Source of the DNA: Gymnopus androsaceus JB14
Lineage: Eukaryota; Basidiomycota; Agaricomycetes; Agaricales; Omphalotaceae
Assembly: GCA_009733575.1 (NCBI GenBank)
Contig: ML769404.1
Span: 186,001-250,000 of the forward strand
Reading direction: 5' to 3'
Length of the DNA stretch: 64,000 nt
In this document: positions 1 to 64,000 of the stretch, piece after piece
How positions within the stretch are numbered: the first letter of the stretch is position 1
Layout of the letters: each line of letters begins with the position of its first letter
Notes under the pieces: model-generated
What the model saw: the letters and a program-made list of their open reading frames with translations, nothing else
Told to the model about the DNA's origin: nothing
The model's database searches: none
Position numbers and translations under genes: made by a program

Positions 1-843
1 TACTTACTTAAAATTCTTCTCTTCCACTTCTGGAGACGTCGCCGCATATAGCCACCCCTACGAGTCAAGGGACAAGAATAATTTGCGCCAGTGGCTGCAA
101 CAAAAGGCTAGGATTCAACAGGACCTGTCAGATGGTTCAGTAGGAAAGCAGTAAAGATTTTCGGGAGTTGACGCACACCGGCCAATTGGGAATGTAGTCA
201 TATTACGAGCAAGTGCTTCTGAAGCTCATTGGTGAATGTGTTATTCTGGATCGTAATTTACGACCTGAGTATGATGAAAAAAGCGGCTCTCGGAATGACA
301 GACAACTCTGATAACCCATATCTCCTCCTCCAAGTCCCTCAAGGGGAATGAAAATCAGGAGTTCCACATTATGAATCTCGATCCCATCAGGGCTGAGCGT
401 ACATAGCCATATTGGTTTTGAAGGTTAAAAATATTTTGACAGTCCCTCTCCTTTCTCTCTTGAATCAGACAGACCGTTGCATTGCCGGACTCGCGTGTGC
501 ATATAGTCACTATTGGTCAAGGGTACTGCCTGGAATAGAATAGCATGCACTCACAATCCCTCGTTACTGTATCGATCATGAATATCCGGCTTAGGCTCGC
601 GTTCTATGAAGGCTTCCAGCAGCTTTCTTCGCCGATTTGAGATTCTGTAGTACAAAGTTGATGTACTCGACCCTGGGTAGTATCATGTCCCAATTCTGTG
701 TTGATCTTCCCAATGGCAGCTAGAGCGCGAGATTCCTGTCGACATAACATGTTGTGGCACGGTGTACTGTCAGCGACCAGGAGGGCATGTGCTTACTATA
801 CGTGGCACCCTTTCGAGCGAGATTCCTGAACAGTGACGAGGTA
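1..843 (-). pseudogene. Decayed copy of the SDR gene
   Basis: Degenerate duplicate of the intact short-chain dehydrogenase at 4331-5450, in the same orientation. Matching blocks run in the same order: the C-terminal end near 5-40, the exon around 225-250, the block near 360-440, the exon at 600-670, and the exon-1/intron-1 junction near 740-840. The copy is broken. The glycine-rich NAD(P)-binding segment of exon 1 is missing, because similarity stops near 843 and unrelated sequence follows. In the exon at 600-670 an indel shifts frame after the Lys/Ala-rich stretch, and no long open frame remains. The left end lies at the window edge, so the copy may continue outside. Identity to the neighbour is clear by eye; age and expression are unknown. 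Confidence 0.75.
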
Positions 844-1901
844 GTTGCTGGTCAGGCTGGTTTGGCGGTTGTTGGTTCGCCGACTGGTTGTTTGGAGGCG
901 GGGCGGGATGTTGCTGGTTTGCCGAAGAAGGGTTCGGAGGCTGCTGTGGTGATGCTGAGTTCCCGGGTATCGCAATTGCCCCAAGTGAGGAGGAGGACCG
1001 TTGTGAGTAGGAGGAGTGCCCCCGGCCATAGAGTCGTCGCAAGGACTACAAAGCAGGTACAATAAAATCGCCGGTGTGTAGAGTACGCAAGAACTAGAGA
1101 AAGCTCGATGAACGAGCACTTGCAGCGACGACTATGGGTCCGCTGGACGTTGATGCCGTTTGCTTGTCTCACGGCTGACACATGGGGCGAGTATTCCGAG
1201 GAAGGCTGGGACATTCGTTCTGGTCAAATTTCCACTGTCGAGTCTTCTCCGAGCCTACTCCGGGCTATAGAAGGTGAACAGGGCAAGCAAATGCTGAAAT
1301 ATCAAACGCTATAAGTTCAACTGTTCAAGGGCCTGAAGAAGAATGAGACTTGGAATTGAGAAAAACGAATGGTTCACGCACTAGTACATCTGCTGCAAGA
1401 CTCTTCGTCGGTGTAAGTCCTACTGCGCGTTCCCTTGGTTGAAAGCTTGGGCAAAGTTCTGGATTTGCATGAATTTCATTGCGTACAAGAACAGGAACAG
1501 TAAACGCGGCTGATCTCCCATCTCCAGGCAATCCACAGTTCATCCATGATTTTACTGACTGTATCTCGTTAAGATTCCCGCAATCTGTCCTCCCATTGCC
1601 CAACCCGCCTCTTCACAGTCAAGTCAATAACATCTGGATAACATCCAGACCATTGTCTGCCAAAAGCGTAGTCGAGTTTGATTCAGAAGCCATGAGGGAT
1701 GAATAAATAATGATATTTAAAGGTTATAAGAGTGACTAGCACGAGGCTAACGCGCCAAGTCCATCGACAACGTCGTGGAAGTAGCGAAAGCGCTTATCAA
1801 AAAATCTTAGATTGGCTAATCTTTGGGCGCCTACCGCTCGATTCTCTGATACTTAGTACCAACCGCAACAAATCCTCTCGACGGATCCAAGCAATCCAAA
1901 C
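844..1901. other. No confident gene; low-complexity stretch
   Basis: Nothing recognisable. At 840-960 a GGTTGTTGG/CTGGT-rich stretch reads on the minus strand as Asn/Gln/Pro-rich low-complexity peptide. Short open frames overlap here on both strands (770-1214, 1325-1603) without family motifs or convincing splice sites. It could hold the tail of an unrelated gene fused to the SDR relic. Confidence 0.4.
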
Positions 1902-3414
1902 ATGCCCTGTTCAGATTCTTCCAAATCCACAAGGCTTCGGCTTCGCAGGATCAAAGCATTCGGCGGACGATGTGGGCTGTGCCACGAAGAGAAAGACTCT
2001 GAGGACCTTAAACTTGTTCAAGCGTGTCATGGTTCCTTGCTGGAGCAGACGGCAAAAAAGTACCATCTCGTTAAACGTACTTTCCAAAGGGATAGTCCTG
2101 AGAATGCGTTTGTTCGTGAGTAGCCAATTCGCTCAAAAAACATTCTCAAGTATAATTAAATAAATGACAGTGTGTAGCTCGTGCCACGACCTCTTATCAT
2201 ATCGGGGCCCTAATCTCCTCCCAAAAGTTTTGTTTGTTCCTTGCCGAGAAATATGCGCCTATTTGCTAGATGTCCTAAAGGACAATAAAACTACAACGGT
2301 CGACACGGTACGTATCGCCAGGCATCCATGCATTTAAATACACTCACCTATACAAATACTTCAGATCATAACTGAACTTCTCCTCATTGCTGATCCCACG
2401 CCCGAAGAACGAAAAGCGCAAGAATTCGCTGGGCTTTTCGAGCTTACCATATCTGCTACCACCAAACAAGACACGGCACGTTCTAACAACCCAATTTCCC
2501 AAGTATGCATACTTTTACAACCCGGAGGAGGACACGGCCTTTGATCCTGTCGAACCTGGTACTACAGGTACACCCCTTGACAAGACCTTATACCGCCTTT
2601 TCGACCTTGCGGGGGATCCAGTCATTAATAAAGTTACACCCATATCGCTTCTTCCAAACAAGGTCGGACGATGCGAAGAAGAATATGGTCGCTACTCTCG
2701 AATTTACTGGACGTTAAAGGGGGTCTCTCTAGGCGCTTTGCTGACGGTCCCATTAAAGGAAATCGTCACACTCCCGACCCGTTATCTTTCAAATGAACTA
2801 ATCGCTCTTCGCGACTACCTCCTCGAAAAGTATATCAATGATAACAATGACAACGTGGATGAGGATATGGAGAACGATAAAAAGACGAAAGCGGTCGAGG
2901 TGGAGGCAGAGGTGGAATGGGAGGTAGAGGTGGTAGATGCGGAGGTGGAGAAGAAGGCTCCGGGAAGCGGAAGAGGAACGACAGCCCTCATAAAGCCAAT
3001 AAAAAGGCCCGTGACTCAGACGAGCCTCCACGACAAAACCAACAGATCCGCCAAAGGGGTGGACGCGGTAGTACAGACATGTTGGCTCCTGAGCCAATTC
3101 GAGAGCACCGTCAAAGCCGAAGCTGCTCTGGAACTACTTTTGTGTTTGGGCCCGAATGGACGGCTACGTCTATTATACACAAAAAATACGGCGTGGCTCA
3201 TCCTGTGCCATGGCGGCAGCCAAAAAGTTCGAAATCATTGTTGGTTCTCAGGGAGTTGGGTCGGAAACGCAAACTTGAAGTTGGACCTCAGAATCCCGCT
3301 GATGATCGCCCGCAAGCAAGGGCATCGGCATCCGAACGGCAGACTCCTCTTGGGTTACCAAAGAGGCAAGCATGCGCGGAAAATTACGTTTCTATTCAAA
3401 AACTGAATGGCTAA
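1902..3414 (+). pseudogene. HNH-nuclease-like protein, copy 1 (frameshifted)
   Basis: Proposed exons are 1902-2115, 2171-2307 and 2365 onward, with introns GTGAGT...CAG and GTACGT...CAG. Exon 1 carries a C-x2-C knuckle (CGLC, about residue 24). Exon 2 opens with LCSSCHDLL preceded by a conserved Asn, matching the N...LCxxCH end of zinc-bearing HNH nucleases. The first HNH histidine is not in its usual AH context. The third exon begins in one frame (IADPTPEERKAQEF). It must shift by one base near 2470 to reach the frame conserved in copy 2 (KYAYFYNPEEDTAFDPVEPG and onward). Alignment with copy 2 shows one extra base there. The C-terminus has two open readings (see findings). HNH-like is an inference from the Cys/Asn/His spacing; nuclease activity is not shown. 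It could also be a functional gene with a sequencing error. Confidence 0.55.
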
Positions 3415-4330
3415 CGTCATCGGATTCAGCAGGTGGTGACTTTCAATTAAGGTCACGATGTGGCATGCATGTCTGCCGTTCGGATGCCGAATGCCCTTGC
3501 GGCAAAGCCCCACTAATGCTCAATAGGCGCCAACGCGGTAACGACTACGGGCGAGCTTATAATCGTCCTTTCGCTATTGTATACATGATTATAATAATGC
3601 AGAATAGAATTTCATGTATTTAAGTAAGCAATGTTCAGCTACGTCCATTGTCCAAGCCCATCGCGCGTTGCTTGCTTGCTCGTTGCTTGCTTGAACTTTT
3701 TCTGCTCTGCTTAATTCTCTGCTTAATGTATAATAGGTAGCCCCGGCCTGAACAGACATCTGTATACTATCTGTATGGTTATGTGGTGGCCCTATTCCTC
3801 CTCTTTCTACACTACAAGTAAGCACATGAATCGAGAATGTGAGTGATTGCGTTTATTGATTAGAATCTTCGGGTTCCACAGTAGCAGTGGGCTATCCCTA
3901 GATGTGTTCCATAAAGGAGGCCGCCGGACAACACAGACAGCAAGCTCGACTCTCAATGGAGAAAGGTAGACTGCAAGGTGTGTGTGATATTATCAAAGTG
4001 CGAAGACGACCGAGACAATTTTCGGCAACGCTGCTCCTCATATCTGCTGAGTTCGTCAGCAAAGAATTAATTTGCCCACAACCTCATAATACATAGATAC
4101 CCGATTAGATGTCAAAAGTATCGACTACGCCCAAGTACGAACAATTAGGCTTTCTCATTCACGAGATTCTCGCATAAATCCCAAAATTGCATTCCCAGTT
4201 TGCGTTCCTTATCCTCCGCAAGATCATTCTTGGGTGTTAGCTGAGCAATAGGGAATAGGAGGGCAGCTCTGTATCAGAAAAAACGAGAAAATTATCAGCA
4301 GTCAAGAGAGGGCTGAATCGATGAAAGAAA
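3415..4330. other. Intergenic; short TTGC-type repeat
   Basis: No gene seen. A degenerate GCTTGCTTGCTCGTTGCTTG tandem tract lies at about 3669-3692 and is followed by a CTGCTTAAT repeat near 3706-3727. A small open frame at 3902-4096 has no motif or splice support. Confidence 0.4.
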
Positions 4331-5450
4331 TCACTTTAAATCCTTCTCTTCCACTTCTGGTGCTGTCGCAGCATACAACTGCGTCAATGCACCCTGGTCT
4401 GGGGACAGCAACATCATCTTGGCGACAACAACCAAAGGCGAAAGGATTGGCCAGGATTGAAGAGGACCTGCGAGTAAAAGATATGAGAGACATTCAATCA
4501 AAATATCTGGCTGGGTTGCGCACCCCGCATTAATTCGGTGCTTACACCGCCGGGATGAACAGAGGTACAGAATATATTTGTTGTTCCCGACTCAATCAAT
4601 CGCTGTTGAAGTTCGTTAGTGAAGAGGATGTTCTGTAAATTTATCAGGCTCGTTTGAAAGATATATGAATAAAGATAGCTTGCACTGACCGACAGCTTTG
4701 ACAAACCATATCTACCCCAAGTTGACCAACTCTCCTGGTTTAAATTTTCGAGTGTAGAAAAGTCAGGTCCACGCGCCCAACGGTACCCTGCGCTAGTAAC
4801 ATTCACGATACGGACATGTGAGTCTGGCATTGCAGCAGTCTGTTTCAAGAGAGGAAGCAGAGGGACCGTCAACGCGAAATGGCCTGTTCCATTACACGCT
4901 TGAACCTCAATTCCATCAGGGCTGAGCTCGTACGGTGTTGCCATCTTGATTTGAAAGGTTAAACATTTCAAAAAGTAGTTTGTACCCTCATACTTACAAT
5001 CCCAGCGTTGTTAATCAATATATCTCGAATCATACCATTAGACCTTGGGAAGTAAGATAGGTGATCTTCAAGCTACATACCCAGCCTCGTCTCGCGTTCC
5101 ATAAAGTCTTTAGCAGCCTTCTTTGCAGATTTGAGACTTTGTAGGTCAAAGTTGATGTAATCGACCTTGAGATCGGAACCCTGTCCTAATTCCGACTTGA
5201 TCTTCTCAATGGCAGCTAGAGCGCGGGATTCCTGTCGACATAACATGCTGGGCAGAACATTAGAGCGACCCAAAATGGTTAGCAGGGGAGAAGCTTACTA
5301 AACGTGAGCACCCTTTCGAGCAAGCTCCCGAACAGTGACGAACCCAAGTCCAGTGTTTCCACCGGTCACAATCGCAACACGTCCAGTCAAGTCAGGGATG
5401 GAGGACGCCTCCCAATTCTTTCTCCAGAAATTGAGGCTTAGCAGCGACAT
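4331..5450 (-). CDS. Short-chain dehydrogenase/reductase (RDH/WWOX-like)
   Basis: NAD(P)-dependent oxidoreductase of the classical SDR family, like fungal retinol-dehydrogenase/WW-domain oxidoreductase homologues; substrate unknown. Six exons can be joined in frame from ATG 5450-5448 to TGA 4333-4331, giving about 300 residues. In order they encode DLTGRVAIVTGGNTGLG (Rossmann TGxxxGxG), VYMLCRQESRALAAI, INFDLQSLKSAKKAA, ILINNAGI (NNAG), VNVTSAGYRW with the catalytic Ser, YGLSKLS with the Y-x3-K catalytic pair, HPGGVSTELMRG, and a C-terminus ending in LYAATAPEVEE. All introns use GT-AG; the last has the unusual donor GTGCGC. The catalytic residues are intact, so this copy is likely functional. 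It converges on the HNH-like copy upstream and diverges from mL54 at 5601 (150 bp between start codons). Confidence 0.9.
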
Positions 5451-5600
5451 GGGAGAATGGAAGCAAGGTCAATATGTGGTACTTATCATGCGATTCTTGA
5501 ATTCAATGTGAACTAATACGTGGTTGCAAAAGAACCGCTTTCGGCATCCGTGACCATCACCTGATTGGTGTCACGCTTCTTTTTTGACCAGAACCAGAAC

Positions 5601-5999
5601 ATGAATTGTCTTCGAAATACCCAGAGATTCAGAGCTCTATTTCAATGTCGCGCGTACTCTGCACCTACCAGTAAGCGTCTCTATATTTCAGGCAAAACGT
5701 ATCTTCAATGAAAATTTCTCCCTTCAGAACCTCCTGCTCAAAAGCCGACCTCCCAAACACCACCACCTATACCTAAATCATCTTGTCCTCCAGACACTAT
5801 CCTTACCGGCCTAAATTATCTTAAGAACCAATCACCAGTCCTAGCCCTTCCAGACGAAGAATATCCCCCATGGTTGTGGACCGTTCTACGGCCTAAAGAG
5901 CTGGAAGATGATGGTCCCGGAGGTCGGAAGGAAAGAATAGAGAGGAGGCTAGAGAATAAGCAGAGGATACGGGAGAGAAACTTTATGTCGACGCAGTAA
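5601..5999 (+). CDS. MRPL54: Mitochondrial large-subunit ribosomal protein mL54
   Basis: Component of the mitochondrial 54S/39S ribosomal subunit (yeast MRPL37 family). It has two exons, 5601-5670 and 5728-5999, separated by a 57-nt GTAAGC...CAG intron, and encodes 113 residues. The N-terminus is Arg-rich with no acidic residue for over 25 positions, as expected of a mitochondrial import signal. The family core is visible: ILTGLNYLKN followed by ALPDEEYPPWLW, then a basic helical tail rich in RR/ERR ending in FMSTQ. Length fits the family. The start is the first ATG before the targeting sequence. It converges with the permease gene. Confidence 0.9.
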
Positions 6000-6197
6000 T
6001 GCTTTTTAACGTCTCATGCTCGGTGCGTAGAACATTGCATGCTTTGATACCTTAGAAAGCTAACATATATTTTCTTTTTAAGGGTAAAGTTCGTATCGTA
6101 CAGTCTTGTTGCATAAAGAAAAGTATAATCTTTAGTATCTGTAATGCCTACGGGTATGCAGTTCTACGATGCATTTTAAAGAAGTTTGGATTGTCTA

Positions 6198-8798
6198 CTA
6201 TTGCATTCGTGCTTCCTCTGCGGATCCCTTTGACATCTTCTCTGGCGTAGACCCATCCACGTCTTGCTTTTCTCGAGCAGATTCCAAACCCTTCACTTCC
6301 ATTCCCATTTTGTCGATGTTGGCCACCGGGCCTGTAAACCAATGTACCCCACCATAAACTGGGAAATAATACCAGATTAACGACAGCTATGAGAACACCT
6401 CCAAGGACAACGACGGTGTAATTCATGTCTGGGACATCGGTATTTGGTGTCGTAGGGAAGAGAAAAACGATTCCAAGGAAGATCATGAAGATCACTGCAG
6501 TAACCGAGATGGGAAAGCTCTGTAGTAGTTGCAATACTCAATCAGACGATTTGAAACCGTTTACGTAGACGCACGGACTGACCATGACGCCCAAGTTGAA
6601 CGGACCAGGCTCGAACTTGTTATCTCCTAGCCATCGCGCACTGATAGGAATTGCATAGCTGAAAAAGAAATTATTGAGAGGGGTTATAGAGAAAGCAACA
6701 AGTATGGACGTACGCAATGTACAGCCCAGTAACAGAAATCGCAAAAACAGCATTGATTGCGACTTCACCCGCAAAAGCCAATAAGCCAAGGAAGAGTGCT
6801 AAGATAGCGTCAAAAAGGACAGAATTTACGGGCGTTTTTGTTCGACTACACATAGAGGATGTCGAAATAAGTTCTAGAATCTCCCTACGAGGATTTACAA
6901 TATACTGACCCATTCATCCGGTACAACCACGATGAGAAAGGGAGAGCTGTAGAGAGTTAGTTGAATGCAGGGAAACAATAATTTTCAGTGGAACGTACCA
7001 CCGTCTCGACTGAATGCATAAGATTGACGACTAGCAGCAAGAAGCATGCTTGAGCCCATCATATATCTGAGTTGCCAAATCGTGTCAGTAGTTTCATTCA
7101 TCTTAGTCTATAGTCCCATGGACGCACTGAACCAATACTACAAATGCCCACAGGACCAGGGTACCCGTATGCCCAAAGCTGTTGTTGAAGATTGCTGCCA
7201 TCGGCTGTGGCGCCGTCAGTCACCCAAAGCCTTGAGAAAGGAAGGGGTAGCTTACTTGTGCCGAGGTGGCGAGTGCCTCTATATCTGTACCCATACAAAA
7301 CGCAAGAGCCATGTTGATTGCTGGGGAACAAGTTGTCATTCTCGAGATGAAAGATGCGATAGAGGTGGTGAACATACCCCACCCTAATACTCCCGCAATA
7401 CCAATTGCACCAACTATCGCCCAGGGAACCGCAGTCGCTGCATTGGCTGCCTCTTCAGAGATATGGACGCCTTGTAAAAGAAATACATCAGCCAGGAGGA
7501 TAGAAACGACAGGACAAGATTCTTACTAGAATCGAAGGAACCTAATCTGTCGTCAGTCTTCCATTGACGAGGACGAACGAGAGCGTACGTACATATAGTC
7601 CAAAGTGGAGCAAGGAAACTCATGATGAAGGCATAGCCGTTGGGCCACCCATTGACTGGAAATAAAACGACGGACCATCAATTTACGGGAACGAAGAATT
7701 ACAAGAAGACTTACGGTTATTATAATCACCCAATGCAAAGCTCGCCGTATTTCTGAACTCTGCAGGAGTAGCCACAGGCAAGGCGATAATAACCGCCAAA
7801 CACAGTCTTTTGAGAATGGCAATTAGTGACTCTCATGATGCAAGAGATCTAAAAACCTACATTACGTTCAGCGCAACATACACCGTTTGTAGCCTTGCTA
7901 GTATGGCGGTTCCAAGACAGCATATTATCGTATGCGTTATTATTATTAGAGCATACGTTGCACTTTTGACAGATGCGGAAAGAGATAAGCATGCTCGCCT
8001 GACCAGATGAATACGGAACACTGAGCGCACTCACAAAAGTTGGCCATTTGTAGCTTCAAAAGAGCCGTTGGAGCCAATGTTCGCAGCTGCCATGATTTGG
8101 ACTGCACATCCCCAGTCAATACTTGCGACTGAAGCCACAGAACCAATGGTATTTGAATCTAGAAAGGAGAATCAATATACACAATGTTCGTTCCATGTCA
8201 AACGCGTTGACGAACATCCCACGATCCAGCAAAGCAAATTTCTCCACCGCGGAGATGAGAGCGAGAAGGTCCAGAAGTAGAGCTATCGATTAAAAGTAAG
8301 CTTCTACATATCTTCAAAGAACTGAATCTCTCAACTCCTCCTGAGGTCGGCGCAGCGCTGGCCTATAACATGGACTGTCAATCACTACATCATTCGTTTA
8401 TAGGAGAGTGTCACTTACCAGCTCCGCCATAGCTAAGCCGACGATCAGAATAAATATGGACGCAACCATCCAGCCCCATACCTATTCAGCATTTAGCGCG
8501 TAATTGTGCGTCAATAACACCCGTTTTACTCACCATTGCTGGTCCTCCACCGTTAGGTATGGCATAGAATAGTACAGATGCAATCGAGGGTAACAGTCCG
8601 ATGATGCTGAAAGCGATGCCAAAAACCTTTTTAAGTCAGGATAGACACAATAATGATTCAAAAACACGAAGAAATGACGCAGGAAAGCATACGGACCTCA
8701 AGCGACGTGAACGCGCGTTTGAACTCTTGCTTGTATCCCAAAGACGCTAGTAACGCCTCATCTGCAAGAGCCACCTCCTGTTTTCGGTTATTCGCCAT
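6198..8798 (-). CDS. Amino-acid/GABA permease (APC family), C-terminal frameshift
   Basis: Plasma-membrane amino-acid transporter of the fungal GABA/choline permease group. Translation starts at ATG 8798 (MANNRKQEVALADEALLAS) and about ten short exons follow. They encode the hallmark first helix FGIAFSIIGLLPSIASVLFY, then IPNGGGPAMVWGW, ELASAAPTSGG, LYFWTFSLSSPRWRN, WIVGYSNTIG, MALAFCMGTDIEALATSAQ, SRQSYAFSRDG, a TKTPVNSV block, AIPISARWLG and FGILFLFP-type helices. About twelve membrane spans are expected. Near 6375-6381 the frame carrying the last helix must gain one base to reach the conserved end YYFPVYGGVHWFTGPV (stop at 6198-6200). Without the shift a non-homologous tail runs to 6148. 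Either a sequence error or an inactivating insertion explains it. Substrate cannot be set by eye. Confidence 0.85.
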
Positions 8799-9240
8799 GT
8801 ATGCTCGTATTCTGAAAGTCAAAAGATGAAGGAGGGAGCAAAGAAGCGAAGAGTGTGGATACTCCTGTCTCCAATCACTTAACATCATTCGGTGAATGAC
8901 ATCTATATGCAGCATATGAATCGTCACCGATATTGAACTCCCGTTCACACGATAACCTACAATAGCCCTGTAAACTCGGTTCATCGAGCCAACGCCGCCG
9001 TACATGGTATAGAGTACACAACTGCGGGGCCACCGGGACCAGATGGAGTATCTCTTATCGCAGTCTGGGGAAATAAAGAAGATAAGAACAAGGAAGGTAC
9101 ACACACACGCCGGTCCTCCATGTTTATAAAAAGCTCAATTGAGGTTGCTCTAACACACAGGATTACAGAAAAGCATGTTGAGTGAAATACCCTAATACCT
9201 CGTTTAAGTTAGCTCTCTGAGAGGCTGCAAGCTCCGTATT

Positions 9241-10583
9241 CTAACGATTTGGGCCCACAAGGATATCATAATGACCCGGCCTGTGATGCATTAAGAACTG
9301 TGCTCAATGTATCGAACGAATCTTACCTGTAGAGCAAGCAGATAGGCGACGATAATTTTGCTGCTTCATCAGGCTGGAATTTCACGAATTCCACTTGTCC
9401 ATTTGATCCCCGCCCATCCAAATACGCAACATCGATGTTGATTCGTAGCATTCGAGAGAGTGCAGTCATTTGAACATGATCTATCAAAGCAGGGTGCAAT
9501 CAGCAGATACTATACAGCAATAGATAGACAGCTCGTACCGGCTTCTCTGCCAGTGGCATCGACAAAATGCTCACAAAACTCCCTTACTTCCATCTGTTCT
9601 CCTAATTCCGGATGAAAAAGAAATGGGGCATAATTGTCTGGATCAAGCCGGATTTGGGCGGAAGTCAACATCCTCATATAGACCACGATTGAGTTGGATG
9701 CTGGGGCGGAAAATGATGTTCGCGCACAAGTTACAGCTTGGAGGGTATAGATACGCACTTTCTGGGTTTTGAAATGCTTGTAATAGCATCTCTTCGTTCA
9801 AACTGAAGCCCGGCTTGGCTGCGCTCTTTACCAGTTCCTCTAGCACTTCATAGAAATCCTCAAAGACCATCTTCTCAAAGCCTACGCTTTCCAACATCTG
9901 CGGCGTCGCATCCAGCGTCGACAAAGCCCCGGCTGCGGCAATCGCAGGGTCGGAGGCTTGGGTGATCTTTTCGATATATGCAAAGGCGACAGCTTTCAAG
10001 GGATTTTCAGCAATAAATCAACGACAATAATAGATATAAGAAACTCACATCTGTAGAAGCAGTCACCGTCACCTTTTGTGCATTTTTAGAGCAGATTTTA
10101 GCCAGACGAAGTTTAAACGCTACCTCTCGTTCGTCTGAGTGAGGAATAGCCCTGAGATTCAAGGTAATCGATCTGTTGAACAAACGAAGGCGACCCTCGT
10201 TCGTATTCCGCACGTAGCTCAGCGATGGGCGCAGTATTCGCTATTAATGGGCGATGTACATCGGCGGTAAGATCAAGAAGATTCTATACAAGAATGAGTA
10301 AAGATATTCAAAGAACGAGGATGGATTAACGCGCTTGATTCAATTCGTAAACTTGTGCTGCGGACAGCGTTGAGATATCTGTAAATTTCTATGAGTTGCT
10401 GAAAATTAATCGTAATATCTCATTGCAGCGCACCAGTATCTTCTGTGATCTCAACAGGATGTTCAGTCGATGGATTGGCATCTGTGGTAGGCTCTAAATC
10501 TCGAAATAAGAAGAAGTATCGGTACCTCGAAGATGAAACGTACGAGAAGGGCTTTGGGAAGAAGGCTCGTTAGATTCTGACAT
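9241..10583 (-). CDS. OTUB1: Otubain-type deubiquitinase (peptidase C65)
   Basis: Cysteine protease that removes or edits ubiquitin chains and binds E2 enzymes. Exons can be joined from ATG 10583 (MSESNEPSSQSPS) to TAG 9243-9241. Key parts are: an N-terminal helical segment with ISTLSAAQVYELNQ and PIAELRAEYERGSPSFVQQI; the catalytic loop RRTRGDGDCFYRSVAFAY, with Asp and Cys of the triad; FEKMVFEDFYEVLEELV; VVYMRMLTSAQIR; EVREFCEHFVDATGREADHV; and the terminal LLYRPGHYDIL with the catalytic His. The triad is complete. One junction near 10330 is unclear. It uses either an odd GC donor that keeps the segment NLLDLTADVHRPLI, or a GT donor with an acceptor about 40 nt further on; both stay in frame. 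Expressed probably in cytosol and nucleus. Promoter side carries an E-box motif (10667-10681). Confidence 0.9.
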
Positions 10584-10666
10584 GGCTGTACTTTTTTGGT
10601 GAATGGAAGACGAAAGTGGAAGAAAAGAAGCAACGTTGAGACGGAAGCAAAGCGATGACGCGACTG

Positions 10667-10681
10667 CACGTGTGGTCAAAG
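10667..10681. promoter_or_regulatory. E-box-containing 15-mer upstream of otubain
   Basis: CACGTGTGGTCAAAG, 84 bp upstream of the otubain ATG. The same 15 bases recur 71 bp upstream of the next minus-strand gene (12427-12441). It contains the bHLH core CACGTG. Function is inferred only. Confidence 0.25.
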
Positions 10682-11138
10682 CGTCGATACTGAACGTTGA
10701 ACCGCTGAACTTGACGGAAAACCGGATGACGAGCAATTCAATTTTTACGAAGACGATTAGGAAAGAAATCAACTCTTACGATTAGCCCTCATTGATTAAG
10801 AGACGTGCGACCGCGACGAGACACGACACCTTACCATCGTTGAGCTCAAAACCCGTCATGATGAAGCTGATACATACTTATTTGACAGCATCCGATTAAC
10901 ATATATGTCTATTTATTGGCAATATAATGGATTGGGTAAAATATAGATTAGTTAGGATAATCCCTGCAGGCGGATATGTTATAAGAAACAGCATGTTCAA
11001 CAGCACCAAGCAAAAAAAAAAAAAGTATGGTAAAAATTGCAAGATCAGAAAGAGCACCAGCACCAGTAATTAGGTATGCCGTATAATTAAATAAACAGTT
11101 CAACGACCGTTGTGAGAGAGAAAGTACACTGCAAGAGA

Positions 11139-12356
11139 TTACGAGGGTTCCATGTCAATGACTTTATCCTGCCACTGCGTTACTGTTGCTGCCAAAGTGG
11201 GGGAAGGTGATGGGGAAATCAAACTGGAAGGAATCTTCTCCACCTCTGTCTCTACCTCGACCGTTTTTGCCATCTTATGCTCCTCCACGTCGTTGTAGTC
11301 GTTGTCGTCGTCGCTGATGTTGTTGTCGTCGTAGCCATCATCACCATATTTTCTGAGGAGGAAGTCGCGAAGGTCAATTAGCTCCTTCGAAAGATAACGT
11401 CTCTAGGATCATGGTGGATTTCCTTTATTGGTAAGGTCATCATGGAGCCTACAGAGACACCCGGTAAACTCCAGTAAATTCGGGACTTAGAACGACCATA
11501 TCCGAGTCTTTCTTCACATTGTCCGAACTTGCCTGGAAGAAGCGATATGGATGTGTTAATGACAGGATCCCCCGCAAAATCGAAAAGGCGGTATAGGGTC
11601 TCGCTATTGCTGAGGGGTGCACCAGGTTCGACAGGGTCGAATGCCGTCTCCTCCTCCGGGTTGTAAACGTACGCATACCTTGGAAATTGCGATGTTGGAA
11701 CGTGCCGTCTCCTCTTCGGTGGTTCAGATATGGCAAGCTCAAAGAGCTCAGCGAATTCCTGAGCTTTCCGCTCTTCGGGGGTGGGATCAGTGATCGAAGA
11801 AAAGTTGAGCTACGATCTGAATATATAGTTGAGTGTATTTGATTGAATAGGATAGCTTGGAGACGTACTGCATCGACCGTTTTGGTTTCATCCTTCCTTA
11901 GAGTATCTAACAGGTAGGAACATGTTTCTCTACACGGAACGAAGAAAACTTTTGGGGGTGCAACGCCATGGTATCGTGTATGACATGAGTTTTTTGCATG
12001 AACAACACACTGTCGTTATACTCAGTATGTAGAATGTTTTTTTTCAAATGAAGTGGCAATGGCTACTCACGGACATAGGAGTTTTCTGGGTCGTCGAGTT
12101 TGAATGTACGTTCAACGAGATGGAACCGTTTTGCAACCAGCGTCAGCAAGGAACCAGACCCGCCATCATCCCAGTCTCTCGCAATGGCATAGCATACTTC
12201 GAGGTCTTTCTCTTCATAACACAACCCACATCGTCCGCCAAAATCTTGAATCTTGCGAAGTCGAAGCCTTGTGGTTTTGGAGAAATCTGAATCCGAAATG
12301 TTTGGATCCGACGACGATCCGGAGAGAGGATTAGTGTCAACTGACATGAAAGTCAT
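11139..12356 (-). pseudogene. HNH-nuclease-like protein, copy 2 (broken)
   Basis: Paralogue of copy 1 in opposite orientation. Exon 1 (12356-12071) reads RLRLRKIQDFGGRCGLCYEE, sharing the CGLC knuckle. Exon 2 (12009-11869) keeps KVFFVPCRETCSYLL, but that is out of frame with exon 1: the block before it is 4 nt longer than in copy 1. This destroys the LCxxCH motif, which reads LCCSCKK here. Exon 3 (from 11816) needs a further one-base shift before DPTPEERKAQEFAELFEL. It then stays open through YAYVYNPEEETAFDPVEPG, RIYWSLPGVSVGS and LIDLRDFLLRKYGDD to a tail ending VIDMEPS (stop 11141-11139). Introns sit at the same places as in copy 1, so the pair arose by DNA duplication rather than retroposition. 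Probably a pseudogene, though alternative splicing cannot be excluded. Confidence 0.6.
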
Positions 12357-13171
12357 GAATGAAAGAAGTGCAGGCCGCTGACTTGTCGGGGCAGTGACTC
12401 ACTGACACTACTACTATATTGGTAATCACGTGTGGTCAAAGACACGATCGCCAAATAGGACTAAGGAATTGACTTAGCCCGAAACCTTGCTGCATACCGA
12501 TATAATAATCACATTTACATACACTCATACACTCTGGCAAGAGCGAGGACATCTTCCTGACCGAAAAACACACGCGTCGCGAAAATCAGCTGATCTGTCC
12601 CCATATGGCAGGAAGTCTTCCCTTTAGGGACCGTGATTCTGAATACGCACAAAATCCTCCCCCGAACAGCTACAATGCATTATTTATACAATTTCATTTC
12701 GTTTCTTGTTCGTGAATAGAATAGTATGTATAATGTACAACAACAGCTTCCAACTATATAGACACCAACAGTCCGTTCAAAACGTATACCTAGAGCAGGA
12801 GAAACAGACCATGGTGGTTAATGACGAAGAAAAGAAATTTCCAGATAAACGCAAACATGGAACAGTTACAACAGACAACATCGATGATAAATATAACAGG
12901 GAGAATGCTTGAGGAAAATGATGGAGAATAGAAGATAGCAAAATACAAGGGGAAATATCAAGCGGAACCGTAAATAGGATCCTATTATACAGCAGAAAGA
13001 GATTTGGCTAGTCCGTTGGGATGATTGATTTACTTGACGCATGATTGAAGTTGTTAAACAACAGGAAGAGAAGAAAAAAGCCCAAAATAGAGATAAAAAA
13101 AAGGATTCGACAGCAAGTAGAGCGTTTCAGGTGCAGCAAAAGCAGGAAAGAGGTTGGAAGATAGCTCTCCT
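12357..13171. other. Intergenic; shared E-box motif, AT-rich 3' region
   Basis: Contains the second CACGTGTGGTCAAAG (12427-12441) upstream of HNH copy 2. The rest is AT-rich and probably the 3' untranslated region of the zinc-finger gene. No gene recognised. Confidence 0.4.
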
Positions 13172-14975
13172 TTAATCCATATCCATTTCCATCTCCCAAT
13201 CCTCTTCCTTCGTCGAGTCCAGGCCCGCGGCAGGTGTGGCGACCTTGGCCTTGGGGAGACTACGTTCGTACTCGAACCCATACTCATCAAAGCTCTTCTT
13301 GTTGCTGTCTCCTCTGACGTTGAAAGCATAGCCATCTCTCTTGTCACCTAAAATGTCGGTGTCACCGTCGACGTCCAGTTCGGCATCAAATTCGTAATCA
13401 TTATATACGCCAACATCATCCTCTTCTTGCTCATCCTCCTCTTCCAGCGAACTCGATCGCTCGCTCTCACTGAAACACACTCCCGCTACGCAGAGAGCTG
13501 CGGGGGATGGAAAGTGAGGTTGAATTGTACGATGAGGATGAGGGAACAAAGCTCGACGAGGGAACACGTCGTCCGCCGTGAGATGATGACGAGGATGACA
13601 GCGACGTAGCTCTGCCGTACCCTATCCCAGGACCCAGACTGCGGACTTCCGAGTAGGAGTCGTTGGGCGGAATTGCAATAGGGCTGGCAACACTGGAAGG
13701 TGCAGAAGAGCCGCCCATCATATAAAGACCTGGACGGACCTGAGTAACCTCGGTAGTGGGAATTGTGTAATCGTGCAGTCTGGGACCAACTGAGGGTGCC
13801 CGATTAGAAGAGGCTCCCGTGGAAGAAGAGAAGTCGGATGCAGAGCGGGTGGCGTTTGCAGAAACGCTGGTTACAGCCGACGCTCCTGGATTATTACCCT
13901 CAGGCAGTGGTAACGCACCTCCACTGAGGAAGCTGGGCCAAAGACTTCGGTCTTCTGGGAGCCTTGTTCCCGTTGCCGAATCCGCAGAAAAGTGGGATAA
14001 GATGGCGGCAGCTTCGAGAAGTTGTACCTGCTGATGCTTGCTCAGCACGTACTTGGAAGACTTCGCGCCAATGAGGAGTGTGTTCCCAACGGTGTTTGAT
14101 TAAACAGGAGGGATGCCGATAAATCTAAATCCAGAGTTAACATACCGTGTGGGGATAGAGAGCATAAAATAGTTCACCTTTGAGCAGCCTTCGCACTTGT
14201 GCTCCATGCCTCTTTTCTTACCATTTTTGATCGAAATGGGCTTGGAGTTGATAACGGACGCCATTGAACCAACGTTAGGTGGGGCCGAACCAACGTGGAG
14301 GGTTGAGCCCGTTGGGTCCACAGGAGGAGTGTTGATGGGAATACCGGAATGCGCAACAGATGACTCTGACTGTGCAAAGGCGCTTGACATACTAGAAGAC
14401 TGTAGTCCTCCCGAGGAAACAGAAGAGCCATGCGGTATGAACGAGTTTGGCGAGGGTGAAGAAGACGAGAGAGAGAGGGTAGCCAGTGAAAGAGTTGCCG
14501 GTCTGTAGAAATATATATTCGTTAATATTTAATTCAATTGCGTCAAGAAATGAAACAAAGATTTAAAGAGCAAAGAAAAGCGGAACGTAAATTAACAAGA
14601 AACTTACGAAGGTCTCACAGCGGCGTCCCTTGCATCGCTAAATCTCCTACGAGCCTTTCCAGCCGAGGAAAGCCTTCGCTGGCTTCTGTTCAGAATACCT
14701 GCAACATTACCGGTACTGCTACCGGTACTCAATGCTGAGGTCGACGTGGGTCCTGAGCTAGAGACTAAGGAATCCGCTAAAGGTATAGGTGCAACACTAG
14801 AAGCTGCAATGGAGAGCGAAAGCAAGCTTTGCGCTGGTGAAAAGCCGTCTCCAGACTGTTCAAATGAACGAAACGTCAGTGCTTAGAGTTTCTGAACTTG
14901 GTACATTTGACGGACCAGATTCGTAGACGTTGTAGTCGTCACCATCGAAGTGGCTGAAGAAGGCAGAGAACTCAT
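13172..14975 (-). CDS. C2H2 zinc-finger protein, two frame breaks
   Basis: Putative nuclear DNA-binding protein of a family common in Agaricomycetes. It starts at ATG 14975 (MSSLPSSATSMVTTTTSTNL) with a Ser/Thr-rich N-terminal half. A single C-x2-C-x12-H-x3-H finger is assembled across an intron: CEGCSK, then IYRHPSCLIKHRWEHTPHWR. The conserved block LSKHQQVQLLEAAAILSHFS and LPEDRSLWPSFLSGG follows, then a Ser-rich region and an acidic tail (SLEEEDEQEEDD) ending EMEMDMD at 13172. Two one-base gains break the frame. One is at about 14058-14062, between HWRE and SKYVLSKH. The other is in a T-run at 13473-13475, between SGSVF and SESERSS. Beyond each break the sequence is clearly the same protein. 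It may be intact in the organism if these are sequence errors. DNA target unknown. Confidence 0.7.
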
Positions 14976-15187
14976 CGTGAAGATTGAGGAGAAACCTGAC
15001 GAATGCTTGGTAGAGATAGATAGAGACAAGAGTCACAGCACAGCGCGCTAAACAAAATTATTGACTCCTAGATTTGGGTATCTTCGATCCGCCGCCGGAT
15101 TACCTCATTATTAATTTTGTATGCATTCCCGACCCTGCCCCGAAGCAAAAATATGTGTATATGCATGTCTAAAAATATTTATCTGCT

Positions 15188-16811
15188 CTACAGACCCAGC
15201 TCCTCGCTCGCCATCTTTGCTCCCTGAACTCTCGCCGATATTTTCTGAAATGCGACCTCTCTCGCAAAATCAGGATTACCCCCATGTTTCGGCTTGACAT
15301 CAATACTAAAAGGACTGAATCCACAATCGTCCGTTGCCCCAAGCTGATCTACAGGAATATACCTACTAGCCTCAACAAGACTCTTGCAAACTTGCTCTGG
15401 AGTCTTCAACAATGGGATTGAGTGGGTTCGTAACACCTATAAAGGCGATTTGTTTCACCCCACCAGCATCTCCCCGGATACATTTCCCAATTTCTTGATA
15501 GACTGACGTCCGGGTTTCTGTATTCTCGGAAGCTAGTTGGATGAGAAAGTACCCTGCATTGATTCTGAAAAGACTGGGAAGGAGAGAATGGTATGGCACG
15601 TCGAGGGAGTGGACGGAATCACAATCTCCGCCTGGACAGGTGTGAATGCCAATATTAGTGCGCTCAGCAGCAGTGAAGCGGTCAAGAACTCTATTACACC
15701 GTTATTGACTCAAGTCCTCCGAATTTAGCTGTGGCTTACTTACCTGTTGTTTAAATCAATAAACGTTTCAAGGAGGCTCGCACCTGTCCAAGGGTTACGA
15801 GGATCATTCTTCAACGCCAAACGACCTGTAACGCCCTGTTATATGTAGCTGGAGAGACGAACAGTACGCGAATCACCTTCTGTAAAGTCCATAGATACCC
15901 TTTTCGCTCCCGCCGCAAAGCATCCCCTAATGTCCTTTTCGCACTAAGGACACCAGTCTTAAGGTTTTAAATCTCTTTATGATAATAAAGTCCATTACCT
16001 CATTTACAAGATCCTCCTTGAACTGATCTCTCGAGTAGCCTTCCAACGATCCATTCAAAGGGTAGAGCAAATACATCATGCTCGGGGCAATAACGGCTTG
16101 CTTCATCGGGTGTCCTCTACTCAGAGCAGAACTCTGTTCAAAGTTCTGGTACGCATAAGTTTTGTATCTGTTGAAAACATTTCCATTAGCAACTATTGAG
16201 ATAGAACGCACAACCCGTCAGATTACTTGAATGGCCCTCCAATAAGTCCAGGGAGTTTCCTGTGATGACCGTCGTCGAATATTGCCTATAGGAAGAGGGG
16301 GATTGAGAAGTTCGTCTCCTTCGAATCGTTGGAACACTCACGAAATACTGACCACCGTCTGCCGATAGGTTTTCATTCAGGCCCGTGCCACCGAGAGTGC
16401 TAATTACTCGACTATAGTTCAAGCCAATTACACAATTCAAATCCCCATACGCACTCGATCAATGGATATGTTGCAAACCTATAACCAAACACGAAGAGGG
16501 TCAAAAACATCATTGAATGGAGAAACCACCGAGTAAAACTTACGAGCTAACTCTCTGTTCTCCATCCGTGATAAACGGTTCCCCAGTCTGCTGCATGCGA
16601 AACAAGGAATCTGCAGCTGCCTTATCCTGCATCTTGACGAGTTCATCTTTAGAGATTTTTCCGGAATCATACTCGGCGTATGCTTGCTGAAGATCTGCAT
16701 TCAAAGATACCCATTCTGAGAGATGATGACGAGTTGATGACATGGACAGTCCAAGCAGTACTCACAGTTTGGGCGAGGGAGGCTTCCCACAACTTCTGTT
16801 GGGATAGGCAT
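15188..16811 (-). CDS. UROD/MetE-like protein (cobalamin-independent Met synthase C-terminal fold)
   Basis: Stand-alone protein with the zinc-dependent methyltransferase fold of the MetE C-terminal domain; it lacks the N-terminal MetE half. Substrate unknown. It starts at ATG 16811 (MPIPTEVVGSLPRPN). Exons join through YLQQAYAEYDSGKISKDEL, FITDGEQR, TLGGTGLNENLSADGGQYF, IFDDGHHRKLPGLIGGPFK, GHPMKQAVIAPSMMYLLYP, CEKDIRGCFAAGAKRVSMDF, LALKNDPRNPWTGASLLETF, IGIHTCPGGDCDSVHSLDVP, INAGYFLIQLASE and GVKQIAFIGVTNPLNPIVE, to DQLGATDDCGFSPFSIDVKP. The stop is at 15190-15188. The histidine/cysteine pairs (HTCPGGDC, DDCGF) fit zinc binding. At 15402-15407 one extra base separates NPIVE from TPEQVCKSLVEAS; otherwise about 370 residues would be encoded. 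Neighbours on both sides are on the same strand but unrelated. Confidence 0.85.
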
Positions 16812-17383
16812 GAGTAAGGAGAAGGGAATATTCAACAGCTCGTTTACGCTGGCTATATATTGCCTGTGGGCCCAGAAATGAATGGAGATATGGAGCCCAG
16901 ACGGAACGAATGCGTGACTTATCGCCTATTTCCAGACCTACCATCGATTAAACATGCTTAAGCGAAGATCTAGAGTCTACCGGAGACATCGCAAACCCGT
17001 TCTCCTGGGCAATTTAACCGTGAAGTCCGATACTTTGATCTTTCCATGATGAGGTCTGCAGATATTGGAAGAAAAATGTATTAGCTGCACATCAAGCAGT
17101 ACGTATATGTGTATGGAGAAGGCACGAAGAGGCCGCTATAAAGATGTATTGTATCGTAGCGTCCTGGTAAGTTCGGGGGAAAAAACAGTTCGACATGAGT
17201 TCATGATGAGGTCGTATAACGAGACATGGAGGCGTGATTGTGATTGGATATGAAGATGTGTGAATAATATACCGAATTGTGCTTGAAAGTCCGTGAACAT
17301 ATTACAGTATTATCGTAAAGTGTTGTCATAAGATGGGGTTGGAATCGTTAAATAACTCGTGCAGCTGGCACCGGGTAGAGGTT
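16812..17383. other. Intergenic between MetE-like and kinase genes
   Basis: No gene recognised. It serves as the 5' region of the MetE-like gene and the 3' region of the kinase gene. An open frame at 17065-17253 has no motif. Confidence 0.4.
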
Positions 17384-19493
17384 TCATCGAGGAGGGCTGG
17401 GTGACTTTTCTGCCTTGTCACTGCCTTTTCCGAATTTCAGCTTTCCCAAGGAATTGCTGGGCTGATGATGCACTCGAGGACGTGAAGGACGGACGCCACA
17501 ATCTCTTGGAGCCTCGTCACCACACTTGACATGGGCCCTAGGAACAAAAAGCATGTCAGTATGTAACAAGAAGAAATTTAGCAAGCTATACGAACTTGAG
17601 CCCACAATCATCACATTCTAGAATAGGTTTCCAAGGCCCAAACCTCTTGGAGCAGATATCGCATTTAGTGGCAAGCGACCCACTTGAAAAGAACAGTTCG
17701 AATGGGTTCCATCCAATGAGTGGTTCTGCAGCGGGAGCATTCGTGGGCGTCTCGGACCCCTTCTTCGTGGGCTTTGCTCCAGGTTTGAGAATCGAGAAAC
17801 GATGGACCAGAGGACTCGTGTAATTCCCGTGCAATGATTTGATCGTCGATCCACCTTCTGTAGCCATTGTGCTGGAGATTATGCTCGAACCAGCAGCGGT
17901 ATGGTAAGAATCGAGCGAATCAATTGAGAGGATGGAAGAGTGACCGAGAAGATCTGAGCCATTTTCAGGATGCTCTGCCATGATCGTGGAGGGAGCTGGG
18001 GAGTGATCCGAAGGAGGCAAGACTTGATTGGGTGTTGCATTGGGGTCAGGGGAACCACGAATAGTGAGGATCGACGACAGCGAAGGTGGCTGAGTGCTGT
18101 TGCTAGCATGAGTAGGATGAGCGCGAATAACAGTGGTGCTGTATTCTGAGAAGGCTGAATCATTTCCGTTAAGCAAAGGTTCCTTTCCTGTGAAGATATT
18201 CAGATCCGATTAGGGCAAAAAAGAGGGATTGGAATTACCATCGGGTGCTTCCGTCCAGTCACTGTTAATCCCAACACTCGAAAGGCCTTGCACGGCTTCC
18301 ATGAGCTCGTCGTCGTCATCACTGTCATCCGTGGTCGACCCGCTGCCTCTAATATCCTTTCCGACTCCCATACCGAAGCTAGGAATCCTAAGCTGAGGAC
18401 CTGGACGTTTAGGACCCGTCATGAATTTGATACTTCCTACATTGACATCGTCTCCCTCATTAGGACGAGAGAGAACTTCCGCCTCGATAAAACGAAGTCT
18501 CTCAAGGATCTGGCGAGTTGTTGGACGAGCTGCAGGATCTGTAGCACAGCATTCAAGGCAGAGAGATATCAAGTCAGGAGGACATCCAGGACTGGCAAGC
18601 TTGCGGACCTCGTCTGCGTCGATAGAAAAGAAAGGTGCTGCTCGCTTGAAGTGATGGTCATCCGCAAGTCGACGAGCAGCAATCTCGCAGAGAATGATAC
18701 CGAAAGAGAATATGTCGGTAGGAAGGTCGAACTCGTCGCCAAGGAGAATTTCGGGAGACATGTACGAATCGGTACCGCAGAACGTGAGACGCTTCGACTC
18801 ATCTTCACTGCGAGCAGCGATACGAGCGAAGCCGAAATCGGTGATCTTTAGACGACCATTGGCGGTGACCAATAAATTTTCGCCCTTGAGATCACGATGA
18901 ATGCATTTCCGAGCATGCAGATAAGCAAGGGCCCGAGCGATATCGGTGGCGAAAGAGAGTCGAAGACGCCAGGGAAACGGTTTGTTTTTGTCGTGAATAT
19001 AATAACGAAGGTTTCCGTTCTCGATGAATTCGGAGACGATGAAGATGCGATTATCTGGTTCAGGCGCACGAGAGAGACCTAGAAAGAGGACAATGTTTGG
19101 ATGCCTGGATTCCTTCATGAGGCGCCATTCACGCTCAAAGTACTTTGCCACATCGTATTCATTCGATGGTACAACTTCCTTGATAGCGACTTCGATTCCA
19201 AGGTAGGTTCCTGATAATTGGGTTAGAAAATAGTGGGCGAGTCGAATAGAGCTTATTACCCTTGTAGACCTTGCCAAATGAACCAGATCCGAGAGTTTTC
19301 CAGTCGCCTTTGATATCCTAAGCGACAATAAATACCAGCAAAAGCGAGAAGAGCAGTTGAGACTGACCTCGTAGGGGATTACATCGAATGCATCGGAATG
19401 CATCGCAGAGATCTTGGGTGGTTTCTGAGGGTGTACGATGACAGAAGAAGGGAGAATGGAAGATGACTTTAGCCTGTGCCGCACGTGCGACAT
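17384..19493 (-). CDS. TKL-like protein kinase with C-terminal C1 zinc domain
   Basis: Ser/Thr-type kinase for signalling; pathway unknown. The start is ATG 19493 (MSHVRHRLKSSSILPSS). Exons join to DIKGDWKTLGSGSFGKVYKG (P-loop), then GIEVAIKEVV (ATP lysine), CIHRDLKGENLLV (catalytic loop), ITDFGFARIAARSED (DFG), FCGTDSYMSPEIL and PTDIFSFGIILCEIAARRL, ending with an RPTTRQILERL helix. A Ser/Thr-rich linker containing a DDSDDDDE acidic patch follows. The C-terminus holds C-x2-C-x12-C-x2-C-x4-H-x2-C-x7-C (CDICSKRFGPW, CDDCGLKAHVKC), a phorbol-ester/C1-like zinc fold. The last intron uses donor GTTCGT, which gives the intact C1 pattern. Stop at 17386-17384. All catalytic residues are present. Databases often label such fungal kinases LIMK- or MAPKKK-like; I cannot tell which applies. 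Confidence 0.9.
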
Positions 19494-19689
19494 TGCAAAT
19501 ATCATGACGCGGCTGTGCGCTGTTCTGCGACCAACTTGGCTAACTACAGTGCTTTTATACACTGCTGGCTTGCGCAATTAAAGCCACATAATGGCCCGCA
19601 AGTGGATTTGTGGCCTTTGTCTGATTAATTAATTGCCACAAATTCAAGGACCATCAAGCATCCAAGAAACAGGCTCTCTTGGACTTTGA
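19494..19689. promoter_or_regulatory. Kinase upstream region
   Basis: Short region between the kinase start and the first tandem unit. No specific motif recognised. Confidence 0.3.
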
Positions 19690-19875
19690 TTTATCTACCC
19701 TCCTTCAATCGAGCTTTCAATGTAAATATCTGGTCAATACTCTGCTCTTTCTTCTATCTCGAGCGCAGTGGACCAGTCAGACTATTCAGACCGATCCGTA
19801 AAGAGGACGCCTGTGTACTCGTCAAGATTGTTAAGACTCGGAAGTCAACTAATAACAAACGTTTATTTAAAAGAT

Positions 19876-20664
19876 CTAATGCACCAAGGAATTAATGAGT
19901 TCACGCGTCGCGCGGGCATCATCATCCGTTATATTATAGAAAATGGTCCCAGGTTCCAATTCCGACATATTCTCGTCTTCTGAATGTCCTTTCTCCACCA
20001 TATCCCCATGCCCCGACCCAATATAAACCCTCCCGGCGCATTTTTTATGTGGGTCTTCGCACTTGCCACCTCCGCCATTCCTCACCTCCAACCAAAACGA
20101 GTTGTAAACAGGAAGCCATGCGGCACTGCATTTGGTCGACTGGGAGAAGATATACGAATCCTTGGTGATTTCGCCTTTGACGACGATACCTCCTTCTTTG
20201 ATGCTGTGGGGAACAAACTCTCTAATTCGAGTTTTGAACTGTTCTTCTTCGACCGGGCTGCATTCTCTATTAGGAATGGGAGTTCTGTGGGATGGCTGCA
20301 ATCCCAATTCCTCTTCCTCTTGCAAGAACTCTGCGTGGGTCCAAAACGTGATGATGAATTTCGTTTTGTCGGTAGATGACTTGGAGGATCCAGCTGCCGG
20401 CGGTGGGGCTTTGGAAGGAGTTTTGACTTTGGCTGGGGATGGGGATGCCGGTGGGGTTTGGTAAAGGGCTGCGGCATTCTTTTGAGCTTGAGGATTCGTT
20501 AGCACAGGATCCTTGGTATCCTGAAAGGATTGAAGTAAGAAAGTTTCCGAGATCCTGGTGTTAACAATAATATAGCTCACAACAGGAATCGCGTGCACAG
20601 TTGACAACAGCAGACCAAAAGCTGCAGCTACAATAGGCAGGCTGAAGTAGTCTCTGAAACGCAT
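19876..20664 (-). CDS. Small secreted protein, array copy 1 (intact)
   Basis: Uninterrupted frame of 262 residues without introns. MRFRDYFSLPIVAAAFGLLL is a typical signal peptide with likely cleavage after VHA. A Pro/Ser/Ala/Lys-rich linker follows (about residues 65-100, PPASPSPAKVKTPSKAPPPA). The globular part has FIITFWTHAEFLQEEEELG, IPNRECSPVEEEQFKTRIRE, EGGIVVKGEITKDSYIFSQS, LPVYNSFWLEVRNGGGGKCE and KKCAGRVYIGSGHGD, then an acidic tail. Four cysteines remain in the mature protein, and there is an N-glycosylation motif (NIT) near the end. I do not recognise a family. Repetition in a tandem array and a secretion signal suggest an extracellular role, such as an effector-like or wall-associated protein; that is inference. 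Confidence 0.8.
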   Translation of the reverse strand: MRFRDYFSLPIVAAAFGLLLSTVHAIPVVSYIIVNTRISETFLLQSFQDTKDPVLTNPQAQKNAAALYQTPPASPSPAKVKTPSKAPPPAAGSSKSSTDKTKFIITFWTHAEFLQEEEELGLQPSHRTPIPNRECSPVEEEQFKTRIREFVPHSIKEGGIVVKGEITKDSYIFSQSTKCSAAWLPVYNSFWLEVRNGGGGKCEDPHKKCAGRVYIGSGHGDMVEKGHSEDENMSELEPGTIFYNITDDDARATRELINSLVH

Positions 20665-20873
20665 TATTGACTTGGAATCTAAACGGAGATGAATTATGAC
20701 GGGAACGAATGAGGTGAGAGTCGAGACCCTACTATTGGGACTTGGACGGCGAATAAATAGCTTTTGAAGCGATAGGGATGATGTCTAGCAGTGGGACTCG
20801 ACCAGCGAGTTGTGAAGGGAGCCTCAGTAATTCGCCCTGCTTTTATCTTGCTTTTTTTTTGAAACCGGAGTTC

Positions 20874-20902
20874 AATCCATCCATCCATCCATCCATCCAT
20901 CA
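20874..20902. repeat. TCCA microsatellite in promoter of copy 1
   Basis: Perfect TCCA tetranucleotide run a little over 200 bp upstream of the copy 1 ATG. The same repeat occurs at the matching place in unit 2 and is missing from unit 3. Confidence 0.9.
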
Positions 20903-21476
20903 ATATCAGCCGTTCGGCTCAAGACTTTCTTACCGGTAACCAGCACCCACAGCCATTTTCTGGAACCATCCCTCAAGAGTCAAGAGTCAAAAGGGAATAT
21001 CCTTACTTTAGTCGAGTTGGTGTAACTCTTAAGTCGTAGATGCGGACGGTATACATATGCGTATGAAACCTTTGCAGTGCAATCGGAGTCGACCACAACC
21101 TCGAGATTTCGACTTGGACTAAAATCAAGATCAGTCAGTCCCCTTCCTAGGTACTCTATTCGGTCGAATCAACAGAAATCTGACGATCAAAGCGTAAAAT
21201 TTGATTCGTGCAATCGTTGCTGCTACTTCTCGAATCTCCTCAGATCTATCCTCTTGCAGCTGGTCTTCGGTGACAGAAATTTGGGCTTAAATATCGAATT
21301 GGGTTTATCTTGACAAGATTATCAGACAGTATTGGATGCGTCAATGTGTCAATTAGTTTCGCCCTGCTTGGTATCTCATTTCAGTGCAGTAGAAGCCTGC
21401 ATTGGAATCTTGTAGTCCCTGGTCAAGATTATGAAGACTCGGAATTCAACTGATAACATATGTTTATTTAAACGAT

Positions 21477-22308
21477 CTAATGGCCTTGGGGATGCGACAA
21501 GGAATGAACGTGCTGGGAAAGCGCTACGCCGTCAGCATCCGCTATATTATGGAAAATGGTCCCAGTTTCCAACGAGTGTTCGGACATACTCTCGTCTTCT
21601 GAATCACTCTCGTGTCCCGACGCACTCTTCTCTACCAAATCCCCATGCCCCGACCCAATATAAACCCTCCCGGCGCATTTTTTATGTGGATCTTCGCACT
21701 TGCCACCTCCACCATTCCTCACCTCCAACCAAAACGAGTTGTAGACAGGAAGCCATGCGGCATTGCATTTAGTCAACTGGGAGAAAATATACGAATCCTT
21801 TGTGATTTCGCCTTTGACGACGATACCTCCTTCTTTGATGCTGTGGGGAACAAACTCTCTAATTCGAGTTTTGAACTGTTCTACTTCGGCCCGGTTGCAT
21901 TCTCTATTAGGAATGGGAGTTCTGTGCGCTGGCGGCACTTCCTCTTCTTCTTCCATGAATTCTGCGTAGGTCCAGAACGTGATGATGAATTTCGTTTCGT
22001 CGGCAGGTGACTTGGATCCAACTGCCGGCGGTGGGGTTTTGGGCTTCGCTTCGACTGAAGGGATTTTGGCTTTGGCGGGGGATGGGGATGCCGGTGGGCT
22101 TTGGTAAAGGGCTGCGGCATTCTTTTGAGCTTGAGGATTCGTTAGCACAGGATCCTTGGTATCCTGAAAGGATTGAAGTAAGCAAAGTTTCCGAGATCCT
22201 GGTGTTAACAATAATATAGCTCACAACAGGAATCGCGTGCACAGTTGAAAACAGCAGACCAAAAGCTGCAGCTACAATAGGCAGACTGAAGTAGTCTCTG
22301 AAAAGCAT
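21477..22308 (-). CDS. Small secreted protein, array copy 2 (one frameshift)
   Basis: Paralogue of copy 1. The signal peptide MLFRDYFSLPIVAAAFGLLF starts at ATG 22308. Near 22183 one extra base relative to copy 1 separates the signal-peptide frame (ending NTRISET) from the mature-domain frame (LLQSFQDTKDPVLTNPQ). That second frame is open to the stop at 21477. The mature part is highly conserved with copy 1 (FIITFWTYAEFMEEEEE, LPVYNSFWLEVRNGGGGKCE, KKCAGRVYIGSGHGD) and the same four cysteines are kept. Differences concentrate in the linker and the acidic tail. The strong conservation below the break suggests either a very recent lesion or a sequence error. Confidence 0.65.
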
Positions 22309-22530
22309 TATTGACTTGCAATCTAGAGGGAGATGAATTATGATGGGAACGAATGAGGTGAGAGTCGACGACTTACTAGTATTGGAACTTGGACAGCGAA
22401 TAAATAGCTTTTGAAGCGATATGGATGATGTCTAGCAGTGGGACTCGACCAGCGAGTTGTGGAAGGGAGCCTCAGTTATTCGCCCTGCTTTTATCTTGCT
22501 TTTTTTTTTTTGAAACACGCATAATAAAAC

Positions 22531-22557
22531 TTCCATCCATCCATCCATCCATCCATC
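22531..22557. repeat. TCCA microsatellite in promoter of copy 2
   Basis: TCCA tetranucleotide run at the place equivalent to that in unit 1, just downstream of a T-run of about eleven bases. Confidence 0.9.
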
Positions 22558-22985
22558 AATATCCGCCGCTCGGCTCAAGACTTTCTTTTAGCCATTTTCT
22601 GAGACTCAAAAGCAGTAGTCCGTTGAGTGTTATACTCCTCTTAAGTCGTAGATGCGGACGGTATACATACTGTACCTGGACTGCCACTGCATGTGTATGC
22701 AACCTTTGCAATGCAATCGGAGCCAACCAAAACCTCAAGATTTCTAAAATCAAGATCTGCCAGTCCCCTTTCTAGGCTTCTCTATCCGGTCGAATCAACA
22801 GAACTCAATCCAAATCTGACGATCAAAGCGTAAAATTTGATTCGTGCAATCGTTGCTACACTTCTCGAATCTCCTCAGATCTCCCCTGCATCGTCTCTGA
22901 CCGGTGACAGAAATATATCGAACTGGATTTATCTTGACAAGATTATCAGACAGTATTGGATGCGTCAACGTGTCAATTAGTTTCA

Positions 22986-24660
22986 CCCTGTGGCATAGTG
23001 TACATGTTAATCTCTTTCTTCTATCTCCAGTGCAGTAGACCAGTCAGACCATTTCATTCCTCTCAGACATACCCGCACAGAAGACGCCTACACTGGAATC
23101 TTTTACTCCCTGGTCAAGATTATGAAGACTCGGAATTCGACTGATAACCAATGTTTATTAAACAATCTAATGACGGGGTGCGACACGGAATTGAGAAGTT
23201 CCATTGTCTTCTGAATCACTCTCATGTCCTTTCTTCACCAACTCCCTACGCCTCGACCCAATGTAAATCCTCCCGGTGCATTTTTTATTTGGGTCTTCAC
23301 GTTTGCCATCTCCAATATTCCTCACTTCCAACCAAAACGAGTTGTAGGCGGAAAGCCATGCGGCAGAGTATTTGGTCGACTTGGAGAAAATATACGAATC
23401 CTTTATGATTTCGCCTTTGACGACGATACCTCCTTTGATGCTGTGAGGAACGAACTCTCTAATTCTAGTTTTGAACTATTCTTCTTCGGCCGGCTGCATT
23501 CTCTATTAGGAATGGAGTGTTGTGGCAATGCAATTCCTCTTCCTCTTCCATGAATCTGCATAGGTCCAGACGTGATGATGAATTTCGTTTGTCGGTAGAT
23601 GACTTGGAAGGTCCAGCTGCTGGGGCGGGATTTGACAGAGGTAGGGCTTTGGACTTGGCTTCGGCTGAAGGGGGTTTGACTTTGACTGGGGATCGGGATG
23701 TCGGCGGGGTTTGGTAAAAGGCTGCGGCATGCCTTTGAGTGTAAGGGTTCGTTACCACATAGAGGATTGAAGTAAGTAAAGTCTCGGGAACTCAGGTGTT
23801 AATATTAATATAGCTCGCAACAGGGATTGCGTGTGAAGTTGAAAACAACAGACCAAAAGCTGCAGCTACGACACAAGCTGAAGTAGTCTCTGAAATGCAT
23901 TACTGACTTGCAATCTAGAGAGAAACGAATCATGATGAGGATGAATGCGGCGAGAGTTGAGAGCTTACTATTGGGCACTTGGACGGCAGATAAACAACTA
24001 CGGGGTTGATGTCTGGCAGTGGGATTCGGACTCGACTAGCGACTTGGGAAGGTAGCCCAACCCTGAGCCCTGCTTTTATCTTTTTTTTTTCAAAACCGGA
24101 AGTACGCATAACATAAACCGTATCAATATCAGCCGTTCAGCCCAACAGCAACTGGCAGCACCTATAGCCATTTTCTAGATGAGTCGAAACTCAAACGGCA
24201 ATTTCCTCAGTGCGAGTTGGTAACTTCCTCTGCTAGATGCGGACGGTATACATACCTGGACTGCCACTGGAATCACCTTCAGCATTCCCTAAGGTGATAT
24301 TCAGCCTTACTAGAAAGCCAACTCAAAAAGGCAACTCAAGCAACAAATCTCATTATCAAAGCGTAAGATTTGAATACATAGTGCAATCATTGCTGTACTT
24401 CTCGATCTCCCCTCTTGTAATTCGTCTTTCTGACATCCGCTTACTATAGAATTTTGAGCTTAAATTTCGAATTGTGTTTATCTCGTACCTGCCCAACACG
24501 TCGCAGCTTGCAGGCCAATTCTTCAAAAGAATCAGACAGCATTGGGCTTTTTGGCAATTCTGTTCTCTTCGAACCAGCCAAACTATCTCTTCTTTCAATC
24601 AATGGCAAACAGGACTCGATACCCTTGATTATTCACTAGTACTCTTTTTAGTCTGATCAA
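22986..24660. repeat. Tandem unit 3 (secreted-protein array, decayed)
   Basis: Third direct repeat, more diverged. The downstream block, coding region, CGGTATACATA and CAAAGCGTAAGATTTGA blocks align with units 1 and 2, but the TCCA run is lost and indels are frequent. The right edge is uncertain. Confidence 0.6.
23150..23900 (-). pseudogene. Secreted-protein array copy 3 (pseudogene)
   Basis: Collinear with copies 1 and 2 but with several lesions. The signal-peptide segment after MHFRDYFSL has lost bases and shifts frame. Two single-base losses at about 23572-23592 break the FIITFW segment, and other gaps lie in the middle. Unlike the other breaks in this window, these are mostly losses spread along the gene. 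That is the pattern of genuine decay. Confidence 0.8.
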
Positions 24661-25621
24661 GATTATTCTCGTTGTTACAATTCTAGTCGAATTTTGACAT
24701 AATATTCTTGTTGTTTCCCACAATCTAGAGTCATTAAGTGGATGCCTACTTAGTACTAGTACCATGTACATTGGGTCTAGACCCACTAAACCCAGTCAAC
24801 TGGGATATGAGTCTATAAAAGGGTGTGCTCCAACTTCCCAGCCCCGAGTCTGGTATGTATCCACAATATTGCTCGTGCTGCGCTGCGAGTGAACGTACAA
24901 TTTCGTTCTTTATTTCTCCGAGCCTTCGTCGGTACGTCGCTGTCACAACCGGGAAGAGAGAGGAGTATCAGGGAGTGTCGCTGGAAACAGCTCAGCTGCC
25001 TCACAACAGCTTTGCGACCCTGGCCTGATTAAACAGTTCCACAGAGTTCCAACTTGCTTAAAAAAGCGGTATACATGTCCTGCCATTCGTTAGCCGGACA
25101 CGCAATGATTTCACAATGATTCCATTTGGCTAGAATGTCGGAACCGCGCAACAGTAGTATAGTAAGAGATCGTAAGATGGAAAATTTGCAAAGTAACACA
25201 TTTTTTTTGACCAAGAAAGGATCAGAAATGCGGACGTGGTGGAGAGGCATGTTGGAGAGGCAGGTAGTTCTACTCGATATTTTGAGAGAAATTCGAGTGA
25301 AAATCTATGTATGCTTACAGTAGATCGGAATTCGGACCTTTGAACCTAGCGACCATATACGGTTGCTATGCTGTGCTCCCGACGGTGCCTGACAAAATAT
25401 TTTTTGTGACATTTTTCCGAAAAAAAGTATTGGCCATTTCTCCCAGGTTTCTCCTTAGCTTAGCTGTAAGCTAAGCATTGTGCTTTGTTTCTGCTTCTTC
25501 CTCTGACTTGCCTTGCAACGCACGTTTCCAGGCTTTTCAGCCATACACGCATACGACCACGACTAGGCACGACAATTATTATTCTTTATTTCGCTTTGGG
25601 GATCGTCCCTAGCTGTTTCTT
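24661..25621. other. Intergenic; possible tRNA-like relic
   Basis: Upstream region of Ric8. On the minus strand at about 25391-25334 a GGCACCGTCGGGAGC block resembles a tRNA D-arm/A box, and GGTTCAAAGGTCC resembles a B box. The stems do not fold into a full cloverleaf. No protein gene recognised; several short open frames here lack motifs. Confidence 0.3.
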
Positions 25622-27699
25622 ATGACTGATATTCTCAAGTCATACACCGATTTGTCCTCTTCTACGCCGCGCTTTCAGGTGTCAACCGTCTTGCAGTCCA
25701 TTATAAATGGTAAAATTGACATTACAAACAATTTGAGACCGCATTAAATCCATTTTCCAATACTTAGAGGAATTCTTTGATCAAACTACCAGAGCCGCGC
25801 TAATTAGACTGCTTTTGAAGGATTTGAAGTCGTCGAAATCGAGGCTATTGCATAAAGGTACGTGTGCCAATCTGGTCTGGCGGCGCAAAGCGTAAATCTG
25901 ATTGTGGTGATCGTTTCCTATAGATGCGCATATGGCGCTGCTTTGCGTGAAGACGTTGGGAAGGATTGCTGCAGGCTCTCAGCCACTGACTGAAGCCTCC
26001 AATATCTCTATACTATTGGAACTTTCATCTTCCCTCTTTAAGGAAGACAAGAACGCGTCTTCCGAAGCTTTGAAATGCGTGGCAAATACCTTATTGCTGT
26101 ACGATCATGCCAGGATAACTTTCATCTCCAAGGAAGTTGGCGGAGGAGAGTTTTGTGCAACGATGCTCGAGGTGAGTAGTCCTTGAGTCGGTTGTCCGAT
26201 GTGATATGCTAAATTAAAGTGTGCAGAAAGCAACTACGCCAGATCAAATATTCACTCTTTCTCGAATTTTATTTCTCTCAACTGCTTCGTCTTCCTCTCT
26301 GATTGTCTCTTTGGTTGAAGACAAACGTCGCGGCCGGACCATAGTTGATGTAATCACCATGAAAATGGATATGATGCTGGCCAGCTTGTTAGCAAACAAG
26401 AGTCTCGCGAGCGAGGCTATGACCGAACTATTGAAATTTACGTTCAATATTTTGCTACATTATCCTAAGGTTTGCTTATGTGGTCATACCAGTAACACTG
26501 TTCTCCTCATACTGCTTCCCAGCTGCGTCGTCTCGCGTCCAAGGGGAACCTAGAATTCCAGGGTCCTGAACTTGATGGGTACGCATCGCAGACACTTGAT
26601 AATATGTTTACTCACTCGCACTCTGAGCAGTCTTCTCCCATCTATGCTTCGCGTCTATCAGTCTCTTCCGCCAACATTCCCTCTCCCCTTGGTTTCTCCT
26701 CTCACACATGTCATCCATTCTCTCGTTACTATACCCGTTACACCTTCTTTACGCACTCTCTGGTTTTCTTCAATACGTAGCACTAGTGCCACCAGCGGTA
26801 CATCCGCTCACCAAACATACACGCCATCCAATACCTCCCGAAGCTCAATTCCACCGAAATCACGCACGTTAGACCGTGCACTGCAGGTTATTGCTGCCGG
26901 ACGCCGATCCTTCTCCATCTCCTCCAACTCGGCTGCATCTATGTTCGGGATTTCCTACCACGATGTCGTACTCCGCACCCTAGACCTTCTCGAAATCACG
27001 TTCTCCTACCATTTTCCTTCAAATTCGAACCCTGACTCGCGTGAAGTTCGGGAGGCGTTCAAAAGGGACTTGGTTGGGTCGGGAATGTCTGCGGATACCA
27101 CTCTTGATGAGCTTTTGTCTCCATTGGTGGTTTTGTGCGCCCGAGTATGTACAATGGACAGTACTTCCCGCCTCCGTGTGAGGGAATGGATCGTCCCGGC
27201 CGATCTAGACCGCACACATCCATTGGATCAGAGGGACGACTTTTTGGGCAGATCCGTTCGACTGCTTAGAAGCGTCTATCATATCAGGTTGAAGGCTACT
27301 ATTGGAGAATTGCTTTACACTGTTTGTGATTCCGATCGTGAGTGTTTCTGCTTTTCCTTACATCGAATACTGACCAACTTTATTGAACTAGCTTCGATCC
27401 TCTCAAGTCTCGTTGGCTACGGCAACGTCGCCGGCTTCTTATTCAACAAGGGAATAATGTCTGCACCTCCGCCACCTTCAACTGACCCCCGTTCCGCGCG
27501 GCGTGTCGTCAATCCTATTACAGGAACTTATGACACAGGACCACAGGACATTGTTGAGGAGATGACGGAGGAAGAGAAAGAAATGGAAATGGATAAGCTG
27601 TTCGTCCTGTTTGACAGGCTTGAACGTTCTGGGGCGCCGCCTCCGAATCAGAGAAAAGTTGCTCAACCGAGAACGAAACCTCAACACACGTCTAATTGA
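25622..27699 (+). CDS. RIC8: Ric8/synembryn, G-alpha chaperone and exchange factor
   Basis: Cytosolic armadillo-repeat protein that folds and activates heterotrimeric G-alpha subunits, in the pheromone/nutrient signalling pathway. It starts at ATG 25622 (MTDILKSYTDLSSSTPRFQV). Six short introns join in frame, including a 52-nt one at 26580-26631 with a clear TTACTCAC branch site. Visible family blocks are ALLCVKTLGRIAAGSQPLTE, ALKCVANTLLLYDHARITF, IFTLSRILFLSTASSSSL, LLPSMLRVYQSLPPTFPLPL, VGYGNVAGFLFNKGIMSAPP, NPITGTYDTG, and MTEEEKEMEMDKLFVLFDRL with ERSG. It ends at TGA 27699. No frame break is needed anywhere. The 3' end converges on the lysine aminomutase gene. Confidence 0.93.
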
Positions 27700-28318
27700 T
27701 ACCCAAGCAAGCTGCATTGATGATTTTCCCACCAAGTCCTTGATTTATTCTTTTTCTGTCTTCACAGATGCCACTTTCTGCTCGCTTTCATTGGACTATC
27801 AGCACTGGGTCCATTCACTATCCTTTTTTCGATTCAGGGAAATCATCTTTGAATTATCTTCCCTCTTTTGTGATGTGCTCTCATGACATGTCAACGATAT
27901 ATTTGGATGCTACACGGCTTGTGGTGTCAGGCGCGTTGCGTGCGCGCGCGATGTCTGCCGTCGAGTATGACATGGGTAGTAAGTGGCGAGCTACTGATAC
28001 AGTAGCGTGTATATCTGCTCACATCTATTGAATTTCTCACCGCGACATTTATATTCCCTTCATTGTTTTTATTCAAACTAAATATATGTATCAAATAGAG
28101 TAGCACCGCTATACTAGTAACGTTATTGTGTAAATAGTACCTTCCTTTTAATATGAACGTTTTATCTACCCGGTCAAAGCGGGAAATATCATCAGTCTAT
28201 AGACCTGACTATGCCGTATACGTATACAATGTTGAATGAGATACTAATCATGTCGCGCTCGTATGTCGCGACAGAAAGCATAACTTTGACGTGAAACTTT
28301 AAGAGTGAACCCTGATGT
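27700..28318. other. Convergent 3' regions of Ric8 and lysine aminomutase
   Basis: No gene seen. The region is AT-rich past 28030 and probably holds both transcript ends. Confidence 0.4.
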
Positions 28319-29877
28319 TTACAACGGATCATGGTACTCATAAACTCTCTCTGTGCTTTCTCCGCCCTTTCCAGGTATAACATACTTTGAAATTCCAGTT
28401 GCAGGGTCATAGCTTTCAAATGAGCCTGCCAATCGTTTTCCGCCTCCTCCAGGAAGATCAACGACAAAATTTGGGGTAGCAAAACCTGCGATTGAACCTC
28501 GGATGTTTCGCTCCAGCTCAAGGATAGTCGATAGCGGTGTTCGGAGGTCCTCCACGCCACTAACCATGTCACCCTGGTAAACATAGTACTAAACATGAAT
28601 GTAAGTGTATAGTCAAAACGAAAACGCTGTAAACTCACTGGCATAATATTGTTGTCGGCTAACATCCTGATTAAGCTCTTCATGGTCTCCACGTCGTCAT
28701 TCACGCCGCGTAGTAAAACTGTCTGATTTCGCACCACTACACCGTTCTCATACAGTTTCCGCGCAGCAAGCCGAGTAATCCACGTCATCTCATTTGGATG
28801 ATTAAAGTGGGTATGCAATGCCACACTTTTACCCATTTTTCTGGCCTTCGCCGAAGCGTCAAGGAGTGCTTGTGTCCAAGCATCATCGGTGGTGAGTATG
28901 CGCGAAGGATTCACTGCCAAGCCCTTACTGGCTATGCGGATACGCTGGATGTGCTGAATATTAAGTAAACGCTCTGTGATACTGGTGATATGCTCCGGAG
29001 GGATGTAGTAGCCGTCTCCACCAGAGATGACGATATCCGAGAGGTTGGGAGTTTGCTCGATATATTCGAACATCCTTTCCCAGCGGCGACGCGTGGGTGT
29101 GAAGGATTTCTTTTTCGTTACCTCCTCGGTGGGTGCACCGATTGAATAGGAGCGAGTACAGAATCTGCAGTAGACTGGGCAAACTGATACAGCTAAGGAT
29201 ATTAAATTGCATTAGAATATTGAAATGCTCCCCACGAGGAACTTACCTAAGAACAATGCTTTGTCGTGGTATCGGTGAACCAGACCCGGCGTTGGAGAAT
29301 CTCCCTCTTCGTTCAGAGAATCCAATTGGAGCTTCGGGTGGTCCTTCACAAAACCAGAGCGGAGAGGGATGAACTGGCGTCGAACAGGGTCCGAGAGCGG
29401 TTTATTCCAGTTAATCACACTCATGATGTGTGGTGTGATACGAATGGACATCGGAGCGATGGAGATGCCAGCAAGGACATCCTGGATAAACATATCTCGT
29501 GTTCGCAGGTAGCGCAACGGTTCGGCTGCATCCTTGTCATAAGCTAATTCTTCGGGAAGGACTGTGTACAGGAACTGGGCAAGCTTGTCTTTCCCTTGGA
29601 TGGTGTTTGAGACCTAATTGCACGCTTGAGCAAAGAAAGAGGATTCATAGACCTAGAAGCCTACCTGCCAATTATAATCGAGAAAATCGGCCTCTGGGAC
29701 ATCTTTCCAGACAGGGATCAGGTTCCAGTAAGGTTCACGACGTGTGATATCCAGTACGGTTCTCGTGAAGGGCTTTGTCGATACAGTACTGTGAACCGTG
29801 TATCTACGGTTGATTCCAGGCAAAAAGGCTGGGAGACTAGAGGGCCGTGGCACAAGCAGGTTTCGAAGCGTGAGCAT
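28319..29877 (-). CDS. kamA: L-lysine 2,3-aminomutase (KamA, radical SAM), mitochondrial
   Basis: Converts L-lysine to beta-lysine using a [4Fe-4S] cluster, S-adenosylmethionine and PLP. Four exons (29877-29665, 29613-29247, 29192-28639, 28588-28319) sum to 1404 nt, or 467 residues. The N-terminus MLTLRNLLVPRPSSLPAFLP is basic and lacks acidic residues, a likely mitochondrial signal. Family features are: RTRDMFIQDVLAGISIAPMS; VSVCPVYCRFCTRSYSIG with the radical SAM C-x3-C-x2-C; LSDIVISGGDGYY (SAM GGD); HTHFNHPNEMTW; VVVRNQTVLLRGVNDD; YYVYQGDMVSGVEDLRTP; and VVDLPGGGGKR, where the lysine is the expected PLP anchor. Every cofactor motif is intact. KamA is mainly a bacterial family, so an ancient bacterial origin is likely. 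It faces away from an MFS transporter. Confidence 0.93.
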
Positions 29878-30488
29878 TCCTAGGATCAAGCAAATGGAGA
29901 GTGGGAGCTAATGTGTATCGTCGACCTAAATGGTAATAAGTACTTATGCTACTCCAAGTACACACCAAATCATATTGCTCCGGATCCGTACCAAATCCAA
30001 CAAATGAGGACAGGGTATCGGTCTGTATCGGTTATGATGACAGAAACTTGTACTCATTATTTTGCGTTGCTTCTTGGTGCGACCAGACGACCAGAACTAT
30101 CCCCATGGAAAATGCGTCGGCAGTTAGGCAAATCTGAACATTTGACCAAAAAAAAATTAGTAAGTTGCAAAGGAAACTTGTGGCCGTGTGGTGGAAGTTG
30201 GTAAATGCGCTTAGCGTCAATTCTATGGAACCAATTGAAAAGAAGTCGTCAAGACCAACAGATTTTACTAATCTATAGGTTGGATAGATGTCGACATTGA
30301 AGCCGGATGTACCTCGGTTGTGTAGATGTAGCGCGCGCAGGGGCTCGGTTGTACCAGTGCAACGCAGGGGAAGGGGTAAAACAAGCAAACCACTACTGTA
30401 CATTTGCATTCAATGGTATGAATCATTGATAGAAGATTTCTCCATTCTTAACCTTGAAAATCGTGTCATTATTGTCACCCTAAATTCT
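29878..30488. promoter_or_regulatory. Shared upstream region of lysine aminomutase and MFS gene
   Basis: 611 bp between two divergent start codons. No recognised motif, but the arrangement allows co-regulation. Confidence 0.35.
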
Positions 30489-32035
30489 ATGCCAATGACT
30501 GACCCGATTTCGAGCTCGTCGTCTACGAGCACCAACAGGCTACGAGCATGGCGCCTAGCTTTCTCATTCTTCATCTATGCACAAGCAGGAATGAGCGATG
30601 GGTCATTGGGTGGTCAGTTTGATGTCTACTCGCATGGTCTTGTTACTTACAGCGACAGCTCAACTGGTTTCCATTCAATCCCATTATAATCTGACTTTTT
30701 CTGTGGTATCGTTGATCTTCCTCGCCAACGCTGCTGGATGGTTAATCGGTAGCTTCCTTAACATCTACCTTCTACACCATCTCGACCTTTGGAAGATTCT
30801 CATCGTGAGTTTTTATATAAACGTGGTCCAGCCATTATTGATCGTACTTCCCATACGTAGGTCGCGTCCATCTTCAACATTACTGGTTCCGCAATCATAA
30901 TTCCTTCCCCTCCGTTCCCTGTTTTTGTAGTTGCCTTGTTCCTCCTCGGCATTGGGGCCTGTATATTTGATGCGAGTTTTGCCGCCTATACTGCCCATTT
31001 CGACGATGGTCCTGCAATGTCTCTGCTTTTTGCAGCATTTGGGGTATGTATAAACCTTTTTATGGGTTCAGCTATATTTACGAATTGCTCGTTGTTTAGT
31101 TTGGTGCACTAGTTGCTCCATTAGTCGTAGCTGGCATGCTCGACAATAACATTCCTTGGAACACGTACTATTATGTACCCTTGGGTATATCTATCGTCAA
31201 CATACCTTTCCTATGGATGGTGTTCAGGAGTTACCATTTCCCAGAGGAGGAGGGCGCAGCAGCAGGTGCTCTTCAAAGGTTCATCCGCGTCATCCGGAGC
31301 CCCGCTATACTAGCGGGTGGCGTGTTGGTGGCCTTGGTACGTAGCTTTATGTTCCTCTTTCCTGTCACTGTTTACCTATCTATCATTCTCCCCAGTCCAT
31401 GGCATCCGGTGAAATTCTGACCAGCTGGCTAGTCTCTTTCATGGCTGATATCCGTCACGGGAACGATGCATCTATGCGATTCGTACTGTCTGGATACTGG
31501 GTGGGCTTAGTTCTAGGACGGCTGACTCTGGCGCACGCAACTTCCCGTATTGGGCCACGAATTGCGTTTGCAGTGTACGGTATCCTCGCTACCGGCCTCC
31601 TCGCCGTCATACAATTCGTAGACAACGTTCCCATAAATGCTGTTGCCGCAGCATTTACTGGATTTTTTCAGGCGCAAGTCTTTCTTTTGTTTGTTTCCAG
31701 TCCTGTGCTTACCCCGTGCTTGCGCTGCTAGGCCATCCACGCCAATGATCATCTCGCTCTCATCAAAATGGGTACCTTCCTCTCTCGTTGGGCCAGCCGT
31801 TTCCGTCTTGACTGCGTTTGGCCTTGTAGGATCCGCCGTTGGGCCTCTGTGTATCGGGTTTGTCAATGCGTCGGGCGGGTTGAAGTATTTACCCGCTATT
31901 ACAATGGGCGCCATTGGAACAACCTTGGCGGTGTGGTATATAGCACCAAGTGCTCCTTGGAGGAATAGGATGGTCGCTGACTCGAGTGAAACTTTGGATA
32001 TGAAAGCTTCGGAACGGTCTCGTGTCGGACCGTAA
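30489..32035 (+). CDS. MFS transporter (Bsc6/FucP-like)
   Basis: Integral membrane transporter of the major facilitator superfamily; substrate unknown. It starts at ATG 30489 or 30495 (MTDPISSSSSTSTNRL). Exons join through ATAQLVSIQSHYNLTFSVVS, LIFLANAAGWLIGSFLN, FLLGIGACIFDASFAAYTAH, FGALVAPLVVAGML, VPLGISIVNIPFLWMVFRSY, GEILTSWLVSFMADIRHGND, GYWVGLVLGRLTLAHATSRI and AAAFTGFFQA to PSTPMIISLSSKWVPSSLVG and GLKYLPAITMGAIGTTLAVW. The stop is at 32035. About 11-12 helices are expected. The last intron (31674-31731, 58 nt) is GC-AG with donor GCAAGT; the nearby GT alternative destroys the last helices. Its divergent partner is a lysine aminomutase, so a link to lysine or beta-lysine transport is possible but unproven. 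Confidence 0.85.
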
Positions 32036-32213
32036 TGTCGCAGTTACTATCAAGTGTAGAGTTGGTGTAGAGGTTTATTAATGTTTATTATGTACTCACC
32101 GCAATCCCAATTTACTTAAGCTTCCATCTCAACGAGACTCAACATTCTTCATTTGAACGACATACAAGAACATCCAAAACCTACATAAGAATCAGCCATC
32201 CTACAAACATTGC

Positions 32214-34507
32214 TCAAGCACTCCATGTGCTATCAGATAGAGTAAGCTGCGGAGGATACTGAGAGACACGAGACACCTCTGAAAGGGTACTCTGGAGTAG
32301 GGGAGGGGTAGAGGAAAGCTTCACAGTGCCCCGATTTATGTCGGAGAATACTGAAGACCTTGTGGGCCTGATCTGGAAGCTGAAGCGTGCGGGCGGAGGT
32401 TTTTGCAAAGGTTGTGCCGCCAAAAGGGGAGGCACATAGTCGACATCCAAGCCGAGACCCTTCTCGGAGTCAAAGCTCTTTCTACTAGCAGCGTCGTCGA
32501 AGTATACAGGAGCAAAATCAGCACCTTCAGGGACTTCCTTCTGTTGGACTAGTAAAATGAACCCGGGTCATTATGTATTCAAAGGAGAGACAGAAAAAAA
32601 CACATACGGAATTCAGGCAAGCCTTTTCCGAATTGCAGCCTACAGAAAACACCCATAATAGAGGTGAAAACAATCAGGACATATGCCACGACCGTCAAAC
32701 TTGCAAAGAAAGCTGGAAGAAAGGATATTATCTTAGTAGGTAGATTATTCTGGAAAAGTCTTACGCCATGTATGGAATATGAACATGTAAACTGGCAGAA
32801 AGGAAAATATCTTAATTCTTGATAGATATTGACGCCGAGCGAAAAAATCTTACGAGGGCTTGCAAAAACTCCAGACGAGCTTGCACACAGCAGTAGAGAA
32901 ATTCCAAAAAATACAAGGAATTGCCAACGGCTCTCGCGACGAAAGCATATCCAACCCTAATGGTGAAACTTCAGCCAAAGTGTACGATATATATCGTCAA
33001 ACTTACTAAAATCGCCCACGGGACCTCAAGCTTTCGAAGAATCAGGACTAGAACAAACTCGAGGAATTGTAAACCACTCACAGCAGCCATAACGGAGAAA
33101 ACAACTCGATAGAGATCGAGGTGTGTTGCTACATGTTCGATACTTTTGAAGGATGCCTTGTCGAGCCACATAGCAGTGGAGGCTATCGCGAAAAAGCCAC
33201 CCAACTGAACACAGACTGAAAGAACTAGTACAAGCTGTAAAATATAAACGGTCAACATAAGGGACTAAGCATCATTAGGGATAATAACCTTGTATGTTTT
33301 ATGCACTGGGGATGTGGCATCCACACGATTAAATGACTGGTTTGCGTAGGCCTATAGAAGTGGGATAAGCAGTCTGAATAACAAAAGCCGCTTGATATCC
33401 TACTTTGTATAATCTCGAAGCTATATAAGTCGTGGTTATACACGCTACAGCGTTAAACACGAGAATGGGAATCTAAGACACAAGTTAAGCACATAAACCG
33501 CTCAAAGGAATTAGCCAGCTTACAGAATGGTCTGTTCTGGCGTCCCACCAGTTTCCTAAAAAATCTACATTATCACACGCCTGGTCTACTATGAGATCTT
33601 GGTAGTGGTAATGAAGTTTCTGCATATTCTCGATTCGATATCCGGCCCAAGCAGTAACCAGAAGGTGACCTGCAATGGCTGCTCCAAGGTGAGGTAAAGA
33701 CTCGTTCAGAATCTACGTAGCAGTTTGTAAGACAGGACACTCAAAACAGTAGTGCATAACGAACCGTTACAAATGACAGTAAAAAGAGCCAAATTTGGAA
33801 CACCAGCGTGAAAAGATCTTCAGCCATCGAGTCATGGATACTATTGCGCGTAAGACTTTCAAATTAAGAAACATATATTAGCACTTACATATCCTCCAGC
33901 CAAAGGACGGATTGCAAACATGTCTGGTCCAAAATCTGACCATTATCCAACATGAGCTCGTCGATTTCACCGTTTGAATCTTTCATGGTCTTTGCTTTGT
34001 CAGAAGAATGGCGCTTTAGGTATAATTTTTCAGAATCTATCGGCGAAGGGATGCTGAAAGGCCAACCTGAACAATGGTACTCGCCCCAATAAAGTCGTCC
34101 AGTCCTCGACGAGAATTTCCGCCGCTGGGTAACAGGGGTGAACAATCTGCATCCGACTCCGTTGGAATGTCCTTGCACTCTAATAGGACATCACCCGATA
34201 AATAGACTATGCGGTTTTTGGTGATATTGGCCTGCGTCAAGAATCCAGAAATAATATCATACGCCTCTGCATTGTCAGCAAATGAGATGCTTTGGAAAAT
34301 GACAAGGGCGATACAGTTGATGAGAGCAAGAAAGAAGAAGAATGTGGTGAACTTGGTCAAGGTTATGCGCTGGTACTGTTAGGAAATCAAGGAATTGGAT
34401 ATTAGTTATGTTATCTCTGTGAAGAAAAACGATATTCGTACCGCCAATTTGACGTTGCTCCATTGAAGAACCTGCTTCCCAAACTTCCGGACAGATTGCT
34501 TAAACAT
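32214..34507 (-). CDS. Orphan multi-pass membrane protein, paralogue A
   Basis: I do not recognise a named family. It starts at ATG 34507 (MFKQSVRKFGKQVLQWSNVK). Many short exons join: a first membrane helix (TTFFFFLALINCIALVIFQS); a long non-cytosolic loop with cysteines and N-glycosylation sites (ITKNRIVYLSGDVLLECKDI); LTLVFQIWLFLLSFVT; HLGAAIAGHLLVTAWAGYRI; a LVFNAVACITTTYIASRLYK helix; LVLVLSVCVQLGGFFAIAST; YRVVFSVMAAVSGLQFLEFV; and a cytosolic Pro/Ser-rich tail ending SDSTWSA at 32214. Seven to eight helices are likely. Gene B at 55129-57334 shares this layout, the intron positions at the start, and the loop pattern. A receptor- or channel-like role is possible but not shown by the sequence. 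Confidence 0.7.
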
Positions 34508-35160
34508 TCCGGCTGTAATTCATTCGACAAGACAGCAGATTGAAAGGTCCAGCCAGGGAACAAAAGAATGGAGATCAAATGAGAAGGTAGGGAACGGATA
34601 GTAAGTATGAAGAAAAACCAGCCAGCTGTAGAGTGGGAGCTGGAGAGAGTTGAGAAAGCGGCTGCCAAGATCTGGGCCAAGATAACTCATGTGTCTGTGA
34701 GAGAAGTATATCTTTCGTCACTATAGCACCACTGCCACAAGTCTAGATGTCCATATCATCAGATTCACAGAACTGCAGTCGACGCGGTCACTCGCAGGAA
34801 AACAATTTAGCGCCCATAGTGCGAACTACACTGTACCGTGCAACTCTGTAATTATTGCCACCATTAGTTAGGTAGTGTGCTCGAGTTGATCTGAATACTG
34901 GAGTGAAAAAAAAATCTAGCGCGTAAACTTGGCGTAAAGTCTGGTACGAAGCGAAGATCTAGAGGAGTCTAGAGACGACTCCCATCTACATAGGCCATGT
35001 AGCAACGCGGTCCCGTAACCCGTTGAGGAAACTGAATTGAGCGTCGGAGGCTTGATGTCAAGTGATGATGCTCTATGTATAGATATTGATTTTCTAAAAT
35101 TGCTGCCATTTAACCGTTAGACTTCTTCATTATATGTAAAGTACCTCAACACGATTACTT
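34508..35160. other. Intergenic between membrane protein A and ARMT1
   Basis: Upstream region of membrane gene A and downstream region of ARMT1. Nothing else recognised. Confidence 0.4.
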
Positions 35161-37476
35161 TCAAGTCTTGCCCAAGAACGAGATCAATGCAAACCTGGGC
35201 GGTAATGGATCGTCAACAACCTCATAGGGAATGACCGAACGTAATGCGCGACATACTTTCCATTGACCCTCCATTTTGGATCCTTTGCTTCAGTCTTCTT
35301 CAGAACCTCCTCGTCTAATCCCACAGCAACATCTGCCTTGTTGGTCCGCAAGCTTAACAGAGGGAACGACCCTGCTAGAGGACCTGCCATAGGATGCGCA
35401 TCAGTATCTACACTTGAAAATGGTAGTAGGTACGATCTAACCCAGGGCTTCGTCGAATGGTGTCAAAGGAGGCCATTGGATATCACCAGTTAGTCTAGCA
35501 AAGCATTAGTTGGACATAACTTCGGGGCAAGGGACTTACTTTCGATAGCTGAATGTACGCCATGGTTATGATCAATATGCTTCCAACCGCATATTAACGT
35601 ACAGAGACCTACTTCAGATCACCCTAAGCCAACGCGTTAGATCTAGGGATAGGATAGTAGAAGGACAAATTACCTTCAGTACAACAAGATCGCTATCCTT
35701 CAGAGAGTCCCATAGTTTTGGATCGTATGTTTTCATGTCCCAGTATGGAACAGGCGTTGTCCAAAATCCCGCCAGTGATTCTAGTGCTGAACCTCCCCCT
35801 AGAGGAGTCTCAATCGGAACTGAAAGTGAAAAGACGCCTTCCGTGACATATCGCTTCAAGCGACCCGCGAGTTGCTGAAGATGCTGCTGCTGATCGGCGG
35901 AGGGAGGTGGTGAAGTGGTGGAAGACAGGAACGAAGGATCCAAGAGCGACTTGATGGTTTCCTCAAAGTCGGGAGGGGTCACGTCGGAGACGAACCACGG
36001 GATGAGTTTGGGGCTGATGGTTATTTCATGAGAAGTCATCAAAGCGAGGAAGCGAAAGAAAGGCCTCACTGGAAAACCACTTTGGAGACATAGGGCGTGT
36101 AAGTGACGAGGAAATCGGCGAACACGAGATCAGTAAACAGCTGTGGTTGAATTGAGCGGTGTTGAATTTCGATGAAAAGATATTCGGTAATTACCTCAAA
36201 GCCGGCTGATGGTAAAAGCATTAGTTAGACGCATTTCAATGAACTGTACTAGTAGAGCTTGCCATTATCCAAGACAAAATCCACTCTGCCGTCTTTGATT
36301 GTTGATATATGCTTCCAAGCCTTTTCCTGATCATCTCGCATGATAAATTCTTTCCGAGCTGCTTGCATATCCTTTCCTACGGATTGGAGTTTCTCGATAT
36401 CAACAAGAGACATATGAGTAAGAAGAGACAAGTCCTGAACAATAGCATTTTAGTATACTGATGTCAAAGAAAGGATATCGGCCTACAGTTGCGTTTCCCC
36501 TAAAGGGCTCATAAACACGGGGGTTAGAATGCTAGTATACATCAAGCACGTACCATAGACACATCTGTATCATCTCCTGAAAGAAGACCTTCAGCTTTTC
36601 CGGGTCTGATTCCAAAACGCTCCTCTCGGCCTCTAGTTCGTGCATTATAGTTGCGATGCCTTTGGATTACGGTGACAGATAGGTTAGTGTTGGAGCATGT
36701 CCCAAAACGCTTGATTACCATATATTGAGGTCCCCGATTTTGTAAAAACGTCCAATTTCTGGGAATGGAAAGGATCAAAGTTTCGCCAATGGGTAGATTG
36801 AGCAAAGTAGCTTCGTAAAAGACGATAGCTGAAAGATTATGAATTAGATACCCGCGCGTAGAATCCGAGTATGCGATGCATACAGATAACATCTATGGGA
36901 TCAAAGGTTAGTCGCGAGAATAGGATGGGCTTGGAATAAAGATTTCGCACTCTGCGTATAGCCATGGCGCCTTAAACCACGTATTTCGTGATGATTTAGC
37001 GAGTGCTTCTAGTTCAGTATTGTAAAAGTCTGCGTGTAGTTCACCGTCCGCAGGAATAGGTCTATGTTTATTGACAAGGTCAGTTTTGGAAAGCTGAAAG
37101 GATTCAGAACGCACTCCATAACATGGTCTCGAGCCATATCATATTTAAGCTTGCTGATTTTCTCAATGATAGCTTTTCCTTCGGTGATCTTGTTCTCTAG
37201 AGCTTGCTTCTGTGCATGATCTTCTTGAGCTTGTACATGGAAGGTATGGTTTTCCCGATGAAGCTGATCGACGATTCCCGCGAGAATTACTGGCCATCGT
37301 TTTACGACCGTTTCATAGCTGTAGATGCTTTAGAGCAAGCTTCGCATCGGCGATGAGTTGAGTGACGTACGAGAACCTGCAATTAATGAGCACTAAATGA
37401 CACACAAAAAGCCCAGCTCTCACCCTAGTTCATCGGTAGGATCATACGGTGGGAAGGGAGCCTGAAACAATACCAT
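35161..37476 (-). CDS. ARMT1: ARMT1/DUF89 damage-control phosphatase, microexon-rich
   Basis: Metal-dependent phosphatase of DUF89 subfamily III (yeast YMR027W, human ARMT1), acting on phosphometabolites such as fructose-1-phosphate. It starts at ATG 37476 (MVLFQAPFPPYDPTDELG) and ends at TGA 35163-35161. Motifs are rebuilt only when six tiny exons are included: 37371-37376 (6 nt, the FS of GFSYETVVKRWP), 36884-36892 (9 nt, the CYL of WLYAECYLYR), 36487-36499 (13 nt, WGNATDLSLL), 36195-36205 (11 nt, DNAGFELFTDL), 35613-35623 (11 nt) and 35540-35548 (9 nt), the last two giving KGDLNYRKLTGD. DNAGFE and GDLNYRK carry the metal and active-site residues. Flanking introns are 45-64 nt. The intron at 36206-36262 is GC-AG (donor GCAAGC). 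All junction phases agree. A 142-bp spacer separates it from a divergent gene. Confidence 0.92.
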
Positions 37477-37618
37477 AATGCACACTACAGTGAACAGCGC
37501 TGAGTTAGTACTGAAGATAGACGCACTAGCGCCTCGCTCAGCGCTTATTATCTTATTATCCCTCGTGCCTTTGAACCGAAGAACGTCCAGAATTTCAATC
37601 GAGCCTCATCAAGCCACC
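37477..37618. promoter_or_regulatory. Bidirectional promoter, ARMT1 and Ser-rich gene
   Basis: 142 bp between two divergent start codons. The plus-strand start sits in a strong GCCACCATG context at 37613-37621. Confidence 0.6.
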
Positions 37619-39364
37619 ATGCCTGAAATCTCCAAGACCAAAAATGCTCCATCTATTGTTCTGTTTGCTAGTCTTCGACGCGTTTTCCATAGCTTGTCTT
37701 GTGGTGCTACAATGCCCGAAATGGAATTTGTTCGTATTTCTTCTTTAATTACGAATAAAATTAATTGATTTCCTTCCTAGATTTCGAAATGTAAATATGT
37801 ATCGACGCTACTCGAGGATACGAACTTCCAAGACTTGATAGAATCTGTGCAGACACTGGTGAGCTTTTCTCCCTTTGAATAACGCGCGAAAATTGGGCTT
37901 AGCTGCTCTTGATAGTTTCTGGATATCGTGGAGGTAATTGAGAAATCACAAAAGCAGCATCTGCTAAATTGTCTTGCTAGATGGCTGTTATCGTCTTCAT
38001 CTCGCGCGCTTTTCCTGCAGCTCGCTTCTCAATCCTACCCTTGGTTGACTTTATCCCAGAAAGTCATGAAGCAGTTAGCGCGTTGTTTGATCTAATAGAC
38101 GTGCAAGTCTCCCAGCATTGCAGCTATGGCCCCCAACGTATGCAAATTATTGTGTTCTCGTACTGATTCTGATACGCAGTTCATTTCATCAGTGAGAATG
38201 GCTGCTATAGACCAGCTTTTGCGGTCTAATGCGGCCACAGTCACCTTTGATTCCTCCGTGATTACTCAAAAGTCTTCCGCGACTCCATCTGACTCACAGG
38301 AACTCTTGAACTCACATGCGCCGAGCTCGAAGGCATCTTCTTCCGTAGTCTCGTCTGGCCAATTGAATTCTTCGTCTTTACCTACCTGGTCGACGCCAAA
38401 GTGCACGACCGACTCGTTTACTTTTCTCAACGATTCGAGAGAGAGCTTTGACTCTAACCAGTTGACTGACACTGCGGGCGATTGCGAACTTCCTTTGGTT
38501 CTCTGTGGCTTCAATACACAGACTCCAGCACGGTCCCCTGAGCTCCGAAAAACACCTTCTACATCTAGCATCAATCTCTCTACTCCCGATTCAGCTCTTT
38601 CTCCAATTCCTCAGGCTTCCCTCGGTTCAGACAGCGTTTTCGATAATGCATCTAATTCCGACATTGCTCATGCCAGTACCGAAATCCAGAGTCTTCCTGT
38701 TTCTTTCCCTTCCTTGCAAGTGCACGATCATTCCCGAAAATCCAGCATAGACCTAGCCTCGGTTCCTTCTGAACTTCTTACTCCTTGTGTGACGAGAAAC
38801 CACGCAGGGTTTTCTCTTCAAAGTCCCATACCCAGTCTTCCATCTTCAGAGCTGGATGTCCTTTTTACTCGACTAGTCAGTACCGGATCACTGGACACGA
38901 AAACAGACGGTAAAAGCTATTCACGAGCTGAAGGAGAGGATGCTCCCTCCTCCTTAGCTCCCGTCGATGCCCGGGAGGAAAGAGTAGGAACTGGAGATAC
39001 GCCCAGTGCAGATACTCGCGGGACTCTTAGTACTCATCTATCAGTGCCAGTATTCGGCGACGAATTGGAGGTCAAGGAATTGGGCAAAGGGAAGCGAAAA
39101 CGTCAATCAAGGGGAAGAAGTGTAAGCCTCGCGGGCATGAGGAAAACTTCTGCTGCTGAAAGTCCCGGGACTGGTGTTGGACCTGACTCGCCTCGCTATG
39201 ATGCAGACCATCCACGCAGATCGAAGAGACAGAGGACCGTTAGCGTACAGAATTCCGCTATTTCGCCGGGAGCAGAAATTGGGCTGGGTTTGCCTAAAGG
39301 TGACGCATCGCCAACGCGGAGAGTAGTCTCACGAATGAACAAAGAGAATCGGGATACTTGCTAG
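37619..39364 (+). CDS. Ser-rich, probably nuclear protein of unknown function
   Basis: Not recognised. It starts at ATG 37619 (MPEISKTKNAPSIVLFASLR). The next exon reads ISKCKYVSTLLEDTNFQDL. After an intron, an exon reads straight through FLDIVEVIEKSQKQHLLNCL and ARWLLSSSSRALFLQLASQS, an amphipathic helical region. Splicing at 38070-38180 is uncertain; a 14-nt exon would keep frame. The remaining single exon from FISSVRMAAIDQLLRSNAAT to the stop at 39364 is Ser/Thr/Pro-rich and disordered. Basic clusters near the end (KGKRKRQSRGR, RRSKRQRT) look like nuclear localisation signals, and the end is RMNKENRDTC. The N-terminal 130 residues may be a helical domain. A nuclear regulatory or cell-cycle role would be a guess. 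Confidence 0.65.
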
Positions 39365-42300
39365 GCTTTGGACACACCATTGTTATCGCAATTTTGCAAT
39401 AATCAGCTACTTCAAACGTGTACAAATACATACAATCCTTTCTGTAACAAATATGTGTATACTCAGACTGACTCATAGTACAAGTAAACTTATTACGATG
39501 AGTACAGTGCGTCTATTTGAATACTGTGTGACTGTTCTCTGCTCTGTGTAAAAGGACTGTATCGACCCATTTGAACATCTAGAAAACACTTGATGGTGTG
39601 GTGATGAGCTGGGAGCAAGATGCTTTCTCGCAGCATTTCTAGCTTTCTTTCGGAATCCTTCAAAATAATAAACAAGGAAAGACGCTATTTCGGACATGCC
39701 TCCCGAAAGCGGTAATCCGATAAATCCTATGCTTCTAGCTCAGCAATGCAGTGGACCTACGACTAAGTATCGCACTGGTGGCGGAGTCCGCGGAACACTA
39801 GAACGATAGATACTGGATGGTGAGAGAGACCAGCGCATAAGAGGAACACTGAAAGGACACAGAGCCACACGGAAGCATTCGGATACTTACTGACTCGGGA
39901 GAAATGGCAGATCTTCGGGTTCTCCTTCCGCTCTTCCTTTCATATTCCCGGGGTGGTTAAAAAGCGCTGAATCGTCGATTGAGAATCTCGTTGTGGTGGA
40001 AATGTGTCCCAACAAGGAAGGTATAACCTGTATATCGCGATAAGGACCAAAGTATCCATCCTGTCGTCTTGCTCCTTCCGCTTTGATGCAGAAGCCGCCT
40101 CAAGGCGTTGATAAAGTTTGGCATGAGACAAAGGGCCGGGTCTTGAATGCCATTTATGCTACCGTTGGATCGTGGCGCTATAGCTTTCTGACCATCAGGT
40201 GACTCGGACATACAGAAAAACGGAAGATGCACCAATTGCAGAACAAACGATGAGCTGGTTGGAGTTAGAGATCATCATTGGGGGATCCAGTTCCGAACGC
40301 ACTGTAGTATCTCGTACGAATAACACTCATTGGGATTTGGGGTACGCCAAGTTCGAGCTACTTCGAGCTACAATGGGACTCCCTCCTCACGCAATTCAAA
40401 ATTTCTAAAAATATGGGCACTACTACTTAGGAGGAAATGTGAATATCACCCAATGCACATAGCTGTGGGTTACGATACCACTGGCAAACACGGAACAGTC
40501 ATTTATTGACCAGTATATGCTCCGAAGATTCAGCCTTCCGAATCTATGAGAGGAGGAATGACCAGATTATAGCTGAAATTAATTCTCATCATGGACCATG
40601 CAATATTGACCATGTCAATTTCAGAGCATAACCAGTCGGAGGTTTCGGAACGTTTGAACCAGCGGGAAGTGACCCTTGACTCATGGACTGGAGATCGGAC
40701 GCGTCGTGAGTGATCCGGCTGATAACGGAATGCAGATAACGGAATGCAAACTTCGGAGGATGGCACATTGATAAGTACCGTCCGCGGGCATATGTACGTA
40801 CGGCATTGTGTCTCATCCATCGCGAAAAGCTGTAGACCTTCACTGCAGGGCTGTCGCCACCATGATGAGTCGAGACTCGAGACACGAGGTTCAATTCTGG
40901 TCCAAGCCAATGATAAACCTCTGTTGCAGTACCCTTCGCCCTAGTACCCGTCAAAGTTTGCGCCTGCAGGATGAACTTGGAGTAGGAGCAGAACAAGCGG
41001 CTTCCGTAACCACTTGCGTTAACGTCAATAGTTAGCAAGCCTAGCAAGGGTCGGAGAAGACTCAATAAACTCGAGAAGCCATCACAATCCTGCCCGAGTC
41101 GTGGTATACCCGTTGTAGCAATCTGAAAGAGTTGCGGCGGGTTTGAAACTTAACACGAGTCAGGAAGGTATACAATGAAAGCGAAGGTGCGCCGTTTCAC
41201 TATGAAAAACTAACAAAGTTTAGGAGCTTCCGAAGACAAAGGAGGAGGCCGATGCGTATATTGCCTTTGTAATTCTGGTTTTGAACGTGAATTGCCTCGA
41301 GTCTCCGAGCTGCACGCTCATACACTATTATGAACTTGGAGCAGCATGTTCGTTATGAGTAGTACGCATCTGAGATTCTCACTGAGCACTGACTCCTGAG
41401 CAAGCACTGAGTAGATGAATGAAATGGAAATTTGTGCTTCTTCGACGAGGGTGAAGATTCAACGATGTAATATGTACCTCGTTACAAAGAGGGTAGATTA
41501 TTGAGCGCACGCTCATTTTCTAGTGGCTACGATTTGGGATTTGGTAGGTTCAAAACACGTATCATCCTGTAAGTATCTCCCGAGACGATGAAAAGCTACT
41601 AGTAAGTCTAGTCATTCCGGTTTTTCCACATCGAGCCAAAATTCTCTGCCAAAACTAAGCTTTTCATTCAGGTTGCTTTTCAGCTTCCAACTCACTCACA
41701 GTGCATCAAGTACCGGGCTGGTTTCATTTCGAATTTGAACCAAATTTAAACCACGTCGCCCTAATATATGTCAATAGATATCATATCTCTCCAAATTCAC
41801 AGCAGATTCAAGAAGGTATTCGTGAGTTGGGCTCGGCCTTGGGCATGTTTGTAAAAGTTGCTTATACTAAGTGAGACTTGTCCTGGACCGATTGCCTGCT
41901 ACTAGTAAAAAAAAACTTGCTTCGGATGCCTTCAAACAATTCTAACACGATGCTCTCTTGCAAAGTTTCAAATGCCACAGCACCGCCGTATATATGAGAG
42001 TGCAAGATATAATATATAAGTACTTCCGGCTTCTTTTGACGCCCAGGAACGTTAGCATCGAGATATGTCGAAGGCGCGAAGCGCATCACTCCAGAGCGCC
42101 TACGACGCAAATCCTTTTTTGGCGCTAATTTCTATTTATGATTGAGCGTCAGTTTGCTTTCCTCCAGAGAGAATGCGCAATTTTCTTTCCGCAGAGCCTA
42201 GCGATACGGGACAGATGATGATTAGCACCTGGAATTCATCGCTACGGCTTGCCTGGCACTCACAGATTTATGTATGTGGTCGAATTTATTCACCCTCGGG

Positions 42301-44789
42301 GTGAATGGAAATTTGCAGATGTTGTTGTCCAAGCCAATCAGCCCTTGACGAAGTGTCCAGATGCCATTCCCTTTTGAACGGTTTTTTTCTCTTGTCCGTC
42401 TTAGTATCATATATTTCTCAACTCAGAACCAAATTCCCAAGACCGCGGCTGCAAATTGTTCTTCACGTACTTACATTCGAGGCGTGAGTATTTATATTGA
42501 CTTCTCGATGACTCTTCCAGAGAACTTTGCCAGGACCAGGTATGTTCATACGCTCTTTGACTCCTACTCTATTTGGTTCCTTGTTCTAGTAATAATCAAG
42601 AAAGATGATCACGCTTCAACTTTCAACCTTACCGACCATATGTAAATATGATTTTAATATCTACTATCACCCCGCTTCGTAGCCTTTGAATGCCAATGAA
42701 ACCTGCAGTCAAGAATAGGATATATTCAACTTGCATTGATCATTGTTCCCTATTTGAGCCCTTTATACATGTGCATTCGTATGTTAGACTAGTCTGGTAT
42801 TAAGATTCAAAGTTCGCCATTGTCCTCCTGTTTTGGGTGTAGTATCATCAAGATAGGCGCGCTTCAAAGTGCGAGGAGTGAGGAGTTCTCATCATCTCCT
42901 CCCTAATGTACCATGGGGCATGGTCAACTTACTAGTATTAATGTGGGGATAGGGAAGTGGCGGAGAGATAGAGTCAGAGCGGAACTGGAACGTCACCTGC
43001 AAGTTCTAGCTAAAATTCGTGCCGCTACCTATCCTTACGACTTTCATCCTCTTCTCCGAACTCGGAGCTAATGCCAATGTAATAATCGCGTACGCGCTCT
43101 CGGTCTCGGTGCTCGTCATCGTCGACCGCAGCGGTAGGACCCACAAAACGCGGTTAAATTTATGCGCAGATTCCGATTTATCAGATCCCAAGTACTGTAT
43201 GCAACCGGCGGCGGCATCATTCCAACATCATTTCTGATGTCAATATATATGTACGACCGACATATCCCACGAATCTTATTGACTAGGCAGTAATAAACTC
43301 TTTAACCATGTTGTCTTTAACCATGTTCTACGTAGCGGGCCAACCCGTCGAGTCTGACAGCATTACCGTTTAATATCGGATTTTGTTCCATCGATAGTTA
43401 ACCACAGAATACTGTAGTTGCTTGCTGTATATTCACATGTTTATGTTCATGTTCATGTTTATGGTGTTGGTGGTGTTGGACAGTGAGCGGAAATTGAAAC
43501 TACGTACCTGACTTCCGTGTAAACCAGTGCAGGCGGGCGGGGAGGTCAAGGGAAGATCGATGGAACGGAGAATTTGTACAGGGTGAACATGTGCATGGCC
43601 CGCCAGCAGTTGAAGATACCCATAACCCATAGCGCCGTTTGGACTTTGTCTTGCCTCGCGTTCGGGAAAGATAAGTTGTTCTAACATCACGCGCCAGGTA
43701 GGAAATCATATTTATGCTCCGGACTTACCGAGGACGAGCGAGGAGGTAATGTCAAGCAGTGCGGAGCATAAACGAGTCCTTCTAAGATATTTGGGTGTAT
43801 TTTGGATGGCAATGGATGCCAGATGGGAAGATAATTCATATGCGGAAGCACCTTTGGATGAGCGTTATGTGTTGACGACACCAGTGAGCAAGAGTGGTAC
43901 GATCGTGATTGAAGAAGCTCACAGCCACAGAAAGGTTAGATCAGTGAAGGAGGATAACCTTTCCGACCGATTAAGCTGTCCATGAACAAAGGAACACAGG
44001 TATGGGTCAGAAATTCCCAAAAAGGAACCTTCAAGGAATTGATGGTATTACGATCTCGTACTGCGAAATCACGTGTCCCCATATTATATCCCGGTATTCA
44101 GTGCGAATGTTGCTTTCTTTGGGGAAGACTAGCATTGAAAGAAAGAGTGAGATTCAGCCCCAAGATGAGGAAACCCTCGACAGACCGACAGATGGAGGGT
44201 ATCGGCGGAGAAATGGAAGATGGGGGGCAGATTTTCCAGAACGGCTAGAAAGAAAAAAGTGAATAAATGGATAAACTTCTCGGCCCATAAACCGGGACTT
44301 GTGGCGTGGTGGGTCGAAAAGACAATAAAAGCGATTTCCATCTCGGGGCAACTGGACATCAACACATTTAGTCGAAATCTACGCTGCCAATTTCGGAATT
44401 GGTTCCTCGAGGAATTCAACAACGACATCGCCAACTCGTGCGACGATACGCTTAGAAAGTCCACGGGTCCAGGCATCTGGTACCGTCAAACTGATTTTCT
44501 CATATAAACTCACCTCCGCATTGTCTTTTTGTTCTGTGCCCCGCTTGTCCTATTGTTTTGTCCCGATCTACGGATTAGCGAAACAAGAAGAAAACCGGCA
44601 GACAACAAAGCGACACCTCATTATTATTCTTTCCCTCTCCCCACCACAAGCGTGCAGGAGTGCTAAACTGCATCCTCCTCTTTCCGTACTAACGATCTTC
44701 CATTTGTTCTTTCACCTCCCTCCTTTCACATCTCCCTCCTCCCAATCCACATCCTTTTTGTTCACCCATCCCAATTGATTCCGAACATC
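39365..44789. other. Gene-poor 5.4 kb
   Basis: No gene with family motifs. Short frames occur on the minus strand at 39473-39697, 39940-40131 and 40589-41065 (158 codons), and on the plus strand at 42361-42645 and 43019-43237. None shows conserved motifs or a coherent intron pattern. A TTCATG-type hexamer repeat lies at 43437-43460. The part after about 44500 is pyrimidine-rich and is probably the HMG-box gene promoter and leader. Confidence 0.4.
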
Positions 44790-46510
44790 ATGCCCGCACT
44801 CCGCACGCGCGATACCCAATCCCGACGTGAGTAGTTCTTCAATCTGAGCATAGACATCAAAGAATAATGTTCTGTTTCCTCCTTCTCCTCCTTTAGCACT
44901 CGAAGTGACGACGGACGCGCCCCAACCTCCCACTTTGACGATAATTTCACCGACGCCACGCGCTTTCACCTTCCCTAACTCCCATAACCTCTCGCGGGAC
45001 AGTCCTTACTCTACTCCGTCTAGTTCCCCGTTTGAGCCCGACCTCAATTCATTCGCTATCTCTTCCTCTTCATCATGTACAACACCACCTCCGCTAATGC
45101 GTACTCTTTCTCCCGCCTCGTCTTTTACATCTGTATCACCTTCCCCTACATCGAGCTCGAACAACTCTCATCTGCGCGGCGACGTTGAACGTCGGCCAAA
45201 GAAGGGCGATGAGGATTACATCAAGCGACCGGAGAACGCGTTCATTCTTTTCCGGCGCAAATGCTGCGAGGAGCGTCAGGCGGCGGAGGAGGAATCCTCA
45301 ATCGGCGGTCTGACGAAGAAGCAGCGTCAAGCAGATCTGTCCAAAACTATCAGTCAGCAGTGGAAGTCGCTGACGCCGGAAGAGAGGAAATATTGGGAGG
45401 AGATGGCCAAAGAGAAGAAGAAGGAGCACGCACAACTGTATCCTGGATACGTCTACCGCCCTCAGCGTGTGCGCGATAAGGACGGGAAGGCGAGGAACAA
45501 GAAACGTAAGGGGAGTAAGGTAGAGACGATGATGATGCCTGAGGTTGGTCCTCCCATGGAAAGTGTGTCGTTCGTCATTGCTTCCTCTCGCCAACACGGT
45601 CGCTCTGCTTCTGCTCCGACGCCTCCTCCTAACTCATATCAATCCATCCAAATCCCCAATCTCTATTCTTCAAGCCCATCGTGCCCCACGTCTCCTTCTC
45701 TACTGCCTATGATCAGCAGACGGGTTATGCATAACGGTAACCCGGAGGATGTTATGTCAAATTTCGATTTCATGCCCAACAACGAGCATGTAATGGCCCC
45801 TGCCTTCGGCCACGAGCAGCCTAATCTTCATGTGAGTTTTGTTTTGGTACTGGGGGGATGAATGCTTGCTCATCTATGAATTGAAGTCTTCCCAATTCCT
45901 ACGAAATATATTCAACATGACATCCAACGAAGCACCACTTACCGTCTCCACCGACACCTCCCTGCTCCTTCCTGCGCATCAGATTGTTTCGCCAGCGTCG
46001 TCGATAGATACGAACTCGTCTGGACCTTCATCCCCAGCTACCGGACCTTTTACTCCAACTCATCCCACACACCCCCATTCAGCCTTCGATCTGAATGGCA
46101 TTCCCAACAACGCCTGTTTGTCCGATTCGCAGATGCAAGCGGAACTCGATATGCATATGCAAATGTCACCAGCCTTCGACTTTTCGGGGTACTCCTGGCC
46201 TGTCTGGCAGGATGAGTCGAGCACGGGGATGCTGAATAACGATTTTGACCTCAACTCGATCCCTTCGCTCGAGATTGGCGGTCCAAAGTACGTTGACGAG
46301 ACTAGCAACTACGTGGCGTCTCCTGAAGCTCTGGGAATGAGCGAGTATGCCCATGAGTACCAGCAAGAGTATCCCAACGAGTACATTGCCGAATACCAAG
46401 AGTATGTTCCCCTGGGACACAATCAGTATCTTGAAGGTCAACAGAGCACCGAGTCGAGCTTACTTGGCTTCGACAATATGACGGGCTCTCCGGCGGAGCA
46501 AAGCTTCTAA
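44790..46510 (+). CDS. HMG-box transcription factor (MATA_HMG type)
   Basis: Sequence-specific nuclear DNA-binding protein. Three exons (44790-44826, 44897-45831, 45887-46510) sum to 1596 nt, or 531 residues, in frame. A Ser/Pro/Thr-rich N-terminus precedes the HMG box at about residues 118-195. The box begins DYIKRPENAFILFRRKCCEE, continues QADLSKTISQQWKSLTPEER and KYWEEMAKEKKKEHAQLYPG, and ends in YVYRPQR with a basic KARNKKRKG extension. The C-terminal half is Ser/Pro- then Gln/Tyr/Glu-rich (EYQQEYPNEYIAEYQEY) and may activate transcription. Such factors include mating-type and fruiting regulators in mushrooms (Ste11/Prf1/Pcc1-like). Without synteny I cannot assign one. No homeodomain or pheromone-receptor gene is in this window, so it is not evidently a mating-type locus. 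Confidence 0.9.
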
Positions 46511-49500
46511 GACCACTCATCTGCAGCGCATATGAGTGGATATATTGGACTCCTTTCTTTTCCTTGCTCTATCTCTCTGGAACTGTATTTTTCACCGTCT
46601 CCCTCGCGTAGGTCACCTCGGAGTGGTGAGCACCTGTACCACCAAAATTCTTCCTCAGTGTAGTCATAGTCGCTTGTTTCATCGATTTTCTTCCACGTTT
46701 ATTCTCTCTATTTGCTAGGACAGACGTCTCGATGGCGATATTCTACTTAACGGATTCGTCTCGACGACAGTCCGTTCCTATTATATATATTAGTTACGCG
46801 CGACACGTTGATTACTCTTTTTTTACGACTCACCATTCCGTTCACGAACCATTTCACCCTCCTCATACACCATACCGACTGATACCCTAGTCTATTGGCT
46901 TACCTGCATTATTATTTCCACCTCCCGTTCGTCATCACTGACTTATTCCTATATCGAATAAACTGTATGACCATTTTTATCATTGTATTCTTTCAATCCA
47001 CGGCTCTGCGACTTACGCTTGACATTAAAACGTCCGAGTTTCCTTTCCGTACGGAAAATTCCACATGTCTGTGCTTCTTGAAAAGACAATAGTGTCGGCA
47101 AACCAGAGAAAATTCATCTTAAATCCATAGATAGAGATGATGTGAAGATGATGGTTAGACCGAGGAAAGGACGCTGAGAAGAAGTCTCGTGATGAACACG
47201 CCACAAGGTACTCGAACGAAATGAAAACTTTCCCATCTCTTACTTATCATCGATTCCACCCGATGCACCAGTAAAATATCTGAAGCTTGCCAAAGTGGGG
47301 AAGGAGGAGGCATCATGTCCCACCAAACATTAATTCCCCTTCGGTTCAAATTAGACAGGTTCATACGATGAGTTAATCGTATTATTTTCCAGGGTTTTGG
47401 ACAACCTATCATGACCGACGCGGAAAGACTCGCCGGACAATGTTGCCATCCAGCAGCAGCAGACTGCAGGGACGGGCTCGGATGATGGTGGCACCTTGAC
47501 TCGGAGCCTTCCCTTTGATCTGCCAGGTCTTGCCTTTGTCTGAGAGGCGACATTATCATTATTGACAGAAACACAAACACTAGGGTTGAGGGGAATTTGA
47601 GTGCTTTGAAATAACAAGGCTCCCTTAGTGTATGCATGCCATGGGAAGATAACTGTTAACTGTTATCTTGCATGGAATTCGTATTCCTCCTCGTCCTGAT
47701 TAAAAACCATCAATACCGCTCAATGGATTACGCATCCCAGCGCATCCTGTCCTGGAACATTGATGTCGCCGAGCAATGTAAATTCATTGTGAGAACGGAA
47801 GGAAGGTTCCTTTTTCATTTTATCCACGAAACAGCCACGAAAGTAGATAGCTGGATATATCTGGAAGGTTGAAAGTGCCTAGGTCAACAAACCTACACGA
47901 ATTATTGTATGAGTCGTTATCCAGAACAGCGGATACAACTCACCATACATGAGTCTCACACCCAGAACCCAGGGGCAATAGCTTGAACAGCATCAAGAAG
48001 TCCCGTAAGTAATGATATAACCCGTTTCCGGACTTCCCTTGTTCAAGATTTTCGTGGAACTACAGCTCAAGTCATAGAAAGCCATGTTTACCTTCATAAT
48101 TCATCTACATAGTAGATCTGGTTTTGGCTCTAGGGAGATAAGCTGTCGAGCAGCACTTTCCTCGGTAGGTTTGATGAAATTCATTTTCTGTCCGTCATGA
48201 GCGGCGTATAGATCATCTAGAGAGCTTGGAGGAGGAGGGTATTGAGAGAAGTACCATCAAAGCGGTATGACAGACATGTCGCCTGCCTTTGAAGTCCCGG
48301 TTTATAGCTCGCGAGAGCTAATAGTGCTTAGCACAGCGCGAACTCTGGAAACGGCTTTCAATTGGGACTGCCGTGCAGCCTTACCTTCTCCTCTTTTGAT
48401 GGTATTCCGGTGGCCATGACAGTTGCCAGACCACCGAGCTAAACGGTTAGAAGTAGTGAGTAGACTCGAAAAGAGATAATAATAATAATCCGCACTGTTC
48501 ATGATTCCCGTGGAGTAAGCATTAGAATTCTCCCGCCATGAAACTCGCCTGGTAAACTGAGTTCATTGAGTAAGTCTTCCTAGTCTTGTTCAAACTTTCG
48601 AGGAAAAGTTTTTGTTTTTCTGATTTCGGGTGTGTGACTGACATGCGTAGAACATGAGGCATCTTGCAGTTTATCATGATGCGCCGACGCGGTGCAGTGA
48701 ACTAGATGCCGAGCGCACAACGCAGTCCTAGTATCCAGCCTACAGGTCAGCTTAACCGCATAGCTCGTCAGAAAGATAACACCCTTAGAAAAATCTAAAT
48801 CAGCGACTAGACCATGTAATCTCAAGGTACTCACTGAATTCTTGATTCTTTTCGCGGTATTTTCTCTATTGAAATTGACCGAATAAGAATAGCCTAGGTC
48901 AAAGGGATCGAAGGAAATCATCAGAGGCACAACCAGAGAAGATCACCAAAACCCGTAACCCCAACGTATGGCGTCGGCCAAAGAGAGACCCACTGCTTCA
49001 AGCGGGATAACTGAGCATTCGCACCTGAGATAAGAATGGTTCACCTCCAAACCCCCCCAGCACCTTGATATAGCCACTAGCAAACTGAGGAATGCGACGA
49101 ACACGTTCCTCTCGCATGTTTGCTGGCTGGAGGTAATATCGTTGGCCTGCAGGCCTGTGGATGGAGCTTGAATTAAGATCGATCGACATCATGTTAGCTA
49201 GACTGAGTAGCCGACGATACTACCATGGAGGATATTGATTTCTTGGATCTGGAAGCGGCTAAGACAGGTTGATCTTACCGTAGAAAGAATACTACCAACC
49301 TTTCGAGACGAAGTAATTATCTTTTCGGGCCCATTACACCTGCACCGCTGGAAGGTGATTTCATTCCAGTGGGACAGTCTCTATCTAATAGGAGAAAATA
49401 AGCCGAGATAAAAAGAGCCAAAAAGAATTCAGCTGCTATTTTAAAGACCTTCATTCCACAGCTTTCGAGTCAGAAAGAATCAAAAGGACTTCTGTATGTT

Positions 49501-52500
49501 CATCCTTCTATCGCGTCAGATTGACGCTCAAACAGACTATAGAGAAAAGACCTAAAACGGATCCCGCCGTTCTCGTGCTCCGCAATTGAATCCACTATCA
49601 CATCGTCGGCACCGATACATTGAGCGAATATAACTGGTGCAAGAGTCTAGGAATTACCCATGTTAAAGATATCATTCATGAGGCAAGTTGGAGGTAGAAT
49701 AGAGAACATGATTCCGGAGGGTGAATGAGGGACGTACCAGCAGTCGAGCTCCGACAAGAAAACATTACCTGTCTCACTCAGGCTCTAGCTAGGGGTCACC
49801 GAGTACATTAGATATACCTAAGGTAATATTTCGATTCGAGAGTAGAAGAGGTGCAGAGTTTTTCCGAAGGAATGTTCAGGATGTAAAGCTGAGGCTAGTT
49901 GGTTGCACTGGATCGGCGGTAAAAGATACAGCGATCAATTGCGAGTTGTTTGGATTCTAGCCTAAATAATCAGAAGTAATAGGTTACCTGCATTCTCTTA
50001 CTTGCGTTAGAACTTACTACGCTTCACTGAGCGCATTGTAATAAAAAAAACGACATCGTAGAACAGAAGAAGCAAACCGAGCGCCCACGCTTTGACCTTA
50101 AATAAATAAGCGCTCTCTCGGTCCTCCAAATTATCATTCCAGACAGTAATTTTGAGAATTAAAAAAGGCGGCTATGAGGTCTAGTAAGGAAGGGGAAAAA
50201 TATACATTACATGACATGGTCCAGGGCATATCCAGTACGGGACTACTTAGTACCTTCATCATCCGACTCGGAGTCCCCTGTCCCCCAGATGTTGACTAGA
50301 ACTTGAAGGGCATGGCATGAGTGAACAAAGCAATTCTAGAAGGCTGGAGCAATTCGCAATTACACAGAGAACAAAGCAACGTTGCAAAGCGTGTGCTAGG
50401 GGAACGAAACATGAGGCTCACAGTTTCCATTGGTTGTAATGACCTCCACACTGCCGGGTCATTTTTCAAGAGCACCTTTTGTCTTTTCTCGCGTAGAACA
50501 TACAGGACATTGATGGTGAATTGCAAATGTTGGGTTTCCAGGTTGTTCTCACAGGTTAAGTATGCCCGCTTCTCCTTCTCTACATTATCGTCGGGGAGGC
50601 TCCGACCGCGACACAGTATAGATTTGTGTTTGTCACCTTTGTTAATGACAGATTTACTGTTTAGACTCATGTTGCGGGTCGCGTATCCCGATTGCTTTGT
50701 CCTCTAGACCCTGGACCCAATCAATTCCATTCAGCATGTGAGATGCTGCTTCTGCCGATCCAGTGTCTTGAAAAAAAAGGCAAAACTTCAGGCGAGGAAT
50801 GCGCATCAGAGATCATCATATTGCAATAAGTACTAGTCCTATGCGACTGATGTACTAGGAACGCTAGAAAAATTTGATACATTCTGGACGGAAGAACTTT
50901 GCTTTGGTGGCATTCTTTTTTTGGTCTGACGTTCGTCTAATCCGAGCTCATCGATAATCCGCTTAATAGGAGCTAGTACGTATACTCGCGTTGTTTCGTC
51001 TTTTCAAAGATCTCTACATAGTAGGTTTTGCTACAAGAACCTGAATTGCATTGCATGAGTTGTCTTTTATCACTTCGGCGGGAGCTGTAATACTGGTCAA
51101 GCTCTTTCATCGGGCGACTAGTTCTGTCACTTTTTGGTGCTTCCAAATTCGCACCTTCTACTTGAGTATCATTTCAACCCATATTGAATAATAATATGAC
51201 TTTGGATGTGCTTCCGCTGAACCTGGAGCCTTACAAACGACGCAAAAGCCCACTATGCCTCTCGTAGAGTTGAACATTATTCCTTCCTGTTTAGGATTAG
51301 ATGCGTGTCGAAGGACCCAGTCCCTGCTTGACTTGTTGCAATGACAGAGTTTGCTCAATTGAATACATCTGGTGAAGTGTTTCGTATGACAATCTTCAGA
51401 ATGAAGCTCTGACGGTTGCACATTGCAACGTAGGTGCATCCCCTGTCCGTACGTTCTAGTGCATTTGTGGCGAAGTGATATACCCCGCTTTGGCCATGAA
51501 CCAATCTATATCCCTTCTTCAACCACGAGGTCATTCGGATCTTATTAAGGTGGACTCTCTTTTCCCTCTCTACATCCTTTCTTGGTGGCTTCAATCGAAG
51601 GAGATTGGGTGGCTTAAATAGGATCGTATTCAAACTTTATTTCTTAGTACCATTAATTCTTAGGATCGGGTGTAATGTACACTGCGTAGTACTAGTGGGC
51701 TAGAATCACCTTAAACTACGCAGCTCCTACCCGAGCCACCGACGACGATTATTTCTACACATACTCGCGCCCTCAAAGAAGTTTATGCTTATGGCTGCTT
51801 CTATTTCGGTCTCAACCTCTATACATTGACACTTCCTAAATCATCATAGACCTTGGCCAAGATCAGATTCGAGTGGAATCAAGTTTGAACTTTCAAGGCC
51901 CAACTTAACCACTGTTCCGCGTGTTGTTAGTCTTGAAAGCAAGGTACGTTCAAAGGCATCATCATACTAATTTGGGGTCAAAAATACCATATGAACGTCC
52001 GCAGGTGTGAGAGTGAGTCTGCGAAAATCTGGGTCTATTCAGCTGTGGTTCCAGCTGTAAACTCAGTCAAATCCACTGAACGAATTGTTGTAGGTAGGCA
52101 TCCACTGCTCTTCAACTGTTATTTCGGTAAATCAACGAACTTCCCAGCTCGGACATCGATGTCTGAGAAGATCACAAGGGATCTGGGTACGACTGCTCAA
52201 AGTTCACGCTCACGAAGAAGGTTTGAGCAAAAGAAGCGGAACTTTTAGAGGTTTTCGTTCAGGCCCACCTATGAAGTGGCATTTTTGGGGTGAGCACTTT
52301 CGGTATGTGCTCCCCGAATTCATGGACTTCTGATCTCATCCAAGTTCTGATTAAGAAGCACATATTGGGGTTGTATATGGAATGTTTGATTGCGGTATAT
52401 TGTGGCCGAGGGTTTGGAGCTGCGAATTGTTCGTCCCCAAATCAAGGTGAGCACCACCCGCGAACCTGATGGTACTAAGTTACGAACTGTAAATCCTCCT

Positions 52501-53420
52501 GCGCCACTGATTCCTTGCAATGGAGATTTGGGGCACTATGGATTGAAACCGACGTTGATGAATGTGGGATATAGGAAAAAATAATCAAAAACTAAACAGA
52601 AAAGGAATAAAATATTTGAGATACGAGAGAAGGACCACATGTAATGCATATGCTAAGTATGGAAGGGATATCGATGATATTAAGTATCGAGAGCTCCGAG
52701 GCTCAGATACAATCGCACATTGACGTTCTTGGTTTAATAGAAACCAGAGTCCGGCTTCGAAAAGGACGTCTGTGGAGACGACTCTGCAAAGGAAGCGGGT
52801 CGAAAGATGTGGTTCCAACGCATCCTTTCAATGAAATATATGAAATAGGTGGTCATGATGTTTGCCAGCATGCGCGTATGAGCCAAGTTTGTCAAGTGGC
52901 TGGATTACAGAACTGATTGCGGGGTATAGTGAGAGATAATACAAGGTTGAGGGAATACAGATAGCATTTGCAACGCATCATTCTGATAATTCATAGTTTT
53001 TAGCCTTGTTTGGCCAAGTAATCCTGGTACTGTTTTGGTGTGAATGTTTTCTGCTCCCTGTTCGTCAAACCAAGAACGCTGTAACTTTTGGGACGGACCT
53101 GTGAGAACGCATGCATTTGAGCGATCTGACCTTTCAAAAGATCATTTACTTGAGAATCGAGTTGTCGTTAGTGACCTGCACCAGGTCAAAAGGAACGAAT
53201 TCACCAAATCTGTGTCTAGCAAGGGTATTCTTTCCCTCAAACGCCTCGCTTACTAGCATTATCGCATAGCTTTCACCGCAGCCACTGGATTGGTCCTCGA
53301 TCTGTAGATGCGAGACCGGAAGTGCAGTTCGAATTGCAGCCTCAAGGTCAGCGAGGTTGATCATGATGGTGATAAAGATAAGATGTCAGGTCAAAGCGAA
53401 AGTTTCCCAGCCCCTAAGTT
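46511..53420. other. Gene-poor 6.9 kb with exon-like remnants
   Basis: No complete gene. Minus-strand exon-like pieces lie at about 49790-48990 (separate entry). Two further minus-strand frames (50296-50670 and 51355-51633) share a D/N-V-E-(K/R)-E-K-R motif and may be diverged copies of one sequence. A hairpin (GGGGTGAGCAC with GTGCTCCCC) lies at 52287-52315. The first 500 bp is the 3' end of the HMG-box transcript. Confidence 0.35.
48990..49790 (-). pseudogene. Exon-like segments of an unrecognised gene
   Basis: Several open pieces flanked by splice-like signals. They are NVFLSELDCW (about 49770-49740, donor GTACGT); TLAPVIFAQCIGADDVIV followed by DSIAEHENGGIRF (49650-49557, preceded by TAG); and SIHRPAGQRYYLQPANMREE followed by RVRRIPQFASGYIKVLGG (about 49160-49035). 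Codon use and composition look protein-coding, yet I could not join them into one frame. They may belong to a decayed or misassembled gene. No family recognised. Confidence 0.3.
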
Positions 53421-54977
53421 ATGTCATCCGACTCCATGGACATTCTTCGAAGTACGGCCTTTAGTTTCCCGGCTATCGACAACCATGCACATCCCCTGCT
53501 CAATTCTCAGTCTCGAGACAAGGTTCCGTTCGAAGCTATTCTTTCAGAAGCCTCGGGCGAAGTGGCATTAAAGAAAGATGCTACACAGACTCTAGCCTGT
53601 TATCGAGCAGCGGAACAGCTGGCTGAAATTCTCGAAATCGAGAAGAATCAAGATGACCTTTGGCAAAAATTGAAAGAAAAACGGGATTCTATCGAGTATG
53701 AAGAGCTGTGCGAGATGTTCATGAAGCGTTGTGGAATACAAAGCATTCTCTTAGATGACGGTCTTGGTGGCGTATCAGAATGGGCAGAAGACTGGAAATG
53801 GCATAGAAGATTTGGATGTACTACCAAAAGGATAGTGAGGGTTGAGATTGAAGCAGAGGTAGAAGTCTAGGTCCTAGGCTAGCTTCCTTGTTCTAATCGT
53901 TCCATTCAGAAATTGTTACTTCCATTGCTTCAACCTCTGCTGGACATCGAAGATCGTTCCACTCTACCATCCGCAGAGTCTTACAAGCGACTACTATCCA
54001 CCCTTGTGAAATTTTTTGGTCAACTCAGCACTTCTTTGACCAACAGTGCGCTTGATCCTGAAGTTGTAGCATTTAAAAGTATTGCATGCTATCGGGGTGG
54101 GCTAAACATTCGAACTCGATCAGCCCTATCGATATCCATAACAGATTCTGAGCAGAGCAACATGCATGGCGTTGTGGAGAGTCTGTTGCAGGTTCTTTGG
54201 CAATTCAAGGATAAGGGAATCATCCGTATTGCACACGGTGTGATTAACGAATGGATCATTCATTGGGCTCTCCGTGTGGCAGGAGAATGTGGCATTCCCG
54301 GTAAGCCAGACTACATTCTCGCCTCAACTCAGACGGTGACGAGTTCCAAAGTGCAATTCCACACTGGTCTCGGTGACTCTGATATTCCTCTGGTGCATGC
54401 ATCTCCTGCATACATGCAACCTTTGATTGAAGATTACCCTCAAACCATTTTCATCCTATTGCATGCTGCATATCCTTTCACAAAAGAGGCAGGCTATCTA
54501 TGCTCGGTTTACCCAAATGTAATGCTAGATTTCGGTGAGGTATGTTAATCCAATACTAGGAATAATCCCTTCCACATTTGTATTCGCTTTGAAGATCTTC
54601 CCAATGGTTTCGGGGTCAGGCCAAAGAGCTGCTCTCCGTGAAGTTTTGGAGCTATGTCCTACAAACAAGATCCTCTGGTCGAGTGGGTTTAGAAGCTCGA
54701 TTTTTGTATTTATGGCTAACGTTTGAATCTTGTAGCTGACGGTCACTGGCATCCCGAATCATTCTATCTTGGTACAATCCAAGCTCGACAGGCTTTATTT
54801 GACGTGGGTCATCTTCTATCTATGTACGTTTTTCGCTCACTCCATACAAAACAGGTTCTTTCCGAAATCATATCGGCTGGAGAATTAACAGAAACTCAAG
54901 CGGTAGGAATTGTTGAACGAGCGCTGTTTTGGAACGCAGAGAGGGTGTACAAGCTTGATATGATACCAAACAAGTAA
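53421..54977 (+). CDS. Amidohydrolase (FluG N-terminal-like)
   Basis: TIM-barrel metal hydrolase of the amidohydrolase-2 group, resembling the N-terminal half of fungal FluG-type proteins. It starts at ATG 53421 (MSSDSMDILRSTAFSFPAID). Five exons join in frame to TAA 54977. Metal-site motifs seen are IDNHAHPL (HxH at the first strand), VQFHTGLGDSD, FILLHAAYPFTKEAGYL, VMLDFGE, and LWSTDGHWHPESFYLG with the terminal Asp. MFMKRCGIQSILLDDGLGG and GGLNIRTR are typical of the group. The C-terminus ends VERALFWNAERVYKLDMIPN. The glutamine-synthetase domain that follows in FluG fusions is absent: the next 150 bp hold a stop and then the neighbouring gene. Substrate unknown. Confidence 0.88.
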
Positions 54978-55128
54978 CGAAGGTATTCGAAATACAACGC
55001 CCCAGTATAGCATGATATTCTATTCCTGTACAACACAGTTTACAGGACCTGTCTACACAATGTCTGTTTCCGCCTTCTAGAACAATGTCCAAAAAAAAAG
55101 AAAGTGTAAAGACCGTATGAAAATGCGG

Positions 55129-57334
55129 CTAGCGCTCAGACAAGCTATCTAGATAGCTGTCGCGAGAAGGGCCTAAAGTAGGCAAATAATGTGTTGTGAA
55201 ATCTGCATGGAGGCCTGACGCTTTCAGTTTCTCATCATCGACGTAGGTACTTTCCACATCGCGCGCGAAAACCTCAGGTGCAAAATTGGACTTGGATAGG
55301 TTGGCTTCGGCATACACTGGAAAAAAAAAAATTAGCAATGAGAAGCAAGGCATACACAGTTTAGCTTACGGTATTGTGAGAGCCCTTTGCCAAAGTTTTT
55401 GAGGCAAACTAACCCAAGGGCAATACTTGCACTAAGGAGAATGAGTGAACTTGTTATAAAGCACCCCTCGCACGGCCAGGCGTAGAATGTCCTAGGGTTA
55501 CAAAATCCATGAGTAGACATCGTAACAAACCGAGTACGACTTACCATCTATAAACGGGTGACTTGAACATGGCTGCACTGGCCGCAAGGAACACGGAACC
55601 TGCTGCGATGAATGCGATGGTAATTTTTCGTTTTTCATATCGGATACCATACCAAGCCTGAGGCGGGACTGAGATCAAAGTGTCTATCTAAAGCAATTTA
55701 AATTCCTCACCATGAATAACCATGGTCCAATAAGCTGAGTGGATGTGATTAGTAGGTGATTGGGTTAACGGTGATGAAGCTCACAATGGCATAGCAGAGA
55801 ATCAGGGCCTCATAAAGCTGGGTGAAGACAGTGATCTCGTGGATGTACGTGTTGAACAATTGGTCGGCCCAGAGTCCAGCAGCAGTGAGAAGAACAAACA
55901 CTTCGAGCTGTAAGCAAACTTGGAGGGCAAGGAAGTACTGATAGTATCGGTGAATACGTGGAAGATATTTAGGATAACAGAGGTAAGATTTACCTTGTAC
56001 AGTTTTGTAATTGCTTTGGGAGCCCCAACATAAGCGAAGGTTTCAGCATTGTACGCCTATTATATATAAATACATCGTAAGCATCCAACTCGAGCAGATG
56101 ACAAGGACACATACTCGGAGCAGGGTCCACGAGAGATATGCAGATATACCGAGGGCCGTACAGTTCAAAATGAGATCAGGAATCTTGGAGTTTTCATGTC
56201 AAAGAAGAGAAGGATGCAGACGACTGGCCATACCTCATATAAAGTACGAGTTGAAAAGTATTGTCCGAATATCGCGATAGAGCATGGGGAACCCGGGGTT
56301 TCAATCATCTCATTGAAAACGCCCGCTTGCCAGTTTGTACGCCACACTGAGAAGGATGATGAAATGAGATGAATCATCTGCCCGAGGCAAAGCGTTGCAG
56401 ATGGAAAGTTACTTACATGCGTATATTGACCAAGCAGTGAGTGTTATTCGGGTAATAAACACCGTCAATCTTACATCAAAACCTCATTAGTGGAACGAAA
56501 AAGAGAGAACAGACAACCATTTACACATGAGGCACAGAGTCATACATCATTGCCATGACCGATATCATGAAAAGCCAAAACTGAAGGAGCGCAAAGGCGA
56601 TATCTTCTCGTTTGCTGTTGTAAAGACTAGGGAGAAGATAAATTGAGCTATAATTGACAATGGGTACTCGGCGACTTACTGTTGAGAGGGGTATAACAGC
56701 ATACTAGTGCAGATGTTGTTCAAGGGGACGTCGTCCAAGCTAGTTTGCCCATTGAAAATTACCTGCTGGTGAGCGGGATCCTGAGTAATGTTGAACGAAT
56801 CGCGACTGAGTACTGAAAGGATCTGCACCGATATCAGATTAGATTCGGCAAGGTCGCTTATCGACAAGTACACTCACTGTCTCTCCGCGCAGAATTGAAT
56901 CCATTTCCTAATGAATCTGAGAAAGGCGGATGTAGCATTACGCGCATCACGCACAATAGTTAAATTTGCTATAGGGACAATGTCCGACCTCGAGTCGAAT
57001 AGGTTGCTGCAAACGGAGTCACTGTGTGGGATGAAATTGCAATTGATCAACACGTAGCCACCGTCAGTGTAGACGAGGTCTGTATGATTAGCCAGTGGGA
57101 TTTTCGCCGCTTGAGTTATATCGGACAGAAGAGTATAATACTCGGCATCGACGGTGAAAAGGAGTGATTGAATGATTCCCTGGGCAAAGCAGTGGAAGAA
57201 CCCGAACAGAAAGAACACGGAAGTCAGTCGATTGCGGGTCACCCGTGCGTGCTGAACCTTTAGGTTAATTCAAAAACTCTACAGAGATCAAGGCCACTCA
57301 CAATCTGCTTTATTAACTTCTTTCCGAAAACCAT
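55129..57334 (-). CDS. Orphan multi-pass membrane protein, paralogue B
   Basis: Same architecture as the gene at 32214-34507, on the same strand and 21 kb away. It starts at ATG 57334 (MVFGKKLIKQI), with an intron at the same place as in paralogue A, followed by VQHARVTRNRLTSVFFLFGF. A long extracellular-type loop has cysteines and N-glycosylation sites (NHTDLVYTDGGYVLINCNFI). Later helices include FWLFMISVMAMMYD, LILNCTALGISAYLSWTLLR (preceding a conserved AYN) and LEVFVLLTAAGLWADQLFN. A tail ends RDSYLDSLSER at 55129. Family unknown; about seven to eight helices. Sequence divergence from paralogue A is large, so the duplication is old or function has diverged. Confidence 0.7.
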
Positions 57335-58779
57335 GATAAAGGAAAATCCAAGCAAGTTTACTGTCACAAAGGTCTGGCCTATCTGTTGATTGAACGAAAA
57401 AGAAAAGAGTGCAAGCACGGATCCAGCTGCGAGCAACTTGGAAGGGACCAGCCAAGGTAGAAGTACGAAAGGAAGGGCGGTAATTTTGCTGTCCAGCACC
57501 GTTTGCTTTTGAATCTTCTCAATCGAAGCACACAAAAATTGATTGAATGATGTATGTAACGTCGCGATCTTGACATTCACACAGCAATGTTTCATTTCAT
57601 CGATGTTCCAAGAAACAATTGCTCACCGTTCTATGTTCACCTTTACATAACTCGCATCTCAATCACCGTGTAAAAGCGTCCGTGTGTACAGGGCTGAGTC
57701 CCGTTCCCCACGGCGCTTACCCCGAGTCGAGTCGTAATTTCCTTTTATGAATGATGCGATCTTGCTGGCACTCTCCGTGGGCAGCCTTCGCAAGTTTAGC
57801 TTTGACACTGAAACTGTTGCTTGGTCCAAGCCCACAAACAATAGGATTCTAGGAAGAATTTGTGGCGAGATTCCTTTCAGGATTGCTTCGCAGTGGACCC
57901 CACCTTACGGGAATGAATTTGAACAACCAAATGATCAAGGTTACCATTGATCATAGTCGAGGTATCATCACTCATTAATAATTCGTCCAGGAATTCTGAT
58001 TCCACGATTCCACCTCACAGTATAGCCTCACCAGTCTTGAACTGTGAAGCTGACTGCAGTTTGTTGTACAGTAGGACTGATTCTAGGCAGATATGATCAT
58101 GAAGGTTGTCAGATGCCTAAATGAGGATGAAAAGATTCCTATATATGTATCATCATTCAACTTCGAGCTTCTCGAGGCTCTGTCAATATCTGCCCGAGCT
58201 ATCCGATCTCAATCGCGCAGCTAAACCAAGAAGATGTTGTCATTGGCCGGAGGAGAAGAATCAAGCCGCATCGAATCCCAAGTACAGGTTTGGTCTGATT
58301 TTGAACGCATCACTTGGACTTGGATATAAGCTAAACACTGACAACCATGACTGGAGGACGCGATAACCAGTGGTGTTAGCAGATAAAATGTCGAGTGAGT
58401 GAGGTGTAACATTGGCAAAAGGTAAGCGTACAAATACCAGAAGAGAGTGATCTGTATAGTACAGCTGGAGAACAGCAAGCAATTATGTGTACCATATCAT
58501 GCAGGAGAAAAAGAAATGCGTAATACAACCGAAGGTGGGATTGACAGTGAGAGTGAGAGCGACCGGAAAAAAAGAGAAGCAAAATAAAACACAGGAGGAC
58601 CACGAAACCCAGCAGTGGAATTCAAAAGCGGAATCAAATGAGAAGACTAACAACGATAGACTAGCCCCTGGACGTCTGGGCACCACAGAAACCATACAGT
58701 CCTCCTTCTAATCAGTGCTCAGCATGGAAATGATAGGTCTATGAAGATCAAAACCCCCCGTCATCCCACATTCCACAAC
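57335..58779. other. Intergenic; no gene recognised
   Basis: Upstream region of membrane gene B and downstream region of Naa30. Short frames on both strands lack motifs. Confidence 0.4.
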
Positions 58780-59739
58780 TCAACGCGAAGAGTATTCATC
58801 TTCCTCGTCCGAATAGGGGATTACTCGGATCGCGCGATACCTCTGTCCTTTTCGCGGTAGCTGCCTCTTCTCTCCAATAGTACTTCCACTCCGACTCCCT
58901 TCATCTTCATCCGACTCGGATGGTTCAGGAGTTTGAGGAGGGATGCTTAGGATGAGTCGAAAAGCATCTTTACCGTTGAGGTAGAATCGATAAAGACGTT
59001 TTTCCCGAATGAATCCTAAAGATTCATATAGTGAGAGAGCGGCATGGTTGTCGTATTCTGTTTCCAGGACAATCTATGACGTGAAAGGTTAGATTGAACG
59101 GGGACTGGAGGGAGATGACGGAAAGGGTAAAATGTATACATTGCAACGGATCAAAACCGAGGGCTAGGAAAGAGCGTACGTGGCAACATGCAAGTTCTAC
59201 TCACCTCGTCAACACCGTCCTCCTTCATTGCTTCCATCGATCTCCGAACAAGGGCGCTGGCTATATTCAAAGCAGAAAAAAACAATAAACGAAAGACACC
59301 CATCACACGGTGAATGAGATGAAAGCGCGGATTCATTCTAGCATAAGAGATTTGTGAGGAGAAAGAAGAACGCGGAAAGTTGTACTTACCGATGCCTCTC
59401 TTTCTGAAAGCTTTGTCTACGCTCAACATTGCAATATAGCCTCGGTTGTACGTACTTCGGTGCATACTCTGCTTGCAGACTATCACGCCCACTGGGTTGG
59501 AGGACTGAGAAGAAAAGGCTAGAAATGCTAGGTGTGGCCTACATTCTTCATAGGTTTCAAGTGGATTATTTACAATAGGATGAAACTCACCATTGACACA
59601 AGAAATATCGAAAAGTGTAAATAACATAAGGCTCACTCAGCTCGCTTTGAACGAGTGCCATGACATGAGGCAGGTCCTGTTCGCCGTTATAAGCACGATA
59701 AGTTATGACATTCGCTCCAGAGCTTGGCTGAGAATCCAT
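58780..59739 (-). CDS. NAA30: NatC catalytic subunit Naa30 (Mak3)
   Basis: GNAT-fold N-terminal acetyltransferase acting co-translationally on Met-Leu/Ile/Phe/Trp starts, with Naa35 and Naa38. It starts at ATG 59739 ([20 protein letters not shown]). Exons join to [40 protein letters not shown], then [20 protein letters not shown], where RKRGIA is the acetyl-CoA (R/Q-x2-G-x-A) motif. [20 protein letters not shown] and [20 protein letters not shown] follow. The C-terminal 50 residues are an acidic/Pro/basic extension ending in EEDEYSSR at the TGA 58782-58780. All catalytic parts are present with no frame break. Confidence 0.93.
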
Positions 59740-61110
59740 CTATATTGTCGAGACACAAATTATCAACGAGAAGGAGAGAAGAAGAAGAAAAAGAAGAAAA
59801 AAGCCGGGAACCGAGTTTAAGACGCTTTGGCGGATTCTCACGCTTGGTCCAACGTTGAAGGACGGCTTGAACAATGTTCAAGGAGGGTGTCAGACTTCAG
59901 TCTGTGCCAATGTTGGGATAAACAGAGGGGGGAATCCTCTATTCTCCTTCGCTTTATTCTTGGAAATTATCGCACGTTCATTTTGGTTATCGATGGACAT
60001 CTGGTTACAATGCATATGATCCTTCCTAGAATCCTACTAGAAGTAGCATGACGGTAAGTAATGTGGGGGATAAGAGCAAGATAGGCTTGCTCAATCAGCG
60101 AAGATCTACAGGAAGAACTTGTGACAGAGTAGTGACCACAGCAGATAGCTCAGTAGCTGCAGGTTTGCATTTAAAAATACCAAACTTATTATTACTTCAC
60201 CAACTTGTCCAGCGGACATTGAGACTAACTTGAGGCGCCAACGAGCGAGCCCTTTGGTGGTCCGATTTGTTTTGGTAAAGCCGTGGTTCAGCGACTTGCG
60301 TTGCGGTCACACTTACAAACTTCGGCCTCAAGCTTCACCTTCGCCCCCTAACCATACAGTACACAGCGTTCAGGTCGGTGTAACACTATCATAATTTTCG
60401 CGGGGAACTACATTGAAGACATTGTAGTTGGGCTTCACCAAAATTTATGTCCGTTTTTCAGGCAGAACAAATGCACAACGTGCTCTTTGTAGATATAGTC
60501 AGCCATGGACAGAGAGAATTTCAGACGCACTTGCTGCTTACTGTAATGAAAGCTTGATGAGTTGAACGTCTCTGAGATGAGGCAACGAAAGGCGAGCTCG
60601 AATTACTCTTCCCTATGTATGACATTCATAGGTGAAGCATGAATGCATTATTTTCGCTTAGCCGTTTACGGATAAATGCCTCCAGTCCAATTACTTACTA
60701 ATGACCAGGATCCAGGATATGAGAAATAAAATGTACTAAATTGTAGTCCAGAGGATTCAATTCTGCAACGTGCGTGTACATATTGGCCTGCGCGGGATCC
60801 AGCCTAAAATAAACAAATTTGAGCGGGTATGCCGGAAAAATTTAGCGGACAACCAAGTTCGGGCTGTGGCCCTGGACAGTGACTGAACGATAGACAAAAG
60901 TTGAGATAAATTTTATGCATGATGAAAGTTGGATGAAAGCAACATTGAAGGCATTAAGCGGCATCACTAGCGGCGCTGATCTAGATATGCCTCATTGCAT
61001 TAGGCGCTAACAGGCGCCTTTAAGTCTGACAGCTTTGCTTGCTTCTTTCATTCACTCTCTCGCTTGCCAGACCAGACCCAGCTTCTTTCATCCTCTTTGA
61101 AAGTTAAAGA
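59740..61110. other. Intergenic; purine-rich tract
   Basis: A GA-rich tract lies at 59768-59804. The rest, up to the F-box gene start, has no recognised gene. Pyrimidine-rich sequence at 61035-61100 is probably the F-box leader. Confidence 0.4.
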
Positions 61111-63929
61111 ATGGCATCGGTTCTGGATTCTACGCTCCAGAACATCGCTTCCGTGCAGACCAAGATTGTCGGCGCAGAATCTCGCTTATCACAATTCATT
61201 AAAGAGGCAAAGGAAGAATTGACTGCTTTTCACAACGAGAAACGAGCTTTGGAAGAGGAGGCTCGACGTGCTCTAGGAGAAATAGCTCCAATTCGTAATG
61301 TTCCTGCTGAAATCTTGCGAGAAGTATTTCTGGGAATATTTGAGGAAGATCGTAAAGGAAGAGCTGGCTGGATCTTTGCCGCAGTCTGTCGACGATGGCG
61401 CGGATTGGCTCTACAAACACCAAGGCTTTGGACTCGTATTCGTCTTGTGACCAGACTTGAGGATAGCGCGGACGTGGTTCGACTTTGGATGGAGAGGGCA
61501 GGCCCAAGCATGCTTCTTGATATCGAAATCTATCTCCGTGTTCCTCAGGCCAAGGCCGCTATCCCTGCAGAGTGTGCACCGAATCAGATTCTCCAACCTG
61601 GTGCTGCTGCTCGGAGAGCTAGAAGGAGAATGGTACATGCAATGGACGACCCGGGATATGTTGCGCCTGATTGGGAACGGCTCCGAGAGCTGGGGTCACG
61701 TTGCCACTTTCTACTTGAAACAGCAGATGCCCCGCTGGAAGAGATTTGTCTTTCGATACGACAGAGTCTTTAGTTCCCTGTCTGCTTTCAAGGGCATAAC
61801 CGGTAAGTTTCAATCTAGTGTATCTTGTCGACTCCATATCTCATTGTTTCATCTAGGAAATGCACCGAAACTTGAAGAGTTTGAAATATCGTCCATCGAA
61901 CCTTCCTTGATCAACTTTAACGACTGGCAGTGGATACCGAATGCTAGCAATATATCCTTGCCTGTTCTTCAAAAAGTCTCTTTGACAAACACTGCGGTCT
62001 GTTTGAATTCGTCCTTGTTATCGTCTCAGCCTCTACACACCATCCACATTTCTTCTCCATCTACATTGCAGGTTGGTTCTCTCATGCACACCCTTGCAAA
62101 ACATGCCTCGACCCTACGTACTCTTTCCCTCCACTTGACGAGTCTGACCCCGCCTGTTGTACCCGCAAGTACATTGCCGTTCACATCGACCTCCCCGCTT
62201 TGTTTGCTATTGCTTCAGGAGCTTTCATTGAGCGGTCATAGCCTCCTGACGCAGCTCGCTATTGCTATAGCAACTCCTGCTTTGGAGGAGCTCAACGTCG
62301 ATATCGACCTCGGTCGCGGAGGTGTTTTCCATAACACTAACATGGCCGCGAATCCCTTTGGCGGACCTCAGCCTTTGAGCTACATCGAGGACATTGTGAT
62401 TGATCTGCTTAACCGAGGAACACCTGCCCCCGCCGACAGGCTAAAAGCTCTTAGCATTGCTTTTGGCTTTGGCAATGGCAGACGGGCCACGAGGGAGAGG
62501 GAATCCGACCCATATCTGTCTGCCTTGAAAACTGCCCAGGCATGTACTTGCGCTGGGACCACATTCTTACCACCTGGCCACCATTCACCTACCCTAGCTC
62601 CGAGTGTGGTTCACAACTCTTGGCAGTTTTTGGGTAATCTTCCTGCTCTTGAAAGCTTAAAAGTCGGTTTGGGAGGGGCTGCAGGCCATGCCTGGGGCGC
62701 GAATGGTACTAATACGGGTCCGATTCCCTACAACGGCAGTGTCACTACTGCGGACATGATTGATGGATTCCTTTCTGCGCTTTGTGTTCCAGATGACGAT
62801 GCTTTTACCGGTTCAGCTAGTATCGGAATTCCCACCGCGACGATAGGTGGGGCCGCTGTGGGAGGCAATGGAAACGTTCTTACCCTCACCGTTGGCTTTC
62901 CTCCTCCCCCTGGCATTCCTGCTCCTCCTGGAAATGCGGCTAACACAAACAACAATATTCATGCTTTCAACGTTGGCGGTAACCACTACTTTCCTCCAAT
63001 TTTTGCTCCGCCACTCCCGCCACTTGGAGTCGCTGCTCCTCCTCCTCCTCCTCCACCACCACCCGCTGGTGGATTAGGAAACTTGGGAACATATCTTCCG
63101 GGTCTAAATGTCGCTACGGGAGGAGCCGGGGGCTGGGGCGCTGGAGCTCAGGGTTTCGTTAATAACACTGGAAACGGTTGGCTGCTTCCTACCCTCACAG
63201 GTTAGTTTGTTTCCGAAGTCTGGTTATCATTGTCGCTCATTCCTATTGATCTCGACTTGCAGAGATTGGAATTAAAGTTGGCTCTGCAGCCTTTCTTCCT
63301 TCTGCATCATCAGGCGGACCGCCGGGTTTAATGAGTTCAACTTTCCATCAGTACTTGGGCTATCCAGGTCCTACTCCACCTTATTCCAATTGGTCTTCTT
63401 CTCTTGACGATCCATCTGGCGCCCCTGGTGCGGGTCACATGCGTCGTCTACTCGACGTAGTCGAGGGCCGTAACCCCAAGACCGGTCGAGGCCAAAGTGT
63501 AGACGGCGTGGTTCCTGAGAGACTGAAAAGCCTCGAGTTGGTATTGAGCGTTTCTGGTGTACCAGGGCGCGGCGTCGGTCATGCAGCTGTTTCGCCAAGT
63601 AAAGGAGACGGAGCTAGGCAAGAAGGACAAGGGGAAGAAAAAGGATTCAGACTCGGTCGGAACAAGCGTCATATTCGTGGACGGTAGTGCCGTCCAAGAC
63701 ATCGTCAACGCCATTTCTGCCTCAGCAGCTGGAACTTTGGGCACGATTGCAGCAGCAACAGCGAAAAGACAAGGGAGCGAAAGCTACTCGAAACCCGAAT
63801 GCTGCTACTGCTCGTACGCTGATTGGAACTGACTCTGTTGCGTGGGCTGAGGAGCGCGTCAAGGAGGTTGATATTCGTTGTGAATGTGTTCTGTGGGAGG
63901 GTCATATGGGTTTGCCAAGAATGTGGTGA
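61111..63929 (+). CDS. F-box/LRR-like protein, 3' frame breaks
   Basis: Probable substrate adaptor for an SCF ubiquitin ligase, from a family greatly expanded in mushrooms. It starts at ATG 61111. Residues 1-60 form a coiled coil (SRLSQFIKEAKEELTAFHNE), followed by the F-box core (IAPIRNVPAEILREVFLGIF, then AAVCRRWRGLALQTPRLW). A 55-nt intron (61633-61687) joins to SWGHVATFYLKQQMPRWKRF. Leucine-rich, Pro-rich and Gly-rich regions follow. A GT-AG intron at about 63201-63262 leads to GHMRRLLDVVEGRNPKTGRG. Two one-base gains are then needed, at 63555-63585 and 63715-63760, to reach LFRQVKETELGKKDKG and finally RNPNAATARTLIGTDSVAWA to the stop at 63929. Target substrates unknown. Confidence 0.75.
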
Positions 63930-64000
63930 AAGGATGTGACTCGGAGGCCGTAACGAATGTGCTGGACGCTGATTCTGGTTGTAATCATATATTGTATCTT

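Follow-up and report, generated by a model that had tools for sequence, protein, structure and literature searches.

How can a conserved enzyme be encoded by a gene in which six exons measure only 6-13 nt and each carries part of a signature motif, and does such a layout point to regulated splicing, to recent intron gain, to a mistaken gene model, or to ordinary splicing taken to an extreme degree? This question is raised by one locus in the window, a stretch of 64,000 nucleotides of contig ML769404.1 of Gymnopus androsaceus JB14, a member of the Omphalotaceae within the Agaricales, where a first-pass annotation made from the letters alone had proposed six microexons in a single ARMT1/DUF89 gene. 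Reconstruction of the spliced gene model revealed a complete gene on the minus strand (37476-35161) with 17 exons and 16 introns, in which all six microexons were recovered exact to the nucleotide (Table 1) and phases and splice sites were consistent throughout. The spliced coding sequence of 1440 nt is open over 479 amino acids without an internal stop, and its product equals, letter for letter, the annotated 'DUF89 domain-containing protein [Gymnopus androsaceus JB14]' (P0001 in our protein set), a model that comes from the same assembly, may be homology-guided and does not count as independent RNA evidence. Other open frames in the window gave matches to Ric8 (26554-27696, plus strand), a protein kinase (18213-19577, minus), an HMG box (44854-45858, plus), an amidohydrolase (53883-54545, plus) and a GNAT acetyltransferase (59154-59636, minus).

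Introns across the gene were short, with all 16 falling between 45 and 64 nt, 15 having GT-AG ends and only intron 9 having GC-AG ends, while a CTNAY branch-like motif was seen in 12 of them. All six of the tiny segments are internal coding exons of ≤15 nt with spliceosomal sites, the structural mark of small microexons, and their 11 flanking introns comprise 10 of the GT-AG type and the one GC-AG intron. Mean intron length was 53.5 nt beside microexons (n=11) versus 57.6 nt elsewhere in the gene (n=5), such that introns are short, uniform and of the same length beside microexons as elsewhere, a pattern that fits recognition by intron definition. The GC-AG intron (36206-36262, minus strand) begins one base 3' of the Asp-Asn codons of DNAGFE and lies directly before the 11-nt exon 36205-36195. 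Separately, CTAT starts 3 of the 16 post-intron exons (37318, 36828 and 35548, minus strand), each time where the codon before a Tyr is split, a feature that could be accidental or a relic of intron origin.

Table 1. Exons of the ARMT1/DUF89 gene in the order of transcription, with the motif residues that each microexon encodes (positions are those of the window).
Feature	Coordinates	Strand	Length (nt)	Content
Exon 1	37424..37476	-	53	Start codon at 37476; N-terminus as in P0001
Microexon 2	37371..37376	-	6	Part of G, F, part of S (FSYETVVKRWP)
Exon 3	37115..37318	-	204	
Exon 4	36951..37061	-	111	
Microexon 5	36884..36892	-	9	Part of E, C, Y, part of L (AECYLYR)
Exon 6	36719..36828	-	110	
Exon 7	36554..36659	-	106	
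Microexon 8	36487..36499	-	13	Part of W, then G-N-A-T (WGNATDLS)
Exon 9	36263..36434	-	172	Ends one base past the Asp-Asn codons of DNAGFE; GC-AG intron 36262-36206 follows
Microexon 10	36195..36205	-	11	Part of A, then G-F-E (DNAGFE)
Exon 11	36070..36140	-	71	
Exon 12	35674..36013	-	340	
Microexon 13	35613..35623	-	11	G-D-L, part of N (KGDLN)
Microexon 14	35540..35548	-	9	Part of N, Y-R, part of K (NYRK)
Exon 15	35442..35494	-	53	
Exon 16	35257..35383	-	127	
Exon 17	35161..35194	-	34	Stop codon

The product matched the family profile PF01937 with 259.1 bits against a cut-off of 25, over profile positions 1-305 of 311; it is a DUF89/ARMT1-type protein and likely a metabolite-repair enzyme. Solved relatives matched by sequence were SPCC1393.13 and SPAC806.04c of S. 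pombe and YMR027W of yeast (PDB 7t7n, 8tkz, 7t7k and 3pt1), all of the same family over nearly their whole length, and the two S. pombe proteins have DNAGFE and KGDLN(F/Y)RKLTGD in common with the Gymnopus product. D260-N261 of the product align with the LDN of 7t7n, where the 8tkz sequence has N at the position of that D; we take this Asp of the LDN motif (D260) to be the catalytic nucleophile. Naming in the family is uneven, with the DUF89/ARMT1-type proteins of S. pombe and yeast being called damage-control phosphatases and several fungal DUF89 proteins (P0014, P0015, P0060, P0082, P0151, P0152, P0175 and P0260) carrying the misleading public name 'Hairy/enhancer-of-split with YRPW motif protein 2'. 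One scan of viral contigs turned up no relative.

Computed skips bore out the earlier suggestion that losing any of the microexons would damage a family hallmark, as each of the six skips either removed conserved residues or shifted the frame. Three of the skips (those of the 6-nt exon and both 9-nt exons) preserve the reading frame, with predicted junctions reading G-YETV for microexon 2, WLYADYRLL for microexon 5 and KGDLKLTGD for microexon 14, and the other three lead to a frameshift with an early stop. One could hold, given those three in-frame skip products, that the tiny segments are not exons at all, being instead pieces of larger exons or of nested introns (stwintrons), or remnants of a decayed gene. 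We regard that reading as extremely improbable: most homologues have the residues in question, with identity to the consensus of 0.70-0.99 in the microexon columns, most of them align in the solved S. pombe relatives, and the spliced frame is open over its full length and equal to the annotated protein.

Neither the number of tiny exons nor their placement looks like the outcome of chance. When 16 introns were placed randomly in 1440 nt, a mean of 2.0 internal exons of ≤13 nt arose, and six or more did so in 127 of 20000 simulations. Positions encoded by microexons had a mean column conservation of 0.934 in an alignment of 119 homologues versus 0.716 for random placement (12 of 20000 placements reached 0.934), which upholds the proposal that each microexon carries part of a conserved motif.

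The age of this layout was probed through indels in protein models of relatives, such that microexons in those relatives are read from annotation errors rather than from orthologue DNA. The homologue set comprised the 142 distinct rows (P0002-P0143) of two best-120 lists, with P0001 left out, each aligned to the product; internal deletions of ≤8 aa and insertions of ≥3 aa were counted at well-occupied conserved positions, whereas gaps beyond that length, missing termini and segments that differed by substitution only were not. This revealed 62 counted indels, of which 43 (in 32 models) touched the six microexons and 19 lay elsewhere. In 20000 permutations restricted to conserved positions the count averaged 8.6 and never rose above 38, short of the observed 43, and in 5000 placements outside the microexons it averaged 2.5 with a maximum of 9. 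Deletions fell at microexon residues 33 times and elsewhere 16 times, and 10 of the 13 insertions were at microexon edges. By exon, the models with a counted indel numbered 12, 7, 5, 4, 13 and 13 for microexons 2, 5, 8, 10, 13 and 14, respectively, where microexons 13 and 14 have residue 406 in common and 11 of their 13 models are the same, and where all four events at microexon 10 are insertions at its edges. An earlier windowed defect test on 119 rows, since superseded by these indel counts, gave a mean of 3.3 broken rows (maximum 9) in 26 microexon windows versus 0.35 (maximum 8) in 173 non-microexon windows.

Many of these errors have the exact form that omission of a microexon would give. 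Exactly the two residues that microexon 2 supplies (FS; in Trametes FA) were absent from 11 of the 142 models, CYL of microexon 5 was exactly absent from five (P0013 with the predicted new D at the junction, the other four with E), and KGDLKLT, the product of skipping microexon 14, occurred in five. Together these exact skip forms of microexons 2, 5 or 14 appear in 18 distinct annotated models from 16 species and five Agaricomycete orders, among them models from Agaricales (Cyathus, together with Lentinula, Mycena and Candolleomyces, which we take to belong there), Polyporales (Somion and Fomitopsis, and presumably Trametes), Russulales (Dentipellis), Thelephorales (Thelephora) and Atheliales (Athelia). 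The opposite error was seen at microexon 10, where Amanita polypyramis P0118 has an 18-aa insertion exactly after GFE, starting with V and ending with Q, that would read as a retained 54-nt intron of the form GT...CAG; intron 10 of the Gymnopus gene, at the same place, is 54 nt long. A 16-aa insertion after GFE in Mycena chlorophos P0089 likewise runs from V to Q. In some further models (e.g., P0042, P0101 and P0117) the segments at microexon sites were replaced rather than shortened, and these were left uncounted.

Some of these homologue errors could also arise from one intron whose splice site is repeatedly misplaced. Because the errors match both edges of the Gymnopus microexons, microexons at the same sites are the simpler reading. 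Among the annotated homologue models, 32 of 129 had an indel at a microexon site, and the 97 without one (Suillus and Fomitiporia among them) fit either correct annotation or absence of the microexons. The first-pass expectation that standard gene finders would miss such exons did not hold for the Gymnopus gene itself, whose public annotation is complete, and held in part for relatives, as those 32 models illustrate. The microexons are thus probably old and, as far as protein models can tell, would predate the divergence of several Agaricomycete orders.

An origin by recent insertion of introner-like elements into the gene was weighed against this age. Closely spaced introns do exceed random placement, and introns 9 (36206-36262) and 14 (35495-35539) are alike near their putative branch sites, with a score of 27 against a 95 percent shuffle limit of 24. 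The two stretches that hold 5 of the 16 introns, however, matched only themselves in the 83-Mb genome, with no near-identical copies elsewhere in it, and the exon edges appear common to other orders, such that a recent introner origin is very improbable.

Motifs of this kind might simply attract annotation errors, and the sister family offers a control. The paralogue in the same genome (C6, 81466-83269) has seven internal exons, the smallest of 40 nt, and its motifs are uninterrupted except for an intron just before DNAGFE. Its best 120 listed homologues (98 annotated, 22 contig-only), scored by the same criteria, yielded 11 counted indels (2 deletions and 9 insertions). None of these affected any of the five corresponding motif sites, and 8 of the insertions coincided with intron positions of the C6 gene. 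This pattern implies that indels in annotated models mark real intron positions and that the motifs are not fragile as such. Long gaps spanning a motif did occur in sister models (three at the first site and one each at the second and third), a class of gap that lies outside the criteria in both families. The sister family is the more conserved one, with identities of 73-93 percent across the 120 homologues listed; none of those rows is named G. androsaceus, and as the database is clustered at 90 percent, the species' own record may sit in a relative's cluster.

Could the microexons instead form a switch, with condition-dependent inclusion or skipping that turns the enzyme on or off? The first-pass annotation had raised splicing-controlled activity, and the placement of the microexons in conserved family motifs would suit it, as would the division of the skips into three that keep the frame and three that would give early stops. 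Homologue rows derived from contigs alone bear on this. There are 13 in the set, nine with a longest contig of <2000 bases for proteins of 423-487 aa and the other four with contigs of 2332-4311 bases; because contigs below 2000 bases are too short for so intron-rich a gene, those nine are most likely cDNA. Counted microexon indels were found in 0 of the 13, all 32 broken rows being annotated models, an observation that weighs little against minor isoforms. Two contig-only rows (P0093 and P0140) are without residues at microexon 2, and in a third (P0038) the microexon-8 segment carries a substitution. No sign of splicing-controlled activity was seen in these 13 rows, and every skip costs strongly conserved residues or shifts the frame, so we consider a regulated switch unlikely.

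Taken with the exon model and the homologue pattern, these considerations make it very likely that the gene is an intron-dense one whose six microexons are ancient, are used constitutively and are handled by ordinary intron definition. All six would then probably be included in essentially every mRNA, although the degree of inclusion may differ between conditions. Introns packed in close pairs would leave internal exons of only a few nucleotides between them; the spliceosome would pair both ends of each short intron, such that exon size would hardly be limiting, and the two introns around each microexon would be removed one after the other. As the residues encoded are presumably indispensable, skipped or deleted forms would be selected against. 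The coincidence of microexons with motifs may then be one of survivorship, in that an exon this small is easily lost and would be kept only where its residues cannot be spared, which we see as the most economical reason for their position. A more adventurous thought is that the gene monitors splicing fidelity, a slip at any of the six sites disabling or truncating the enzyme so that it is active only when short introns are efficiently spliced; this is distinctly unlikely, and if it were true, the motif-by-motif placement would have been selected rather than left by survivorship.

Read in this way, the gene would be ordinary in mechanism and extreme in degree. Earlier reports contradict the first-pass notion that exons of 6-9 nt lie near the lower limit of splicing, as they describe a constitutive exon of 1 nt in Arabidopsis, for which intron definition and stepwise removal of the two introns were argued (PMC4674806), and a shortest exon of 6 bp among the P450 genes of Phanerochaete chrysosporium, nearly one third of which set contains microexons (PMC1184071). 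Those P450 genes are likewise from an Agaricomycete and likewise show frequent introns of 45-55 bp; their microexons are spread across a large duplicated family and are discussed as candidates for alternative splicing (PMC1184071), whereas those of Gymnopus sit in a conserved enzyme and show, indirectly, signs of being deeply conserved. A close likeness is to land plants, where a survey of ten species gives 2,398 microexons of ≤15 nt, and where small microexons such as the 9-nt ones in invertase (coding part of an invertase motif) and AP2 genes also encode part of a conserved motif, are conserved over large clades and are often misannotated (PMC8831610). The plant cases were proven with RNA-seq, whereas the Gymnopus gene, with its six in one 1.44-kb coding sequence between introns of 45-64 nt, is modelled from DNA and annotation. 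Among fungi, reports describe a microexon inside a functional domain in the Xlr2 switch of Trichoderma virens (PMC11121469) and several microexons in one gene family in Tuber nank (PMC4986451), both resembling the Gymnopus gene in these respects and differing in being alternatively spliced, where we infer constitutive use. Among the literature matches listed, none concerned microexons in the DUF89/ARMT1 gene family or surveyed Agaricomycete microexons. What seems new here is the depth to which the layout is probably conserved, together with the extent of misannotation in homologues, both judged from indirect evidence.

With its six exons of 6-13 nt inside a gene of 2.3 kb, the locus offers a compact natural test case for how intron definition copes with exons too small to be recognised on their own, and for whether the flanking introns leave in a fixed order. 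It also carries a warning for annotation, as at least 32 of 129 homologue models are hit at these sites, leaving conserved enzyme motifs corrupted in many publicly available fungal models, and other intron-dense genes may be similarly misannotated.
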